Below, piece after piece: positions 1 through 64,000 of a stretch of 64,000 nt of DNA. Position numbers and translations under genes: made by a program. Position 1 is the stretch's first letter, and each line of letters opens with the position of its first letter. Source of the DNA: Tsuneonella suprasediminis (GTDB taxonomy: Bacteria > Pseudomonadota > Alphaproteobacteria > Sphingomonadales > Sphingomonadaceae). The notes beneath the pieces were generated by a model, which saw nothing but the letters and a program-made list of their open reading frames with translations, made no database searches and was not told where the DNA came from. The DNA is taken from positions 134,331 to 198,330 of the forward strand of contig NZ_RAHJ01000019.1 in assembly GCF_003605755.1 (NCBI RefSeq). Direction: 5' to 3'.

Positions 1-1
1 C

Positions 2-580
2 AGCACAGTTGGTTCGCTCAGCACGACGGTGTCGAGCAACACACAGGCTGTTGGTTCGCTGAGCACCGGCCTTTCGAGCACCAACAGCACGGTCGGTTCG
101 CTGAGCACGACGGTGTCGAGCAACACACAGGCCGTTGGCTCGTTGAGCACAGGTCTGTCCGCGACGAACAGCAGTGTTGGCTCGCTCAGCACTGGTCTTT
201 CGAGCACCAACAGCACTGTTGGTTCGCTGAGCACGACAGTGTCCAGCAACACACAGGCCGTTGGTTCGTTGAGCACAGGGCTGTCCGCGACGAACAGCAG
301 TGTTGGCTCGCTGAGCACCGGCCTTTCGAGCACCAACAGCACAGTTGGCTCGCTGAGCACCGGCCTTTCGAGCACTAACAGCACGGTCGGCTCGCTGAGC
401 ACCACGGTATCGAGCAACACGCAGGCCGTTGGTTCGCTGAGCACCGGCCTTTCGAGCACTAACAGCACAGTTGGTTCGCTGAGCACGACAGTGTCCAGCA
501 ATACCGAATCGGTCGGTTCGTTGAGCACTGGATTGTCGACCACCAACAGCAGCATGGGTTCTCTCAGTACAGCTGTTTCG
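2..580 (+). repeat. 42-bp tandem repeats encoding the adhesin stalk
   Basis: About fourteen copies of a 42-bp unit encode variants of the 14-residue sequence VGSLSTGLSSTNST. Three second-half variants alternate: LSSTNST, LSATNSS and VSSNTQA (VSSNTES in the last). The unit is two heptads with V/L at the a and d positions. The VSSNTQA type carries Asn at d, the known ion-binding N@d layer pattern [IV]xxNTxx of trimeric coiled coils; five such layers are visible. Copies are nearly identical at nucleotide level, including synonymous sites, which points to recent expansion by slippage or recombination. Confidence 0.93.
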
Positions 581-1501
581 ACTGCAACCAGTTCACTTGC
601 TCCATTGCTGAAAGTCGCTGAAGCTTCGACCGATTCCGATCAGAAGCTGGCAACCAGCGTTGGCGGAAGTGGCGGCGCTCCATCCGGCATGATTGCCACC
701 GATGGGAATGCCAACACTGGGGAGGGCGCTGGCAACTATGCTGATTTCGATGCCATCGCTTCGGTCGGCGGACGGGACTCGCTGGCAACCGGCTTCTTCG
801 CGAAAACCGATGAAGGGGTGACGGGGGGCTCAGCTTTTGGCTCGTGGTCGCAAGTAACAGGCAACAATGGCACCGCCATTGGTTATAGTTCGCTGGCAGG
901 CAAAGAGGCGACTGCCTTGGGCTATCGCAACCAGGCAAGTGGTGATCAGTCGACTGCTGTTGGCTACAACAACGTCGTATCGGGCGCCAACTCGGGTGCG
1001 GTTGGTAGTGGTAACTCTGTCGCTGCCAACAATACCTACGTCATGGGCAACAACATTACGGTGGATGCAAACAGCTCCAATTCGGTTGTGCTTGGCAACG
1101 GCAGTGTCGCCAGTGGTCCAAACACAGTGTCGGTCGGTGCTGCTGGTGCTGAGCGTCGGATCACCAACGTCGCAGCGGGTGAGGTTTCGGCCACATCCAC
1201 TGACGCGATCAACGGAAGCCAGCTTTTCGCGAGCAATCAGGAACTGCGGTTCGACCTGAATGCGCTGCGTAACGATACCAACGCCGGTATCGCCAGTGCG
1301 GCAGCGATTGGCACTCTCCCGCAGGCGATTAATCCGGGCAAGGTTGCTCTCGCAATCGGCTCTGGCTTGAGGAGTGGTGAGGTCGGCCTTGCGTTCGGTG
1401 TAAGCTACCGTACCGAAGACGATCGCGGCACTGTTCAGGGACGTATCGCAACGGATCGCGGGGCAACAACGGCTTCGCTGGGTCTGGGGATCGAGTTCTA
1501 A
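2..1501 (+). CDS. Trimeric autotransporter adhesin (YadA-like), 3' part only
   Basis: Surface adhesin fragment. The frame is open to the first base of the window, so the start, signal peptide and any N-terminal head lie upstream. Visible order: a stalk of 14-residue repeats (about the first 200 residues), a linker rich in Gly/Asp, a YadA-type beta-roll head made of repeated xAxGxxxxAxGxxA units (about nt 830-1130), a neck with the ITNVAAG and STDAINGSQL motifs, a short coiled coil, and a C-terminal membrane anchor of about 65 residues ending in Phe (GLGIEF), the usual terminal residue of outer-membrane barrels. By family, three chains form one beta-barrel that carries the passenger across the outer membrane. 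The head placed after the long stalk means several head/stalk modules may alternate in the full protein. A hairpin terminator follows. Identification is confident; full size is unknown. Confidence 0.93.
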   Translation, partial: STVGSLSTTVSSNTQAVGSLSTGLSSTNSTVGSLSTTVSSNTQAVGSLSTGLSATNSSVGSLSTGLSSTNSTVGSLSTTVSSNTQAVGSLSTGLSATNSSVGSLSTGLSSTNSTVGSLSTGLSSTNSTVGSLSTTVSSNTQAVGSLSTGLSSTNSTVGSLSTTVSSNTESVGSLSTGLSTTNSSMGSLSTAVSTATSSLAPLLKVAEASTDSDQKLATSVGGSGGAPSGMIATDGNANTGEGAGNYADFDAIASVGGRDSLATGFFAKTDEGVTGGSAFGSWSQVTGNNGTAIGYSSLAGKEATALGYRNQASGDQSTAVGYNNVVSGANSGAVGSGNSVAANNTYVMGNNITVDANSSNSVVLGNGSVASGPNTVSVGAAGAERRITNVAAGEVSATSTDAINGSQLFASNQELRFDLNALRNDTNAGIASAAAIGTLPQAINPGKVALAIGSGLRSGEVGLAFGVSYRTEDDRGTVQGRIATDRGATTASLGLGIEF

Positions 1502-1549
1502 GCTCTCTCCTCTGATCGGCTTACCGAAGTCGGTAAAGTCAACAGACAG

Positions 1550-1584
1550 TCCCGCCCGGGCAGAGCTCGGGCGGGATTTGTTTG
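1550..1584 (+). terminator. Rho-independent terminator of the adhesin gene
   Basis: A 9-bp GC stem TCCCGCCCG / CGGGCGGGA with a 9-base loop is followed by TTTGTTTG, 49 bases after the adhesin stop. A smaller inverted repeat TTACCG-AAGT-CGGTAA lies just before it at 1521-1536. Confidence 0.85.
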
Positions 1585-1826
1585 TCTCAAGCTACATACG
1601 GGTGACCATGTGTTCGAAATTTAGCTGGGTTCATTCCGGAAACCGCGAGATGATCGAGGGATATCGAGTGCGAGAATGGGTTGGCTACTGTTCATCGACG
1701 AAACATGTGGGAGTTAATGTTAGTGAACTGAACTTTGGTCGGCGTTCGCTGTGTCAAAGCCGAACCAAAATTCCAGGAATATGTCAGCGGAACAGGTATT
1801 CAATAGCATTTGCCAAAAACATCTTA
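1585..1826. other. Non-coding gap between adhesin and IS
   Basis: Together with the terminator this is a 325-base stretch (1502-1826) with no convincing gene. A 92-codon plus-strand frame crosses it but has no ribosome-binding site, no recognisable motif, and runs into the IS end, so I do not call it. The final TA (1825-1826) is one copy of the IS target duplication. Confidence 0.6.
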
Positions 1827-2605
1827 GGTTCTGTTGACAAAAGCCTTCAGCCATAGGCGGATGCTTGCGAGGTTGAGGAAGCTGGCGAAGGATAGCGCGG
1901 TCTTGTCGTAGCGGGTTGCGATGCGGTTGGACTGCTTGAGCTTGTTGAACATGCGTTCGATGCGATTGCGATCCTTGTAACGACGATAGTCGGGATGCTC
2001 GGGCACTTTGCGGTTCGAGCGGGGCGGGATAATGGGCAGGATGCCCCGGATCAGCAGGCTTTCACGGAAGCGGTCACCGTCATAGCCCTTGTCCGCGAGC
2101 AGCGCCTTGGGCGTGGCGACCGGGATTGCCATCAGCGGCTCGGCTGCGGTGTAATCGGATGCTTCGCCGCCGGTCAGGACGAAGCAGAGAGGGCGTCCCT
2201 GATTGTCACATCGGGCGTGGATCTTGCACGTAAAGCCGCCGCGTGATCGACCAAAAGCCTCCTTATGAGTCCCCCCCTTGGGCCGGCGGCCTGCGAATGG
2301 CCCCGGACGCTCGTGCTATCGATCATGTGCTGCCAGTCATCGGTCAGCCCCAGATCAACCAGCGTTTGCAGCAAGGCATCCCAGACACCCTGCTCGGCCC
2401 ATCGCCGGAACCGGACATAGACCGAGTTCCACTTGCCGTAACGCTCATGCATGTCGCGCCAGGGACAACCGACCCGCAAAACATGCAGCATCCCATTGAG
2501 GACGTGCCGGTTATCCCCTGCTGGCCGTGCCCAACGGCCCCGCTCAGACGGCAGCAGCGGTCCGATTACTTCCCATTCTTCCTCCGACAAATCCCCGCGC
2601 GCCAT
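1824..2605 (-). CDS. IS5-family transposase, two frames joined by a -1 frameshift
   Basis: DDE transposase. The first frame starts at ATG 2605 and has the N-terminal domain and the first catalytic Asp (IDSTSVRGHSQ), but runs out of frame after about residue 110 and would stop at 2174. The second frame carries the rest: KGGTHKEAF-like residues, the second Asp (LADKGYDGD) and the Glu (RNRIERMFNKLKQ), ending at 1824. The two frames meet at a run of seven G (2271-2277 on the plus strand as C); slipping back one base there restores the family sequence. Programmed slippage is known in this subgroup, so this is probably functional and not a broken gene. The stop codon TAA lies outside the IS, made from the target-site TA plus its neighbouring base. 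Confidence 0.85.
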
Positions 2606-2685
2606 GGCTGCTCCCGCAAAAAGCAGTCTTGAATCAGCCCAGGGCGGTTTTGGGAATCCCCTACCAAGCTTTTGTCAACAGGGCC
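1827..2685 (-). mobile_element. IS5-family (IS427-type) insertion sequence, apparently complete
   Basis: An 859-bp element bounded by 18-bp terminal inverted repeats matching at 16 of 18 positions (1827-1844 and 2668-2685, core TGTTGACAAAAGC) and flanked by a TA duplication (1825-1826 and 2686-2687). It carries one transposase in two overlapping frames. Size, ends, short TA duplication and the two-frame transposase match the IS427 subgroup of IS5. It lies on the downstream side of cmk, where rpsA is commonly found in related bacteria. Assignment to the exact IS species would need a comparison with an IS catalogue. Confidence 0.88.
2271..2277 (-). other. Candidate programmed -1 frameshift site in the transposase
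   Basis: Transposase-sense sequence AAGGGGGGGACT. The upstream frame reads AGG GGG GGA; a one-base backward slip on the G run gives GGG ACT CAT AAG, continuing into the conserved THKEAF segment. The alternative is a simple indel mutation in a homopolymer, or a sequencing error. Confidence 0.6.
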
Positions 2686-2908
2686 TAGGCTTCTGATGTT
2701 TGCTCAATTATATTTGGTTTCCAATCGCGCTTTCTGTGTTCAGTAATGCCGAACTGATGCATACTGCTGACAGAATGGGTTTACCGGGCATTGAGAAGCT
2801 GATCGGGTGTCCACAGTCTGATTGACTTGGTCTATCCAGTCTGGGCGAGAGCGTTCTCATTCTTGCTATATCGATACTGAAGGCAATTCCCCATAACGGG
2901 ATTGGCCC
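2686..2908. other. Non-coding gap between the IS and cmk
   Basis: 223 bases with no gene I can support. It includes the second TA copy of the IS target duplication at 2686-2687. In many related genomes rpsA follows cmk here. Confidence 0.55.
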
Positions 2909-3538
2909 CTATAGGTGGCTTTTCAATGCCTCTTCGGTGGCGTCGATGGCCGCAGCCAACGCCTGATCAACAGTCAGTTCGCTTGTGTCGATCAAATAAG
3001 CGCCATCGGCGACCCGCAAAGGGGCATCTTTTCGCCCCAAGTCACGCTCATCACGGCGACGGAGTTCTTCTGCGATTTCGTCGAGAGTAATCCTGTTGCC
3101 GCGTGTCTGCATTTCTTTCCACCGCCGCATGGCGCGGGCATCGACAGTGGCAGTGATGAACAGTTTAACGTCGGCATCCGGGGCGATCACAGTGCCGATG
3201 TCGCGGCCATCTAGCACTGCGCCGCCGGGCTGTTCGGCGAATGCGCGCTGTCTTTCGAACAACGCCTGGCGCACCGTCGGGTGGATCGACACCCGGCTTG
3301 CCAGACCGCCGCATTCTTCTGTTCGCAAATGGGGGTCGCTTAGCAATTCATCAGCAAAAGTCGTCGCGGCGAGAGCATCGACGGGATCGTCCGGATCTCC
3401 TCCATCAAGGAATACTTGTCGGCCGACAGCACGATATAGCAATCCGGTGTCGAGGTGCGGTAAGTCATAGTGAGCCGCCAGAGCTTTCGCGAGCGTGCCT
3501 TTGCCGGAGGCGGTAGGGCCATCGATGGCGATAATCAT
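2909..3538 (-). CDS. cmk: Cytidylate kinase
   Basis: Phosphorylates CMP and dCMP to the diphosphates using ATP in the cytosol. 209 residues, normal for the family. The P-loop is near the N-terminus (GPTASGKGT, about residues 7-15), followed by the CMP-binding segment LDTGLLYRAVG, the LDGRDIGTV motif of bacterial CMP kinases, and the RRDERDLGRKDAPL lid/arginine region. The ATG at 3538 overlaps the stop of the small upstream membrane-protein gene, and that gene overlaps aroA, so the three form one operon. In many alphaproteobacteria rpsA follows cmk; here 223 non-coding bases and an IS follow instead. Confidence 0.97.
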   Translation of the reverse strand: MIIAIDGPTASGKGTLAKALAAHYDLPHLDTGLLYRAVGRQVFLDGGDPDDPVDALAATTFADELLSDPHLRTEECGGLASRVSIHPTVRQALFERQRAFAEQPGGAVLDGRDIGTVIAPDADVKLFITATVDARAMRRWKEMQTRGNRITLDEIAEELRRRDERDLGRKDAPLRVADGAYLIDTSELTVDQALAAAIDATEEALKSHL

Positions 3539-3792
3539 GTACGTCGCTGCCGTTTCATCAAAGCTTTGACCAAGCCGTAAATCGCGATTGCCGCCCAGAA
3601 TCCTTCAAGCACGAGACTGGGCCAGTTGGTGTGAACCAACAGGGACACCGTCAGCAATGCTGCGCCGAGCAGATTGGTGCCGTGCAGGATGAACGGATTG
3701 TGTCCGGGGCGCAGGGTCAGATATGCATATGCGCCGATAATGCAGGCCATACCTGCGAATCCGACCAGCGAATAGATATCGAGCCCGGTCAA
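3535..3792 (-). CDS. Small three-helix membrane protein (CBU_0592-like)
   Basis: 85-residue integral membrane protein, with three hydrophobic segments (about residues 8-27, 36-53 and 58-75) and a basic C-terminus (KRQRRT). It resembles the small CBU_0592-type family found beside aroA/cmk in sphingomonads; no function is known to me. It starts at a TTG (3792) overlapping the aroA stop by 4 bases (TTGA) and ends overlapping the cmk start by 4 bases, so it is translationally coupled on both sides. Confidence 0.75.
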   Translation of the reverse strand: MTGLDIYSLVGFAGMACIIGAYAYLTLRPGHNPFILHGTNLLGAALLTVSLLVHTNWPSLVLEGFWAAIAIYGLVKALMKRQRRT

Positions 3793-5114
3793 GTCATCGC
3801 CTCATCGAGCAGAGCTTCGAATGCCGGGAAGCTGGTGGCGATGGGTCGGGTATCGTCGATCTCTACCCCTTCTTTCGTGACCAATCCGGCGATTGCCATG
3901 CTCATGGCGATGCGATGGTCGAGATGGGTGATAACCGGTGCGCCGATCGTGCCGCGCAATGGTTCCCCGCCTGACCCGTCGATAATCAATCCATCTGCGG
4001 TTTCTTCCACCCGTGCGCCTGCGGCGGTGAGGGCGGTGGCCATTGCGGAAAGACGATCGCTTTCCTTTACGCGCAACTCGTCGAGACCACGGGTAACGGT
4101 GCGTCCGTTCGCCAATGCGGCGGCCACGAACAGTACCGGGAACTCATCTATCATTGATGGCGCCACTGCCGGATCGACATCGATGCCACGCAATTCAGCG
4201 TGGCGGACACGCAAGTCAGCAACCGGCTCCCCGCCAACTTCGCGGGCGTTTGTTTCTTCGATGTTGGCCCCCATTTCGCGGAGCACTTCGACCAGTCCGG
4301 CGCGGGTGGGGTTGAGGCCAACGTTTTCTATCAGCAGGTCGCTACCTTCGATCAGGCTGGCGGCGACCATGAAAAATGCGGCCGAGCTGGGGTCGCCCGG
4401 AACCTCTATTCGCTGGGGCGTCAACTCTGCCTGACCGTGAACGCGAATCACGCGTTCGCCCGCTTCTTCCCCAACATCAACCTGCGCGCCAAAGCCACGC
4501 AACATGCGTTCGGAATGATCGCGGGTTGGTACTGGTTCGATCACGGTCGTAATTCCGAGCGTATTCAGCCCCGCAAGCATAATCGCGCTTTTCACCTGTG
4601 CGCTGGCAACGGGCAGCTGGTATGAAATCGGGACGGCCGGTTCCGCTCCGGTCATCATCAGTGGCAAAGTGCCGCCGGGAGAGGTGGTGAACGTGGCCCC
4701 CATCGCAGACAGTGGATCAATTACGCGGCCCATCGGACGTTTTGAAAGGCTGGCGTCTCCAGTGAAATTCGCAGTAATTGCGTGGCTGGCAATCAGGCCT
4801 ATCAGCAGTCGGGTCGATGTACCGGAATTGCCCATCTCCAGCGCCGAATCGGGTTGCAGCAGGCCGCCAACGCCAACACCGTGAATACGCCATTCAGCGC
4901 CGGTTTTCTCGACATGTGCACCCATTGCCCGCATCGCGGCGGCGGTGGCCATCACGTCCTCGCCTTCGAGCAGGCCGGTTACCCGCGTTTCGCCAACGGC
5001 CATCGCGCCCAGCATAACCGAGCGATGACTGATCGATTTGTCTCCGGGGACACGGAGGCGGCCTGTCAGGGGGGCAGTGGCTGTGAAGCGGCGTGGTGTG
5101 GGGTTTTCGTTCAC
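3789..5114 (-). CDS. aroA: 3-phosphoshikimate 1-carboxyvinyltransferase (EPSP synthase)
   Basis: Joins shikimate-3-phosphate and phosphoenolpyruvate in the shikimate pathway. Family signatures are present: the N-terminal PGDKSISHRSVML, LEMGNSGTSTRLL (PEP/S3P site, NSGT), and the C-terminal RVKESDRLSAM. I chose the GTG at 5114, giving 441 residues, the usual length; the frame is open to 5231 and an upstream start would add about 39 poorly conserved residues. The sequence NSGTSTRLLIGL around the PEP site resembles the glyphosate-tolerant class II-type enzymes of alphaproteobacteria, but that class cannot be fixed by eye. First gene of the aroA-small membrane protein-cmk operon. Confidence 0.95.
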   Translation of the reverse strand: MNENPTPRRFTATAPLTGRLRVPGDKSISHRSVMLGAMAVGETRVTGLLEGEDVMATAAAMRAMGAHVEKTGAEWRIHGVGVGGLLQPDSALEMGNSGTSTRLLIGLIASHAITANFTGDASLSKRPMGRVIDPLSAMGATFTTSPGGTLPLMMTGAEPAVPISYQLPVASAQVKSAIMLAGLNTLGITTVIEPVPTRDHSERMLRGFGAQVDVGEEAGERVIRVHGQAELTPQRIEVPGDPSSAAFFMVAASLIEGSDLLIENVGLNPTRAGLVEVLREMGANIEETNAREVGGEPVADLRVRHAELRGIDVDPAVAPSMIDEFPVLFVAAALANGRTVTRGLDELRVKESDRLSAMATALTAAGARVEETADGLIIDGSGGEPLRGTIGAPVITHLDHRIAMSMAIAGLVTKEGVEIDDTRPIATSFPAFEALLDEAMT

Positions 5115-5298
5115 GGATGATCCGACTGTATTGAATATTTGCAATGCGCGCGGCTCTTTGACAGCGCCCATGCCGTGTGGCAAGGCGCGCGCGCTTTTCA
5201 CGGTGCCACTTGATTCAGGGTCTATTCGCACCCATCAAGCAGCCACGGAATTAAACGCCTGATGCCATAAGGTATCGAGGCCAAGCCAAGGACAGACA

Positions 5299-5619
5299 AT
5301 GGTCAAGCCAGAGTGGGGCACCAAGCGTTCGTGCCCCAAGTGCGGTGAACGCTTCTACGATCTCGGCAAGGACGAGCCGGTGACGTGCATCGAATGCGGC
5401 GAGGAATGGTTCCCTGAGCCGGTGCTCAAATCCAAGCAGCCGATTCCGTTCGAGGAAGAAAAAGAGAAGAAGGACAAGGAAGCCGATAGCGACCTTGCGG
5501 ACGACGATCTGGAAGACATCGACGAAGATGATGATTCGCCGGATAATGACGTCGATCTGGGCGGCGATGACGACCTTGGTGTTCAGACCTCTTCGGACGA
5601 TGATGACGACGATAATTGA
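5299..5619 (+). CDS. TIGR02300-type FYDLN-acid zinc-ribbon protein
   Basis: 106-residue protein with an N-terminal zinc ribbon (C12-x2-C15 ... C30-x2-C33) containing FYDLGKDEP, the family's FYDLN-type signature with Gly in place of Asn, and a highly acidic tail of Asp/Glu runs from about residue 50. The family is typical of alphaproteobacteria and commonly sits divergent from aroA, as here. The role is unknown; a small zinc ribbon with an acidic tail could bind a basic protein or compete with nucleic acid, but that is inference. No poly-T terminator was seen before the tRNA downstream. Confidence 0.88.
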   Translation: MVKPEWGTKRSCPKCGERFYDLGKDEPVTCIECGEEWFPEPVLKSKQPIPFEEEKEKKDKEADSDLADDDLEDIDEDDDSPDNDVDLGGDDDLGVQTSSDDDDDDN

Positions 5620-5728
5620 TTTCGCCCTTGCATTGGTGGGGCGTGGCTCATAAAGGGCGCGTCCTGCCAGTCACCCGCGGTTGCGGATTTGATGGGCAGG
5701 CCGACTTTGGTCGGTAGATGAATGGTAC

Positions 5729-5804
5729 GGGGCCTTAGCTCAGCTGGGAGAGCGCCTGCATGGCATGCAGGAGGTCAGCGGTTCGATCCCGCTAGGCTCC
5801 ACCA
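5729..5804 (+). tRNA. tRNA-Ala (anticodon GGC)
   Basis: 76 bases including an encoded CCA. Acceptor arm GGGGCCT pairs with AGGCTCC; D-arm TTAGCTCAGCTGGGAGAGC; anticodon stem CCTGC/GCAGG with loop ATGGCAT giving anticodon GGC; T-arm with GGTTCGATCCC. Reads GCC (and GCU) alanine codons. Confidence 0.97.
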
Positions 5805-5924
5805 TTCAAGGTTTGAAAAAGTCGGTTCCGTTTCAGGGTCCGCACGCTGGCCGACGAGGTTTCGTCCGCCGGCGTTTTTGGCATTTGGCGATATTCCGTC
5901 GCCGCGAGTGGAGTGAACGAGCGC

Positions 5925-7397
5925 ATGTTCGACAACCTGTCCGACCGCCTCGGTAACGTATTCGACCGCCTGCGCGGCCGTGGCTCGCTGAACGAAGCCG
6001 ACGTTCGCGAAGCGATGCGCGAGATTCGCGTCGCCTTGCTGGAAGCGGACGTGGCGCTGCCGGTGGCACGACGGTTTATCGATGCGGTGACGGAAAAGGC
6101 CGTGGGGCAGGATGTGCTCCGCTCGGTCACTCCGGGGCAGCAGGTCGTCAAGATTGTCCATGACGAACTGGTCGAAATGCTCGGCGGGCAAGAACATCAG
6201 GGGCTGTTGCTGGAGGCGAAGCCCCCGGTTGTGGTGATGATGGTCGGCCTGCAGGGTTCGGGTAAGACGACCACGACTGCCAAGCTGGCCAAATACATTC
6301 GCGAACGCCACGGCAAGAAAGCGATGATGGCATCGCTCGACGTTGCCCGGCCTGCCGCGCAGGAACAGCTCGCTGTTTTGGGTGAGCAGGTCGATGTCGC
6401 CACTCTGCCGATTGTCAAAGGGCAGCAACCGGTCGACATCGCGCGCCGGGCGATCGAATCGGCAAAGTTGCAGGCAGTCGATGTCCTGATGCTCGACACC
6501 GCCGGTCGTCTCCACGTCGATCAGGCGTTGATGGACGAGATGAAGGCGGTCGCTGCCGTTTCCAGTCCGACCGAAGTGCTGCTGGTGGTCGATTCGCTGA
6601 CCGGGCAGGACGCCGTCAACGTCGCGCAGAGCTTCAGCGGCGAAGTTCCGCTGACCGGCGTGGTGCTGACCCGGATGGATGGCGATGCGCGTGGCGGTGC
6701 GGCGCTGTCGATGCGGGCCGTTACCGGCAAGCCGATCAAGTTCGCCGGTACCGGTGAGAAACTCGACGCGATCGAAGCATTCCATGCCGGGCGTGTTGCG
6801 GACCGTATCCTCGGCATGGGCGACGTTGTCAGCCTGGTCGAAAAGGCGGCGGCGACGGTCAAGGAAGAAGAGGCCGAACACCTCGCCAAACGTATGGCGA
6901 AGGGGCAGTTCGATCTTAACGATCTGAGAATGCAGCTGCGCCAGATGCAGAACATGGGCGGTTTGGGTATGCTCGCCGGGATGATGCCGGGCATGAAGAA
7001 AGCCAAGGCAGCAATGGCGGAAAGCGGGATGGACGACAAAGTGCTCGTCCACATGGATGCCATCATCGGTTCGATGACCGCGAAGGAACGCGCCCGCCCC
7101 GAACTGATGAATGCCAAGCGCAAGAAGCGTGTGGCCGCCGGATCGGGTACGCAGGTTCAGGATGTGAACAAGCTGCTCAAGATGCACCAGGAAATGGCGC
7201 GGGCGATGAAGCAGATCAAGAAGATGGGCGGCCTCAAGGGGCTGGCTGCCATGTTCGGCGCTGGTGGCGGCGGGGCAGGCGGCATGGGCGGGCTTGGTGG
7301 CCCTGGCGGTGCAGGTGCGCCACCTTCGCTCCCCGGACTGGGCGGGATGGGCGGCAATATGCCGTCTAACCTGCAGGATTTGATGAAAAAGAAGTAA
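5925..7397 (+). CDS. ffh: Signal recognition particle protein Ffh (SRP54)
   Basis: GTPase that binds signal sequences and 4.5S RNA and delivers nascent membrane proteins to FtsY. NG domain: N-terminal helical bundle, P-loop GLQGSGKTTTTAK (about residues 108-120), DTAGRLH, and TRMDGDARGG. The M domain follows from about residue 320 with many Met residues (MQNMGGLGMLAGMMPGM), and the tail is a Gly/Met-rich low-complexity stretch. I chose ATG 5925 (MFDNLSDRL), the usual family N-terminus, giving 490 residues, with GGAG at 5910-5913; a GTG at 5913 would add four residues. It is followed within 34 bases by rpsP, a conserved order. Confidence 0.97.
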   Translation: MFDNLSDRLGNVFDRLRGRGSLNEADVREAMREIRVALLEADVALPVARRFIDAVTEKAVGQDVLRSVTPGQQVVKIVHDELVEMLGGQEHQGLLLEAKPPVVVMMVGLQGSGKTTTTAKLAKYIRERHGKKAMMASLDVARPAAQEQLAVLGEQVDVATLPIVKGQQPVDIARRAIESAKLQAVDVLMLDTAGRLHVDQALMDEMKAVAAVSSPTEVLLVVDSLTGQDAVNVAQSFSGEVPLTGVVLTRMDGDARGGAALSMRAVTGKPIKFAGTGEKLDAIEAFHAGRVADRILGMGDVVSLVEKAAATVKEEEAEHLAKRMAKGQFDLNDLRMQLRQMQNMGGLGMLAGMMPGMKKAKAAMAESGMDDKVLVHMDAIIGSMTAKERARPELMNAKRKKRVAAGSGTQVQDVNKLLKMHQEMARAMKQIKKMGGLKGLAAMFGAGGGGAGGMGGLGGPGGAGAPPSLPGLGGMGGNMPSNLQDLMKKK

Positions 7398-7430
7398 TTC
7401 TAAGAGTTTATATTGGAAAGGTAACCAACA

Positions 7431-7892
7431 ATGGCAATTGCAATCCGTCTGTCGCGCGGTGGCGCGAAGAAGCGTCCTTATTACCGCATCGTCGTGTCGG
7501 ACTCGCGTTCGCCGCGTGACGGTAAGTATCTGGAACAGATCGGCACCTACAATCCGTTGATCGCCAAGGGCGACGAAAACCGCGTGAAGATTGACAGCGA
7601 CCGTGCGAAGCACTGGCTTTCGGTTGGTGCCCAGCCGAGCGACCGCGTTGCTCGTTTCCTTGATGCTGCCGGCATTCGTGAGCGCGCTGCCCGCAACAAC
7701 CCGAAGAAGGGTGAGCCGGGCGAAGCTGCCAAGGCTCGTGCAGAAGAAAAGGCTGAGAAGGCTGCGGAAGCCGCTGAAGCTGCCAAGGCAGCTGAAGCAG
7801 AAGCCAATGCACCGGCTGAAGAAGCTGCAACCGAAGAAGCCGCTGCCGAAGCGCCCGCCGAAGCTGCTGGCGAGGAAAAGGCTGAGGGCTGA
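7431..7892 (+). CDS. rpsP: 30S ribosomal protein S16 with a long Ala/Glu tail
   Basis: Ribosomal protein S16. The N-terminal 80 residues are the canonical domain ([22 protein letters not shown]). It then carries about 60 extra residues of Ala/Glu/Lys low complexity ending at residue 153, where E. coli S16 has 82. Such tails occur in several alphaproteobacteria. First gene of rpsP-rimM-trmD-rplS; rimM starts 3 bases after its stop. Confidence 0.96.
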
Positions 7893-7895
7893 TCC

Positions 7896-8387
7896 TTGGT
7901 CTCGGACAAGCCCGTCATGCTTGCCGCCATCGCAGGCGCGCACGGGGTGACGGGCGAAGTCCGCCTGAAGCTGTTTGGGGAGGGCGTTGCTGCGCTCTCC
8001 CGCTACCGCAGCTTCAATGATGGCACGCTGACACTCAGCAAAGTGCGGAGCGATAACAAAGGCGGTGCTATCGCGCGTTTTGCCGAAGTGACCGACCGTA
8101 CTGCAGCGGAGAAGTTGCGGGGGACGCAGCTCACGATTTCTCGCGCCGAAATGCCGCCGCTGGAAGACGGCGAGTTCTATCACTCCGATCTGCTGGGCTT
8201 GCCTGCGGTTTCTCACACCGGCGATCCGCTCGGTGAAGTTGTGGCGGTCGAAAATTTCGGTGCGACCGATATTCTCGAAGTGAAGCGGCCCGATGGCAAA
8301 CGGTTTATGGTCCCTCTTACCGATGAAGCGGTGCCCGAATGGGACAGCGAGCGGGTGGTGATCGTGGCAGAGTTCGTCGTCACGTGA
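7896..8387 (+). CDS. rimM: Ribosome maturation factor RimM
   Basis: 16S rRNA processing factor that binds S19 during 30S head assembly. The 163-residue protein has the N-terminal RimM beta-barrel ([18 protein letters not shown]) and a C-terminal PRC-barrel ([12 protein letters not shown] ... [17 protein letters not shown]). It starts at a TTG (7896) directly after rpsP and its TGA overlaps the GTG of trmD (GTGA), indicating translational coupling. Confidence 0.95.
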
Positions 8388-9130
8388 CCTTCGCCGCGAC
8401 CATTCTCACGCTGTACCCGGAGATGTTTCCCGGCCCGTTGGGCGTGTCGCTCGCAGGCCGGGCGTTGGAGCAGGGGAAATGGTCGTGCGATCCGGTGCAG
8501 GTCCGCGACTTCGCGACGGACAAGCATCGCACGGTGGACGATACGCCTGCCGGTGGCGGGGCCGGGATGGTGCTGAAAGTCGATGTGCTGGCCGCAGCGG
8601 TCGATCACGCGCTGGCGCAGCAGCCCGATTGCCCGGTTCTGGCCATGACTCCGCGTGGTGTCCCGCTGACGCAGGAACGCATACGGGCGCTGGCAGCCGG
8701 GCCGGGGGTTACAATCCTGTGCGGCCGATTTGAAGGGTTTGACGAACGGATTTTCGAAACCCGCCCGGTCGAGCAGGTGAGTTTGGGCGATATAGTCCTG
8801 TCCGGCGGAGAACCTGCCGCGCTGGCCCTGCTCGACGCTTGCATTCGCTTGCTTCCGGGCGTAATGGGCGCGGCTTCGAGTGGGGCCGAGGAATCTTTCG
8901 AAGAAGGATTGCTCGAATATCCGCACTATACCCGACCTAATGAATGGGAAGGGCGCACGATCCCTGAAGTGCTGCGATCGGGGGATCATGCGAAAATCGC
9001 AGCGTGGCGCAAGCAACGCAGCGAGGAAGATACACGGCTACGCAGGCCGGACCTTTGGGAGCGTTATGGTAACGCTCGGGGCCGCCCTGCCTCTGGTGCG
9101 CAGCGAGAAATGAAGGAACCGGACCAGTGA
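8384..9130 (+). CDS. trmD: tRNA (guanine-N1)-methyltransferase
   Basis: Methylates G37 of tRNAs with S-adenosylmethionine to prevent +1 frameshifting. 248 residues from the GTG at 8384, which overlaps the rimM stop; the frame extends further upstream but would invade rimM. Family motifs include [26 protein letters not shown], the knotted SAM site ([25 protein letters not shown]) and [10 protein letters not shown]. The stop overlaps rplS by 4 bases. Confidence 0.96.
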
Positions 9131-9492
9131 ACCTGATCCAGCAGCTCGAGGCGGAAGCCATCGAAAGCCTTGCCGAAGGCAAGGACATTCCCGAATTCCG
9201 CGCCGGCGATACCGTCCGCGTGGGTGTGCGCGTTGTCGAAGGCACACGCACACGTACCCAGAACTTCGAAGGCGTGTGCATCGCGCGTTCGAACCGGGGC
9301 ATCAACAGTAATTTCACCGTCCGTAAGATGAGCTTCGGCGAAGGTGTGGAGCGTGTTTTTCCGCTCTATTCGCCGAACATCGAAAGCATCACCGTGGTTC
9401 GCCGCGGTGTCGTGCGCCGGGCGAAGCTTTATTATCTGCGCGGCCGCACCGGCAAGCGCGCCCGTATCGCAGAGCGGCGCGAGAACGCCTAA
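9127..9492 (+). CDS. rplS: 50S ribosomal protein L19
   Basis: Large-subunit protein at the interface with the 30S subunit. 121 residues, normal length, with characteristic [28 protein letters not shown] and the C-terminal [18 protein letters not shown]. The GTG start lies within the trmD stop (GTGA). Last gene of the operon, followed by a strong terminator. Confidence 0.97.
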
Positions 9493-9529
9493 GCGATACT
9501 GCTTACCGACTTTTACAGTCACCGAAGGA

Positions 9530-9567
9530 GGGCGTTCCGGCAATCGGCCGGGGCGCCCTTTTCGTTT
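9530..9567 (+). terminator. Terminator of the rpsP-rimM-trmD-rplS operon
   Basis: Eleven-bp stem GGGCGTTCCGG / CCGGGGCGCCC (two G-T pairs), 7-base loop, then TTTTCGTTT; 37 bases after the rplS stop. Confidence 0.9.
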
Positions 9568-9672
9568 GTAGTGCCTCTATTCCTGCGAATGGGCAGCGAA
9601 AGCTTGCGCCTGCCATGGTGAGCGCCCTAGGCAGTCAGTCGATGACAGCAAGAGAGCCGAGGCCCTATTTCA

Positions 9673-11970
9673 ATGCCCATCAAACATCTGGTCGCAACGG
9701 CGAGTTTTGCTGCATGCACCGCTGCCCTGCCGTTTCCTGCCTTTGCCGGTGAAAGTGCACCCTACATGACTGAGAAGCCCTCTTCAGTGCCCAGCACGAC
9801 AACCGGCGACACGCTGACGCTGCAACGTGTGTTTGCCAGTCCTGCTCTGGATGGGAAGAGCCCGCGCGGGGTAAAGCTCTCTCCCGACGGTCGGTGGCTG
9901 ACTTTGCTCCGCAATCGCGACGACGATCGCGAGCGTTATGACCTGTGGGCATTCGACCGGGAGAGCGGTCAATGGACTATGCTGGTCGATTCCGAACAGC
10001 TCGGCACTGGGCGCGCACTATCCGAAGCGGAAAAAATGCAACGCGAGCGCAAGCGGATCGGCAATCTCAAAGGAATCGTCGCTTATGATTGGGCGAAGGA
10101 TTCACGTAATTTGCTGGTCCCGCTCGATGGCGATCTGTTTCTGGCTGGTATCGACGGAAGTGTTGCCCGCCTGACCGACAGCGAAGCTGACGAACTGAAC
10201 GCATCGCTCAGTCCGGAAGGCGCCTATATCTCGTTTGTCAGCGATCGACGGCTGTGGACCGGTACAGTCAGTGGCGCAGCGCCGAAGGCTATCACCCCGC
10301 AGGAAACCGCTGACACGGTGCACTGGGGTGAAGCGGAGTTCGTCGCGCAGGAGGAGTTGGGTCGCCATACCGGTTACTGGTGGTCGCCGCACGACAAACG
10401 CATTGCTGTGCAACGGTTTGACGAATCGCCCGTTGGCGTTGTCACCCGTGCGGCTATCGGCGCGGAGGGCACCCGGACATACGATCAACGCTATCCCGCT
10501 GCCGGAACACCGAACGCGCTGGTGCAACTGTTCGTTATGGACCCGTATGGAACAAACCGGGTCGAAGTGGATCTGGGTGCCGACCGCGACATCTATCTCG
10601 CGCGGGTGGACTGGGCGCCCGATGGCAAGACGCTGTATGTTCAGCGGTTCGACCGTTTGCAGACCCGGCTCGATATGCTCAAAGTCGATCCCGCGACCGG
10701 CAAAAGCGAAGTGCTGTTCAGCGAAAAGGCGGCGCCGCAGCATTGGATCAATCTGACCGACGATTACAAGTGGCTCGATGATGGCAGTCTGATCTGGCGA
10801 TCGGAACGCGACGGCTATGGCCATCTCTATCGCTATGCTGCCGGAAAGTGGACGCAATTGACCCAAGGGGAGTGGGTCGTCACTGGCCTTGACGGAGTCG
10901 ATCAGACGAGCGGAACGGTGTTTTTTACCGGCACGAAAGATGATGTGCTGGCTCCGCAAGTCTATTCGGTCCTTCTGGATAGGCCTGGTGCCGAACCGGT
11001 ACGACTGACCGATGCGAAATTCTCCAACCGCGCGTCGATGGATGGAAAGGGGCGCTCGCTGATTGTTACGCGATCGGCCACCGATCGACCGGCGCAAAGC
11101 TATCTCGCTGACTCGGAAGGGCAACGAATTACCTGGATCGAGCAGAACGCGCTCGATGACGATCATCCGTACACCCGATATCTGGCTCGGCATCGTGCGC
11201 CGCAGTTCGGCACGATCAAGACAACCGATGGTGCGACGCTCCATTGGAAGATGATCGTGCCCGAGATGGAGCCGGGGAAACGCTATCCGGTATTTTTCAG
11301 CCATTACGGCGGTCCGCACTCACAAACAGTGACGCGGGGTTGGGGCGGCGCGCTGGAGCAAGCCATCGTCGATAAAGGTTATATCTGGTTTCAGATCGAT
11401 AACCGGGGAAGCGCAAATCGGGGAGTCGCTTTCGAGAAACCGATTTGGCGGGCGATGGGCGGGGTCGAGGTTCAGGACCAGAAAGCCGGGGCGCAGTTTC
11501 TGAAGAACCTCGACTATGTCGACCCGGATCGCATCGCGACTTATGGCTGGTCCTATGGCGGGTATATGACGCTCAAGATGCTGGAGGCCGATCAGGGCTT
11601 CTATGCCGCCGGGATCGCCGGGGCCCCTGTGACGAAATGGGAATTGTACGATACGGCCTATACCGAGCGCTATATGGGCTTGCCTGCGCCAGAGTTCGAT
11701 GCCCTAGCATATCAAAAATCCGACGCATTGCAGGACGCGACGAAGATCGCAGATCCTTTGCTGCTGATTCATGGAATGAGCGACGATAATGTGGTGTTCG
11801 AAAATTCGAGCGCCCTGATTGCGGAACTTCAGGCAAATGCGGTGCCGTTCGATATGATGCTTTACCCTGGCTACACTCACCGTGTGAGCGGGCCGAAGAT
11901 CGGCGTTCACTTGTGGAATACGATTTTCGATTTCCTCGAGAAGAATAGAGTGCCTGCTGGTGGACAGTAA
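9673..11970 (+). CDS. Secreted S9 dipeptidyl peptidase (DPP IV-like)
   Basis: Exported serine peptidase expected to remove dipeptides from oligopeptides in the periplasm. 765 residues. It has a signal peptide with an AFA-G cleavage site near residue 25, an N-terminal beta-propeller with DPP IV-type motifs (VAQEELGRHTGYWWSPH holds the EE pair that binds the substrate amino terminus) and a C-terminal alpha/beta hydrolase. The catalytic triad is visible: S627 in GWSYGGY, D704 in GMSDDNV, H736 in GYTHRV. The overlapping downstream gene is an amino-acid permease, which suggests hydrolysis coupled to uptake. Exact dipeptide preference cannot be read; the EE motif supports the DPP IV group over prolyl oligopeptidase. 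Confidence 0.92.
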   Translation: MPIKHLVATASFAACTAALPFPAFAGESAPYMTEKPSSVPSTTTGDTLTLQRVFASPALDGKSPRGVKLSPDGRWLTLLRNRDDDRERYDLWAFDRESGQWTMLVDSEQLGTGRALSEAEKMQRERKRIGNLKGIVAYDWAKDSRNLLVPLDGDLFLAGIDGSVARLTDSEADELNASLSPEGAYISFVSDRRLWTGTVSGAAPKAITPQETADTVHWGEAEFVAQEELGRHTGYWWSPHDKRIAVQRFDESPVGVVTRAAIGAEGTRTYDQRYPAAGTPNALVQLFVMDPYGTNRVEVDLGADRDIYLARVDWAPDGKTLYVQRFDRLQTRLDMLKVDPATGKSEVLFSEKAAPQHWINLTDDYKWLDDGSLIWRSERDGYGHLYRYAAGKWTQLTQGEWVVTGLDGVDQTSGTVFFTGTKDDVLAPQVYSVLLDRPGAEPVRLTDAKFSNRASMDGKGRSLIVTRSATDRPAQSYLADSEGQRITWIEQNALDDDHPYTRYLARHRAPQFGTIKTTDGATLHWKMIVPEMEPGKRYPVFFSHYGGPHSQTVTRGWGGALEQAIVDKGYIWFQIDNRGSANRGVAFEKPIWRAMGGVEVQDQKAGAQFLKNLDYVDPDRIATYGWSYGGYMTLKMLEADQGFYAAGIAGAPVTKWELYDTAYTERYMGLPAPEFDALAYQKSDALQDATKIADPLLLIHGMSDDNVVFENSSALIAELQANAVPFDMMLYPGYTHRVSGPKIGVHLWNTIFDFLEKNRVPAGGQ

Positions 11971-13165
11971 CGTCTCCGCTCCGTCTGGCAGCGAGCGTGT
12001 GCTTGGCCCCGGCGGGGCATGGGCGATGGCTGTCGGCGGGATGATAGGCGGCGGGATTTTTTCCACGCTCGGAGTGGTGATTTCCGTCGCAGGTGAGTGG
12101 ACCTGGGTCAGCTTCCTGCTGGGAGGTATCGTCGCCCTTGCATCGGGACATTCCTATTCGGCGCTGACCAGGCAGGTCGGACAGTCAGGTGGTTCCTATG
12201 CCTATCTGCGTGAGATGGGTTGGAAAACAGCCTCGCGCATCGCTGTGTGGGTGCTCGTTGCGGGATATACCCTCACGGTGTCAGTCTATGCAGTGACATT
12301 CGGTGCATATGCAGCATTCGTTTTTGGAATGCCGCAGTGGGTTGCATTACTTGCAGGGATCGCTGCGATTGTCATTCTTGCAGGGGTCAACTTGCTGGGA
12401 GCGGCAGAGGCGACTTTGCTGGAAAAGGTCGCGGTCTGGGGCAAGCTTGCCATTCTGCTGCTGCTTGCCGGTGTTGGGTTGTGGCACTGGGCGCCTGAAA
12501 GATTGATGCTGGAGGCAGGCGATCCGGTGGGATTTGGCAGCGCATTGATCGGCATGGGCGTCGTATTCATGGCATACGAAGGCTTCCAGCTTTTGAGCTA
12601 TGATTACGAGGAAATGCGCGACGCGCCACGCACGATAGCGGTGGCGATGCCGCTGGCAATTATTGTCACCACGATCACCTATATCGTTGTATCGCTGGGC
12701 GCCGGAATGCTGGCCGGGGCGGATGCGATTGTTGCCAACAAAGAGGTGGCGCTGGCGATTGCCGGACGGGAGGCGTTAGGGGTTGCAGGATTCATTGCTG
12801 TGTCCGTTGCAGCCACTTTCTCCGCCGGATCGGCCATCAATGCTACGGTGTTTGCGACTGCGCGATTGGCTGAACAGGCAGCGCAGGATGGCGAAATGCC
12901 TGCGCTATTCGCCAGTCGTGATGAACGAAATGTCCCGTGGTTCGGCACGATTGTTATCTCGGCCGTTGCCATCGTACTGGTGTTGGTCGGCGGAATCGAA
13001 CAGCTTGTTGAAGGTGGCAGCTTCGTTTTTCTGATCGTGTTTGGGCTGGTCAATTGGCTCGCGATTATACGCCGGGCCGGACAACGCTGGATCGCCGCGA
13101 TAGGGTTGACAGGTTCTTGCGGAGCGGCCGCAATGCTGATTCTCCACCTTCTAGGCATTGCCTGA
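11960..13165 (+). CDS. APC-family amino-acid permease
   Basis: Inner-membrane transporter of 401 residues with about 12 hydrophobic segments. The first helix has the APC-superfamily signature GGMIGGGIF, and the conserved YEGFQLLSYDYEEM in helix 6 fits the amino acid-polyamine-organocation group. The GTG start overlaps the 3' end of the S9 peptidase gene by 11 bases in another frame, so the two are co-transcribed. The substrate is unknown; proximity to a dipeptidyl peptidase suggests amino acids from peptide breakdown. Confidence 0.88.
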   Translation: MDSNVSAPSGSERVLGPGGAWAMAVGGMIGGGIFSTLGVVISVAGEWTWVSFLLGGIVALASGHSYSALTRQVGQSGGSYAYLREMGWKTASRIAVWVLVAGYTLTVSVYAVTFGAYAAFVFGMPQWVALLAGIAAIVILAGVNLLGAAEATLLEKVAVWGKLAILLLLAGVGLWHWAPERLMLEAGDPVGFGSALIGMGVVFMAYEGFQLLSYDYEEMRDAPRTIAVAMPLAIIVTTITYIVVSLGAGMLAGADAIVANKEVALAIAGREALGVAGFIAVSVAATFSAGSAINATVFATARLAEQAAQDGEMPALFASRDERNVPWFGTIVISAVAIVLVLVGGIEQLVEGGSFVFLIVFGLVNWLAIIRRAGQRWIAAIGLTGSCGAAAMLILHLLGIA

Positions 13166-13276
13166 GGTGGGAGACAACCCCTGCTTTGTGCGCCGCAATA
13201 ACGATCACTTTGCTCTTTGCCCTGCGGCGCGTATTGGAGGCGCCGAGATCAGCCGATGTAATTGGAGTTATCGATA

Positions 13277-14302
13277 GTGGGATACCGGGTGGCAGTCGTT
13301 GGTGCGACAGGTAATGTGGGGCGGGAAATGCTCGCCGTTTTGGCTGAACGCGAATTCCCGATTGATGAGATTGCAGCCGTCGCCAGCAGCCGTTCGACCG
13401 GTTCTGAGGTTGAGTTCGGCGATACCGGCAAGATGCTGAAGTGTAAGAATATCGAGCATTTCGATTTTAGCGGCTACGACATTGCTCTGTTCAGTGCAGG
13501 CGGTGGCCCTGCCAAGGAATACGCGCCTAAGGCGGCGGCAGCTGGCTGTGTGGTCATCGACAACAGTTCCTATTTTCGCATGGACCCGGACGTTCCGTTG
13601 ATCGTCCCCGAAGTGAACCCCGACGCGATCGACGGGTATTCGAAGAAGAACATCATTGCGAACCCGAACTGCTCGACCGCCCAGATGGTCGTCGCGCTCA
13701 AGCCGTTGCACGATGCCGCCGGGATCAAGCGCTGCGTTGTTTCGACTTATCAGTCTGTTTCCGGTGCCGGAAAGCAGGGGATGGACGAACTGTTCGAACA
13801 AAGCCGCGCTATCTTCGTGGGCGATCCGGTCAACGCCAAGAAGTTTACCAAACAGATCGCGTTCAACGTGATCCCGCACATCGATGTCTTCCTCGACGAT
13901 GGATCGACCAAAGAAGAATGGAAGATGGTGGTCGAAACCAAGAAGATCCTCGATCCGAAGGTAAAGGTTTCGGCGACCTGCGTGCGTGTGCCGGTGTTTG
14001 TTGGTCATGCGGAATCGATCAATCTCGAATTCGAACGCGAACTCTCGGCCGAAGCGGCAATGGACATTCTCCGCGAAGCACCTGGCGTGATGCTGGTCGA
14101 TAAGCGTGAGGACGGTGGCTATGTCACTCCGGTTGAGTGTGTCGGCGACGGTGCGACCTTTATTAGCCGTGTGCGAGAAGATCCGACTGTCGAAAACGGT
14201 CTTAACATCTGGTGCGTTTCGGACAATTTGCGGAAAGGTGCGGCTCTGAACGCGGTGCAAATCGCGGAACTGCTTGGCCGCCGCTGCCTCAAGAAAGGCT
14301 AA
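13277..14302 (+). CDS. asd: Aspartate-semialdehyde dehydrogenase
   Basis: Reduces aspartyl phosphate to the semialdehyde, the branch point to lysine/diaminopimelate, threonine and methionine. 341 residues from GTG 13277, with TTGGAG nine bases upstream. NADP-binding GATGNVGREML, the catalytic Cys (C132 in NPNCSTAQM), the active-site His (HIDVF region and RVPVFVGHAE) and SYFRMD match the family. An 8-bp inverted repeat, GCGCCGCA (13190-13197) and TGCGGCGC (13223-13230), lies upstream and could terminate the permease transcript or fold in the asd leader. Confidence 0.96.
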   Translation: MGYRVAVVGATGNVGREMLAVLAEREFPIDEIAAVASSRSTGSEVEFGDTGKMLKCKNIEHFDFSGYDIALFSAGGGPAKEYAPKAAAAGCVVIDNSSYFRMDPDVPLIVPEVNPDAIDGYSKKNIIANPNCSTAQMVVALKPLHDAAGIKRCVVSTYQSVSGAGKQGMDELFEQSRAIFVGDPVNAKKFTKQIAFNVIPHIDVFLDDGSTKEEWKMVVETKKILDPKVKVSATCVRVPVFVGHAESINLEFERELSAEAAMDILREAPGVMLVDKREDGGYVTPVECVGDGATFISRVREDPTVENGLNIWCVSDNLRKGAALNAVQIAELLGRRCLKKG

Positions 14303-14342
14303 GCCGGCAGGGCAGAACAGGGCAGGGTGGCGGTGGAGTGGC

Positions 14343-15941
14343 TCACTCAGATAAAGGTGGTGGTGCTTCTTCCGACTTAGGCGGCACCGCTTTCCGCATA
14401 ATCAGAACCAATGGCAAAGTGGCCAGAGTGAGCCAGCCCATCAGATAAAAGTCGTCGATATATCCGATCATGGCTGCTTGCCGATTCACTTCGGCATCGA
14501 CGATCCGCAATGCGGTGTCCCCAAGGCTTTGGTATCGGTCGATAGTCGTAACATCGACCATGTCGGTGGTGACAGAGGTGACATGGCCACCAATATCAGA
14601 GTGCGCGATTTGTATATTTCTTGCGAGAAACACCGTCACCACCGAAATGCCGACCGAAGAGCCTACGTTACGAGCCAGATTGAGCAGGCTCGCTCCATCA
14701 GTCCGCAAATGTGCAGGCAGTGTAGCAAAGGATGTGAAGTTTAGCGGCATAAACGCCAGGCCGACCCCCAGGCCCTGCACGAACCCTGCCGATATGATGT
14801 GCCACCGATCAACGGCCAAGGACCAGTGCGACATCTCGAACAGAGAGTAAGCACAGATCATAAATCCAATGCCTACCGGAATACGCGGGTCGATTCTCTT
14901 ACGGAGGAGGATTCCGCCAATCTGCATCGATATCAGCACCCCGATTCCGCGAGGAGCCAGCACGAGGCCGGTATCGACGACGTCATATCCGAGCAGATGT
15001 TGCATCATCGGGGGCAACAATGCGATCGAAGCGAACAGAACCAGCCCGACCATGAATATCAGCACCATGCCGATCAGGAAATTGCGATCTTCGAACAGCT
15101 CCAGATCGAACAGCGGATGTTTCACCGTGACAAAATGGATAACGGCAAACCAAATCGCCGAAGCGAGGGTGATGGCATAGATCCACGCCTCCACCGATGC
15201 GAACCAGTCGATCTGGGTGCCTCGGTCGAGCAGGAGTTGCAACGAGGTCAGCCCAATTCCGATCATTGCGAAACCGGCCAGATCAATCGAGCGATTTCGC
15301 CGTTCGCGTTCGGGCAAACCAATCGCCAGCATTGAAAATGCAAGGGCACCGACCGGAACATTGACATAGAAAACCCAGCGCCAGTTGCCGCTTTCGGTTA
15401 GTATGCCGCCAAGGACCGGGCCGACGATGGGCCCAATCATGATGCCTGCCGACCAGATTGCCATCATCGTCGGCTGCTTGCTCGGTCTGGAACTGTCGAG
15501 CATAAAACTCTGGCTCATCGGTGCGATGAAAGCGCCGGAAATTCCCTGCAGGATGCGGAAGAACACCATCTGTTCAAGATTCTGTGCTAGTCCGCACAAC
15601 ATTGAAGAGCCGACAAAACCCACGACCGCCGTCATAAATAGGCGCCGAGCACCGACCTTATCCGCTAGCCAGCCAGTGATTGGCATCGCAACCGCCGATG
15701 CAATGATGTAACTGGTGAGCACCCATGTCACGGTGTCGGCTGTGGCACCCAGCGCAGCCTGCATATGGGGAAGGGCAACGTTAGCGATGGTCCCGTCGAG
15801 CACTTGCAGCAACGAGGCCATCATCGCCCCCACTACGAGCGCAGGGAAATTATCGGATGGGTTTGCCGCTACATCTTCGATAGGCGTGGCAGGCGCACGA
15901 GTGCGCTTTTCAGGGCGCGCAGGATTTGCCGTGCTCGCCAT
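14343..15941 (-). CDS. emrB: DHA2-family multidrug efflux permease EmrB
   Basis: Inner-membrane proton-driven exporter of 532 residues with about 14 transmembrane segments. It has the DHA2 motif LDGTIANVALP in helix 1, the MFS motif A region GWLADKVGARRLF, and motif C (GPIVGPVLGG) typical of antiporters. It starts 8 bases after the emrA stop, so EmrA (membrane fusion) and EmrB form a pump; no TolC-type gene is next to them. The MarR gene at the operon head should control expression. Confidence 0.93.
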   Translation of the reverse strand: MASTANPARPEKRTRAPATPIEDVAANPSDNFPALVVGAMMASLLQVLDGTIANVALPHMQAALGATADTVTWVLTSYIIASAVAMPITGWLADKVGARRLFMTAVVGFVGSSMLCGLAQNLEQMVFFRILQGISGAFIAPMSQSFMLDSSRPSKQPTMMAIWSAGIMIGPIVGPVLGGILTESGNWRWVFYVNVPVGALAFSMLAIGLPERERRNRSIDLAGFAMIGIGLTSLQLLLDRGTQIDWFASVEAWIYAITLASAIWFAVIHFVTVKHPLFDLELFEDRNFLIGMVLIFMVGLVLFASIALLPPMMQHLLGYDVVDTGLVLAPRGIGVLISMQIGGILLRKRIDPRIPVGIGFMICAYSLFEMSHWSLAVDRWHIISAGFVQGLGVGLAFMPLNFTSFATLPAHLRTDGASLLNLARNVGSSVGISVVTVFLARNIQIAHSDIGGHVTSVTTDMVDVTTIDRYQSLGDTALRIVDAEVNRQAAMIGYIDDFYLMGWLTLATLPLVLIMRKAVPPKSEEAPPPLSE

Positions 15942-15949
15942 GCCGGGGC

Positions 15950-17041
15950 TTACTTGCGTCCGTCAGTGAAGACAGTGACGAATGCCGACTGACCAGCGAT
16001 CAACTGGCGCGGAGTCTTCCCTTCGATGGCGATCCGCACAGGAACACGCTGAGTCACTTTAACCCAGTTGCCAGTGGCATTTTGAGCAGGAAGGACCGAA
16101 AACTCCGATCCGGTTCCCGCCCCGATAAAAGCAACGTGCCCTTTGAGTTTGAGGCCGGGGTATGCATCGAAAGTGATTTCCGCCGGTTGCCCGACCTTCA
16201 TGTCCGCTAGATCGGTTTCTTTGTAGTTGGCAGTGACATACGAGCTTGCGGTTTCCACGATTGTCAGAACGGGCAGCCCCTGCAGAACCATCTGGCCTAA
16301 CTGTAGCCGATCTGCCTGCGCTACCCGTCCACTTTCAGGAGCGCGCACTTCGGTTCGATCCAGATTGAGTTCCGCCACACCGCGCTGCGCCTTCGCAGCC
16401 GCGATCTGGGGATTCTCGCCCGGAACCTGTGGCCCATGTGCCAGCTTAGCGCGCGCTTCCACCTGGCGGGCCTGTGCCGCTCTCAGCGATTCACGGGCTT
16501 GAGCGACTGCATGTTCAGCTGCCTCCAGATCGGCCTTTGTTGTAAATCCGCGTTTCCATAACGCCTGCTGTCGCGCCAGTTTAGCCTCTGCAAAGCCGAT
16601 GTCCTCGCGGGCGGCAGAGATATCTGTCCCGCTTAGGTCGGGTGAATTTTCGAGAGCGGTGATATTCGATTGAGCCAGAGCGATCTGAGCATTAGCCTGA
16701 TCGACCTGAAGACGGAAAGGTTCGGGATCGATCCGGAACAGCAACTGCCCAGCCTTCACCATCTGTCCGTCTTTAACCGCGACTTCCACGATTTTGCCGC
16801 CCACTTCGGCACTAACCGACACTTTGTCTTGTTGAACGTAAGCATTGTCGGTCGAAACTTTGCCTTGCAGGCTTAACCAATAGAAAACCGCGCCGCCGAT
16901 CAGCAAGATTGGGAGCGAAAGCATTAATGCCAGTTTGCCGAATGAACGAGGCTTCCTGTTCTCAGTGGCGGGAAAATCTTCGTCGGTTGTGGCGATCTGG
17001 TCTGTAGTTTCAAGAGGACGGGCCGCGTCTGCTTCAGCCAT
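15950..17041 (-). CDS. emrA: HlyD/EmrA-family membrane fusion protein
   Basis: Periplasmic adaptor linking the EmrB permease to an outer-membrane channel. 363 residues from ATG 17041. One transmembrane helix near residues 37-57, the N-terminal lipoyl-like half (TDNAYVQQDKVSVSAEVGGKI), a long alpha-helical hairpin (about residues 100-210, rich in Ala/Gln/Glu), and the closing barrel (VRAPESGRVAQ). The start lies inside the end of the MarR gene (8-base overlap), so the marR-emrA-emrB genes are one operon. Confidence 0.92.
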   Translation of the reverse strand: MAEADAARPLETTDQIATTDEDFPATENRKPRSFGKLALMLSLPILLIGGAVFYWLSLQGKVSTDNAYVQQDKVSVSAEVGGKIVEVAVKDGQMVKAGQLLFRIDPEPFRLQVDQANAQIALAQSNITALENSPDLSGTDISAAREDIGFAEAKLARQQALWKRGFTTKADLEAAEHAVAQARESLRAAQARQVEARAKLAHGPQVPGENPQIAAAKAQRGVAELNLDRTEVRAPESGRVAQADRLQLGQMVLQGLPVLTIVETASSYVTANYKETDLADMKVGQPAEITFDAYPGLKLKGHVAFIGAGTGSEFSVLPAQNATGNWVKVTQRVPVRIAIEGKTPRQLIAGQSAFVTVFTDGRK

Positions 17042-17477
17042 GACGCGGCTCTCCATTCGACGTACTGCCAAGGTTCACGGATACCCGTTGCAACAGGCCC
17101 ATAAGCTGAGATTCCTCTTCCCCACTGAAACCCGCCAGCATGGTTTCCATCAATACTTTAAGGGCTTGCCTGATACGCGCAATCTCTTTCCGGCTCTTCT
17201 CGGTCAGGAAAAGTAATCTTGCTCTTCGGTCGCTGGGGTTGGCTTGCCTTTCGACAAGGCCGGCATCTTCCATTCGGTCAACCATTCGGCAGAGGGTTAT
17301 CGGCTCGATCTCAAGTCGGTCGGCGTAAAAGGCCTGATTTTCACCCGGTTTTCGATCCAGCAAGAGCAGCAATCGCGCCTGCGCCGATGTAATACCCAAT
17401 GATCGAACCCGGACATTGAATTCCCGTCGCAGCAATCGGGCGCTGTCGGACAAAAGGTATGCCGTCGAATTTTCCAT
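17034..17477 (-). CDS. MarR-family transcriptional regulator
   Basis: 147-residue winged-helix repressor from ATG 17477 (MENSTAYLL); the frame is open a further 35 codons but they overlap the divergent hydrolase and promoter. The recognition helix lies in ADRLEIEPITLCRMVDRMEDAGLV and the wing in RQANPSDRRARLLFLTEKS, with the conserved DRR. It heads the operon with emrA and emrB. An inverted repeat directly upstream (17491-17504) is a likely operator. The ligand is unknown; family members respond to phenolic or other toxic compounds. Confidence 0.9.
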   Translation of the reverse strand: MENSTAYLLSDSARLLRREFNVRVRSLGITSAQARLLLLLDRKPGENQAFYADRLEIEPITLCRMVDRMEDAGLVERQANPSDRRARLLFLTEKSRKEIARIRQALKVLMETMLAGFSGEEESQLMGLLQRVSVNLGSTSNGEPRHG

Positions 17478-17490
17478 ACGTGTAGTTATA

Positions 17491-17504
17491 ATAAGTGTGC
17501 TTAT
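17491..17504. promoter_or_regulatory. Candidate MarR operator in the marR/hydrolase intergenic region
   Basis: ATAAG-TGTG-CTTAT, 14 bases upstream of the marR ATG, with an overlapping TATAAT-like hexamer at 17488-17493. Placement and arm length fit autoregulation by a MarR dimer. It may also influence the divergent hydrolase gene. Seen as a pattern only. Confidence 0.45.
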
Positions 17505-17553
17505 GAAGTTCAATCCGGCTTGCGAAGGCTTTGCTGATCGATAGAAGGCGGCC

Positions 17554-18321
17554 ATGACGAATCTCGAACCCGATCTTCGCACAGAGACTGTTCCCGGTTT
17601 TGGCGGCGCCGATCTCGCAGTTCATCGTATGGGGAGTGGGCGACCGGTTTTGCTGCTGCATGGCCTGTTTTCGGACGCGAACACCAATTGGATGCGTTTC
17701 GGACATGCGCGTAGGCTGGCTGACGCGGGTTTCGAAGCGATCATGCCCGATTTGCGGGCGCATGGACACAGCGCAAAGCCGCACGATCCGGCTGCATATC
17801 CGGTCGACGTGCTGGTGCGTGATCTGTTCGCATTGGTTGAGGAAATCGGACTGGAGGAATACGACCTTGTCGGCTTCTCGCTCGGTTCACGAACGGCTGC
17901 GCGTGGCGTGATCGCTGGTCTTGATCCGCGGAGGCTGGTGCTTTCGGGCATGGGGCTGGAGGGGCTTGCCGGGTGGAACCGCCGCGCAGCATTCTTCCTC
18001 GATGCTATCGACCGCTTTGACGAGGTGAAGCACGGCGATCCGGCGTTTTTTGCCGTCAGCTTTATGAAAACGCAAAAGGTTGACCGCGTTGCCGCCCGAT
18101 TGCTTCTCCGGTCGGTGGGTGACACGACGCCGGAAGAATTGGCGAAGATTACCATGCCGACATTGGTGCTATGCGGTGTTGACGATCGCGATAACGGTTC
18201 GCCTGAAAAACTGGTCGAAGCTCTGCCCGACGCCCGTCTGGCGGAGATTCCGGGCACACATATGAGCTCGGTCGCAGAAAGCGCATTGGGCGAGGAACTG
18301 GTGCGCTTCCTGTCGGCTTGA
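17554..18321 (+). CDS. Alpha/beta-fold hydrolase
   Basis: 255-residue cytosolic hydrolase of the alpha/beta superfamily. Oxyanion region VLLLHGLFSD, nucleophile S109 in GFSLGSR, acid in CGVDDRD and His in PGTHMSS near the C-terminus. The substrate is not identifiable from sequence. It is divergent from the marR-emrAB operon with only about 77 bases between start codons, so shared regulation is possible. Start ATG 17554. Confidence 0.88.
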   Translation: MTNLEPDLRTETVPGFGGADLAVHRMGSGRPVLLLHGLFSDANTNWMRFGHARRLADAGFEAIMPDLRAHGHSAKPHDPAAYPVDVLVRDLFALVEEIGLEEYDLVGFSLGSRTAARGVIAGLDPRRLVLSGMGLEGLAGWNRRAAFFLDAIDRFDEVKHGDPAFFAVSFMKTQKVDRVAARLLLRSVGDTTPEELAKITMPTLVLCGVDDRDNGSPEKLVEALPDARLAEIPGTHMSSVAESALGEELVRFLSA

Positions 18322-18398
18322 TTAAGTCGCGGCACAGGTTCAAACCGGTAACGCTAGAAACCTGTTACACTTCAGCAGTCCTTGGGGGACAACACGTT

Positions 18399-20240
18399 AT
18401 GAAATACGCATCCACTGCGCTGGCCGCGCTGTCGGTCGCTCTTGCCGCTCCGGCTTATGCCGACGATACTGTGACCACAGGTGACGCAGCTGAATATCCA
18501 CACACCGCGGAAGGGGCGGGCGATTTCGTGGCTGCTGCGGAAAAGGACATCTTCGACTATTCCGTCGAAGCTAGCCAGGTGAACTGGGTCAACTACAATT
18601 TCATCACCCCCGATACCGATGCGATGGCCGCGCGGATCAACGCGATTGGTACCGAAAAGAGTGTGAAGTATGCGCTGGAAGCGGCCCGCTATGCCGATAT
18701 TGCCGGGCTTAGCTACGATGTGAATCGCAAGCTGAACATCATGCGGAATGGTCTGGTGTTACCGGCCCCGACAACGGCGGGCGCAGCTACAGAACTAAAC
18801 GAAATCGCCACGCGATTGTCCAGCCAATATGGCAAAGGGCAGGGCACACTGGACGGGAAGCCGATCAACGGTTCCGACATCGAAGCGGAAATGGGCAATC
18901 TCGATCATACCCCGGCCGAATATGCCGAGATGTGGCAAAGCTGGCATGATCAAGTCGGCAAGCCGATGAAGGGTGACTACGCCCGCATGGTTGCCATCGC
19001 CAATGATGGCGCGAAAGAGCTTGGCTTTTCCGATGTCGGAGCGATGTGGCGTTCGGGTTACGATATGAGCCCGACGGAATTTGCAGCTATGACAGAGCGT
19101 TTGTGGCAGGAAACCAAGCCGCTGTATGAAGCTCTGCATACATATGTCCGTTGGAAGCTGAACGAAAAATATGGCGATGCGGTCCAGCCTAAGACCGGCC
19201 CGATCCGTGCCGACCTGCTGGGCAATATGTGGGCGCAGGAATGGGGCAATATCTATCCGCTGGTTGCTCCGAAGGGGGCGGGCGATCTGGGATACGATAT
19301 TGGTGACTTGCTCAAAGCCAAGGGCAAGGGGCCGCTCGACATGGTTCACTATGGCGAGAACTTCTATTCCTCACTCGGATTCAAGAAATTGCCGGAGACG
19401 TTCTGGCAGCGCAGTCTGTTCACCAAGCCCGCCGATCGTGAAGTGGTGTGCCATGCAAGCGCGTGGGATATCGACAACAAGGACGATATCCGCATCAAGA
19501 TGTGCATCAAGGTGAATGCAGACGATTTCGTCACGATCCACCATGAGCTTGGTCACAACTATTATCAGCGTGCCTACAACAAGCAGCCGTATTTCTATCT
19601 CAACGGTGCAAACGATGGTTTCCACGAAGCTATCGGCGATTTCATCGCGCTGTCGATCACGCCGCAATATCTGGTAGATATTGGCCTACTGGATAAGAAG
19701 GATGTGCCAGGTGCCGATAAGGACACCGGTTTGCTCCTTCGGCAGGCAATGGATAAGGTCGCGTTTCTGCCATTCGGTCTGCTGGTCGATAAGTGGCGTT
19801 GGGGCGTATTTGACGGATCGATCAAACCTGCCGATTACAACAAGGCATGGGTCGATCTGAAGCGCGAGTATCAGGGCATCACTCCGCCGGTTGCGAGGCC
19901 TGACGACGCCTTCGATCCGGGTGCGAAGTATCACATTCCCGGCAATACCCCGTACATGCGTTATTTCCTTGCGCGTATATTGCAGTTTCAATTCTACAAG
20001 GCTGCGTGCGATCAGGCCGGGTGGAAGGGGCCGCTGCACCGTTGCAGCTTCTACGGCAACAAGAAGGTCGGGGAAAACCTCAACGCGATGCTGGAAATGG
20101 GCGCCAGCAAACCTTGGCCTGAGGCACTGAAGGCATTCACCGGCACCAGCGAAATGAGTGCAAAGCCGATGCTTGAGTACTTTGCGCCGCTGCAGAAGTG
20201 GCTCGACGAGCAGAACAAGGGCAAGCCAAAGGGGTGGTAA
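18399..20240 (+). CDS. Secreted M2 peptidyl-dipeptidase (angiotensin-converting-enzyme family)
   Basis: Exported zinc dipeptidyl carboxypeptidase of 613 residues. It has a signal peptide ending near AYA-DD (residue 22). The zinc site is H382-E-L-G-H386 with E410 in DGFHEAIGD, the same H-to-E spacing of 28 as in ACE. Further ACE-like segments include WAQEWGNIYPLV and the late RARILQFQFYKAAC region. It removes dipeptides from the C-terminus of peptides. ATG 18399 was chosen because it begins the signal peptide; the upstream frame is unlikely. The next gene overlaps its 3' end. Confidence 0.93.
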   Translation: MKYASTALAALSVALAAPAYADDTVTTGDAAEYPHTAEGAGDFVAAAEKDIFDYSVEASQVNWVNYNFITPDTDAMAARINAIGTEKSVKYALEAARYADIAGLSYDVNRKLNIMRNGLVLPAPTTAGAATELNEIATRLSSQYGKGQGTLDGKPINGSDIEAEMGNLDHTPAEYAEMWQSWHDQVGKPMKGDYARMVAIANDGAKELGFSDVGAMWRSGYDMSPTEFAAMTERLWQETKPLYEALHTYVRWKLNEKYGDAVQPKTGPIRADLLGNMWAQEWGNIYPLVAPKGAGDLGYDIGDLLKAKGKGPLDMVHYGENFYSSLGFKKLPETFWQRSLFTKPADREVVCHASAWDIDNKDDIRIKMCIKVNADDFVTIHHELGHNYYQRAYNKQPYFYLNGANDGFHEAIGDFIALSITPQYLVDIGLLDKKDVPGADKDTGLLLRQAMDKVAFLPFGLLVDKWRWGVFDGSIKPADYNKAWVDLKREYQGITPPVARPDDAFDPGAKYHIPGNTPYMRYFLARILQFQFYKAACDQAGWKGPLHRCSFYGNKKVGENLNAMLEMGASKPWPEALKAFTGTSEMSAKPMLEYFAPLQKWLDEQNKGKPKGW

Positions 20241-20701
20241 CCGCCCCGAAGCGGGCATTGGATACGGTCGGGTGGCGCGAAATGATTGCGCTGCCCGATC
20301 TGTCTGCTGCGCGCATACCGGCCAAAATTGATACCGGGGCGCGTACCTCCAGCTTGCATGCGAGTGATATTGAGCGGTTCGACCGCGATGGACATCGCTG
20401 GCTGCGTTTCCTGCTTGATGTCGGGCACGGGCTGAGCGAGCCGGTGGTTGTTGAGGTGCCGCGCGCAGACCGGCGGACGATCACCAGTTCGAATGGCGAG
20501 GCAGAGCAGCGGCCTATCATCAAGACGCAACTTCGCCTTGGTAGTCAGGTATTTGCGGCAGAATTCAGCTTGAGGGATCGTTCAGATATGAAATTCCCTA
20601 TCCTTATCGGCCGGAGCGCATTAAGGGGCCGCTTTCTCGTCGATAGCGGGCGTTCGTACCTGCAATCGGACGCAGATGAACGCAGAAAGCTTCTCAAATG
20701 A
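20234..20701 (+). CDS. Retropepsin-like 'ATP-dependent zinc protease' family protein (Pfam Zn_protease, RimK partner)
   Basis: 155-residue protein of the pfam05618 family. It has an aspartic-protease-like D33-T34-G35 in [14 protein letters not shown], and later the conserved [18 protein letters not shown]. Despite the family name, no HEXXH or other zinc motif is visible. I chose GTG 20234, overlapping the M2 stop by 7 bases; ATG 20282 is an alternative. Its stop overlaps the RimK-type gene by 4 bases (ATGA). Such proteins are often fused to or beside RimK-like ATP-grasp ligases, so it may process or regulate glutamate-tailed substrates; that is inference. Confidence 0.82.
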
Positions 20702-21603
20702 AGATCGCGATGTTGGCGCGTAACGCGTCACTCTATTCGCACCGTCGGCTGATGGAAGCAGCCGAGGCGCGCGGGCACACCCTCGATGTGCTCAATACTT
20801 TGCGCTGCACCGTGCAGATCGCCAGCCATCGGCCCACTGTGGCATATGAAGGTGAGACGATTACGGGCTACGATGCGGTGATCCCGCGGATCGGGGCATC
20901 GATAACGCACTATGGCCTCGCCATTTTACGCCAGTTCGAAATGGCCGGGGTGTGGCCGCTGAACGAGAGCGTCGCTATCGGACGTAGCAGGGACAAGCTG
21001 CGGTCGATGCAGATCCTTGCCAAATATGGGCTGGGTCTGCCGCTCACAGCGTTTGCACACGACCCGAAACAGACCAGTCAGATCATCAAAGCGGTCAACG
21101 GTCCGCCAGTGGTCATCAAATTGCTGGAGGGGACGCAAGGTATTGGCGTGGTTCTGGCCGAAACCGAAGCGAGCGCAAAATCGGTTATCGAGGCGTTTCG
21201 CGGGGCCAACGTCAATATATTGGTGCAGGAGTTCATCAAGGAAGCGGGAGGCACGGACATCCGCGCTCTTGTCGTCGGGGGTAAGGTGGTTGCGGCTATG
21301 CAACGTACAGGGGCGCCTGACGATTTCCGCTCAAACCTCCATCGTGGAGGCAGTGCCCAGCTTATCAAAATCACCCCGGAGGAGCGCAGCACGGCGGTTC
21401 GCGCAGCCCGGCGTATGGGCCTGAACGTATGCGGTGTGGATATGCTTCGCAGCAATCATGGCCCGGTCATTATGGAAGTGAATTCCTCCCCTGGGCTGGA
21501 AGGAATTGAAACTGCGACGGGCAAGGATATCGCCGGGATGATTATCGACTTTATCGCAACCCACGCTGTTGCCGGGAAGACGAAGACGAAAGGGAAGGGG
21601 TGA
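20698..21603 (+). CDS. rimK: RimK-type ATP-grasp ligase (ribosomal protein S6 glutamate ligase family)
   Basis: 301-residue ATP-grasp enzyme; by family it adds glutamate residues to the C-terminus of ribosomal protein S6 or makes poly-alpha-glutamate. N-terminal domain with [27 protein letters not shown], the RIGAS motif, the ATP-grasp core [17 protein letters not shown], the [25 protein letters not shown] segment and the metal-binding [13 protein letters not shown]. It overlaps the upstream Zn_protease-family gene by 4 bases. rpsF lies in the window (24.7-25.1 kb) but not in this operon, and its product ends in basic/acidic residues, not Glu-Glu, so the S6 target is not assured here. Confidence 0.9.
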
Positions 21604-21662
21604 AATTCGCCCCCTGCCTTGTCAACTTATTTCATCATCGCGAAATGGCCATGTCGGCAGAA

Positions 21663-23102
21663 TTACCGGAACGGCGGTTCATTGAATGCGCGTAGCTTGC
21701 GGCTGTGCAACCGGTCCCCTTCGGCGCGCATCTTGTGACAGGCCGAAATGCCGATTTGCAGATGGGCCGCGATGGCTTCTTCGTAGAATTTGTTGGCCTG
21801 GCCGGGAAGCTTGATTTCCCCGTGCAATGGTTTGTCCGACACGCAGAGTAGTGTCCCGTATGGCACACGGAAGCGATAACCTTGCGCCGCGATGGTGGCG
21901 CTTTCCATGTCTATCCCGACTGCACGGCTCAAAGAGAATCGATGAGCAGAATCGGTGTAGCGCAGTTCCCAGTTGCGATCATCGATAGTGACTACCGTTC
22001 CTGTCCGCATCCGTTCTTTCAGATCGGAGCCGCCCGTGCCGGACACATGTTCCGCCGCCGCTGCCAGTGCCTGCTGAACTTCGGCAATAGCGGGGAGCGG
22101 GATTTCGGGCGGCAGCACATGATCGAGCACGTGATCGTCGCGCAGATAGGCGTGGGCCAGCACATAGTCCCCGATCTTTTGCGTCGGGCGCAGGCCGCCA
22201 CAATGACCGATCATCAACCATGCTTCCGGTCGCAACACGGCAAGGTGATCGGTGATCGTTTTGGCGTTGGACGGCCCAACTCCGATATTGACCAGTGTGA
22301 TGCCGTTCCCGTCATCGCTGAGGAGGTGATATGCGGGCATTTGGTGCCGCCGCCATGCTGTATCGGATAGATGTTCGCGCGCGTTGCTGTGCCGTTCGGT
22401 CAGCATCAGTCCTCCCGCCCCGGCAAGAGCGGTATAACCATCTCTTCCCAGTTGCTCGCCCGCCCAATCGACGAACTCGTCAACGTAGCGATGGTAATTC
22501 GTGAAGAGCACGAAGCGCTGGAAATGTTCGGGCGCGGTGCCGGTATAGTGTGCGAGACGCGCCAGACTGAAATCGGTTCGCAATCCGTCGAACAGCGACA
22601 GGGGGATCGTATCGCCCGGGTCGTCGATCTCGATCCCGTCGGCCAGTTCATCCCCGATCAGCGCGAGCTCGGTTGAGGGAAAATGCCGTGCCAGTTCCTG
22701 TGGGGCGATACCGGCCAGTTCGGCCCCGGCTTCCCCATCAAGAACATATGGAAACGGAATTTCCTGCCGTGACCGCACAACTTCCAGTTCGATCGGATAA
22801 TCCGCCGCGATGAGCTCAATTTGCTCCCGCAGGTAATCAGCGAACATAGCCGGTCGTGTCACCGTGGTTGCGTACACACCCGCTTCGTTGAGCTTGCCGT
22901 AAGAGCGCGCCTTGGTCGAACGCGGCTCACCTCCGTCATATCGCATCCGCAATTCGGGATAGGCATAGCTGCCGTCAAGCCGCTTTTCAGGGGCAGGGAG
23001 AGTGCCGCTTCGCCCATAGGCGAGGATATCTGCGCGCAAAGTCATCACCGATTCTTCGTGGATGGCGATGAGTTGGGCGATAGCTGATTCGATTGATTGC
23101 AT
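21663..23102 (-). CDS. amn: AMP nucleosidase
   Basis: Hydrolyses AMP to adenine and ribose 5-phosphate in purine salvage. 479 residues as in E. coli Amn. The N-terminal AMN domain (about residues 1-170) is followed by a PNP/UDP phosphorylase-type catalytic domain with IGVGPSNAKTITDHLAVLRPEAWLMIGHCGGL and GIDMESATIAAQGYRFRVPYGTLLCVSDKPLHGEIKLPG. Start ATG 23102. It faces rimK tail to tail with 59 bases between and is divergent from a GNAT gene. Confidence 0.94.
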   Translation of the reverse strand: MQSIESAIAQLIAIHEESVMTLRADILAYGRSGTLPAPEKRLDGSYAYPELRMRYDGGEPRSTKARSYGKLNEAGVYATTVTRPAMFADYLREQIELIAADYPIELEVVRSRQEIPFPYVLDGEAGAELAGIAPQELARHFPSTELALIGDELADGIEIDDPGDTIPLSLFDGLRTDFSLARLAHYTGTAPEHFQRFVLFTNYHRYVDEFVDWAGEQLGRDGYTALAGAGGLMLTERHSNAREHLSDTAWRRHQMPAYHLLSDDGNGITLVNIGVGPSNAKTITDHLAVLRPEAWLMIGHCGGLRPTQKIGDYVLAHAYLRDDHVLDHVLPPEIPLPAIAEVQQALAAAAEHVSGTGGSDLKERMRTGTVVTIDDRNWELRYTDSAHRFSLSRAVGIDMESATIAAQGYRFRVPYGTLLCVSDKPLHGEIKLPGQANKFYEEAIAAHLQIGISACHKMRAEGDRLHSRKLRAFNEPPFR

Positions 23103-23270
23103 AGCCTGCGATCTAAGCCCGGTTCACGGACTATTCCAGATGAGAACCGGTGGTTGCGATTAATGCAACTTGATTTGCTGCAAATCAGTTAGCATTATTG
23201 ATCCCGGAAGCTCATGTTGCAGTGCAGCAATTGGCTGGCTCGATAAGGGGCGCAAACGCGAGGATTTACC

Positions 23271-23795
23271 ATGAATGACCAGATCCAGGATATCGCTTAC
23301 AGGCTGAATACGCGTTCGGGGGTGGTCATCGATGCACGGCCTGCTGTGCCGGGTGACGAGGCAGCTCTGGAAACATTTTTCGACAAGGTTTCGGATGAAG
23401 ATCGTCGCTTTCGATTCCTGACTGCTCATCGGCATGTTGGCCATGAACAGCTTAAGCCGATGGTGGAAGTCGATCACTTCCGTTCGGAAACGTTCCTTGC
23501 ATTCGACGATGCAAACAAAGAACTGGTGGCAACTGGTATGCTGGCGTGCGACAACGATCTGGATACGGCCGAAGTCGCTATATCGGTGCGGGCCGATTAT
23601 AAGGGCAAGGGCGTGGCTTGGGCCGTTCTTGGCTTGCTGGCTGAAGAAGCGAAAAAACGTGGTGTGCGTGAAGTGATCTCAATCGAAGATCGCGACAATC
23701 ACGAAGCGATTGCCCTTGAACGCGAACGTGGTTTTGTGCCGCGTGCATGCGAAGGGGATGCTCATCTGGTTATTCTGGCTAAAACGTTGCGCTGA
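23271..23795 (+). CDS. GNAT-family acetyltransferase, Pat-like
   Basis: 174-residue N-acetyltransferase. The segment VIDARPAVPGDEAALETFFDKVSDEDRRFRF resembles the acetyltransferase domain of protein-lysine acetyltransferase Pat, and the acetyl-CoA pyrophosphate loop is RADYKGKGVAWAVL. It is a single-domain version; the acyl-CoA synthetase-like domain of classical Pat is absent. The substrate is unknown. ATG 23271. A strong bidirectional terminator follows, separating it from rplI on the other strand. Confidence 0.85.
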   Translation: MNDQIQDIAYRLNTRSGVVIDARPAVPGDEAALETFFDKVSDEDRRFRFLTAHRHVGHEQLKPMVEVDHFRSETFLAFDDANKELVATGMLACDNDLDTAEVAISVRADYKGKGVAWAVLGLLAEEAKKRGVREVISIEDRDNHEAIALERERGFVPRACEGDAHLVILAKTLR

Positions 23796-23831
23796 TCGCC
23801 AAACGGATCCGGAGAACAGTCTCCGGATAGC

Positions 23832-23869
23832 AAAAGGCCCGCTTTCCATAACGGAAAGCGGGCCTTTTT
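23832..23869. terminator. Bidirectional terminator between the GNAT gene and rplI
   Basis: A perfect 16-bp stem AAAAGGCCCGCTTTCC / GGAAAGCGGGCCTTTT with a 5-base loop, with T/A runs on both outer sides. It can terminate both the plus-strand GNAT gene and the minus-strand ribosomal operon. Confidence 0.93.
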
Positions 23870-23888
23870 GTCTGCGGTGCAGAACCGA

Positions 23889-24503
23889 TCAGGCTTCGGC
23901 GTTGTCTGCCTGTTCGCCTTCGCCCATCATATCGGCCGGAATTTCGCCCGGCTCCAGTGTGGGATCGACTGACTCGGTGAAGCCTTCGCTTTCCGAACGC
24001 TCGTCTTCGGCCATCTGGCCGATGACATCGACGCCCTGACGCTGCAGTTCGGCTTCATCATCCGAACGGGCAACGTTGGCCTTCACCGTCACATGCACTT
24101 CGGGGTGCAGCGCGATGGTGACGTCGTGGATGCCCAAGTATTTGATCGGGTGGCCCATAACGACTTGACGCTTGTCAACCGAATGGCCCTGATCTTCAAG
24201 TCCGAGGACCACGTCACGTACGTTGACCGAACCGTAAAGGTGGCCAGCGTTCGAAGACGCGCGGATCAGAACGATTTCGGCACCGTCGAGCTTTTCACCG
24301 GCCTTTTCTGCTTCGGTGCGGCGGTCAGCGTTTTCTTTTTCCAGCCGATCACGGTTGGCTTCGAAAACCTTCTTGTTCGCTTCGTTGGCGCGCAGCGCCT
24401 TCTTTTGCGGCAGCAGGAAGTTGCGGGCGTAACCGTCTTTTACGGTTACGACATCGCCCATGCCGCCGAGGTTGGCGATACGTTCGAGCAGGATGATATC
24501 CAT
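23889..24503 (-). CDS. rplI: 50S ribosomal protein L9 with acidic C-terminal extension
   Basis: L9 of the L1 stalk base. The first 150 residues are canonical (MDIILLERIANLGGMGDVVTVKDGYARNFLLPQKKA), with the long connecting helix and C-terminal domain. About 45 extra residues rich in Asp/Glu bring the length to 204, where E. coli L9 has 149. Last gene of rpsF-rpsR-rplI, 14 bases after rpsR. Confidence 0.96.
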   Translation of the reverse strand: MDIILLERIANLGGMGDVVTVKDGYARNFLLPQKKALRANEANKKVFEANRDRLEKENADRRTEAEKAGEKLDGAEIVLIRASSNAGHLYGSVNVRDVVLGLEDQGHSVDKRQVVMGHPIKYLGIHDVTIALHPEVHVTVKANVARSDDEAELQRQGVDVIGQMAEDERSESEGFTESVDPTLEPGEIPADMMGEGEQADNAEA

Positions 24504-24517
24504 TGGTTCTGCCCTCC

Positions 24518-24742
24518 TTACTTAACGATGTAGGGCAGCAGGCCGATGTGGCGTGCTCGCTTGATGGCCTTGGCCAGCTCGCGCTGCTTCTTGGCCGAAA
24601 CGGCGGTGATACGGCTGGGAACGATCTTGCCACGTTCGGACATGAAGCCCTGCAGCAAACGAACGTCCTTATAGTCGATCTTCGGCGCATTCTTGGCCGA
24701 GAACGGGCAAGACTTGCGGCGGCGGAAAAACGGGCGGGCCAT
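24518..24742 (-). CDS. rpsR: 30S ribosomal protein S18
   Basis: Platform protein that pairs with S6. 74 residues with the typical [71 protein letters not shown] composition; its CPF keeps one N-terminal Cys. Its start overlaps the stop of rpsF by one base. Confidence 0.97.
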
Positions 24743-25104
24743 CAGTCGCGCTCCTCACGGTCGCGACGCTTACGCTCGCGGTCGCCCTTACGCATCATCA
24801 CGCTAGGGCCATTTTCATGTTCATCGACACGAATCGTCATATAACGGATGACGTCTTCGTTGATGCGTGTCTGGCGTTCGAGCTCTTCAACCACCGTACC
24901 CGGCGCTTCGATGTTGAGCAGAACGAAATGCGCTTTGCGGTTGCGGTCGATCTTGTAAGCAAGATTCTTGAGACCCCAGGTCTCAGTCTTGGTCACCTTG
25001 CCGTCGAGCTTTTCGACGATCTCAGTGGCCGTCGCCGCCAGTGCATCGACCTGAGCCTGGCTCAGATCCTGGCGCGCGAGAAAGATGTGCTCGTACAGAG
25101 CCAT
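24742..25104 (-). CDS. rpsF: 30S ribosomal protein S6
   Basis: 120-residue S6, the first gene of the operon. The conserved core is [31 protein letters not shown] and [53 protein letters not shown]. The C-terminus is a basic/acidic stretch ([15 protein letters not shown]), unlike the Glu-Glu end that E. coli RimK extends. The leader (25105 to about 25200) could contain an S6:S18 autoregulatory motif but I cannot show it. Confidence 0.97.
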
Positions 25105-25304
25105 TTCGCGGTCCTTTCATAATGCCGATCGCTGGCTTGTCCGTCCGAATGACGGGGCCCCTCCGGCCTTCTTCTTCTTCGGCACCCGTGGATGCGGAAG
25201 GCGCGCACATAGCGGCATCGTCGATAAATGCAAGTCTTGTGCGTCGGGAACGGGAGGAGCAACCGGAGATTGAATGGCTCGATTGCTTTTAGGGGAGCAC
25301 GAAT

Positions 25305-26258
25305 TTGCCTGGTGGACTGGTTGCACTGCTTGACGATGTTTCCATAATTGCGAGAGCGGCGGCGGCATCGATCGACGATGTAGGTGTCGCGGCAAGCAAG
25401 GCGGGAACGAAGGCGGCCGGTGTCGTAGTTGACGATGCGGCCGTGACGCCGGGATATGTCACAGGTCTGTCCCCTGCGCGTGAACTGCCGATCATCTGGA
25501 AAATCACCAAGGGCAGTTTGCGGAACAAATTGCTGATCCTGCTCCCCGGCGCGCTGATTCTCAGCCTGATCCTTCCCACCGCGATTGTGTTCATTTTGAT
25601 GGCGGGCGGTTGCTACCTTTCTTTCGAAGGCGCAGAAAAGATTATCGAGAAAGTAGGTGGTGCCAAACATGGTGAAACGCTTGATGATACAATCGAAGAC
25701 CCGGTGGCATTCGAGAAAGGGCGTGTGAACGGGGCGGTCAGGACCGATCTGATCCTGTCGGCAGAGATCATGGCGATAACGCTTGCATCGGTTTCGGCGG
25801 AAAGCTTCTTCGTGCGGGCGGCAGTGCTCGCTATCGTCGGGGTTGGTATAACTTTTCTCGTCTATGGCGCGGTTGGTATGATCGTGAAGATGGATGACGT
25901 TGGTCTGCATCTAGCGAAGAAGCCTTCTGCAACCTTGCAGGCAACCGGTCGCTTCTTGCTTCGTGCAATGCCGTGGTTGCTGAACGCCCTATCGACGATT
26001 GGTACGGTTGCGATGCTGTGGGTTGGTGGGGGAATCATCCTGCATGGGTTGGCGCAAGTGGGATTCTCTGCGCCCGAGCATTTCATGGAAGGAATCCGCC
26101 ACTCTGTCGAAGGTGCGACACATGCACTGGGTGGCATCTTCGGATGGCTGACTTATGCGGTCAGTTCCGCGGTGTTCGGCCTGGTAATTGGCGTACTACT
26201 TGCCCTGATCGTGCATTGGGGACAGACGCTGCTGGGGAAGGGGGGCAGCGTGCATTGA
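25305..26258 (+). CDS. DUF808 / YedI-family membrane protein
   Basis: 317-residue integral membrane protein with about six hydrophobic segments. N-terminal PGGLVALLDDVSIIARAAAASIDDVGVAASKAGTKAAGVVVDDAAVTPGYV is the DUF808 signature; function unknown. The start is a TTG (25305) with a good GGGGAG about 9 bases upstream. Downstream it faces the Mpl-type ligase gene tail to tail with 27 bases between. Confidence 0.88.
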   Translation: MPGGLVALLDDVSIIARAAAASIDDVGVAASKAGTKAAGVVVDDAAVTPGYVTGLSPARELPIIWKITKGSLRNKLLILLPGALILSLILPTAIVFILMAGGCYLSFEGAEKIIEKVGGAKHGETLDDTIEDPVAFEKGRVNGAVRTDLILSAEIMAITLASVSAESFFVRAAVLAIVGVGITFLVYGAVGMIVKMDDVGLHLAKKPSATLQATGRFLLRAMPWLLNALSTIGTVAMLWVGGGIILHGLAQVGFSAPEHFMEGIRHSVEGATHALGGIFGWLTYAVSSAVFGLVIGVLLALIVHWGQTLLGKGGSVH

Positions 26259-26285
26259 GCCAGCATGCTACGCTACCTCCCGCCA

Positions 26286-27722
26286 TCATGGCAGGAAAGG
26301 TAACAGCTTTTCCGCGAACTCGGTCAAAGTGTCGTCGCGCGCTCCCATTACGATTATGCGATCGCCCGGCCGCGCCAGTTGAATAATCCGGTCTGCAATC
26401 GCCTTGCGCGTAGGGATATAGTCGGCACGGATGTCTTTACCCGTAGCTTCCGATAGCTGCTCTATCAGCCGGATGATCCGTTCAGAGCCCTCGCTACGGT
26501 CAACCGTGCCTCCGAAATAGACCGGATCGGAAAACAGGACACGATCGCCGTCCCCCAGTTCGCGGGCAAATGTTTCCGCCAGTTCGTGCCCCATCTGGCG
26601 CAGAGGACCATATCCGTGTGGCTGGAAGAAAGCGATGATCCGTCCCGGATGTGCTTTCAATGTCCGCAAGGTCGCCGCGCATTTTTCCGGGTTGTGCCCG
26701 AAATCGTCAATCACGCTGACAGCGCCAGGTGTAGTGCCGATGACATCGAAACGCCGGGCCAGCCCCTTGAAACTACCCAGTGACGCTACCGCCTTTTCTA
26801 CGGGGACGCCCGCAGCGCTCGCTGCAGCAATCGCTGCCAATGCGTTCGACAGGTTGTGTCTGCCCGGCATCGCTACATGCAATTGGTGGTGCGAACGGTC
26901 GCGGTTGTCGATTACTGTGGCTGCAATCGATAAAGGATTGCTCTCAATCGATGCGGGATCGACCGTAATGTCTGCTGTGTCCGTTTCGATGGCAAAGCTG
27001 ACGGTATTGTCCAATCCGTCGGCCAGTTGGCGCACTTCCTCGTCGTCCAGATTGACAGCGCGGGTGCGCGACACGCGCAGGAAATCACCGAATAACTGGC
27101 ATAGTTCTTCCATCGATTTGTGGTCGAGGCTCACATTGAGCAACAACCCTACCGTTGGGCGATAGAGCGCAATCGAACCGTCGCTTTCATCCACCTCGCT
27201 AACGAAAACGCTGCCTCTGCCTACGTGTGCGCTGGCATAAGGGGAGGCAGCAGTGGCAAAATTTTTCATCACTGCGCCATTCATGATCGTGGGATCGCGC
27301 CCATTATCATACAGGATCCAACCGAGCATGGCGGTGGTGGTCGATTTACCACTGGTGCCGGCGATCGCTATCCCTGCGTCCTCGTCGTTAAATAACGAGG
27401 ACAACAAATCGGCGCGGGTCACTCGTTTGCAGCCCAGCTCCTTCGCGCGGACAATTTCCGGCACGGTATCTTCCACGGCGGCGCTGGCGACAATCACCTG
27501 TTCGGATGAAGTCACGCCGCTGCCATCTTGCGGGAACAGAGTGAAATCGTGATCTTCCAGCCAGTCGAATTTTTCCGGGGTGCGCCCCTGATCGTTGCTG
27601 CGATCCGACCCGGAAACATGCGCGCCCATTCCGTGCAGAATTTGCGCCAGTGGCAACATGCCGGAGCCGCCAATGCCGCAGAAATACCATGGAATGGATG
27701 TCAGGTCGATCGTGTCAGTCAT
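26286..27722 (-). CDS. mpl: Mur ligase family protein, probably murein tripeptide ligase Mpl
   Basis: 478-residue Mur ligase with the three usual domains: an N-terminal nucleotide-sugar fold with the GIGGSGMLPLA loop, a central ATPase with P-loop GTSGKSTTTAMLG and the SEVDESDGS segment, and a C-terminal domain with the DDFGHNPEKCAATL and FFQPHGYGPLRQM motifs. These are shared by MurC and Mpl. I prefer Mpl (attaching recycled Ala-Glu-meso-DAP to UDP-MurNAc) because the gene is divergent from an LD-carboxypeptidase and is outside a dcw cluster; a second MurC cannot be excluded. ATG 27722. Confidence 0.72.
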   Translation of the reverse strand: MTDTIDLTSIPWYFCGIGGSGMLPLAQILHGMGAHVSGSDRSNDQGRTPEKFDWLEDHDFTLFPQDGSGVTSSEQVIVASAAVEDTVPEIVRAKELGCKRVTRADLLSSLFNDEDAGIAIAGTSGKSTTTAMLGWILYDNGRDPTIMNGAVMKNFATAASPYASAHVGRGSVFVSEVDESDGSIALYRPTVGLLLNVSLDHKSMEELCQLFGDFLRVSRTRAVNLDDEEVRQLADGLDNTVSFAIETDTADITVDPASIESNPLSIAATVIDNRDRSHHQLHVAMPGRHNLSNALAAIAAASAAGVPVEKAVASLGSFKGLARRFDVIGTTPGAVSVIDDFGHNPEKCAATLRTLKAHPGRIIAFFQPHGYGPLRQMGHELAETFARELGDGDRVLFSDPVYFGGTVDRSEGSERIIRLIEQLSEATGKDIRADYIPTRKAIADRIIQLARPGDRIIVMGARDDTLTEFAEKLLPFLP

Positions 27723-27780
27723 ATAGCTCTCTGGCTAGTGCGGGACTCGTCAAATGTGAACCGGCTGATATGAAGCGCGG

Positions 27781-28620
27781 ATGACCCGCATCGCAATCTG
27801 CGCGCCCGCCACACCCATAACCCCGGATATCGCGGCAAAGGTCACTGTGCTGGCCGAGTCCAGCTTTCCCGCGCTAACGCTGGATTTTCATCCACAATGT
27901 TTTGCCTCACATGGGCATTTTGCAGGAGACGACGATGTTCGTCTTTCTGCACTGCTAGATTGCGCCAACGATCCAGCAGTGGACGCGGTGTGGTTCGCAC
28001 GTGGCGGTTATGGTTCAAACCGAATTGCCGCTGAGGCGATTGCGGGAATGAATCGGGCGGCGCATGAAAAGGCCTATCTGGGCTATTCCGACTGCGGCTA
28101 TCTGCTTGGCGCATTGTACAGGCATCGTATTGGGCAACCTGTTCATGCGCCTGTGGTAGCTGACGTGAGGCGGGGGGAGGGGGCAAGCGAAGGAATCTCT
28201 GCCTGTCGCACTCTATCGTGGTTATCTGGGAGCAGAGAAGAGATTGAGCCAACGCTCGATGGCGTGCAGCCAGCTGTCGCCTTCAATCTGATAACGCTCG
28301 CAATGCTTTGCGGTACCGATCTGATGCCCGATCTGAGCGGCCATATTGTGATGGTCGAGGAAGTGGGCGAGCATCTCTATGCCGTGGATCGCCTGTTCTT
28401 CGCTCTGATGCCATATCTGGCAGGGGTGGCGGGATTGCGATTGGGGGCCGTTTCAGATGTACCGGAAAATGATCGCCCCTTCGGTTCGACAGCGGAAGAA
28501 ATCGCACAATATTGGTGTACGCGGGCCGGAGTACCTTATCTGGGACGAGCGGAGATTGGGCACACGATAGACAACAAGATCGTCCCCTTCGGTCTTGCCG
28601 TACCGCCTCCAGGCGCATAG
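27781..28620 (+). CDS. ldcA: S66 LD-carboxypeptidase (murein tetrapeptide carboxypeptidase)
   Basis: 279-residue serine peptidase that removes the terminal D-Ala from recycled tetrapeptides in the cytosol. The S66 triad is recognisable: S103 in LGYSDCGYL, E193 or E194 in VMVEEVGEHLY, H261 in EIGHTIDNKIVPFG. Its promoter region is shared with the divergent Mpl-type gene (58 bases between starts), which fits a joint role in recycling: LdcA makes the tripeptide that Mpl ligates. Confidence 0.88.
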   Translation: MTRIAICAPATPITPDIAAKVTVLAESSFPALTLDFHPQCFASHGHFAGDDDVRLSALLDCANDPAVDAVWFARGGYGSNRIAAEAIAGMNRAAHEKAYLGYSDCGYLLGALYRHRIGQPVHAPVVADVRRGEGASEGISACRTLSWLSGSREEIEPTLDGVQPAVAFNLITLAMLCGTDLMPDLSGHIVMVEEVGEHLYAVDRLFFALMPYLAGVAGLRLGAVSDVPENDRPFGSTAEEIAQYWCTRAGVPYLGRAEIGHTIDNKIVPFGLAVPPPGA

Positions 28621-28651
28621 GCGCGGGGCCATTCTTTCACTGGAGAGCAAG

Positions 28652-29590
28652 ATGAGAGCGTTCGTATTTCCCGGGCAGGGGAGCCAGAAGGTCGGCATGG
28701 GCACCGGCCTTGCCGCAGCCAGCGCAGCGGCGCGCGCGGTTTTTGAAGAAGTTGACGATGCTCTGGGACAGAAGCTGTCGACTATCATGGCCGAAGGGTC
28801 CGACGATCAGCTAACGCTAACCGAGAACGCTCAGCCTGCAATTATGGCCAATGCGATTGCCACGCTCCGGGTTCTGGAAAGCGAATTTGGCGTTTCGCTT
28901 GTGGAGAAGGGCGATTGTGTCGCCGGCCACAGTCTTGGGGAATATACCGCCCTGTGCGCCGTGGGCGCATTTAGCTTGGCCGATACCGCTCGACTGTTGA
29001 AGTTGCGTGGGCAGGCGATGCAGGCAGCGGTGCCGGTTGGCAACGGCGCGATGTGTGCGCTGCTGGGTGCCGATTTGGACAAGGCTCAGGCATTGGCAGA
29101 CGCATCCGCCGAAGGGCAGGTGTGCCAGGTCGCGAACGATAACGATCCGGGGCAGGTCGTCCTGTCGGGCAACAAGGGCGCGATCGAACGTGCCGTGGCT
29201 CAGGTAAAGGATTTTGGCATCAAACGTGGCGTGTTGTTGCCGGTGTCTGCTCCGTTTCATTGCGACCTGATGCAACCTGCCGCCGATACGATGGCAGAAG
29301 CTCTCAACACGACCCCGCCGGGCCCGCTTGCGCTGCCATTGTATGCCAATGTGACCGCTGCTCCCGTCACTGATCCCATGGAAGAGTTGGGCTTGCTGGT
29401 GCAGCAGGTTTGCGGGCGGGTTCGCTGGCGGGAAAGTGTGCTGGCCATGCGCGCAGCGGGCGTCGAACAGTTTATTGAGCTTGGCGGAAAAGTTCTGGGC
29501 CCGATGATTGGGCGCATAGATAAGGAAGCTGTCGCTATCAGCGTGGTTTCGATGGAAGACCTGGAAGCGCTGGCAAAGGAGATCGGATGA
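28652..29590 (+). CDS. fabD: Malonyl-CoA:ACP transacylase
   Basis: Loads malonate onto ACP for fatty acid synthesis. 312 residues from ATG 28652, with GGAGAG at about -10. It has the FPGQGSQKVGMG N-terminus, the nucleophile S94 in AGHSLGEYTA, the Q/R substrate residues, and the catalytic His in SAPFHCDLM. Its TGA overlaps the fabG start. acpP and fabF, often downstream of fabG, are not here. Confidence 0.96.
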   Translation: MRAFVFPGQGSQKVGMGTGLAAASAAARAVFEEVDDALGQKLSTIMAEGSDDQLTLTENAQPAIMANAIATLRVLESEFGVSLVEKGDCVAGHSLGEYTALCAVGAFSLADTARLLKLRGQAMQAAVPVGNGAMCALLGADLDKAQALADASAEGQVCQVANDNDPGQVVLSGNKGAIERAVAQVKDFGIKRGVLLPVSAPFHCDLMQPAADTMAEALNTTPPGPLALPLYANVTAAPVTDPMEELGLLVQQVCGRVRWRESVLAMRAAGVEQFIELGGKVLGPMIGRIDKEAVAISVVSMEDLEALAKEIG

Positions 29591-30342
29591 TGTTTTCGCT
29601 CAAAGGAATGACTGCGCTCGTGACCGGTGCCAGTGGGGGTATCGGATCGGAAATCGCACGTGCACTTGCCAGCCAGGGCGCACGCCTGGCCCTGTCAGGT
29701 TCGAACGCCGATAAGCTGCGCGTGTTTCGGGAGCAGTTGAACGACGAGCTTGGCGGTGACCACGTTGAAATTACGTGCGATCTTTCCAACGCGGAAAGCG
29801 TGGAGAAACTGATCCCCGCCGCCGTGGATACGCTGGGGCAGCTCGATATCCTCGTAAACAACGCCGGTATTACACGCGACAATCTCGCGATGCGAATGAA
29901 GGATGACGAATGGGATGACGTCATCCGCGTCAATCTGGAGGCATCGTTCCGCCTGATGCGGGCCGCCGCCCGGCCAATGATGAAGGCACGTTTTGGTCGT
30001 ATGATTTCGATCACCAGTGTAGTGGGAACGACGGGCAATCCGGGCCAGATGAACTACACTGCTGCTAAAGGCGGGCTGACCGCGATGAGCAAGAGCCTGG
30101 CACAGGAACTGGCTAGCCGTGGGATCACAGTGAACTGTGTGGCCCCCGGTTTCATCCGCACTGCGATGACCGAAGCACTGAATGACGCGCAAAAGGAAGC
30201 AATCAACGCGAAAATTCCGATGGCTCGTATGGGGGAAGGCAGTGATATCGGTGCTGCGGTGGCTTACCTCGCCTCGAAAGAGGCAGGTTATGTCACGGGC
30301 CAGACGCTGCACGTCAATGGTGGGATGGCGATGCTGGGGTGA
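29587..30342 (+). CDS. fabG: 3-oxoacyl-[ACP] reductase
   Basis: NADPH-dependent short-chain dehydrogenase of the fatty acid elongation cycle. 251 residues; nucleotide loop TGASGGIGSE, NNAG at 91-94, and the triad S144, Y157 and K161 (YTAAKGG). C-terminal VTGQTLHVNGGMAM is typical of FabG. It starts at ATG 29587 (or the next ATG, 29590) overlapping fabD by 4 bases. The operon appears to end here; about 200 bases without a gene precede dnaN. Confidence 0.95.
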   Translation: MMFSLKGMTALVTGASGGIGSEIARALASQGARLALSGSNADKLRVFREQLNDELGGDHVEITCDLSNAESVEKLIPAAVDTLGQLDILVNNAGITRDNLAMRMKDDEWDDVIRVNLEASFRLMRAAARPMMKARFGRMISITSVVGTTGNPGQMNYTAAKGGLTAMSKSLAQELASRGITVNCVAPGFIRTAMTEALNDAQKEAINAKIPMARMGEGSDIGAAVAYLASKEAGYVTGQTLHVNGGMAMLG

Positions 30343-30548
30343 CCGGGCCAGCAGGGTGATTTTGTCGCTCTGCGGGTTTTGGCGGAAGATTGGGGGCAAT
30401 TATCCCCAAGGAATCGGTTATGACAGGGCGCAGTAGTGCATCGCACCCTTGTCCCATCTCCTGCCATCGCTAAGGTTGTTTCGACATATTTCGGCGCTGG
30501 TGGGCGATTCCGGTCGCTAGCGCGCACAGAAGGCTGAAAGTAGGACCG

Positions 30549-31676
30549 ATGAAGGCCACTATCGAACGCGCGACACTGCTGCGGTGTCTCTCCCATGTCC
30601 AATCGGTTGTTGAACGACGCAATACGATCCCGATCCTGTCAAACGTCCTGCTTGATGCGTCGGACGGTGGTTCGCTGAAAGTGATGGCGACCGACCTCGA
30701 TTTGCAGGTGGTGGAAAATATTGCCGCGGCATCGGTGGAAGATAGCGGAGCGATCACCGTTTCGGCGCACTTGCTGTTCGACATCGCCCGGAAGCTGCCC
30801 GATGGTAGTCAGGTCAGTCTGGAAACTACCGATAATCGCATGATCGTGAAAGCGGGACGTAGCCGGTTCCAGCTTCCGACTTTGCCGCGCGACGATTTCC
30901 CGGTGATCGTTGAAGGCGACTTGCCGACGCGCTTCGAACTTCCCGCCAAAACATTGGCTGAACTGATCGATCGCACACGCTTCGCGATCAGCACTGAAGA
31001 AACCCGCTATTACCTGAATGGCATTTTCTTCCATGTTTCGGATGATGAACAGCCGGTTCTGAAAGCGGCAGCGACCGATGGTCATCGACTGGCAAGGTTC
31101 ACGATCGCTCGCCCTGAAGGTGCCGAAGGGATGCCTGACGTGATCGTACCGCGCAAAGCGGTGGCCGAATTGCGTAAGTTGCTGGATGAATCAATGGACG
31201 GCAACGTCCAGATCGACCTTTCCGCCAGCAAGATTCGCTTCACTTTAGGTGGGGAGGGCGGAGTCGTGCTCACCAGCAAGCTGATCGACGGCACTTTTCC
31301 AGACTACAGCCGGGTGATCCCCACCGGGAACGATAAACTCCTCAAGCTCGATCCCAAGAGCCTTTACGCTGGCGTAGATCGTGTTGCGACCATCGCCACT
31401 GAGAAAACACGTGCTGTGAAGATGGGGCTGGAGAACGATCGCGTCACTTTGTCTGTGACAAGCCCGGATAACGGAACGGCAGCGGAAGAAGTACCTGCCG
31501 ATTATCGTGCCGAAGGGATGGAGATTGGCTTTAATGCCAATTACTTGAAGGACATTCTTCATCAGATCGACAGTGATACAGTGGAATTGCACCTTGCCGA
31601 CGCGGGCGCGCCTACACTGATCCGTGAGGATGAAAAAAGCCCGGCGCTTTACGTGCTGATGCCGATGCGGGTTTGA
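30549..31676 (+). CDS. dnaN: DNA polymerase III subunit beta (sliding clamp)
   Basis: Ring clamp that holds DNA polymerase III on DNA. 375 residues with three similar domains; N-terminus MKATIERATLLRCLSHVQSVVERRNTIPILSNVLLDA and C-terminus ending YVLMPMRV, the usual clamp ending. ATG 30549. It is separate from dnaA and recF; no replication-origin features were seen nearby. Confidence 0.97.
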   Translation: MKATIERATLLRCLSHVQSVVERRNTIPILSNVLLDASDGGSLKVMATDLDLQVVENIAAASVEDSGAITVSAHLLFDIARKLPDGSQVSLETTDNRMIVKAGRSRFQLPTLPRDDFPVIVEGDLPTRFELPAKTLAELIDRTRFAISTEETRYYLNGIFFHVSDDEQPVLKAAATDGHRLARFTIARPEGAEGMPDVIVPRKAVAELRKLLDESMDGNVQIDLSASKIRFTLGGEGGVVLTSKLIDGTFPDYSRVIPTGNDKLLKLDPKSLYAGVDRVATIATEKTRAVKMGLENDRVTLSVTSPDNGTAAEEVPADYRAEGMEIGFNANYLKDILHQIDSDTVELHLADAGAPTLIREDEKSPALYVLMPMRV

Positions 31677-31902
31677 TCGGGTTTGAATGCGAAGCGGTGT
31701 CTTTGGTCCCTGCGCCCAACCGATGATGGTATATTAGCCAAAAGGGGAGGCAAGGGCCTCTGCGCTGCTAAACTTGTCGCCAATCAGCTTGTCTGCTGCT
31801 CGGAAAGAACAATCTTCACAGATCAACGGAATTGAATGGCGATTCTATCCGTACCGTCGTTTCTGTGTGTGAAATGACGGCACGGACTATGATTACCCTT
31901 CT

Positions 31903-33672
31903 TTACTCCGCAGCTTCGAGCATCGCGACTTGCTGTGGCCCACGGATAAGGTTGCCCGGTGTTGCTCCCGTCCATTCTCCTTCGCGGAACGTCACAACGC
32001 CGCCTTTGATTGTGGCGACATAGCCATCAGCTTTTTGCAACAATCGCTTACCACCCGCAGGTAAGTCGAATGCCAGCCAAGGTTTGCCGAGCTTTAGGCG
32101 GTCAAAGTCGATGATGTTGAGATCTGCGAGATATCCGGGCGCGATCAGTCCGCGGTCCTCCAGCCCATAAAGTAGGGCGGTATCACGACATTGACGCTTG
32201 ATCGCATGTTCCAGGCTGACCTTGCCACTGTTACGCGCAGCGGCGCGCTTCCGATCGCGGACCCAATGTTGGAGCATGAAAGTAGGGCTGGCGGCATCGC
32301 AGATTGTGCCACAATGGGCGCCGCCGTCACTTAAGGAATTGACGGTGTCGTCGCTTGCCTGCAACGCTTCGAGAAAGTCGAGATTGCCATCCTGATAATT
32401 GAGAATTGGCAGATAGATAAACCCTTTGCCATCGTCACGACATAACAGGTCGTAGGCATATTCCTGTGGATCGATGCCAGCCTTCTCAGCTCGTGCTTGA
32501 ATGGAGGATTCAGCTGACGGTTCGTAATCGAAATCTGGGTCCATTTCGAACTGGGCGGACCAGCCGTTCACAATCACCATGAACAGATGGATGAGATCTT
32601 GAGGGGCTCCCGTGAAGTCGTTTTCTTCCGCCAGCAGTTGATCCTTGAATACAGGATCGAGCAGCTTCGCCTTTTGCTCTGCCCATCCAAGATCGGAAAT
32701 CGCCATCCAGCTTGGGCGGAAACGGAATGGGTGAACCGTGCCCTGCCACGCCATTACGATCCCGTTACCGCGCAGGGCAATCTGAGCGACGATGTTCGCG
32801 CCGTTGTCATTCTCCGCGCGCATCGCAGCAATCTGTTCGTCCAGCGGCATTTCCTTGGCAATCGATTGCAGCGCCGCAAACGTAACGGGCAAGCCGGTGT
32901 CGCGGCTCAGCTTTCCCATCCAGTCGAATTCATTCCATTCGCGCTTCAGGTCGCTGGCCAGTTCAAATACGCCGTGCCCGGCCCGTGCCATCGCCTTGCC
33001 AATCGAAATCAGCTCTTCTGCTGTGGCAGTCGTGCCGGGGACTAGCTCGCCATCGACCGATTTGTGGATCACCGTGCGACTGGTTGAAAAGCCCAGCGCG
33101 CCGGCGCGTACGCCTTCTTCCACGATGTTGCCCATCTTGGCGATATCGTCATCAGTGGGCACTGCACCGGGTTTTTCCCGATCGCCCAGAACGTAAGCGC
33201 GAACCGCGCCGTGAGGTACGTGGGTGCCGACATCGACTGTACGCGGAAGTTTCTCCAATGCATCGAGATACTGAGGGAAGGTTTCCCAGTCCCACTTCAT
33301 GCCTTCGGTCAGCGCTGTACCGGGAATATCCTCCACCCCTTCCATCAGGCCGATCAGCCATTCATGCCGGTCAGGGGCGGCGGGGGCAAAGCCAACTCCG
33401 CAGTTGCCCATGATGACGGTTGTCACCCCGTGCCAGCTACTTGGGGCCATTTCCTGATCCCAGGTCGCCTGCCCATCGTAGTGGGTGTGCACATCGACAA
33501 ACCCGGGCGTTACAATCATTCCGCTGGCGTCAATTTCTTGCGTGGCATCACCGGTTATCGTGCCAACTTGTGCGATCAGGCCATCTTTCACTGCGATGTC
33601 GGCGGTGAACCGTTCTTCGCCGGTTCCATCGACAACGGTCCCCCTGCGGATAATCAGATCATAAGTGGCCAT
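31903..33672 (-). CDS. N-acyl-D-amino-acid deacylase / D-aminoacylase-family amidohydrolase
   Basis: 589-residue amidohydrolase from ATG 33672 ([18 protein letters not shown]). Metal-binding H62-T-H64 ([12 protein letters not shown]) and the [13 protein letters not shown] segment near residue 460 place it in the D-aminoacylase-type subfamily of the amidohydrolase superfamily. It probably hydrolyses an N-acyl amino acid or related amide; substrate not determinable. It lies downstream of a flavoprotein/hydrolase pair, 114 bases after the flavoprotein stop. Confidence 0.86.
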
Positions 33673-33786
33673 GCCCGCCAATCCTCTCTCTTTCTTTGTA
33701 TTATTGGAGAGGAAAGTCTCACATCGCAACCGATGTGTCTATAGGCCGATGTAGCGTATTCGAGTTGGAGCGTGGCTGGTACCAGA

Positions 33787-35103
33787 TCAGAGACGCGCGC
33801 GGATCATTGCCTCGACATCGACGAATTTTTCGCGAGGGGCACCTTTGCGCGCGGCCTGTTCCTCCGCCTCTTCGATTTTCTTCCAGTCCCGGAAAGTGAC
33901 GACATCTACGCCGCGTTCGGCGATCAGTTTGTCGAGGCCAGAGCGCCCTTCATGCGGGACGTTGGCGATCGCACCCGTGTCGAAATCTTCGGCGATCTTT
34001 TCAATAACCGAGAAGCCGTCGGGCCGGTTTGTGCCAATCGTGCCGGTTGGTCCGCGCCGGGCCCAACCCACGCAATACAAGCCGGACTCGATCCGCCCGC
34101 CATCGTTTGCAAACCGGCCGGCGCGTTCATCGAATGGCACGTCCGGGATCGGAGAACTACGATAACCGATGCAGGAGACAACCAAATCGGCGGGGATCGT
34201 ATAGGTTTCGCCGGTGCCCACTGCACGGCCAGACTCCACCCGTGTGCGTTCTATCTTCAGCGCGGAAACCTGATTCTTACCGATGAACCGCACCGGGCTG
34301 GCAAACATGTCGAAATCGATTTCTATCCTCTTGTCGGCGCGTTCACTTTCGGGAATCGCCGCGAAACTGCGTAGCAGCCCGACCGACTTTCGCACCCCCG
34401 GTTCCAGAAATGCGTCTTCCTCTGGCTCCGGTAAGTCCGCCGGATCAACTCGCGGACTGGCACGAGCGAGGTCCATCAGCTCACTCAGTTCTTTGGGCGT
34501 CATCATAATCTGATGGGGCCCGCGTCGGCCGACAATTGTGATCGTCGAAATCCGGGAATTCCGCAGCAGATCGAGTGCGTGTGCGACGATGTCGCTTCCT
34601 TCGAACTCGCTGTCGGTCTTTGACAGGATGCGCGCGACGTCGAGTGCGACATTCCCCATTCCGATCACCACAGCGTTCCTGCCTGACAAGTCTGGATCGA
34701 GATCGGCAAATTGCGGGTGGCCATTATACCATCCAACAAAGGCTGCACTGCCAAAGACATTGCGGAGGTCTTCACCGGGCAAGCCCAACGCGCGGTCATT
34801 GGGCGCTCCGGTAGCGAATACAACCGCGTCATACAGTGCCTTTAGCTCCTTCGCGGAAATATCGCGCCCGATCATAACGTTGCCGACAAACCGCACATTT
34901 TCGGTAAGAGCCGTTTTTTCATACCGTTGGCTGACAGCTTTGATCGATTGATGATCCGGGGCGACCCCTGTGCGAATAAGGCCATACGGCACGGGCAACA
35001 TGTCGATAACATCGACCCGAACATCGTCGCCCCACTGCTTCTGAGCTGCCTCCGCAGTGTAGTATCCAGCGGGCCCGGAGCCGACGATTGCGATATGTCG
35101 CAT
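33787..35103 (-). CDS. FAD-dependent ferredoxin-NADP reductase, adrenodoxin-reductase type
   Basis: 438-residue flavoprotein. FAD-binding VGSGPAGYYTAEAA at the N-terminus, the adrenodoxin-reductase signature PVPYGLIRTGVAPDHQSIK, NADPH-binding VVIGMGNVALDVARIL, and the C-terminal VGWARRGPTGTIGTNR. By family it passes electrons between NADPH and a ferredoxin, for example for a P450 or an iron-sulfur enzyme. Its ATG (35103) overlaps the stop of the upstream hydrolase gene, so the two are coupled. The partner ferredoxin is not in this window. Confidence 0.9.
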   Translation of the reverse strand: MRHIAIVGSGPAGYYTAEAAQKQWGDDVRVDVIDMLPVPYGLIRTGVAPDHQSIKAVSQRYEKTALTENVRFVGNVMIGRDISAKELKALYDAVVFATGAPNDRALGLPGEDLRNVFGSAAFVGWYNGHPQFADLDPDLSGRNAVVIGMGNVALDVARILSKTDSEFEGSDIVAHALDLLRNSRISTITIVGRRGPHQIMMTPKELSELMDLARASPRVDPADLPEPEEDAFLEPGVRKSVGLLRSFAAIPESERADKRIEIDFDMFASPVRFIGKNQVSALKIERTRVESGRAVGTGETYTIPADLVVSCIGYRSSPIPDVPFDERAGRFANDGGRIESGLYCVGWARRGPTGTIGTNRPDGFSVIEKIAEDFDTGAIANVPHEGRSGLDKLIAERGVDVVTFRDWKKIEEAEEQAARKGAPREKFVDVEAMIRARL

Positions 35104-35888
35104 CAGACTTCTCCCTCCAAATCCGGCGCATCGAGAAACGTGCGGATTGCCGTCTGCGCCTGTTCACGGTGTGTAGCGAGGAACAGGTGTCCTCCGTCTG
35201 CGAAAATTTCCATCTTCGCTTCGGGGATCAGGCCTTTCAGAATATGGGCGTTGGCCAGCGGAACCACATCGTCGCATTCGCCCGCCATTATCAGTACCGG
35301 CTTCTTCAAAAAGGGCAGGGCGGCCGCGCTGGTCCAGCCAGCCATTGCCATCAGTTGATAGGCATATCCGCGTATTGTTGGGGGCACGATCCGTGCCGCT
35401 ATACGTCCCCCTTCGTTGCGGCCGGCGAGGCGTGGTGCATCCCCTAACCGGGCGAGAGCCAGCGGGCTGCCCGGAACAGCCAGCAACCCTGCAGTGGTGC
35501 CTGCCAAAATGACCCGCCGCACGCGCGCACCATACTGCAATGCAAGTTGCTGCGCGATCACACCGCCCCAACTGAAGCCCATGATATCGACCTGAGAGAT
35601 GCCAAGCCGGTCGAGCAATCTTGCCGCAGTCCATGCCATGGTCTGAGGGGTATATGGTACAATCGGTTCGGGTGATTCACCGATGCCGGGCATGTCGAAG
35701 GTTATGAATGCGCGGCTGGAGAGCGCCTCCGCCAAGGGGGCGACGATTTCCAGGCTTGCACCAATGCCGTTGAAAAACAGTACCGGAAAGCGATCGGATG
35801 GTTGGTTCAATCGCCAATGAGCAACCCGCAAATCGCGCCCGCCCGCTCGCATGATGGAGACATCGGCGAATTGCATGGGATCGGACAA
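35103..35888 (-). CDS. Alpha/beta hydrolase resembling intracellular PHA depolymerase
   Basis: 261-residue alpha/beta hydrolase. The segments PVLFFNGIGASLEIVAPLAEAL, FDMPGIGESPEPIVPYTP, GFSWGGVIAQQLALQYG and GGHLFLATHREQ closely follow the medium-chain-length polyhydroxyalkanoate depolymerase PhaZ pattern. Nucleophile S106, Asp206/207, His234. The start is a TTG (35888) with AAGGA about 8 bases upstream; ATG 35876 is an alternative. It overlaps the downstream flavoprotein gene by one base. No PHA synthase is nearby, so a different ester substrate is possible. Confidence 0.82.
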   Translation of the reverse strand: MSDPMQFADVSIMRAGGRDLRVAHWRLNQPSDRFPVLFFNGIGASLEIVAPLAEALSSRAFITFDMPGIGESPEPIVPYTPQTMAWTAARLLDRLGISQVDIMGFSWGGVIAQQLALQYGARVRRVILAGTTAGLLAVPGSPLALARLGDAPRLAGRNEGGRIAARIVPPTIRGYAYQLMAMAGWTSAAALPFLKKPVLIMAGECDDVVPLANAHILKGLIPEAKMEIFADGGHLFLATHREQAQTAIRTFLDAPDLEGEV

Positions 35889-36165
35889 AAACGTTTCCTT
35901 CTACCGGCTGCCCGTTGTCGGGATGCTGATTTGCACGTTGTGAAAGGGCGCCGTCAAGTTTCTTTCCGGCGGATATCCCAGCGCTGAACAATGCGCTTCT
36001 GCCAATCCTGTTGCAAGCAACGACGGTGATGTTCGATGATGCGACATGAGATGTCTGGCAAGGTGAGAGCGAACGGCCTTCCCGCAGACCGATCTTCAGT
36101 AGCGAATGACATGCGCCTGATCTTCCCCTGCTGACAGGTCGCTTCGGCGCGGCTAAGGGCGGCGG

Positions 36166-37983
36166 ATGACTGAGCTTTCCCGCATCCGCAACTTTTCCAT
36201 AATCGCCCACATCGACCATGGTAAATCGACCCTTGCGGATCGGCTTATCCAGTTTTGCGGGGGGCTGACTGATCGTGAAATGAGCGAACAAGTCCTTGAT
36301 AATATGGACATTGAGCGCGAGCGGGGGATTACGATCAAGGCGCAGACCGTTCGCCTGAACTACACCGCGCACGACGGCGAGACGTATGAGCTCAATCTGA
36401 TGGACACCCCCGGGCACGTCGACTTCGCGTATGAGGTCAGCCGCAGCCTCGCGGCGTGCGAGGGTGCGTTGCTGGTGGTGGACGCGGCGCAGGGGGTTGA
36501 GGCGCAGACGCTGGCCAATGTCTATCAGTCGATTGAGCACGATCACGAAATCGTGCCGGTTATCAACAAGATCGATTTGCCCGCTGCAGAGCCGGAGAAG
36601 GTCAAGGCGGAGATCGAGGACATCATCGGCCTCGACGCGAGCGAAGCGGTGCTCACCAGTGCCAAATCGGGCATCGGCATCGAAGACGTGCTGGAAGCGG
36701 TCGTCGCCAAAATCCCCGCCCCCAAGGGCGACCGCGATGCGCCGCTGAAGGCGATGCTGGTCGATTCCTGGTACGACCCATACCTCGGCGTGGTCATCCT
36801 CGTCCGTGTGATCGACGGGGTCATCCGCAAGGGGCTGAATGTCAAATTCATGCAGGGCGGCACCGATCACCTGATCGACCGGGTCGGCGCGTTCACCCCC
36901 AAACGGGTGGACCTGCCCGAAATCGGGCCGGGCGAAATCGGCTTCGTCACAGCGCAGATCAAGGAAGTCGAACAGGCCCGCGTGGGCGACACGATCACCA
37001 CGGTGAAGGGCGGGGCGACCGCCGCGCTGCCGGGGTACAAGGAAGTGCAGCCGGTGGTGTTCTGCGGCCTGTTCCCGGTGGACGCCGCCGATTTCGAGAA
37101 ACTGCGCGAATCGATTGCCCGCCTGCGGCTCAACGATGCCAGCTTCAGCTATGAAATGGAAAGCAGCGCGGCGCTCGGCTTCGGCTTCCGCTGCGGGTTC
37201 CTCGGCCTGTTACATCTTGAGATTATTCAGGAACGGCTGAGCCGGGAGTACGATCTCGATCTGATCACCACCGCGCCCAGCGTGGTTTATCGCATCGAAT
37301 TGCGCGCCAGCAAGAACGAGGCGGCGGGCGAAATCTACCTCCACAACCCGGCCGATTATCCCGATCCCAGCCGGATCGAAACGATCGAGGAACCGTGGAT
37401 CAAGGCGACGATCTACACCCCCGACGAATACCTCGGCGCCATCCTCAAACTGTGTCAGGATCGCCGCGGCATCCAGACCGAGCTGACCTATGTCGGCGGC
37501 CGCGCGCAAGTGATGTACGAATTGCCGCTCAACGAAGTAGTGTTCGATTTCTACGACCGGTTGAAGAGCATCAGCCGCGGCTATGCCAGCTTCGATTACG
37601 AACAGATCGGCCTGCGCGAAGGCGATCTGGTGAAGATGAACATTCTGGTCAACAACGAACCGGTCGACGCGCTGAGCCTGATCGTCCACCGCAGCGTGGC
37701 CGAGGCGCGCGGGCGCGGCATGTGCGAACGCCTGAAAGACCTGATCCCGCGCCACCTGTTCAAAATCCCGATTCAGGCGGCCATCGGCGGCAAAGTCATC
37801 GCCCGCGAAACCATCGCCGCCTTGCGCAAAGACGTGACGGCGAAGTGTTACGGGGGCGACATCACCCGCAAGAAGAAACTTCTGGAAAAGCAGAAGAAGG
37901 GTAAAGCCCGGATGCGCGAATACGGCAATGTCAGCATCCCGCAGGAGGCGTTTATTGCCGCGCTGCGGATGGGCGAGGAATAG
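36166..37983 (+). CDS. lepA: Elongation factor 4 (LepA)
   Basis: Ribosome-associated translational GTPase. 605 residues, full length. G1 [11 protein letters not shown]2 [11 protein letters not shown]3 DTPGH, G4 NKIDLP, then the EF-G-like domains and the LepA-specific C-terminal domain with [24 protein letters not shown] 36166. The gene is intact although its stop directly abuts the restriction island. The first 60 codons have visibly more A/T-ending codons than the rest. Confidence 0.97.
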
Positions 37984-38775
37984 TTAGTCGGGTCGGTAAT
38001 CCCGTATGGCCTTCTGGTCCAACTCGTTTGCAGGAATGAGTCGATAATGACGCTCGTCAACTATCTTAACTTCTTCTCTCTGAATGGTCAGGTCGAATAA
38101 TGCGACGGCACCATTATCCATGAATTGCGCTGAAACTGCTTTGCAACGCATTTCGGGAAACTTACTTTCCGCAAACCTGATATCCTGTGTGGTTTGCACA
38201 ACGCCAATTTGATCTTTTCCGCCTTTGGCTTGCACGGGAATGATATAATGGCAGCCATACGTATCAATTCCAATATATAGCTCGTCGATCTCAATTTGGC
38301 CGATGCCTTTTACAGAGGTGCGGAGATGATTCTGTAAACTGTAAGTTGTTAGGCTGAGGAAGGTGTCGAGCAATCTATTGTAGCGAAGTATTGCAAGCAA
38401 AGCTTGCTCGTCATCAAGGGCGTAGGCGCGAATTATTTCAGGAGTAGCATCCGGTATTGCGATCTCGGCTAAATTTGGATTGGGTAATATCCTTGTGGCC
38501 GGGACCAACTTGAACCGGTATTTCGATCTGCCTGCGCCTTCAATAATCCATTCTTTCCCTGTCGGCTGCGTTGCTTGAATTTTCTCGGGTAGTGCCCGCC
38601 GGTAGCGATATGAATATGGAACATCGCCTGGATTAAGATCTAGATCGGGAGCAAGTTGCTCCTTGGCTGCTATGATTTCTCGACGAATGAATACAAATTC
38701 GGCATGGTCGTTTTGGTAATGATCGAGAAATATTTTCTCTATGATGCGGTCGTAAGCGCCTTTGTCTTTAGCCAT
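37984..38775 (-). CDS. Restriction endonuclease, PD-(D/E)XK-like with a Q-x-K site
   Basis: 263-residue protein, the likely nuclease partner of the adjacent cytosine methyltransferase. A candidate catalytic core has D164 in IEIDELYIGI, then a beta-strand with Q182-A-K184 (IIPVQAKGGKDQIG), which fits the PD-(D/E)XK fold with Gln in place of Asp/Glu; upstream E40 or E75 could complete the site. Known restriction nucleases with QxK exist, but I cannot name this family or its target. ATG 38775 overlaps the methyltransferase stop by 8 bases. Low GC, unlike its neighbours. Role by context is strong, by sequence moderate. Confidence 0.75.
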   Translation of the reverse strand: MAKDKGAYDRIIEKIFLDHYQNDHAEFVFIRREIIAAKEQLAPDLDLNPGDVPYSYRYRRALPEKIQATQPTGKEWIIEGAGRSKYRFKLVPATRILPNPNLAEIAIPDATPEIIRAYALDDEQALLAILRYNRLLDTFLSLTTYSLQNHLRTSVKGIGQIEIDELYIGIDTYGCHYIIPVQAKGGKDQIGVVQTTQDIRFAESKFPEMRCKAVSAQFMDNGAVALFDLTIQREEVKIVDERHYRLIPANELDQKAIRDYRPD

Positions 38776-40099
38776 TTGACCTTCTCAGTTCTATTTCTTT
38801 TTCTATCTCTTCTTGTTTTCGTTTCTTTGATCCACTTTTCATATTTCTCTTGGATGGTGGAGCCTCGATTCCAAAATATGTGGCCGCATCCCTTACGGTC
38901 ATACGGAGAAGTTTTTCGTCCCCTAAAGGAACTGATTGTGCCGAAGAATTGAGAATGTATCCGCCGCAACGCCATACCTCGCTTGCGATGGCACGCGCCA
39001 ATGGAGGTGGCACCGAATTGCCGATCTGCCTAGCGCCGTGCCATTTCGTTTCGTTAAAACGAAACCAGTCGGGATAACCATGTAAGCGCGCCATTTCCCG
39101 AACGGTTACGCAACGATTGTGCTCTGGATGGATTGGGCGGGGGCTTGTAAATGCACCCCTTGCTCCGTCAGTGCCGGCACGAAGGGTGTTACTCAAGCCC
39201 TCAGGGTGGAGCTTGTAAAACCGCGAAATTGGTTCGGTTTCTCCGCCTGCCGTTTTCGAAAAGCGGCGGCGAGAAATTTCGGTGTGTTCGGTCCTTGCAC
39301 TCGAAGTCAGCAAGTTTGGGTTCCACTCTCGGACTTCTCCGCGATGCCAAGCCGAATTCGTTCGGCAGCGCATTTCAAACGCGTAAGTCGAGCCCGCGCC
39401 CCACTTTGTAAAAGTCACTTCATCAGTGCTTCGAAGCTCTTCAAATCCCTCCGCGTCTGGAATGTCGCTCAAGGCATCGGAGACAGTAGGGCCTTTGGGC
39501 AGGCCCTTAAATACTTTCCGCTTTCCATCAGCCGGATTGGTCCAAGGCGCTGGATAATCCGGTAGATTCTCCCCTTTTTGCGCACCGAATAAGATTAGGC
39601 GCTCTCGATGTTGGGGAACCGAGTAATTCGCAGCATCGAGAACCTGCCACGGTTTCCGAACTTCATAGCCAAGTTCATCGGCGTATTCGATAAATTCATC
39701 GAGGAATTTTCGGTGTTTCCCGACCGTTAGCCCTTTCACGTTCTCAAATACGAAATAAGTAGCGTCTAGTTCTGACACTATGCGTAGGAAGTCGCCCACG
39801 AGGCGATTGCGCGGATCGTCGAGTACACGCTGCCCGATCATTGAGAAGCCTTGGCAAGGTGCGCCTCCGAAAACCACGTCGACTGTGCGGTTGCCCAAAC
39901 CTGCTGCAACGCGGATTTCGCTACCCTTCAACCCTTCGACCGAGCGTGGGATTACGGAGCATTTGGGGAAATTAAACTTGTGGGTGGCGCAATGGACAGG
40001 GTCGATTTCCACAGCAGCTTTCACGTCGAAACCTGCCTGTTCGAAGCCTAGGCTCATTCCGCCAGCACCGGCAAATAAGTCAATTGCGATAGGGCGCAT
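38768..40099 (-). CDS. DNA (cytosine-5) methyltransferase
   Basis: 443-residue type II modification enzyme from ATG 40099. All key motifs are visible: I DLFAGAGGMSLGFEQAGF, IV with catalytic C82 in GGAPCQGFSMIG, VI FENV (E119-N120-V121), VIII QHRERLILFG, IX TVREMARLHGYP and X GNSVPPPLARAIA. It would place 5-methylcytosine in an unknown site and protect DNA from the downstream nuclease. An extra basic C-terminal tail (KRKQEEIEKEIELRR) follows motif X. Low GC; flanked by vsr and the nuclease gene. Confidence 0.94.
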   Translation of the reverse strand: MRPIAIDLFAGAGGMSLGFEQAGFDVKAAVEIDPVHCATHKFNFPKCSVIPRSVEGLKGSEIRVAAGLGNRTVDVVFGGAPCQGFSMIGQRVLDDPRNRLVGDFLRIVSELDATYFVFENVKGLTVGKHRKFLDEFIEYADELGYEVRKPWQVLDAANYSVPQHRERLILFGAQKGENLPDYPAPWTNPADGKRKVFKGLPKGPTVSDALSDIPDAEGFEELRSTDEVTFTKWGAGSTYAFEMRCRTNSAWHRGEVREWNPNLLTSSARTEHTEISRRRFSKTAGGETEPISRFYKLHPEGLSNTLRAGTDGARGAFTSPRPIHPEHNRCVTVREMARLHGYPDWFRFNETKWHGARQIGNSVPPPLARAIASEVWRCGGYILNSSAQSVPLGDEKLLRMTVRDAATYFGIEAPPSKRNMKSGSKKRKQEEIEKEIELRRSNG

Positions 40100-40144
40100 A
40101 ATTAGTTCCTCTGCCTGCACGACGCCGGAACGTTAGCAGAACAT

Positions 40145-40573
40145 TTAGTGGCTGTCGATCGCTTTCTGGGGTCCGAGAAAATTCCGCAATTTTTCTGCAA
40201 GAATTTGAAAATCCTTGAGTTCACACTGCCAAACTTCTTCGACTTGCCAGCCAATCCTCTCCAATTCGAACCTATTTCTAACATCGCGCTCACGGTTTCG
40301 CTCAATCTTGGGAAGCCAGAATTCCAGATTCGATTTTGGCGGTTTTCCAATTTTGCAGCCGTGACCATGCCAGTAACATCCGTGCACAAAGATCGCTTTC
40401 TTGCGACCGATGAAAACAATGTCCGGTTTGCCCGGTAGCTCCCTTCGGTGCAGTCTAAAACGATATCCCATGCGGTGAAGCAGAGTGCGTACAGCGAGTT
40501 CGGGCTTAGTATGCTTTGAGCCGATCCGCGACATCAACCTACTGCGACTATCTTTCGTGCGGTTATCCACCAT
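40145..40573 (-). CDS. vsr: Very short patch repair endonuclease Vsr
   Basis: 142-residue T:G mismatch nickase that corrects deaminated 5-methylcytosine made by the accompanying methyltransferase. Using ATG 40573 the catalytic residues fall at the same numbers as in E. coli Vsr: E25 (KPELAV), D51 (PGKPDIVF), H64 (FVHGCYWH), H69 and H71; the E. coli Thr63 is Val here. The match in numbering supports this start; a GTG at 40621 would add 16 residues. First gene of vsr-methyltransferase-nuclease, 45 bases before the methyltransferase. Confidence 0.92.
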   Translation of the reverse strand: MVDNRTKDSRSRLMSRIGSKHTKPELAVRTLLHRMGYRFRLHRRELPGKPDIVFIGRKKAIFVHGCYWHGHGCKIGKPPKSNLEFWLPKIERNRERDVRNRFELERIGWQVEEVWQCELKDFQILAEKLRNFLGPQKAIDSH

Positions 40574-40656
40574 ATGGTCAAGATAGGTGCCTGGCTCGAA
40601 AGTTCGATGAAAATTCACCACCTCCCAGTGCGTGGCTTTCTCCGAAAGCTAAACCT

Positions 40657-41496
40657 CTACTCCCCCTCATCCAGATCCCACCAGTCATCCTCGTCCGGGT
40701 TGAACGGTTCCAGTTCATCGTCGGCCTCGACGATTCCTTCCAGTTCGCCTGCGTCGGCCCAGTCCTTGCCTTTGCCCAGGATCATGAAATGGGGCTCCAT
40801 ATGGCCATCGGGCGGGCCGTTTTCTTCGGCGCGGCGCCAGGCGGCGAGTTCGGCCAGTTTGGCCTGCATCGCCTCGATTTCGGGCAGGGTCATCTGCACC
40901 GGATCGAAGTGTTCGATCATCGCGGCGTTCATGTCGTCCTTCTCCGCGCGGCTCAATGCCGGCACAGTGATGGAGACACCTTGTCGCCCTGTCGCCTCGC
41001 TGCCTGAGGGCGAGAGGGGATTTCCTGACAGGCGGTCTGCGCCGGGGTCGAAATAGCTGGCGGCCAGGCGGCGGCCGTCCTGCGCGCGCATGTTCATCCG
41101 CAGGCAGAACATCAGCAGCCGGTCGTTCTTCACCCGGCGAAACCCTTTGAGCTTGCCGCCGACGAATACCGGGGAAAGCTGTCCGTTGAGCGCGCGTTCG
41201 AAGGCTTCGTCCTGCAACCGCTGTACGCCGAAGTCGAGCGCGCATTCCCAAGCGCGGCGAAAACCCTCCGCGCCGGGCTGGCGGCGGAGGTAGTAGGCGC
41301 CCTCCGCGCTCATGTTGACGTGCATCGCGGCGCGTTTGACGCTGCCGGTATCGGCCAGCGCACCGATGAATGCGCGCTGGCGTTCGGGCGTCCATCCGTC
41401 GTGCCGTTTCGATTTGCGGGGGACGGGATCGAACGCAGGCAGATCGTCGTGATTGCCGGGGACGCGGATGGTGCGATTGTCAGCGCGGCGGGTCAT
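40657..41496 (-). CDS. Hypothetical protein with a terminase-small-subunit-like HTH region
   Basis: 279 residues from ATG 41496, with AGGAG nine bases upstream. The N-terminal part WTPERQRAFIGALADTGSVKRAAMHVNMSAEGAYYLRR looks like the helix-turn-helix of phage small terminase or similar DNA-binding proteins, followed by RRAWECALDFGVQRLQDEAFERAL. The C-terminal 60 residues are acidic (DELEPFNPDEDDWWDLDEGE). No phage genes are nearby, so it is probably a chromosomal sphingomonad protein of unknown function. High GC and divergent from bamD. I do not recognise a named family. Confidence 0.7.
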   Translation of the reverse strand: MTRRADNRTIRVPGNHDDLPAFDPVPRKSKRHDGWTPERQRAFIGALADTGSVKRAAMHVNMSAEGAYYLRRQPGAEGFRRAWECALDFGVQRLQDEAFERALNGQLSPVFVGGKLKGFRRVKNDRLLMFCLRMNMRAQDGRRLAASYFDPGADRLSGNPLSPSGSEATGRQGVSITVPALSRAEKDDMNAAMIEHFDPVQMTLPEIEAMQAKLAELAAWRRAEENGPPDGHMEPHFMILGKGKDWADAGELEGIVEADDELEPFNPDEDDWWDLDEGE

Positions 41497-41639
41497 GATG
41501 GCAGGCTCCTTTATTGCGACTGGGCGAAGGTGGCGGGGCGGTCTGATGCACATTTTACACCGTGTAGGAAAATGAACGGTGGGTGATGGCAATAACTTCA
41601 CTTTGCGTTCACGTACGCGCTGGCTATAGGCGTGGCCCT

Positions 41640-42443
41640 ATGCAGATCGTTTCACGCAGCCCGCTCAAGCTCGCTCTCGTCGCCGCAGTGGTCGGTTCTT
41701 CGCTGGTCGTAACCGGGTGTGCCGGGAGCGGGGGCAAGCCCAAGGATACCGCCTACGTCGCCCGCGATGTGGAGACGTTGTATAATTCGGCGAAGGATCG
41801 CCTCGACCGCGGCCAGCCCAAGCTCGCCGCCGCCCTGTTCGACGAGGTGGAGCGCCAGCACCCCTATTCACCGTGGGCGCGGCAGGCACAGTTGATGAGT
41901 GCGTTCAGCTACTACGTCGCCAGCGATTACAACAAGGCGATCGGCAGCGCGCAGCGATTCCTCTCGATCCATCCGGGCAACAAGGATGCGCCGTACGCGT
42001 ATTACCTGATCGCGCTGAGCTATTACGAACAGATCAGCGACGTAACCCGCGATCAGAAAACCACCGAACAGGCCCGCGCTGCCTTGCGCGAAGTGGTCCG
42101 CCGCTATCCGGCGACCGACTATGCCACCGACGCGCGGCTGAAGCTCGATCTGGTGGAAGATCACCTTGCGGGCAAGGAAATGGAAATCGGCCGCTATTAT
42201 GAAAAGAGCGGCAAATGGCTGGCGGCGTCGCTGCGGTTCCGCAACGTGGTCGATAATTTCCAGACCACCAGCCACGCGCCGGAGGCCCTGTTCCGCCTGA
42301 CCGAAACCAATCTGGCGCTCGGCATTCCCGAAGAGGCGAAGAAATACGCCGCTGTGCTGGGTGCCAACTATCCGGGCAGCGAGTGGTATGCCAAGGCGTA
42401 CAAGCTGATGGAAAAGTACGCGCCAGACGCCAAGGCGAGCTGA
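41640..42443 (+). CDS. bamD: Outer membrane assembly lipoprotein BamD
   Basis: Essential component of the BAM complex that folds outer-membrane proteins. 267 residues from ATG 41640. Signal peptide with lipobox VTGC-AG, then five TPR-type repeats, starting with DVETLYNSAKDRLDRGQPKLAAALFDEVERQHPYSPWARQAQLM; the remaining repeats include the YLIALSYYEQISDVTRDQ motif typical of BamD. An in-frame ATG at 41583 is upstream of the signal peptide and unlikely. Confidence 0.94.
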   Translation: MQIVSRSPLKLALVAAVVGSSLVVTGCAGSGGKPKDTAYVARDVETLYNSAKDRLDRGQPKLAAALFDEVERQHPYSPWARQAQLMSAFSYYVASDYNKAIGSAQRFLSIHPGNKDAPYAYYLIALSYYEQISDVTRDQKTTEQARAALREVVRRYPATDYATDARLKLDLVEDHLAGKEMEIGRYYEKSGKWLAASLRFRNVVDNFQTTSHAPEALFRLTETNLALGIPEEAKKYAAVLGANYPGSEWYAKAYKLMEKYAPDAKAS

Positions 42444-42480
42444 GGCAAATTTCGCCGGGCGGGGCTATTCGGCAGGGGCT

Positions 42481-44541
42481 CTATCCCCCGCGCAGTAACT
42501 GTACGCCCCAGTCGCGTTCGAACAGATAGAGCATAGTGCGCGCGGCCTGACCGCGTTCGCTGGCAAGTCCGCCATCCCGCTCCATCAACAAACGCGCGTC
42601 GTCATGGGCGAGGGGGAGCAGGCGTTCGATCTGCTCCAGTTCGGCAATGCGGAACGGGGTGTCGCCCGATTGCCGGGTGCCCAGCAGTTCGCCGCCACCC
42701 CGCAGCCGCAGGTCTTCCTCCGCCAGCCGGAACCCGTCCTGCGTTTCGCGCATCAGAGCGAGGCGCGCCTTGCCGGTTTCGCTCAGTTCGCCGCCGCGCA
42801 TCAGCACGCATACCGACTTTGCTGTGCCGCGCCCGACCCGCCCGCGTAACTGGTGAAGCTGCGCCAGCCCGAATCGCTCTGCCTGTTCGATCACCATCAG
42901 CGTGGCGTTGGGCACATCGACGCCCACTTCGATCACTGTCGTTGCGACCAGTAACCTGGCTTGCCCCGATGCAAAGCGTTCCATCGCCGCATCTTTCAGT
43001 TCGGGTTTGAGCTGGCCGTGGACCAGCACGACATCATCCCCGAACCGCGCGCGCAGGGCAGCAAAGCGGGCCTCCGCAGCGGCGATATCCTCGCTCTCCA
43101 GCTCGCGGACCATCGGGCACACCCAATAGGCCTGCGCGCCGCCCGCAATCGCCGCACCCAGCCGATCGACCACTTCGCCCATCCGTTCGGCGGAAACCAC
43201 CACGGTATCGATCGCCTGTCGCCCGGGTGGCAATTCGTCGAGCCGGCTGACATCCATCTCGCCATATTGCGCCAGTGTCAGCGTGCGTGGGATCGGCGTT
43301 GCGGTCATCGCCAAAGTATGCGGCGTGACACGCCCTTTCTGCGCCAGCATCAGGCGCTGCGACACGCCAAAGCGGTGCTGTTCGTCGATCACTACCAGCC
43401 CCAGGTTGCGATAGGTCACAGTGTCCTGAAAAATGGCGTGGGTGCCCACGATCATATCGATGGAGCCATCGTACAGCCCCATCAGAATCGCTTCGCGTGC
43501 GCGCCCCTTGTCGCGCCCGGTAAGCAGGGCAATTTCGATGCCGGTTGGCGCGGCCAGCGTGCGGAGCGTTTCGTAATGCTGCCGCGCGAGGATTTCGGTC
43601 GGCGCCAGCAGGGCGGACTGGCACCCGGCCTCGATCGCCACCAGCATCGCTTCCAGAGCAACCACTGTCTTGCCCGCACCGACATCGCCTTGCAGCAAAC
43701 GCAGCATAGGCGTGTCCTGCGCCAGATCGCCTTCGATTTCGCGAATGGAGCGCTGCTGTGCGCCGGTGAGCGGGAAGGGCAGGGCAAGCTTGTTCCGCAA
43801 CCGCCCGTCCCCGTGCAGTGCCTGCCCTTTTCGCCGTCGGTTATCGGCCCGCACCAGCATCAGCGCCAGACTGTTGGCCAGCAATTCGTCATACGCCAGC
43901 CGGTCGCGCGCAGCCGGGTGATGCCCCTTGTGTGCCAGCTTCAACGCATCTGCCCACGCGGGCCATTGCGTCTTGGTAAACTGCCCCGGTTCGATCCACT
44001 CAGGCAAATCGGGCAACCGGGCCAGCGCCTGATCGACCAGTCCGGCCACTTTGGGCTGAGTCAGCCCGGCGGCAAGCGGATAGACCGGCTCGTTCAGAGT
44101 GGCGAGCAATCCCTCGCTGGTTTCCGCTACATGATCGGGATGCACGATCTGGAGCATTTGCCCGTATTCATCGAGGCGTCCGGCAATCCAGCGCTGTTCG
44201 CCAACCGGGAGCAGCTTTTTCGCTGAATAGCTGGCGCGCCCAAAGTAAGTCAGTGCACAGATATTCCCCACCGCATCGGAGGCCAGCACTCGATACGGGC
44301 CACGCCCCGTGCCGCTGGCGCGATGTTCGGTGGGGGTAAGGGCGACGACGATCTGTTCGCCAACGCTCGCTTCATCGAGGTTCGCGACCGGGCGCCGGGT
44401 CACGAACCGATCGGGCAGGTGATAGGCGACATCGCGCACCCGCGTCAGACCCAGTTTATCGAGCGGTTTCTTCAGCTTCGGCCCGACACCGTCGAGTGTT
44501 TCGACCTCTGCAAACAGGGGGTTGAGAATATCGGGGCGCAT
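42481..44541 (-). CDS. recG: ATP-dependent DNA helicase RecG
   Basis: Branch-migration helicase for stalled forks and Holliday junctions. 686 residues: N-terminal wedge/OB domain (LDGVGPKLKKPLDKLGL; about 1-180), then helicase domains with motif I GDVGAGKT (285-292), II DEQHRFGV, III TATPIPRTL, V-VI TTVIEVGVDVPNATLMVIEQAERFGLAQLHQLRGRVGRG, and the RecG TRG motif region at the end. ATG 44541. Neighbour of sdhE and mfd as in many alphaproteobacteria. Confidence 0.96.
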   Translation of the reverse strand: MRPDILNPLFAEVETLDGVGPKLKKPLDKLGLTRVRDVAYHLPDRFVTRRPVANLDEASVGEQIVVALTPTEHRASGTGRGPYRVLASDAVGNICALTYFGRASYSAKKLLPVGEQRWIAGRLDEYGQMLQIVHPDHVAETSEGLLATLNEPVYPLAAGLTQPKVAGLVDQALARLPDLPEWIEPGQFTKTQWPAWADALKLAHKGHHPAARDRLAYDELLANSLALMLVRADNRRRKGQALHGDGRLRNKLALPFPLTGAQQRSIREIEGDLAQDTPMLRLLQGDVGAGKTVVALEAMLVAIEAGCQSALLAPTEILARQHYETLRTLAAPTGIEIALLTGRDKGRAREAILMGLYDGSIDMIVGTHAIFQDTVTYRNLGLVVIDEQHRFGVSQRLMLAQKGRVTPHTLAMTATPIPRTLTLAQYGEMDVSRLDELPPGRQAIDTVVVSAERMGEVVDRLGAAIAGGAQAYWVCPMVRELESEDIAAAEARFAALRARFGDDVVLVHGQLKPELKDAAMERFASGQARLLVATTVIEVGVDVPNATLMVIEQAERFGLAQLHQLRGRVGRGTAKSVCVLMRGGELSETGKARLALMRETQDGFRLAEEDLRLRGGGELLGTRQSGDTPFRIAELEQIERLLPLAHDDARLLMERDGGLASERGQAARTMLYLFERDWGVQLLRGG

Positions 44542-44676
44542 CGCGTCTGCCCTATCGCGTTTGGGGGCGAATGCGAACCCGGTCTGTGATGGCGTTCGCC
44601 GGCGCCGTTCTGCCTCTTGAGATTCCGATAAATGTAGCTATAAAACTAATAATAACAATGACTTATTAATTTGTAA

Positions 44677-45408
44677 ATGACTCATTTATCACCGGAGTTT
44701 GCGATGGCTGCCGCCGAATTTGTGGAAAATCAGCATACTTCGTGGAACACATTCGATGATGCGGTGGTCGAACTGCTCCGCGCGATTGCCCCGCGAAGCA
44801 TTATCGATATTGGTGCCGGGTCGGGAAAGTACGCCGGATTGGTGGCGCGCGCGGATTTGCCGGAATCGCCGCACCTGACCGCTATCGAACCGGGCCAGTC
44901 TGCCGCCGAACGGCTGCGTTCGCTCGGCCTCTATAATTCGGTGGTTCAGGCGCCTGCAGAATCGCTGTTCGACAATCCGTTTCGCAGTGCCGACCTCGTG
45001 ATCATGGGGGACGTGATCGAACATATGCGGGCATCCGATGGATTGGATCTGCTGCAATTCCTTGTCTATCGGGCGGCTTACATTCTGGTGATCACGCCCG
45101 ATGCGATGCCGATGTTTGCCGGGCCGGGGTTCTTCGGTTGCCACAACTCGATCTGGCGACCGAAGCAATTCGAATGGCACGATCTGTGGGCATTCGACCA
45201 ATGGAATGAACTGCACCTCTATCTCCTGCGAGGATATCAGGCGGGCAGCGGGGCGACATTGCCGCAAGTGGTTGAAAGAGTGAACGGCAGCGGCTGTCCG
45301 CTGGATACCGCCGGTCTGCGGCCTCAGCCGGTCAATCTGCGGATCTACGACACCGTGTGGAAGGAGCATTATGCCGATGGCTCCATCGGTGGTTATCGGA
45401 GGTATTGA
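44677..45408 (+). CDS. Class I SAM-dependent methyltransferase-like protein
   Basis: 243 residues. It has a recognisable SAM motif I, SIIDIGAGSGKYAGLVA (about residues 41-57), an acidic motif II region (LTAIEPG), and VIMGDVIEHM (motif III-IV). The C-terminal half is less conserved. Target unknown; the E/D-H pattern resembles small-molecule or sugar methyltransferases. It lies between recG and sdhE, and an AT-rich stretch (44630-44676) upstream probably holds its promoter. 84 bases separate its stop from the sdhE start. Confidence 0.8.
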   Translation: MTHLSPEFAMAAAEFVENQHTSWNTFDDAVVELLRAIAPRSIIDIGAGSGKYAGLVARADLPESPHLTAIEPGQSAAERLRSLGLYNSVVQAPAESLFDNPFRSADLVIMGDVIEHMRASDGLDLLQFLVYRAAYILVITPDAMPMFAGPGFFGCHNSIWRPKQFEWHDLWAFDQWNELHLYLLRGYQAGSGATLPQVVERVNGSGCPLDTAGLRPQPVNLRIYDTVWKEHYADGSIGGYRRY

Positions 45409-45492
45409 ATGGTCGGTCACGCGCTTTTTGACAGATCGGTTCCCGTATCCCTCTGCTTGCCATTGGCCGGGTGCGGTTCTACCGCGCTGGCC

Positions 45493-45780
45493 ATGTCCAG
45501 GACGTCGCCAGTAGATATGCCCGCTTTTGCCACCCGCCTAGCCCGTGCGAAGTTTCGGGCCTGGCATCGCGGTACGCGCGAAGCGGACTACATGATCGGC
45601 GGTTTCTTCGACCGGTTCCATGCCCAATGGGGCGAAGCCGAAATGGCGTGGTTCGAAGCGCTGCTGGAAGAAGAGGATGTGGACATCATGGCATGGGCGC
45701 TGGGAACGCAATCCGTGCCTGACGAGTTTGTCGGGGATCAGATGACCGCGATGAAACGGCTGGATTACGTTCAGATTTGA
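45493..45780 (+). CDS. sdhE: FAD assembly factor SdhE (succinate dehydrogenase assembly factor 2)
   Basis: Promotes covalent attachment of FAD to SdhA. 95 residues from ATG 45493. It contains the essential RGxxE motif (AWHRGTREADYMIGGFFDRF) and the conserved MAWFEALLEEEDVDIMAWALG. The longer upstream frame to 45409 is not conserved. The recG-sdhE-mfd neighbourhood is common in alphaproteobacteria. Confidence 0.92.
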   Translation: MSRTSPVDMPAFATRLARAKFRAWHRGTREADYMIGGFFDRFHAQWGEAEMAWFEALLEEEDVDIMAWALGTQSVPDEFVGDQMTAMKRLDYVQI

Positions 45781-45835
45781 TCCGTTAGGAACGCTGACGA
45801 ACCGACAGCATCCATTCAAGGCTACCCAATTGTAC

Positions 45836-46216
45836 ATGAGTTCCAATAACATGCATCCGCCGCGCGCGCTCGCCTGGATCGTCCGCCTCGCTCTGCTGAT
45901 TGCTGTTGTCGCGATAGCTTATCTCGCTTTGGCCCCCGTCGATCTTGGCGGACGGGGTGGCAACGTGGATCATGCGATTGCTTTCGTGACGCTCGGCTTC
46001 CTGTCGCGGTTGGCGTTTCCGCGATGGTATATGATCGTGTTGCTGGCGTTGCTGGCGCTGTTCGGTGGCGCAATCGAAGTGTTGCAGGGAACGATGCACG
46101 CCGGTCGCGATATGCAGATGGTCGATTTCAAGATCGATGTCGCCGCCGCTTTGGTCGGGCTTGTCGTCGGTGCGCTGGTCAATCGTATGCTCGGGGGGTG
46201 GCGCGCAGGCGACTGA
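45836..46216 (+). CDS. VanZ-like small membrane protein
   Basis: 126 residues from ATG 45836 (TTG 45830 and ATG 45851 are alternatives), with about four transmembrane segments: 10-30, 42-60, 62-80, 100-120. The pattern NVDHAIAFVTLGFLSRLAFP ... GAIEVLQGTMHAGRDMQMVDFKIDVAAALVGLVVG fits the VanZ-like family, of which the cellular role is mostly unknown. It lies between sdhE and mfd in the same direction, 55 bases after the former. Confidence 0.8.
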   Translation: MSSNNMHPPRALAWIVRLALLIAVVAIAYLALAPVDLGGRGGNVDHAIAFVTLGFLSRLAFPRWYMIVLLALLALFGGAIEVLQGTMHAGRDMQMVDFKIDVAAALVGLVVGALVNRMLGGWRAGD

Positions 46217-46278
46217 TGCGGCAGGGAGCACGTCTTGCCGACGAATAACTCCCGATTCCTTAAGCCTGTAGTGCCTTC

Positions 46279-49200
46279 ATGCCCGATCTTCACCGCTTAC
46301 TCGACGCCCGCACACCGCTAACTCTGGCTTCGCTGCCGCGCGGCAGTCAGCCGCTGGTGCTGGGCGATCTGGCGCGGGTGGCGAAAGGGCGCGCGGTGTT
46401 CATCGCGCCCGACGATGCCGCGATGCACGCTGTGGCCGAAGCGGCGCAGTACTTCGCACCCGAACTGGACGTGATCGAGTTTCCGGCATGGGATTGTCTG
46501 CCGTATGATCGTGCCAGCCCCGCGCTGTCGATCAGTGCCGGGCGGCTGGCGGCGCTGCATCGCCTGCAAGCGGGCAAGGCGGCCAGCCAGTTGCTGGTCA
46601 CGACAGTCAATGCCCTGCTGCAACGGGTGCTGACCCCGTTCCGTATTCGCGAGGCGGTGCAGGAATTTCGCCCCGGTGCGGTGATCCCGCATGATAAGCT
46701 GACCGCGATGCTGATGCGGCAGGGCTATTCGCGCACCGATACCGTGATCGACCACGGCGAGTTCGCGGTGCGCGGTTCGATTTTCGATGTGTTCCCTTCG
46801 GGGCTGGATCAGGGCCTGCGGCTCGATTTCTTCGGAGATGATCTGGAATCGCTGCGAACCTTCGATCCTTCCACGCAGATGAGCACCGGTGTGCTCGACA
46901 GCCACCTGCTGCTCCCGGCGAGCGAGGCGTTGCTGGACGAAAATTCGATCAAGCGCTTCCGCAGCCGCTATCGCGAAATGTTCGGCGCGAACGCTACGCA
47001 GGATCCGCTCTATCAGGCGATCAGCGATGGGCGGCGGCTGGCAGGGATGGAGCACTGGCTGCCGTTGTTCGAAGATCGGATGGCGACGCTGTTCGATCAT
47101 CTGGGGCAGGACGATCTGCTGGTCATCGATGCAGGTGCGTTGCAGGCGGGCGAAGAACGGCTGGCCGATGTGGTCGATTATCACCGTCAGCGTGTCGAAC
47201 ATTCCGAAGGCAGTTATCGTCCGCTGGCGGTCGATTCGCTTTATCTGACGGGCGACGAATTCGGGGATGCGCTGAAAAATCGCCCGATCCACCGCGCATC
47301 GATCTTTGCCGAACCGGAGAGCGATCATGTGATCGATTTCGGGTTCCATTCGGGCCGCGACTTCGCACCGGAACGGGCGCGGGGGGATAACGTCTATGCC
47401 GCCGCCGCCGATCATCTGAAGGCAGTGGGCAAGGCGGGCAAGCGCCCCATGCTGGCCGCTTATTCCAAGGGTAGCCGCGCGCGCCTGTCATCTATCCTGA
47501 CCGAAGCGGGCGCACCGACGCAACTGGCCGATTCTTGGCAGGAAGCGCTGGGGCTGGCGGCCAAGGGGAAGCCGGTCGCGCTTATCCTGCCGCTCGATAC
47601 CGGGTTCACCAACGATCAGATCGACCTGATTACCGAGCAGGATATGCTGGGCGATCGGATGGTGCGGCGTAAGAAGCGGCGCAAGGATGCCGACGCCTTC
47701 CTGGCCGAACTCGCCGCGCTCAACGCTGGCGATCTGGTGGTCCATGTCGAACACGGTATCGGCCGCTATCGCGGGCTGGAAGCGATCCCGGTAGGGAAGA
47801 GCCACCACGATTGCGCGATGCTGGAATATGCCGGGGGCGACAAGCTTTATGTCCCGGTCGAAAACCTCGAAGTGCTCAGCCGGTATGGCGCGGCGGAACA
47901 GACGGTTCCGCTCGACCGGCTGGGCGGCGAAGCATGGCAGAAACGCCGCGCCCGCCTGAAAGAGCGCATTCGCGAGATCGCTGGCGAGCTGATGATTACC
48001 GCCGCCGAACGCGCGCTCCGCACGGCACCGGCGCTGGAGGCGGATGGCGACAGCTTCAACCAGTTTGTCGAACGGTTCCCGTGGGAAGAAACCGACGATC
48101 AGGATCGCGCCATTAGCGATGTGCTGGGCGATCTGGCGTCGGGCAAGCCGATGGACCGGCTGGTGTGCGGCGATGTCGGTTTCGGCAAGACCGAAGTCGC
48201 GCTGCGCGCCGCCTTCGTCGCGGCGATGGCGGGCAAGCAAGTCGCGGTCGTCGCCCCGACCACGCTGCTCGCACGCCAGCATTACGAGAACTTTTCCGCG
48301 CGCTTTTCCGGATTCCCGCTGAAAGTCGGACGGCTCAGTCGACTGGTCGGGGCGAAGGAGATGGGCGATACCCGTGAAGGTTTGCGGAAAGGGGATGTCG
48401 ATGTCGTGGTCGGCACGCACGCAATCCTTTCCAAATCGACCGAATTTCGCGATCTCGGTCTGGTAATCGTCGACGAGGAACAGCGGTTCGGGGTTACGCA
48501 TAAGGAAAAGCTGAAGCAGTTACGTGCCGATGTGCACGTGCTGACGCTCACCGCCACGCCGATCCCGCGCACCTTGCAGATGGCGATGAGCGGTCTGCGC
48601 GAACTCTCCACCATTCAGACCCCGCCGGTCGACCGCCTCGCCGTGCGGACCTATGTGATGGAGTGGGACGATATGGTGATGCGCGAGGCTCTGCTGCGCG
48701 AACACCATCGCGGAGGACAGAGCTTCATCGTCGTTCCGCGGATTTCCGACATGGCCGAAGTGGAAGACTGGCTGCGCGAACACGTGCCCGAAGTGAAGCC
48801 GATCGCCGCGCACGGTCAGATGTCCCCCACCGAAGTCGAAGAACGGATGAGCGCGTTCTACGAAGGGAAATACGAAGTTCTGCTGTCGACCACTATCGTC
48901 GAAAGCGGGCTGGATATTCCCAGCGCCAATACCATCGTGATCCACCGCGCAGACCGTTTCGGGCTGGCGCAGCTATACCAGCTGCGCGGGCGTGTGGGGC
49001 GCAGCAAGCTGCGTGCCTATGCTTACCTGACCACGCCCGCCGACACAGCGCTGAGCGAAGTGGCGGAGAAGCGCCTGAAAGTGCTTGGCGATCTCGACAG
49101 TCTGGGCGCGGGATTCCAGCTCGCCAGCCACGATCTCGATATTCGCGGCGCGGGCAACCTGCTGGGCGACGAACAATCGGGCCATATCCGCGAAGTCGGG

Positions 49201-49752
49201 TTCGAACTGTATCAGTCGATGCTGGAAGACGCGATTGTCGCGGCAAAGGCCGGTGCGATGGGGCTGGAACCGGCGAAGGATGCGTTCTCCCCGCAGATCA
49301 CCGTCGATGCGCCGATTATGATCCCCGACGATTATGTGCCCGACCTCGCTGTGCGGATGGCGCTCTATCGCCGCCTCAACGATGCCAAGGGTAAGGCCGA
49401 GATCGAGGCGCTGGCGGCCGAAATGATCGACCGCTTCGGCCCGCTGCCGCAGCCGACCGCCAACCTCGTGCGGCTGATAGAAATCAAGCAACAGGCGATC
49501 GACGCCCATATCGCCAAGATCGATGTCGGCGCGCGCGGCACGCTGGTGACGTTCCACAACGACGACTTCCCCGATCCGGCGGGCCTGATCGGCTGGGTCG
49601 AACGGGTGGGCGAAACCGCCAAGCTACGCCCTGATATGAAGCTGGTGCTCAGTCGCGCATGGGGCGACCCGCAGAGCCGCCTGAACGGCCTGTTCCAACT
49701 GACTAAAGGCCTCAGCGCCGTCGCGCGAAAGGGGAAGAAGAAGGCGGCCTGA
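46279..49752 (+). CDS. mfd: Transcription-repair coupling factor Mfd
   Basis: Removes RNA polymerase stalled at lesions and recruits UvrA. 1157 residues: UvrB-like N-terminal domains (about 1-480), RNA-polymerase-interaction domain (around 490-560, HVEHGIGRYRGLEA, LYVPVENLEVLSRYG), and RecG-like translocase with motif I GDVGFGKTEVALRA near 631, DEEQRFGVTHKEKLK, TATPIPRTLQMAMSG and LYQLRGRVGRS; C-terminal TRCF domain after about 990. ATG 46279. Very high GC. Confidence 0.97.
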   Translation: MPDLHRLLDARTPLTLASLPRGSQPLVLGDLARVAKGRAVFIAPDDAAMHAVAEAAQYFAPELDVIEFPAWDCLPYDRASPALSISAGRLAALHRLQAGKAASQLLVTTVNALLQRVLTPFRIREAVQEFRPGAVIPHDKLTAMLMRQGYSRTDTVIDHGEFAVRGSIFDVFPSGLDQGLRLDFFGDDLESLRTFDPSTQMSTGVLDSHLLLPASEALLDENSIKRFRSRYREMFGANATQDPLYQAISDGRRLAGMEHWLPLFEDRMATLFDHLGQDDLLVIDAGALQAGEERLADVVDYHRQRVEHSEGSYRPLAVDSLYLTGDEFGDALKNRPIHRASIFAEPESDHVIDFGFHSGRDFAPERARGDNVYAAAADHLKAVGKAGKRPMLAAYSKGSRARLSSILTEAGAPTQLADSWQEALGLAAKGKPVALILPLDTGFTNDQIDLITEQDMLGDRMVRRKKRRKDADAFLAELAALNAGDLVVHVEHGIGRYRGLEAIPVGKSHHDCAMLEYAGGDKLYVPVENLEVLSRYGAAEQTVPLDRLGGEAWQKRRARLKERIREIAGELMITAAERALRTAPALEADGDSFNQFVERFPWEETDDQDRAISDVLGDLASGKPMDRLVCGDVGFGKTEVALRAAFVAAMAGKQVAVVAPTTLLARQHYENFSARFSGFPLKVGRLSRLVGAKEMGDTREGLRKGDVDVVVGTHAILSKSTEFRDLGLVIVDEEQRFGVTHKEKLKQLRADVHVLTLTATPIPRTLQMAMSGLRELSTIQTPPVDRLAVRTYVMEWDDMVMREALLREHHRGGQSFIVVPRISDMAEVEDWLREHVPEVKPIAAHGQMSPTEVEERMSAFYEGKYEVLLSTTIVESGLDIPSANTIVIHRADRFGLAQLYQLRGRVGRSKLRAYAYLTTPADTALSEVAEKRLKVLGDLDSLGAGFQLASHDLDIRGAGNLLGDEQSGHIREVGFELYQSMLEDAIVAAKAGAMGLEPAKDAFSPQITVDAPIMIPDDYVPDLAVRMALYRRLNDAKGKAEIEALAAEMIDRFGPLPQPTANLVRLIEIKQQAIDAHIAKIDVGARGTLVTFHNDDFPDPAGLIGWVERVGETAKLRPDMKLVLSRAWGDPQSRLNGLFQLTKGLSAVARKGKKKAA

Positions 49753-50586
49753 CGGGGTTACGGGCTTCGGCGGCGAGTGGCGCGGAACTGCGGTGCGGTG
49801 ATATACGGCATGTCGCTCGTCCTTCGGAACCTTCGGCATCGCCCGGAAAGCTGGGCCCCGGATCAGGTTCGGGGCGACGTGGGTTTCGGGGCAGGTTTGT
49901 TAAGCCGCCAGAGCAGGTTGTAGGCATGGCTGGAGTGGCGGGCCAGACGAAGACGCGAGTGGGCGCGCATCCCTCAACGCAGGAGGGGCCGGAGCTGCCT
50001 TAGCAAATCCGTCACGCCGGACTTGATCCGGCGTCCCGCTTATCCTTCAGCACCGCGCCAGAAAGAAAGCTGGACCCCGGATCAGGCCCGGGGCGACGTG
50101 GGTTTCGGGGCAGGTTTGTTAAGCCGCCAGAGCAGGTTGTGGGCATGGCTGGAGTGGCGGGCCAGGCGAAGGCGTGAGTTGGGGCGCATCCCTCAACGCA
50201 GGTGGGGCCGGAGCTGCCTTAGCAAATCCGTCACGCCGGACTCGATCCGGCGTCCCGTTTATCCTTCAGCACCGCGCCAGAAGGAAGCTGGGCCCCGGAT
50301 CAAGTCCGGGGCGACGGGGAGGGGGAGGTCTGACGCTGACGAAAGCACTCACCGTTTCTTCGCCTCTTCACAGGTCCGACATATTACTCTGCCTGCGAAC
50401 CGCGAACATTTCCCGCTGTCCTACACACAGCACGGGCGCCATTATGCGGCGATGAGCAACATACTCAGCCTGAACGAAAATCGCTCTGATTACATTTTTC
50501 GGGCGAGGGCCGTTTTTCCTGTTCTGGACAGTGTAACATGCGGTCCATGTCTCGCCGCGAGAAAGCGGGAGAATGCCGCCGGTGCG
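49753..50586. other. Non-coding 0.83 kb stretch with REP-type palindromes
   Basis: Between mfd and the phosphatase gene. Positions 49850-50320 hold a tandem repeat with REP-like inverted repeats (separate entry). The remainder (49753-49849 and 50321-50586) has no convincing gene; a 386-codon plus-strand frame starting at 50023 runs antisense through the phosphatase gene and looks like a by-product of high GC. Confidence 0.65.
49850..50320. repeat. Tandem 219/218-bp repeat of paired REP elements (REPIN-like)
   Basis: Two full copies (49850-50068, 50069-50286) and a truncated third (50287-50320). Each copy begins with a palindromic element of type GCTGGGCCCCGGATCA..., and carries an inverted version CGTCACGCCGGACTTGATCC... 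about 160 bases on. The inverted form is the reverse complement of the same element with changes. Five REP copies in all: plus at 49850, 50069, 50287; minus at 50010, 50229. Such REPs are scattered in sphingomonad genomes and are thought to be moved by RAYT transposases. Confidence 0.85.
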
Positions 50587-51057
50587 CTACCCGCCGAACT
50601 GTTTCACCAATGCCTGCGCGGCGGCGGCGACATCGGTCCATGTCTCTGCGAACCCTTCCTCACCGCCGTAATACGGATCTGCGACCGCTTCACCCGCGCG
50701 GCCCGGCACGCAGTCCATCAGCAGCGCTATCTCTGCATGACAATCGGCTGGTGCGCGTTCTCTCAGGTCGGCAAGGTTGGCTTCGTCGAGCGCGAAGATC
50801 AGGTCGAACCGCTCGAAATCCTCATCCGCAACCTGCCCCCCGCGCAGGCCCGCGATGTTCGCATCGTGCAATGCGGCAGTGCGAATGGCGCGGCCATCGG
50901 GCGGGGAACCGATGTGATATGCCGATGTGCCTGCGCTATCGATAGTCAGCGCCAGCCCGGCGGCATCGGCAGCCTGCCGCAAGGCTCCCTCCGCCATTGG
51001 AGAGCGGCAGATATTGCCGAGACAGACGAACAGTATCGATGGGCTGGCACGTGTCAT
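50587..51057 (-). CDS. Low-molecular-weight protein-tyrosine phosphatase
   Basis: 156-residue phosphatase from ATG 51057, with AAGGGAAG upstream. P-loop C12-x5-R18 in FVCLGNICRS and the general acid in DPYYGG. It probably dephosphorylates tyrosine proteins, for example exopolysaccharide kinases. Divergent from fumC with 118 bases between starts. Confidence 0.93.
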   Translation of the reverse strand: MTRASPSILFVCLGNICRSPMAEGALRQAADAAGLALTIDSAGTSAYHIGSPPDGRAIRTAALHDANIAGLRGGQVADEDFERFDLIFALDEANLADLRERAPADCHAEIALLMDCVPGRAGEAVADPYYGGEEGFAETWTDVAAAAQALVKQFGG

Positions 51058-51175
51058 GATCTTCCCTTGCCGCGCAGGGGCGCAAATGGAAAGGGCACCT
51101 TTGTGGCTGCGGTCTGTTGCAAGAACGAAGGGGCAGAGCCTACCTCTCTGTTCCGATACCACCGCGAGGCAAATC

Positions 51176-52636
51176 ATGACTGAGTCCAATCCCGATCACC
51201 CGACGATGCGCGATATCCCCATCGGGATCGATGCGACCGGCACACGGACCGAGTTCGATTCGATGGGGCAGGTGGAGGTGCCCGCAGACAAGTACTGGGG
51301 TGCACAGACACAGCGTTCGCTGGCGCACTTCTCAATCGGCGGGGACCGCATGCCGATTGCTGTCTATCGCGCCTATGGCGTGGTCAAGAAGGCCTGCGCG
51401 CTGGTCAACGCGGAAATGGGGCGACTGCCGCAATGGAAAGCCGACGCCATCGTTCGCGCCTGCGACGAAGTGATTGCGGGCGATCTGGACTCGCAATTCC
51501 CGCTGTTCGTGTGGCAAACCGGCTCTGGCACCCAGTCCAACATGAACGTCAACGAAGTCGTCTCCAATCGCGCGATCCAGTTGCTTGGAGGAGAGCTGGG
51601 CAGTCAGCAGCCAGTGGGGCCGAACGATGATGTGAATATGAGCCAGTCGTCGAACGACACGTTCCCCACCGCCATGCATATCGCAGTCGAACATGACCTG
51701 ACCGCAAGGTTGATCCCGGAACTCACCGCGCTGGCCGATGTCATGGCGGTGAAGGCCAGCGGGTGGATGGATGTGGTCAAGATCGGCCGCACCCATTTGC
51801 AGGATGCCGTTCCCGTCACCGTGGGTCAGGAATGGATGGGTTGGGTCGGCCAGATGCGCGATGCCATTGCCGCCGTCGAACGCGAGCGGGAGGGGCTCTA
51901 TGACCTCGCCTTGGGGGGAACCGCCACGGGCACAGGGATCAACGCTCCGAAGGGGTTCTCAACGCGATCCGCCGAAGTGATCGCGCAACTGACCGGGCGC
52001 CCCTTCGTCACCGCGCCCAACAAGTTCGCGGCGCAGGGTTCGCTCGATCCGCTGGTGCGCGTATCGGCCGCTTTGCGCGGTGTGGCGGTGGCGGTGATGA
52101 AGATCGCCAACGATATGCGTTGGCTCGCCAGCGGGCCGCGCTGCGGGATCGGGGAACTGAAGTTGCCGGATAACGAGCCGGGCTCCTCGATCATGCCGGG
52201 GAAAGTCAATCCGACGCAGTGCGAAGCGATGGTGATGATCGCGATTCAGGTGATCGGGGAAGATACTGCCACGGCCTTTGCCGGCAGTCAGGGCAATTTT
52301 GAGCTTAATGCGATGCGGCCGATCGTGGTGAATAACCTGCTGCATTCCATCGCCATTCTGAGCGATGGCTGCGAAATGTTCCGATTGCATTCGGTGGAAG
52401 GCACTGAACTGGATCGCGAAGCAATCGCCGGGTACGTCGAAAATTCGCTCATGCTGGTGACCGCGCTGGCACCGCATATCGGCTATCAGGCGGCGGCGCA
52501 TATCGCGGAGGCCGCCGCCGCTAACGGAACCAGCTTGCGCGCCGAAGCAATTCGATCCGGTAAGGTGAGCGAAAATGAATATGACCGGCTGATACGTCCG
52601 GGCGACATGGTCGGCCAGGGGCTGGGTGGGGCGTGA
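51176..52636 (+). CDS. fumC: Class II fumarate hydratase
   Basis: Converts fumarate to malate in the TCA cycle. 486 residues from ATG 51176; the longer frame upstream runs antisense to the phosphatase and is not used. Signatures: MGQVEVPADKYWGAQTQRSL, NMNVNEV, SQSSNDTFPTAMH, the catalytic GSSIMPGKVNPTQCEA loop, and IGYQAAAHIAEAA. Standard family length is about 460-470, with 15-20 extra residues at the N-terminus. Confidence 0.95.
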   Translation: MTESNPDHPTMRDIPIGIDATGTRTEFDSMGQVEVPADKYWGAQTQRSLAHFSIGGDRMPIAVYRAYGVVKKACALVNAEMGRLPQWKADAIVRACDEVIAGDLDSQFPLFVWQTGSGTQSNMNVNEVVSNRAIQLLGGELGSQQPVGPNDDVNMSQSSNDTFPTAMHIAVEHDLTARLIPELTALADVMAVKASGWMDVVKIGRTHLQDAVPVTVGQEWMGWVGQMRDAIAAVEREREGLYDLALGGTATGTGINAPKGFSTRSAEVIAQLTGRPFVTAPNKFAAQGSLDPLVRVSAALRGVAVAVMKIANDMRWLASGPRCGIGELKLPDNEPGSSIMPGKVNPTQCEAMVMIAIQVIGEDTATAFAGSQGNFELNAMRPIVVNNLLHSIAILSDGCEMFRLHSVEGTELDREAIAGYVENSLMLVTALAPHIGYQAAAHIAEAAAANGTSLRAEAIRSGKVSENEYDRLIRPGDMVGQGLGGA

Positions 52637-52875
52637 TGTTCGTGGCGATTTCGACAGACTGCCGACATTTCAGCGTTAGGCTAGGCAGGATAGGGTCGGG
52701 CTAATCAATTACATAAGAGCTTTAATCAAGTTAAAGGCGCTTATTGCAACAACAGATAAATATGTATATAAAATATTGATTTGATTGTAATATTTCTGGA
52801 AATTAAATACCCCTTTCGTCTATTTTAAACTGCAAGACATTTCATTGAATTGCGGATTGTTGTGAAGGGTGAATT

Positions 52876-53091
52876 ATGAAGTTGTTTCGCAATGTGATGC
52901 TAAGTCTTGCATTGTCGTCTCTCGTTGCTGCACCGGTGGCGGCGCAGGCCCGGGCGAAGCAAGATACCGCTGTTCAGGAAAAGGGTGTGAACAAACGGGA
53001 TCGCTTGCTGATCCTTGTGGGCTTTATCGCAGCAGCGGTTGGGATCGTTCTTCTCGCAGATAAATCTGACGATACTCCGGTTAGTCCGTAG
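52876..53091 (+). CDS. Small secreted/membrane protein of unknown function
   Basis: 71 residues: signal peptide with an AQA cleavage site near residue 25, a charged linker and one transmembrane helix (about 45-61), ending in KSDDTPVSP. Upstream, 52680-52870 is very AT-rich and probably holds its promoter; GTGAAGGGTGAATTATGAAG gives a ribosome-binding site with an ATG. I do not recognise a family, although small proteins of this design are common in Sphingomonadales. A hairpin follows it. Confidence 0.7.
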   Translation: MKLFRNVMLSLALSSLVAAPVAAQARAKQDTAVQEKGVNKRDRLLILVGFIAAAVGIVLLADKSDDTPVSP

Positions 53092-53109
53092 CTGTGGTTG
53101 ACCGATGAC

Positions 53110-53149
53110 CCGGCAGTTTGCGTGACGCAAATGGCCGGATTCGTCTTCT
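53110..53149 (+). terminator. Terminator-like hairpin after the small secreted protein gene
   Basis: CCGGC-A-GTTTGCGT-G-ACGCAAATG-GCCGG: nested GC and mixed stems over about 29 bases, followed by ATTCGTCTTCTG, a weak T-rich tract. It begins 19 bases after the stop codon. Confidence 0.55.
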
Positions 53150-53395
53150 GCAACCGGATCTCAGGTGCTTGCTAAACGCGCCACCTATCTTTGCGGCGTA
53201 AATACCCACAGAGTTGCATATTCTGAGATATAACATATCACTGCCCTGTCGCTGACGGGTGGTGTGTGCTTGCGTTCTTCCTCCGTCGGTTCAAGAATGT
53301 GGTCTGGCGTGTTGCCGCAATTAAGCGACGACATATTCCGATCGCGCAATTCGGGGGCCATTGCGGTCTCAACCACTTATGAGAGACAAGTACGT
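53150..53395. other. Non-coding leader before the S46 peptidase
   Basis: About 246 bases (304 with the preceding hairpin region) with no convincing gene. The sequence around 53200-53240 is AT-rich and may contain the S46 promoter; I cannot assign -35 and -10 boxes with proper spacing. The upstream part of the S46 frame (from 53264) encodes nothing like a signal peptide. Confidence 0.5.
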
Positions 53396-55444
53396 ATGCA
53401 AATCAATCGCGCCAGCCTTTTTGCGGCAGTCGCTATCTGCGCTCTGGCATCGCGGCCCGCCGCCGCTGATGAGGGAATGTGGACCTTCGATAATTTCCCG
53501 ACCGCGCAAGTAAAGGAGGCGTATGGCTGGTCGCCGGATCAGGCGTGGTTAGGGAAAGTGCAGGCTGCCGCGGTTCGTTTGACCGGCGGCTGTTCTGCCA
53601 GTTTCGTATCGGGATCGGGCCTGATCCTGACAAACCATCACTGCGTCGCCTCGTGCCTGTTCGATAACTCGAAGCAGGGCAGCGACTATCTCAACGATGG
53701 ATATGTGGCCGATCGTCGCGATGCCGAACTCAAATGCCCTGGCCAGCAAGCTGAAGTTGTTACCAAGATCACCGATGTCACCGGTGCTGTGAAGGCCGCA
53801 ATGGGCTCGCTCTCGGGTGAGGCGCTGACCAAGGCGCGCGATGCGAAAATCGCGCAGATCGAAAAGGATAGCTGCCCCGATACGGATACCAACCGTTGCC
53901 AGGTCGTGACCCTTTTCGGGGGCGGGCAGTATAAGCTGTATACCTACCGCAAGTATTCCGATGTCCGGCTTGTCTGGGCCCCGGAAGATCGCGCCGCGAC
54001 CTTTGGCGGCGATCCGGATAACTTCAATTTCCCGCGCTATTCGCTCGATGCCAGCTTCTTGCGCGCATACGAAAACGGCAAGCCGGTGACGACGCCCAAT
54101 CACCTGGACTGGAGCCCTCGTGCGCCGAAGGAAGGGGAAATCACTTTCGTCGTCGGCAATCCCGGTTCGACCAGCCGCCTTTACACCTCCAGCCAGCTCG
54201 CCTTTGAGCGTGAGGTGCGACTGCCGATCACGGTCACGACAATGTCTGAACTGCGCGGTCGCCTGATTCGGGGAATGGAGGAAAACCCCGACCATGCGCG
54301 GGAAGGGCTGGATATGCTCAATGGAGTGGAAAACAGCCTCAAGGTCTATATCGGCCGTCAGAAAGCACTGAACGATCCAGCCTTCACCGCAACGCTGGCC
54401 GCTAAAGAGGCCGACCTGAAGGAAAAGAGCGCAGGCAATGCCGCCATCGGTGACCCGTGGTCGGCGGTTGACAGCGCAGTGACGGCTTATCGTTCGCTCT
54501 ATCTCCCGTACCGCTTCGTGTCGCCGTCGAGCGATCTCTATGGTTATGCCGAAGCGCTGGTGTTCGCCGCACAGGAACGCGCCAAGCCCAACGCCGAACG
54601 CCTGCCGGGCTATACCGACAGCGCTCTGCCGCTGACCAAGAAGCGCATCCTCGATGAAAAGCCGGTGTATAACTGGCTGGACGAACTGACGCTGGAATGG
54701 AGCCTGTCGAAAGCGCGCGAATATCTTGGCGTCGACGATCAGGATTCGAAGCTTCTGCTGGGCAAGGAAAGCCCGGAAGAACTGGCTAAGCGTCTGGTCG
54801 AAGGCAGCAAGCTTGCCGATCCCGCCTATCGCCAGAAGCTGTGGGATGGTGGTTTGGACGCGGTGAAGGCATCGGACGATCCGATGATCCAGTACGCGCT
54901 CAAGCTGAACCCGCGCCAACGCGAACTGAAGAAGCAGGTGGACGAGGCCTATGTCGGTCCGCTGGCTGTCGCGGGTGGCAAACTGGCCGACGCCCGGTTC
55001 GCCGCTTATGGTGACTCGCTCTATCCCGACGCGACGTTCACGCTCCGCATCAGTTATGGTCAGGTGAAGGGCTGGGTCGAGCGTGGCAATCAGGTGCCGA
55101 TTGCCACCACGCTGGGCGGCACTTTCGATCGGGCGACTGGTAGCCCGCCGTTCGATGTGGCTCCTGCGTTCGCCGCCAACAAAGCCAAAATCGATATGAG
55201 TGCGGCTTATGATTTTGTAACCACGAACGACATTATCGGCGGCAACTCCGGCTCGCCGGTAATCGACCGGAATGGCACGGTGATCGGCGCCGCCTTCGAC
55301 GGCAATATCCATTCGTTGGGCGGCAATTACGGTTACGATCCGACACTTAATCGGACGGTGGTGGTCTCGACCGCTTCCGTGCAGGAAGCGTTGGAAAATA
55401 TCTATCCGGCACCCGCACTGGTGAAGGAACTGGCCGCGCGCTGA
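53396..55444 (+). CDS. S46 dipeptidyl peptidase (DPP7/DPP11 family)
   Basis: Periplasmic exopeptidase releasing dipeptides from N-termini. 682 residues from ATG 53396 with a signal peptide ending at AAA-D. Catalytic His in LILTNHHCV, Asp in the GGDPDNFNFPRY region and Ser in GGNSGSP. The residue 18 after the Ser is Gly (AAFDGN); this position is Arg in the acidic-specific DPP11 and Gly in the DPP7 type, so a preference for hydrophobic P1 residues is predicted. It joins the S9 and M2 enzymes as the third secreted dipeptide-releasing peptidase of the window. Confidence 0.92.
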   Translation: MQINRASLFAAVAICALASRPAAADEGMWTFDNFPTAQVKEAYGWSPDQAWLGKVQAAAVRLTGGCSASFVSGSGLILTNHHCVASCLFDNSKQGSDYLNDGYVADRRDAELKCPGQQAEVVTKITDVTGAVKAAMGSLSGEALTKARDAKIAQIEKDSCPDTDTNRCQVVTLFGGGQYKLYTYRKYSDVRLVWAPEDRAATFGGDPDNFNFPRYSLDASFLRAYENGKPVTTPNHLDWSPRAPKEGEITFVVGNPGSTSRLYTSSQLAFEREVRLPITVTTMSELRGRLIRGMEENPDHAREGLDMLNGVENSLKVYIGRQKALNDPAFTATLAAKEADLKEKSAGNAAIGDPWSAVDSAVTAYRSLYLPYRFVSPSSDLYGYAEALVFAAQERAKPNAERLPGYTDSALPLTKKRILDEKPVYNWLDELTLEWSLSKAREYLGVDDQDSKLLLGKESPEELAKRLVEGSKLADPAYRQKLWDGGLDAVKASDDPMIQYALKLNPRQRELKKQVDEAYVGPLAVAGGKLADARFAAYGDSLYPDATFTLRISYGQVKGWVERGNQVPIATTLGGTFDRATGSPPFDVAPAFAANKAKIDMSAAYDFVTTNDIIGGNSGSPVIDRNGTVIGAAFDGNIHSLGGNYGYDPTLNRTVVVSTASVQEALENIYPAPALVKELAAR

Positions 55445-55688
55445 TATCTGGCGCGTGGCACGGCCCGGCCACACTGTCGGGCCGACGATATTGGCGGCGC
55501 GGGACTGTTCTCAGTTTCGCGCCGCAATTTTGCGGAGGAACCTGAACCGGGGCAGCATCCGACTCGGTGTGGTAACAATCGCGGGCTTGCGTACAATAAG
55601 AGCCAGCGCCCCGAGATTTGCGGGCGCGATCGAGCGCCATCCGCTCAGACAGTCGCTGTTTGGCTATCGTCTAGATGCTTGAAAATTC

Positions 55689-55765
55689 TGGTCGGGGAGA
55701 GAGGATTCGAACCTCCGGCCCCTGCCTCCCGAAGACAGTGCTCTACCAGGCTGAGCTACTCCCCG
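55689..55765 (-). tRNA. tRNA-Pro (anticodon CGG)
   Basis: 77 bases with encoded CCA. Reading the minus strand: acceptor CGGGGAG pairs with CTCCCCG, D-arm TAGCTCAGCCTGGTAGAGC, anticodon stem CTGTC/GGCAG with loop TTCGGGA giving CGG, T-arm GGTTCGAATCC. Reads CCG proline codons. Confidence 0.96.
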
Positions 55766-55876
55766 ACCGTGTCGTTCCCGTGTGGACGAATGCCCATACG
55801 GGCCGAGGCAAGGCGCGCCCTATAGGCAGCATGGGCCGGGGTGGCAAGCGGGCATTTGCACCGCTAGGTATTTCGT

Positions 55877-56833
55877 ATGGCCAGTTCACAGCAAACGACC
55901 GATTCTCTCACCGCTGTTCACCCGGAACAGCAGTATCTCGACCTCATGCGGCACATCTGGCGGCATGGCTCCGAGCGGGTCGACCGGACGGGGATCGGGA
56001 CTCGGTCGGTCTTTGGGGCGACTCTGCGATTTGATCTGTCGGGCGGGGCGATGCCGTTGCTGACCACCAAGCGCGTCTATTGGAAAACCGCGACTCGCGA
56101 ACTGCTGTGGTTCCTGACAGGCGATACCAACATTCGGGCGCTGGTGCTGCAGGGTGTCGGTATCTGGAACGAGTGGCCCCATGCGAAATATGTTCGCGAG
56201 ACAGGAGACGAGATTACGCTCGATGATTTCGTGCAGCGAATTGCGGACAATGAGGAATTCGCCGCTCGCTGGGGCGATCTGGGGCCGGTTTATGGCAAGC
56301 AATGGGTCGATTGGCCGACCTACCGCTATCGCAAGGATGGAGCGTATGAGCCGGGGCCGGGGATCAATCAGGTAGCCGAAGTGGTCGAATCGCTGCAGAG
56401 CAATCCCGGTAGCAGGCGGCACATTATCGAAGGCTGGAATGTGGCAGAGCTGGATCGGATGGCATTGCCCCCATGCCACAAGACATATCAGTTTCACGTG
56501 GCCGATGGGAAGCTGAACGCGCTGCTCTATCAACGCAGCTGCGATGTGGCGCTGGGCCTGCCGTTCAACTTGTGGTCGGCGGCGTTGCTGGCACGGATGC
56601 TGGCGCAGCAAGTCGACCTGGAGCCCGGCGAACTGGTGTGGATGGGCGGAGATACGCATCTATACCTCAACCACGTGCATCTGATCGAAGAACAGCTTGA
56701 GCGGGAACCACGCGGACATCCACGACTTGAATTACTGCGGCGTCCAGAAACGATCTTCGATTATCGGATCGAGGATTTCCAGGTTTCCGACTACACCCCG
56801 CACGGTGCGATAAAGGCTCCCGTGGCGGTGTAG
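55877..56833 (+). CDS. thyA: Thymidylate synthase
   Basis: Methylates dUMP to dTMP with methylene-tetrahydrofolate. 318 residues; catalytic C200 in ALPPCHKTYQFHV, the RTGIGTRSVFGATLRFDL start, ELLWFLTGDTNI, RRHIIEGWNVAEL, QRSCDVALGLPFN and GDTHLYLNH. ATG 55877. A free-standing gene; the bkd operon starts about 100 bases later. The length is a little above E. coli ThyA (264) because of insertions around residue 110-150, as in other alphaproteobacteria. Confidence 0.96.
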   Translation: MASSQQTTDSLTAVHPEQQYLDLMRHIWRHGSERVDRTGIGTRSVFGATLRFDLSGGAMPLLTTKRVYWKTATRELLWFLTGDTNIRALVLQGVGIWNEWPHAKYVRETGDEITLDDFVQRIADNEEFAARWGDLGPVYGKQWVDWPTYRYRKDGAYEPGPGINQVAEVVESLQSNPGSRRHIIEGWNVAELDRMALPPCHKTYQFHVADGKLNALLYQRSCDVALGLPFNLWSAALLARMLAQQVDLEPGELVWMGGDTHLYLNHVHLIEEQLEREPRGHPRLELLRRPETIFDYRIEDFQVSDYTPHGAIKAPVAV

Positions 56834-56939
56834 AATAGGGGCTTCTTGACCGCTTCCGCCGTTTGAAATATTATGTCTCAATCGTAAAAGATTGCTGCTG
56901 GCATTGCTGATGGCGTCCGACCGAACGGGAGAGAAGGAT

Positions 56940-58232
56940 ATGGTCAATGGGCCGACTGGAAACGGGCAGGTGGGGCATAATCGCCCATCGCTCAGGCTTC
57001 ACGTACCCGAACCGAAGTTTCGTCCCGGCGATGACGTTGATTTCTCACATCTCGCAGTCACCGAACCGGGCGCTCAACCCCGGCCCGATGAAAGTTGTGA
57101 AGCGAAAGAAACCAACCCGCTGGCCACCGATCTGGTGCGTGTATTGGGCGACGACAATCAGGCGCATGGCCCGTGGGATCCGCGTCTCGGCCCGGATACT
57201 CTGCGTGCCATGCTGGAGCAAATGGCGCTGACCCGTGCGTTCGACGAACGAATGTATCGCGGCCAGCGTCAGGGCAAGACCAGCTTTTACATGAAATGCA
57301 CTGGGGAAGAGGCGACCAGTGTCGCCCCCGCCATGGCATTGGCGAGCGACGATATGGTGTTCCCCAGCTATCGCCAGCAAGGCATTCTGATTACCCGCGG
57401 CTATCCGTTGGTTGAAATGATCAACCAGATCTACTCCAACCGGGGGGACAAGCTGAAGGGGCGCCAGCTCCCGATCATGTACTCCAGCCGCGCGCATTCG
57501 TTCTTCACCATCAGTGGCAATCTGGCGACGCAAACTCCTCAGGCGGTTGGCTGGGCGATGGCCAGTGCTATTCGCGGGGACAGCCGGATCGCGGCGACCT
57601 GGCTGGGTGAAGGCAGTACGGCCGAAGGAGATTTCCATTCGGCCTGTATTTTCGCCGCTGTTTATAATGCGCCGGTAATCCTCAACGTAGTGAACAATCA
57701 GTGGGCGATTTCCAGCTTCTCGGGCTTTGCCGGTGGTGAGCGGACTACGTTCGCCGCGCGTGCCGTTGGGTATGGCATTGCCGGGCTGCGGGTGGATGGC
57801 AATGATCCGCTGGCTGTCTATGCCGCATCGCAGTGGGCCGCGAACCGAGCCCGTGCCAACGGCGGTCCGACGCTGATCGAACACTTCACCTATCGCGCAG
57901 AAGGGCACTCCACATCCGACGATCCGAGTGCCTATCGTTCGGCGCAGGAACGCAATGAATGGCCTCTGGGCGATCCGATCATGCGTCTGAAAGATCACCT
58001 GATCGCCATCGGTGAATGGGACGAAGATCGCCAGACGGCGCTCGACCTTGAATGTGCCGAAAAGGTGAAGGCCGCCACCAAAGAGGCCGAAAAGAACGGC
58101 ATTCTCGGGCACGGGCTTCATCATCCGTTCCACACCATGTTCGAAGATGTTTACCAAGACCTGCCCTGGCATCTGGAAGAACAGGCCGCGCAGGCGATCC
58201 GCGAAAGGAAGATTAAATGGCCTCAAGCGTGA
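56940..58232 (+). CDS. bkdA1: Branched-chain 2-oxoacid dehydrogenase E1 component, alpha subunit
   Basis: With E1beta decarboxylates branched 2-oxoacids from Leu/Ile/Val with thiamine diphosphate. 430 residues from ATG 56940 (GAGAGAAGG upstream); the N-terminal 60 residues are a linker rich in Pro/Asp as in the Pseudomonas BkdA1 group. The ThDP site is GEGSTAEGDFHSA ... VVNNQWAISS, with HSTSDDPSAYRSAQE at the phosphorylation-loop position. Its stop overlaps bkdA2 by 16 bases. Confidence 0.94.
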   Translation: MVNGPTGNGQVGHNRPSLRLHVPEPKFRPGDDVDFSHLAVTEPGAQPRPDESCEAKETNPLATDLVRVLGDDNQAHGPWDPRLGPDTLRAMLEQMALTRAFDERMYRGQRQGKTSFYMKCTGEEATSVAPAMALASDDMVFPSYRQQGILITRGYPLVEMINQIYSNRGDKLKGRQLPIMYSSRAHSFFTISGNLATQTPQAVGWAMASAIRGDSRIAATWLGEGSTAEGDFHSACIFAAVYNAPVILNVVNNQWAISSFSGFAGGERTTFAARAVGYGIAGLRVDGNDPLAVYAASQWAANRARANGGPTLIEHFTYRAEGHSTSDDPSAYRSAQERNEWPLGDPIMRLKDHLIAIGEWDEDRQTALDLECAEKVKAATKEAEKNGILGHGLHHPFHTMFEDVYQDLPWHLEEQAAQAIRERKIKWPQA

Positions 58233-59284
58233 TCGAGGACGACACCCCCTATGGGATCGGGGATGCGCCGACGCGCAACCTCAATATGATCGAAGCGATC
58301 AACGATGCGCTCGATATCATGATGAGCCGTGATCCATCGGTTGTCATCATGGGGGAAGACGTGGGCTATTTCGGCGGCGTGTTCCGCTGCACTGCAGGCT
58401 TGCAGGAAAAGTACGGCAAGACGCGGGTGTTCGATACGCCGATCAATGAATGCGGCATTATCGGTGCCGCCGTGGGGATGGGTGCCTATGGCTTGCGTCC
58501 GGTGCCGGAAATCCAGTTCGCGGATTATATCTATCCCGGTCTGGATCAGCTCATTTCTGAAGCGGCGCGGCTACGCTATCGTTCAGCAGGGGAATTTATC
58601 GCGCCGATGACAGTGCGCTCTCCGTTTGGCGGCGGTATTTTCGGTGGGCAGACTCATAGCCAGAGCCCGGAAGCGCTGTTTACGCATGTCTCTGGACTCA
58701 AGACTGTTATCCCCAGCACCCCGCACGACGCTAAAGGGCTGTTGATTGCCGCGATAGAAGACGATGACCCGGTGATCTTTTTCGAGCCGAAGCGGATATA
58801 TAACGGCCCCTTCGATGGATTTTACGACAAACCCGTGCAGCCGTGGAAAAAATTTCCGCAAAGCAGGGTGCCTGAAGGCTATTATTCCATTCCCTTGGGA
58901 AAGGCGCGCAAAGTGCGTGATGGCGAAGCGATGACCATCCTCGCTTACGGCACAATGGTGCATGTGGTTGAAGCGGTGGCGAAAGAAAAAGGCGTCGATG
59001 CAGATATCCTCGATCTGCGGACACTTGTTCCGCTCGATATCGAAGCGATCGAGGAGTCGGTGGAAAAGACTGGGCGCTGCCTGATCGTTCACGAAGCAAC
59101 CCGCACCAGCGGGTTTGGTGCAGAGCTTTCCGCTTTGGTCACAGAACGGTGCTTCTACCACTTGGAAGCACCGGTGGAGCGAGTGACGGGGTTCGATACG
59201 CCGTATCCGCACAGCCTCGAATGGGCATTCTTCCCCGGGCCGATCCGTATCGGTGAGGCAATGGATAAGATTTTGGAGGTCTGA
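58217..59284 (+). CDS. bkdA2: Branched-chain 2-oxoacid dehydrogenase E1 component, beta subunit
   Basis: 355 residues, with LNMIEAINDALDIMMSRDPSVVIMGEDVGYFGGVFRCTAGLQEKYG, the DTPINECGIIGAAVGMGAYGLRPVPEIQFADYIYPG and the C-terminal transketolase-type domain (ILDLRTLVPLDIEAIEESVEKTGR). It forms the alpha2beta2 E1 with the upstream product. Overlaps bkdA1; bkdB starts 5 bases after its stop. Confidence 0.95.
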   Translation: MASSVIEDDTPYGIGDAPTRNLNMIEAINDALDIMMSRDPSVVIMGEDVGYFGGVFRCTAGLQEKYGKTRVFDTPINECGIIGAAVGMGAYGLRPVPEIQFADYIYPGLDQLISEAARLRYRSAGEFIAPMTVRSPFGGGIFGGQTHSQSPEALFTHVSGLKTVIPSTPHDAKGLLIAAIEDDDPVIFFEPKRIYNGPFDGFYDKPVQPWKKFPQSRVPEGYYSIPLGKARKVRDGEAMTILAYGTMVHVVEAVAKEKGVDADILDLRTLVPLDIEAIEESVEKTGRCLIVHEATRTSGFGAELSALVTERCFYHLEAPVERVTGFDTPYPHSLEWAFFPGPIRIGEAMDKILEV

Positions 59285-59289
59285 TCGGT

Positions 59290-60648
59290 ATGGCTCGTTT
59301 TACATTCAGCTTGCCCGATATCGGGGAAGGCATCGCCGAAGCGGAAATCGTCGACTGGCATGTCAAAGTAGGTGATACGGTCGAAGAAGATGGTCGTCTG
59401 GCCGACATGATGACCGATAAGGCGACGGTCGAAATGGAAAGCCCTGTTTCGGGTACAGTGATCGAAGTCGCAGGCGAGGTGGGAGATACGATTTCCATCG
59501 GCTCGATGCTCGTGGTGATCGAAACCGACGGTGAAGTGCCCGACGACGTTCTGACGGACAGCGAGGATGCTGGAGCGCCGGCCCCCAAGGCAGATCAAGC
59601 TGCAGAGCGGATTGAAACCGAAGTGTCCGATGCATCGGACGCTGACGATGCGATAGTACACGGCTCTAAGAGTGCTCCGCCACCAGAATCACCGCCAGTC
59701 GAAACCCCGAAGCCGCGCCCGACGCCTAAGGCTCAACCTAATCCGGCGGTAAGTCAGGCCGGTGCGGGAGAGGCAGCCAAAGTACTCGCGACCCCTGCCG
59801 TCCGCAAGCGTGCCACTGATCTCGGTATCGATCTGAACGAAGTGCGGCCGAGTGAGGAAGGGCGCATCCGCCATGCCGATCTGGATGCGTTCATTTCGTA
59901 TGGCGCCAAATCCGGACATGCCCCGGCTGCCGCGACCCGGCCTGATGAGACCGTGAAGGTGATCGGCCTGCGCCGCCGGATTGCCGAAAATATGGCGGCG
60001 GCGAAGCGGAACATTCCGCACTTCACTTATGTCGAAGAATGCGATGTGACCGAACTGGAGCGACTTAGGGCTCAGCTGAACGAAGCGCGTGGGGAGCGTC
60101 CCAAGCTCACCATGCTGCCGCTGCTGATCACGGGGATCTGCAAGACTTTGCCGGATTTCCCGATGATCAATGCGCGTTACGATGATGAAGCGGGAGTAGT
60201 GACTCGCCACGGCGCAGTTCATCTGGGCATGGCGACGCAAACCGATGGCGGGCTGATGGTGCCGGTGATCCGCAATGCCCAGCGGCAGAACTTATGGCAG
60301 CTTGCTGCGGAGATCGTGCGACTGGCAAATGCCGCACGGGATGGTTCGGCCAAATCGAACGAATTGTCCGGCTCCACACTCACGGTGACATCGCTCGGCC
60401 CTCTGGGTGGTGTGGCGACGACCCCCGTGATCAATCGTCCTGAAGTGGCGATTATCGGCCCCAATCGGATCGTTGAACGGCCTATGTTCGTGCCCGATGG
60501 CAATGGCGGCGAACGGATCGAAAAGCGTAAGCTGATGAATATCTCGATCAGTTGCGATCATCGGGTTGTCGATGGCTGGGATGCGGCAAGCTTCATCCAG
60601 CAGTTGAAGAAGCTACTCGAAACTCCCGCGCTGTTGCTGGTGGATTAA
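59290..60648 (+). CDS. bkdB: Branched-chain 2-oxoacid dehydrogenase E2 (dihydrolipoyl acyltransferase)
   Basis: 452 residues: one N-terminal lipoyl domain with K44 (TDKATVEME), a Pro/Glu-rich linker, the E3-binding domain (ATPAVRKRATDLGIDLNEVRPSEEGRI), and the acyltransferase domain with H424-x3-D428-G (DHRVVDGWD). It transfers the acyl group to CoA. No E3 (lpd) gene follows, so dihydrolipoamide dehydrogenase must come from elsewhere. A palindromic terminator follows. Confidence 0.95.
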   Translation: MARFTFSLPDIGEGIAEAEIVDWHVKVGDTVEEDGRLADMMTDKATVEMESPVSGTVIEVAGEVGDTISIGSMLVVIETDGEVPDDVLTDSEDAGAPAPKADQAAERIETEVSDASDADDAIVHGSKSAPPPESPPVETPKPRPTPKAQPNPAVSQAGAGEAAKVLATPAVRKRATDLGIDLNEVRPSEEGRIRHADLDAFISYGAKSGHAPAAATRPDETVKVIGLRRRIAENMAAAKRNIPHFTYVEECDVTELERLRAQLNEARGERPKLTMLPLLITGICKTLPDFPMINARYDDEAGVVTRHGAVHLGMATQTDGGLMVPVIRNAQRQNLWQLAAEIVRLANAARDGSAKSNELSGSTLTVTSLGPLGGVATTPVINRPEVAIIGPNRIVERPMFVPDGNGGERIEKRKLMNISISCDHRVVDGWDAASFIQQLKKLLETPALLLVD

Positions 60649-60654
60649 AGCGCC

Positions 60655-60685
60655 CCCCTCTGCCGCCGATATATCGGCGGAGGGG
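60655..60685. terminator. Terminator between bkdB and the convergent small secreted protein gene
   Basis: A perfect 18-base palindrome CCGCCGATATATCGGCGG flanked by CCCCTC and AGGGG, lying between two convergent stops. No strong T-run, so terminator activity is probable but not certain. Confidence 0.6.
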
Positions 60686-60690
60686 TGACG

Positions 60691-61107
60691 TTATCGCACT
60701 ATGGCGCTGAACGTCATCCGTCCCGTGGGCGCGTTGGCTTTCCATCGCAGATCGGTCACATCTTCGGGGGCCGCCACCCGGCTGCCCACCCGCAGATTAT
60801 CGAGTGCGCCCCAGCTGCGCCCACCATCGACAGATACCTCGATCATATCGTTTCCTGCTCGCTGGAACAGCAGAGTGGGAGGGATTCTGCTCGATACGGT
60901 AAACCTGCGATTCGCGTTGTGGGCCTGCCATGCGAGGACGAGAACCACTTTATCGCCACGTTGCAGGGTGGTGGCCGGCTCGATCGAGCGTGAACCGTTT
61001 ATTGCCCGCTCGACATAAACGGCTCGATCTATTGTGACCGGGGTTTGCGCCACGGCTGCTGTCGACAGGGCACAGGCGATGACGCCCAGTCCGATAACTC
61101 CACGCAT
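60691..61107 (-). CDS. Small secreted protein of unknown function
   Basis: 138 residues with a signal peptide (MRGVIGLGVIACALSTAAVAQ, cleaved near residue 20). The rest has a beta-rich Ig-like pattern: RGDKVVLVLAWQAHNANRRFTVSSRIPPTLLFQ, SVDGGRSWGAL and MTFSAIVR, somewhat like the DUF11/conserved-repeat type domain. ATG 61107. Convergent with bkdB. I do not assign a function. Confidence 0.75.
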   Translation of the reverse strand: MRGVIGLGVIACALSTAAVAQTPVTIDRAVYVERAINGSRSIEPATTLQRGDKVVLVLAWQAHNANRRFTVSSRIPPTLLFQRAGNDMIEVSVDGGRSWGALDNLRVGSRVAAPEDVTDLRWKANAPTGRMTFSAIVR

Positions 61108-61285
61108 GTCATTTGCTCCGCCTGATCCCCCGATGAGGACAGCGGATGACTGCCGGAATATGGTTAATATCCCGTAGACTGAAGGCGGTGCAAAAAACCT
61201 TCAAAAATGCCTGTTACGACCGGTTGACAGCCCGTGCTGCAGGCCGTAGTGGCGCGTCTCCCAAGAGGCGCTGCCGCTTGAATGC

Positions 61286-61362
61286 GCGGGTGTAGCTCAG
61301 TTGGTTAGAGTATCGGCCTGTCACGCCGAGGGTCGCGGGTTCAAGTCCCGTCACTCGCGCCA
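61286..61362 (+). tRNA. tRNA-Asp (anticodon GTC)
   Basis: 77 bases with encoded CCA. Acceptor GCGGGTG pairs with CACTCGC, D-arm TAGCTCAGTTGGTTAGAG, anticodon loop CTGTCAC in stem TCGGC/GCCGA giving GTC, T-arm GGTTCAAGTCC. Reads GAC and GAU. Confidence 0.97.
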
Positions 61363-61408
61363 CTTGGGAATCTTTCTTCGGAAACGATGAAAATCGGGGC
61401 GTTGGTGC

Positions 61409-61624
61409 TTAGCGCCAGCGCCCTGTTTCCATCCATGCCAGAAATCGTTTGAGTGGCAGGATCCAGACGATCCCCAGCACGATATAGACCATTGTCTGCA
61501 ACAGCGTGTGCCAGCCCGCGATCAGATCGGGCACATACCGCGCAATAACCAGCGCATAGGCAGCCACCCCCAGCAACATACCTAGAATACCAAGCGAGAT
61601 ACGCAGCGTTGGTTCGGTTCTCAT
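61409..61624 (-). CDS. DUF2842-family small membrane protein
   Basis: 71 residues from ATG 61624, with two transmembrane helices (about 9-27 and 37-55) and the C-terminal WILPLKRFLAWMETGRW. Fits DUF2842, of unknown function, usually found beside 5-formyl-THF cyclo-ligase in alphaproteobacteria. Its ATG overlaps the stop of the upstream cyclo-ligase by 4 bases. Confidence 0.82.
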   Translation of the reverse strand: MRTEPTLRISLGILGMLLGVAAYALVIARYVPDLIAGWHTLLQTMVYIVLGIVWILPLKRFLAWMETGRWR

Positions 61625-62196
61625 GCAAATGGTCCGTAAAGGCGTGTGGGGGTGACGACTGCTGACAGGGGGATGTCGTGTTCTTCCGTCGGCAGAGAAT
61701 CGGCAAGCTGACAGTCCCATGCCAGCCCGATGGCAGTGGAGCCAGGATGTCGGGCCAACCAGCGGTCATAATGGCCGCCCCCCTGACCAAGGCGGTGGCC
61801 ACTGTCCGTAAAGCCCACCAAGGGTACGAACACCACGTCGGGCACCAGAACCGGCGCCTCCGATCCCGGTTGTTTTAGCCCGAAAGGACCGTTTTCCAGA
61901 TCGGTTTCCCCGAACGGATCGCAGTGGGTGGCAAATTCCATCGGCGCATCGTCAGCGGCAAATCGGGGAAGTGCGATTCGGTGGCCACGTTCGATGTAGT
62001 ATTTCGCGTAATTCCCTGCCGGTGCTTCGAGCGGGGTTGCCCGATAAAGACCGATGATTGCATCATCTGGAACCAATGCCGCCAAAGGGGCGGGCGGTGT
62101 ACGGAACAACAGTGCACGCGTAACAGCGGGCAGGGCGGCCACATGTATCTTGCGTTCGGATCGCAATCGTTTGCGGAGGGTTGGCTTATCGGTCAC
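61621..62196 (-). CDS. 5-formyltetrahydrofolate cyclo-ligase
   Basis: Converts 5-formyl-THF to methenyl-THF with ATP. 191 residues from GTG 62196. It has the LRKRLRSERK start, the conserved DVVFVPLVGFTDSGHRLGQGGGHYDRWLA (ATP/folate site) and IGLAWDCQLADSLPTEEHDIPLSAVVTPT. It lies downstream of the 6S RNA gene, the conserved ssrS-fau arrangement. Confidence 0.93.
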   Translation of the reverse strand: MTDKPTLRKRLRSERKIHVAALPAVTRALLFRTPPAPLAALVPDDAIIGLYRATPLEAPAGNYAKYYIERGHRIALPRFAADDAPMEFATHCDPFGETDLENGPFGLKQPGSEAPVLVPDVVFVPLVGFTDSGHRLGQGGGHYDRWLARHPGSTAIGLAWDCQLADSLPTEEHDIPLSAVVTPTRLYGPFA

Positions 62197-62240
62197 GCAG
62201 GCACTTATCTCCCGGACATTTGCCCTGTTATAAGGTGAGT

Positions 62241-62418
62241 GGCGGAACCACCATGGGTCGGTTTCCGGGAAATCCTCTGACGCCTAAGGTGTCAGGTGGG
62301 CGCCATGTGCCTCGGGGCCGGGCCCTATTTCAGGCCCCGCACCCCGGACAGGGACGGCTCCCTTGGATTGCTTATAGCCCCAGGGATTTTCTGCAGGTTC
62401 GTGCCGGGCAGTCCCGCC
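62241..62418 (-). ncRNA. ssrS: 6S RNA
   Basis: An untranslated 178-base stretch between zapA and the cyclo-ligase gene, the usual location of ssrS. Reading the minus strand: a terminal stem GGCGGGACT (62410-62418) with GGTTCCGCC (62241-62249, two wobbles), an inner stem GAAAATCC (62384-62391) with GGATTTCC (62268-62275), and a GC-rich apical hairpin GGGCC-TGAAATA-GGGCCC separated by a large bubble. This is the 6S layout of a long hairpin with a central bulge. It binds RNA polymerase holoenzyme. Ends are approximate. Confidence 0.75.
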
Positions 62419-62424
62419 GCTGCC

Positions 62425-62453
62425 TATTTAGGATGTGGTTTCCTTACCCTCAA
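62425..62453 (-). promoter_or_regulatory. Predicted sigma70-type promoter of the 6S RNA gene, inside the end of zapA
   Basis: TTGAGG (62448-62453), a 17-base spacer and TAAATA (62425-62430) on the minus strand; 6S starts about 7 bases further on. The -10 box covers the zapA stop codon (62428-62430). The spacing is ideal and the position matches the predicted RNA start. Confidence 0.6.
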
Positions 62454-63027
62454 GCCGGTCGGCACAGATTTCGAGCTGTTCGGCAAATCTTTCCAATGCC
62501 ACGGCAAGATTTGGGTCATCTGCATCAGGCAAGGGCGATTTTCCCGATGCGGCCGCGCTCTTATGTGCCTTGTTCTCTTCAATAAGGTCGGTGATTTGCG
62601 CGCTTAATGCAGCGCGTTGCGTTTCGTGTTCGGCAATCTGCTGAGTCAACGCTTCGATCTGGCTGCCCGCACCCTCCATTTCACCGGTGGGTTGAGAGCT
62701 GCTGCCTTTCAGACGAACGATCTCGGATTCGAGGTCTGCAATAGTGCTACTAAGTGCGTTCAGTTCGACTTCGGTGAATTGCGCGGTGCACTCGGCCTGC
62801 TCTTTAGCGGTGATCGCCTTGCTGGCATTTTCCTTTGCCTCATGCGCTTCGTCAGCCAGCATCAGGGATGCGAAGAGCAGATTTTGTGCATCTTGGGTGC
62901 CAAGGTGCCCCATCGATTCAAGTTTGGCATTAACCAGCGTGGCAAGATTGCGAACGCGGTCCTCTTCTCCCTGAGCGCAAGCGACGCGATAGACGCGCCC
63001 GCCAACGGTGACGGATACCTCGCTCAT
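62428..63027 (-). CDS. zapA: Cell division protein ZapA, long form
   Basis: Stabilises the FtsZ ring. N-terminal ZapA domain about residues 1-100 (MSEVSVTVGGRVYRVACAQGEEDRVRNLATLVNAKLESMG ... LFASLMLADEA), then a long coiled coil with Ala/Glu/Gln content and a Ser/Pro-rich break near 110-125. 199 residues against about 110 in E. coli. ATG 63027 overlaps the stop of the small upstream gene by 4 bases. Confidence 0.88.
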   Translation of the reverse strand: MSEVSVTVGGRVYRVACAQGEEDRVRNLATLVNAKLESMGHLGTQDAQNLLFASLMLADEAHEAKENASKAITAKEQAECTAQFTEVELNALSSTIADLESEIVRLKGSSSQPTGEMEGAGSQIEALTQQIAEHETQRAALSAQITDLIEENKAHKSAAASGKSPLPDADDPNLAVALERFAEQLEICADRLEGKETTS

Positions 63028-63218
63028 TGTTCGATATCTGCAATGAGCGTGTCGAGTTCTTTCAGTGCGGCGATCACGGTTTCACGCATGGTTTCGTGTT
63101 CGTCCACGAGTCTGGACACCGAAAGCGGTTGAGTGTGCACTTCCTCCGACGCTGCCGCGATCCGCGTCAGTGCGGATTCGATCCGCCGGGTTGCTGCTTC
63201 GATACGATCGCCGCTCAT
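63024..63218 (-). CDS. Small coiled-coil protein upstream of zapA
   Basis: 64 residues, almost fully helical, with heptad-like spacing of Ile/Leu (RRIESALTRIAAASEEV ... LKELDTLIADIE). It overlaps zapA by 4 bases, so the two are translationally coupled. It may be a small division or scaffold partner, similar in design to ZapB, but no homology can be shown by eye. Confidence 0.72.
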   Translation of the reverse strand: MSGDRIEAATRRIESALTRIAAASEEVHTQPLSVSRLVDEHETMRETVIAALKELDTLIADIEQ

Positions 63219-63420
63219 GCGCTTTAGATACGCAAATTAGCGCCTCTACGCAAAGGGTTGGGGTGGGCTGTTGATAACTCGCGTGAGGCGAAGCGGGCGC
63301 GGTTTCGGTCGGGTGGGCCGGGGAAGCGGGGGAGGGGTCGCTTGACCTTCCTCCGCCTGTCCGCAAGAGGGATGCGCGCGCGACGAATCGCCTTGTTTTC
63401 TCTCTGCCGGAGCATTGCCC

Positions 63421-64000
63421 ATGACCATCGACCCGTCCCGTCTCGCGCCGATGGCGAACGCCATTCGCGCCCTGTCGATGGACGCGGTTCAGGCCGCTAA
63501 TTCCGGGCATCCAGGAATGCCCATGGGCATGGCCGATGTCGCCACAGTCCTGTGGTCCAGATATCTGAAATTCGACCCGAAGGCACCTGATTGGGCCGAT
63601 CGTGATCGCTTCGTGCTGAGTGCTGGACATGGATCGATGCTGATCTACAGCCTGCTGCACCTGAGCGGATACGATGCGCCGACGATGGACGATATCCGCA
63701 ATTTCCGTCAACTCGGCAGCCCGTGCGCCGGACACCCGGAAAACTTTCTGTTGCCCGGCGTCGAATGCACGACCGGCCCGCTCGGTCAGGGGTTGGCGAT
63801 GGCCGTCGGCATGGCGATTGCCGAACGCCATCTGAACGGTGTGTTCGGAGACGATCTCGTCGATCACGATACCTGGGTCGTTGCAGGCGACGGTTGCCTG
63901 ATGGAAGGCATCAATCACGAGGCAATCGGGCTGGCGGGCAATCTCCGCCTCGGGCATCTCAAGGTGCTGTGGGATTCCAACGCGATCACAATCGACGGAT
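63421..64000 (+). CDS. tkt: Transketolase, 5' part only
   Basis: ThDP enzyme of the pentose phosphate pathway. It begins at ATG 63421 with CGGAG about 10 bases upstream and runs off the window; 193 residues are visible. Characteristic: [79 protein letters not shown] and the ThDP motif [13 protein letters not shown]. Divergent from the zapA operon by about 200 bases, where both promoters must lie. Confidence 0.96.

Follow-up and report, generated by a model that had tools for sequence, protein, structure and literature searches.

An RshI/Rsp241I-type restriction-modification cassette in Tsuneonella suprasediminis with a predicted CGATCG-cutting endonuclease

Known CGATCG systems and the Tsuneonella cassette

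Methylation and restriction at CGATCG are known from Cereibacter sphaeroides 2.4.1. This motif is the sole m5C motif in the methylome of the strain and was assigned to the methyltransferase M.Rsp241I; PacBio detected the signal at ~5% of these sites, and for the motif the authors refer to a determination made separately (PMC6256690). The restriction enzyme RshI, an isoschizomer of PvuI, was purified from the same strain (PMC6256690). The accessible text of a second study reports CGATCG methylation at 184 of 2,152 sites in strain 2.4.1 (there R. sphaeroides), with 132 of 144 for the enzyme-cleavable form, mentions that strain CH10 is also CGATCG-methylated and places Rsp241I among the characterised restriction endonucleases whose site equals the methylation motif (PMC8112702). 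The RshI site is printed as CGAT|CG in the available part of a paper on another restriction-modification system (PMC11473606). According to the excerpted text of PMC12619356, rshI mutants show a better uptake of foreign genes; the same text names RsaI as the PvuI isoschizomer and RshI as an EcoRI isoschizomer, in conflict with PMC6256690.

PvuI and XorII, the latter from Xanthomonas oryzae, resemble these systems by their site, CGATCG, and XorII also by its methyltransferase. XorII was reported with a vsr homologue, as far as can be judged from the title of Choi and Leach (1994) cited in PMC4853030. In the accessible portion of PMC4390886, M.XorII falls into a single group with the cyanobacterial methyltransferases that produce m5C at CGATCG. 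M.Ssp6803I performs C5 methylation of the first C in CGATCG and, unlike the Tsuneonella enzyme, is described in the available sections of PMC6604393 as standing outside any restriction-modification system; PvuI is, according to the same source, blocked when CGATCG carries m5C. DmtC and the methyltransferases of cyanophages belong with M.Ssp6803I in a related comparison group. The methyltransferase of Anabaena phage A-1(L) is 36% identical to the Tsuneonella one and differs in its TRD (10/33). The protein gp44 of Mycobacterium phage Cueylyss (L215, 2950-4269) is a methyltransferase 56% identical to the Tsuneonella one, with no annotated restriction nuclease adjoining, and may shield the phage from restriction at CGATCG; we found no literature on this phage. 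Two further papers proved, in their accessible parts, to deal with another system (PMC3346939) and with a different motif (PMC12907096), and the available portion of PMC4081073 holds nothing on the present endonuclease family.

The window that we analysed is a stretch of 64,000 nucleotides from Tsuneonella suprasediminis. Three of its minus-strand genes form a cassette that reads, from 40621 to 37984, vsr, methyltransferase (M) and endonuclease (R):

40145..40621, minus strand: gene for a Vsr-type T:G mismatch endonuclease (TIGR00632, E = 8.4e-44, above the cut-off)
38768..40120, minus strand: C5-cytosine DNA methyltransferase of the M.Rsp241I family (PF00145, E = 3.2e-64), with predicted CGATCG methylation
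38768..38775, minus strand: overlap of 8 bases between the methyltransferase stop and the endonuclease start
37984..38775, minus strand: Type II restriction endonuclease of the RshI/Rsp241I family (263 aa, ATG start), with predicted site CGATCG

The overlap, already noticed in the original prediction, was confirmed from the ORF coordinates. The methyltransferase starts with GTG at 40120 in the ORF list; its C. sphaeroides homologue starts, by alignment, at an ATG corresponding to residue 8 here, and this ATG is, from the alignment, the likelier start. The methyltransferase is the sole PF00145 match in its genome. Since the G+C content of the cassette (0.461 for the endonuclease, 0.522 for the methyltransferase and 0.484 for Vsr) is below that of two of its neighbours, lepA (0.608) and the gene at 41583-42443 (0.614), and since the endonuclease gene was found in only one of 11 genomes of the genus, that of the window itself, the cassette was probably acquired recently and inserted beside lepA.

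Two 20,000-base stretches of the genome of one relative (G709) match plasmids of C. sphaeroides 2.4.1, CP030274 and CP030275 being among these, at 100% identity from end to end. In this genome, that of strain 2.4.1, the endonuclease match is at position 884,964 on a contig of 943,018 bases. The corresponding cassette (locus L241) presents the same vsr, methyltransferase, endonuclease order with, again, an 8-base M/R overlap (locus positions 7802-7809), and it contains the only PF00145 match of the genome. Between the window and C. sphaeroides 2.4.1, the endonucleases are 50.2% identical over 261 columns (E = 4.8e-79), the methyltransferases 64.4% over 444 columns and the Vsr proteins 53.8% over 143 aa. 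Both endonucleases match the PADLOC model PDLC03404 (Type II restriction enzyme) almost end to end (residues 4-261, E = 9.8e-121, for the window endonuclease), and PDLC03326 is the best match of both methyltransferases. The C. sphaeroides nuclease also shares the E-x-D and Q-A-K residues discussed below; it differs by an ORF 22 aa longer (285 versus 263).

The same arrangement recurs in other relatives. Endonuclease relatives are encoded at 194 places in the GTDB genome contigs, of which we kept the best 80 (58-75% identical). These numbers and the E-value of the PDLC03404 match rule out a chance feature. A recognisable methyltransferase lies within the DNA covered at 77 of these best 80 loci, with M always preceding R on the same strand (77/77), and the two genes overlap by exactly 8 bases in 66 of the 77; one locus has a 1,324-base gap. 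A Vsr homologue was found at 46 of the 77 loci, directly upstream in 33 by the criterion used, some loci being shortened by contig ends. The 8-base M/R overlap also occurs in the Klebsiella plasmid pB1019. Gene order and homology thus support the original view that the endonuclease is, most likely, the cognate partner of the C5 methyltransferase.

Recognition site and CGATCG avoidance

From the single m5C motif of C. sphaeroides 2.4.1, its sole PF00145 match and its being the source strain of RshI, we infer that RshI is the product of the endonuclease gene in the C. sphaeroides cassette. Compared part by part with M.Rsp241I (the borders being our own reading of the alignment), the window methyltransferase is identical at 127 of 183 positions in the N-terminal catalytic part, at 52 of 100 in residues 193-293 and at 36 of 43 in residues 294-336, which form the conserved portion of the target-recognition region. 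Because the homologous 2.4.1 cassette acts on CGATCG and the recognition core is so well conserved, the site of the window system is predicted to be CGATCG; on these sequence comparisons, the endonuclease would cut CGATCG unless it is m5C-methylated. The endonuclease had been described in the original prediction as having unknown specificity and as a candidate new prototype. The first claim gives way to the homologous M.Rsp241I/Rsp241I (RshI) system, which acts on CGATCG (PMC6256690; accessible text of PMC8112702), and the second does not hold either, since that system is already known and makes the site predictable.

An identity of 50% between restriction endonucleases is, by itself, no guarantee of a same site, and one could imagine a cognate Type II endonuclease whose recognition site is shifted or new, all the more as the methyltransferase is less conserved in residues 193-293. 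We consider this improbable. With 84% identity to M.Rsp241I, residues 294-336 surpass the catalytic part, which argues for a conserved specificity.

Avoidance of the site, expressed as the ratio of observed counts to those expected from a maximal-order Markov model, bears on the same question. The ratio for CGATCG is 0.53 in the window genome, 0.48 in five other carriers pooled and 0.58 in carrier loci (loci of at least 10 kb only, 52 of 80), versus 0.77 in 14 alphaproteobacterial non-carriers. Of all patterns, CGATCG shows the most consistent depletion in carriers (6 carriers and 52 loci, with a score that demands depletion in all three carrier sets). A larger test, with five more carriers and 16 Paracoccaceae controls, placed CGATCG first among 376 patterns, with pooled ratios of 0.50 versus 0.73 and medians of 0.46 versus 0.55 (11 carriers, 28 controls); it contains the carriers of the first test, so that the two tests are not independent. 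Four of 20 Paracoccaceae control pieces (<8,000 bases) were dropped from it, as were, for each pattern, genomes with an expected count <5 (2 of 30 controls for CGATCG). The avoidance gives weak support for the site, because the difference (Mann-Whitney p = 0.01, uncorrected) is not significant once corrected, several Paracoccaceae non-carriers avoid CGATCG as strongly as carriers and, in the window, the 49 CGATCG sites match the 51.1 expected from dinucleotide shuffles. Palindrome avoidance in the pooled flanks alone was not specific.

When the window genome was compared with five family members, CCWGG ranked first for depletion. In the window-genome sample (393 kb, including the window), the ratios are 0.47 for CCWGG, 0.44 for TGCGCA and 0.45 for GCCGGC, versus 0.75, 0.99 and 0.74 in the five family members. 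These sites are thus depleted as much as or more than CGATCG in this comparison, as a shifted specificity might predict. Among the five other carriers, however, it is CGATCG that is lower than in the non-carriers, whereas CCWGG, TGCGCA and GCCGGC are not (pooled ratios of 0.78, 1.10 and 0.78, versus 0.79, 0.94 and 0.77 in the 14 non-carriers). Single carriers vary, with a ratio of 0.16 for GCCGGC in one of them (G051). The sole PF00145 methyltransferase of the window genome, if specific for CGATCG, does not account for the depletion of these three sites, which possibly reflects lost restriction systems.

The explanation that best joins these data, and which we hold with high confidence, is that of a horizontally acquired Type II endonuclease of the RshI/Rsp241I vsr-M-R type, predicted to cut CGATCG by means of a PD-(D/E)XK-like core.

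Active site and predicted fold

The window endonuclease has no match in Pfam or NCBIfam, and none among PDB sequences, whether it is queried singly or as an alignment profile. A Pfam scan of 42 aligned family members returned two families, with one member each. By sequence, the family thus appears to consist of restriction enzymes without a Pfam entry and without a detectable solved relative. We found no report of a solved structure for a CGATCG cutter in the accessible texts of the literature searched.

The residues D164, Q182, A183 and K184 are all found at the positions given in the original prediction. Together with E162, E165, G186 and D188, they are invariant in an alignment of 96 sequences. 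In a larger set of 124 distinct homologues covering residue 184 (including the window endonuclease itself), D164 is present in 121 (one Gly, one Ser and one not covered), K184 in 123 (one Cys), E162 in 122 (one Lys and one not covered) and E123 in 120 (one Thr and three not covered). Position 182 is Gln in 118 and Ser in 6 of the 124, the acid of a literal (D/E)xK being absent. The row with Lys-162 and Ser-164 corresponds to locus L125, read beyond an apparent frame change, and the row with Gly-164 and Cys-184 to a homologue from genome G862.

The best of five AlphaFold2 models built from the 96 sequences has a mean pLDDT of 89.3 (range 79.0-89.3). The predicted elements are a helix (123-132), a short helix (135-140), three strands (143-155, 159-170 and 176-184), a helix (192-205) and a strand (213-218). 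E162 and D164 lie on the second of the three strands, Q182 and K184 on the third and E123 in the first helix. The model thus points to a PD-(D/E)XK-like core with a Q-x-K variant, in agreement with the original prediction, with middling fold matches. Foldseek retrieved nothing at E ≤ 0.001, the first row being the AdnAB nuclease complex (5.0e-3). The top VIA-align matches are EndoMS (Z 8.3, rmsd 2.9 over 95 residues), a Pyrococcus repair endonuclease that we take to be NucS (8.0) and RPA0323 (7.8), followed by Holliday junction resolvases (7.2 and 7.0); according to the tool, models that lack a clear match typically reach a best Z of 7 to 8, and 8.3 is hardly higher. The closest solved folds to the model, over residues ~117-245, are thus those of EndoMS, archaeal Hjc and Cas4-family nucleases, with Z values of at most 8.3 and no sequence match.

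The original prediction had singled out the replacement of the usual acid of (D/E)xK by Gln. The D164...Q182-A-K184 core is indeed there, but the replacement itself is no novelty. In the accessible texts, Gln or Asn in place of the acid is a listed variant of the PD-(D/E)XK superfamily (PMC1189080), PD-QxK is published for Mrr and MspJI (PMC12707154), PD-QXK is given for the Mrr catalytic domain (PMC11037411) and D-X(10-12)-QxK for BisI enzymes (PMC4926085). These Mrr, MspJI and BisI groups share the D...QxK pattern with the window endonuclease and are described as modification-dependent. Eight Mrr_cat domains that we aligned have invariant D23, Q39 and K41; they had been chosen by their D...Q-x-K pattern from 11 scanned loci, of 19 places returned. 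Given this common pattern, the window protein could be imagined to be a modification-dependent nuclease (Type IV, Mrr/MspJI-like) that cuts methylated DNA. The comparison of the 96-sequence endonuclease alignment with the eight Mrr_cat domains by hhalign gave, however, a Prob of 0.4%, over nine columns around VQAK, and PF04471 (Mrr_cat) does not match the window endonuclease. Moreover, the endonuclease lies downstream of a C5 methyltransferase on the same strand at every one of the 77 loci, with the exact overlap in 66, and a nuclease directed against this methylation would kill the cell that encodes it. We therefore regard a Type IV enzyme as extremely improbable.

Could the Q-x-K core be instead a loss-of-function change, in a decayed and inactive endonuclease beside an active methyltransferase? 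Decay does occur among relatives. The G862 homologue (L248, 4856-5572) lacks both D164 and K184, and its genome has no PF00145 match; it is a decayed orphan nuclease. The endonuclease gene of L073 is broken near its 3' end, its two parts (6001-6708 and 9198-9281) being separated by ~2.5 kb, and L125 shows the apparent frame change mentioned above. The absence of D164 and K184 from homologues, proposed in the original prediction as a sign of loss of function, thus exists, but both residues are missing in one sequence of 124, this orphan. The window ORF, in contrast, is intact and full-length, with the invariant residues of the 96 homologues in place. The C. sphaeroides nuclease has Q-A-K as well, and its strain is the one from which the enzyme RshI was purified (PMC6256690); the Mrr, MspJI and BisI groups furthermore have PD-QxK sites that are described as catalytic in the accessible parts of the papers cited above. 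Decay of the window enzyme is, accordingly, very unlikely.

An active CGATCG endonuclease being preferred, we can propose how the cassette may work. The endonuclease would most likely bind CGATCG and cut it with Mg2+ (at CGAT|CG, as RshI), with D164 as a putative metal ligand and K184 as the candidate catalytic lysine. Because Q182 is uncharged and replaced by Ser in a sister clade, the second carboxylate would probably come from E162, which precedes D164 by two residues on that strand, with a possible contribution of E123 in the first helix. The adjacent C5 methyltransferase would protect the host by methylating CGATCG, and Vsr would repair the T:G mismatches arising from deamination of the CGATCG 5-methylcytosine.

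The S-x-K sister clade and the spread of the cassette

Six distinct homologues combine E-x-D with S-x-K and are 28-33% identical to the window endonuclease. Five of them (L102, L235/L249, L236, L237 and L238) are encoded tail to tail with methyltransferases that are 63-65% identical to that of the window. The sixth is located on the viral contig L084 (2817-3623; overlapping copy in L109), beside two remnants of a methyltransferase C-terminus. The same contig carries, ~0.5 kb from the S-x-K nuclease, an intact Q-type vsr-M-R cassette (4136-6771), as if one CGATCG cassette had replaced another. If both L084 nucleases are active, the sole intact methyltransferase there must protect against both, which suggests that the two share a site. 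Since either Gln or Ser is tolerated at residue 182, this residue is, from the aligned sequences, unlikely to be an obligatory metal ligand. A broader scenario, which we put forward tentatively and with some doubt, is that the second metal carboxylate has moved from (D/E)xK to E162 of E-x-D, leaving position 182 free for Gln or Ser; in that case, the CGATCG cutters would make up a fold family as yet uncharacterised by structure, in which the Q-x-K clade (co-oriented with M) and the S-x-K clade (tail to tail) are sisters that share a site and replace one another.

Counting weak and partial matches, the sampled frequency of the endonuclease is 9 of 289 genomes in the class, 5 of 398 in the phylum and 21 of 394 in the family of G656, the sample that yielded C. 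sphaeroides 2.4.1. We detected no match to the window endonuclease among phage records. Plasmid records matching it number 66, with 39 from Klebsiella and 17 from Salmonella by name, and 57 of the 66 are typed mobilizable. Small plasmids, many of them 4-6 kb long, carry the M-R pair in Klebsiella, Salmonella and Citrobacter, with no vsr in their (incomplete) gene table. Two such plasmids (L103 and L104) are typed ColRNAI, one of them being a 15.7-kb E. coli plasmid with Tn4401 and blaKPC-3.

The window endonuclease is thus an ordinary addition to the already known CGATCG systems of the RshI/PvuI type, with an active site in which the Gln/Ser position could help to decide which residues hold the metals. 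The cassette extends over the Alphaproteobacteria, and Klebsiella and Salmonella carry it on small plasmids, most of them mobilizable. An apparent orphan specificity becomes a testable prediction, CGATCG, and plasmids meant for hosts of the cassette should be free of CGATCG or methylated at it.
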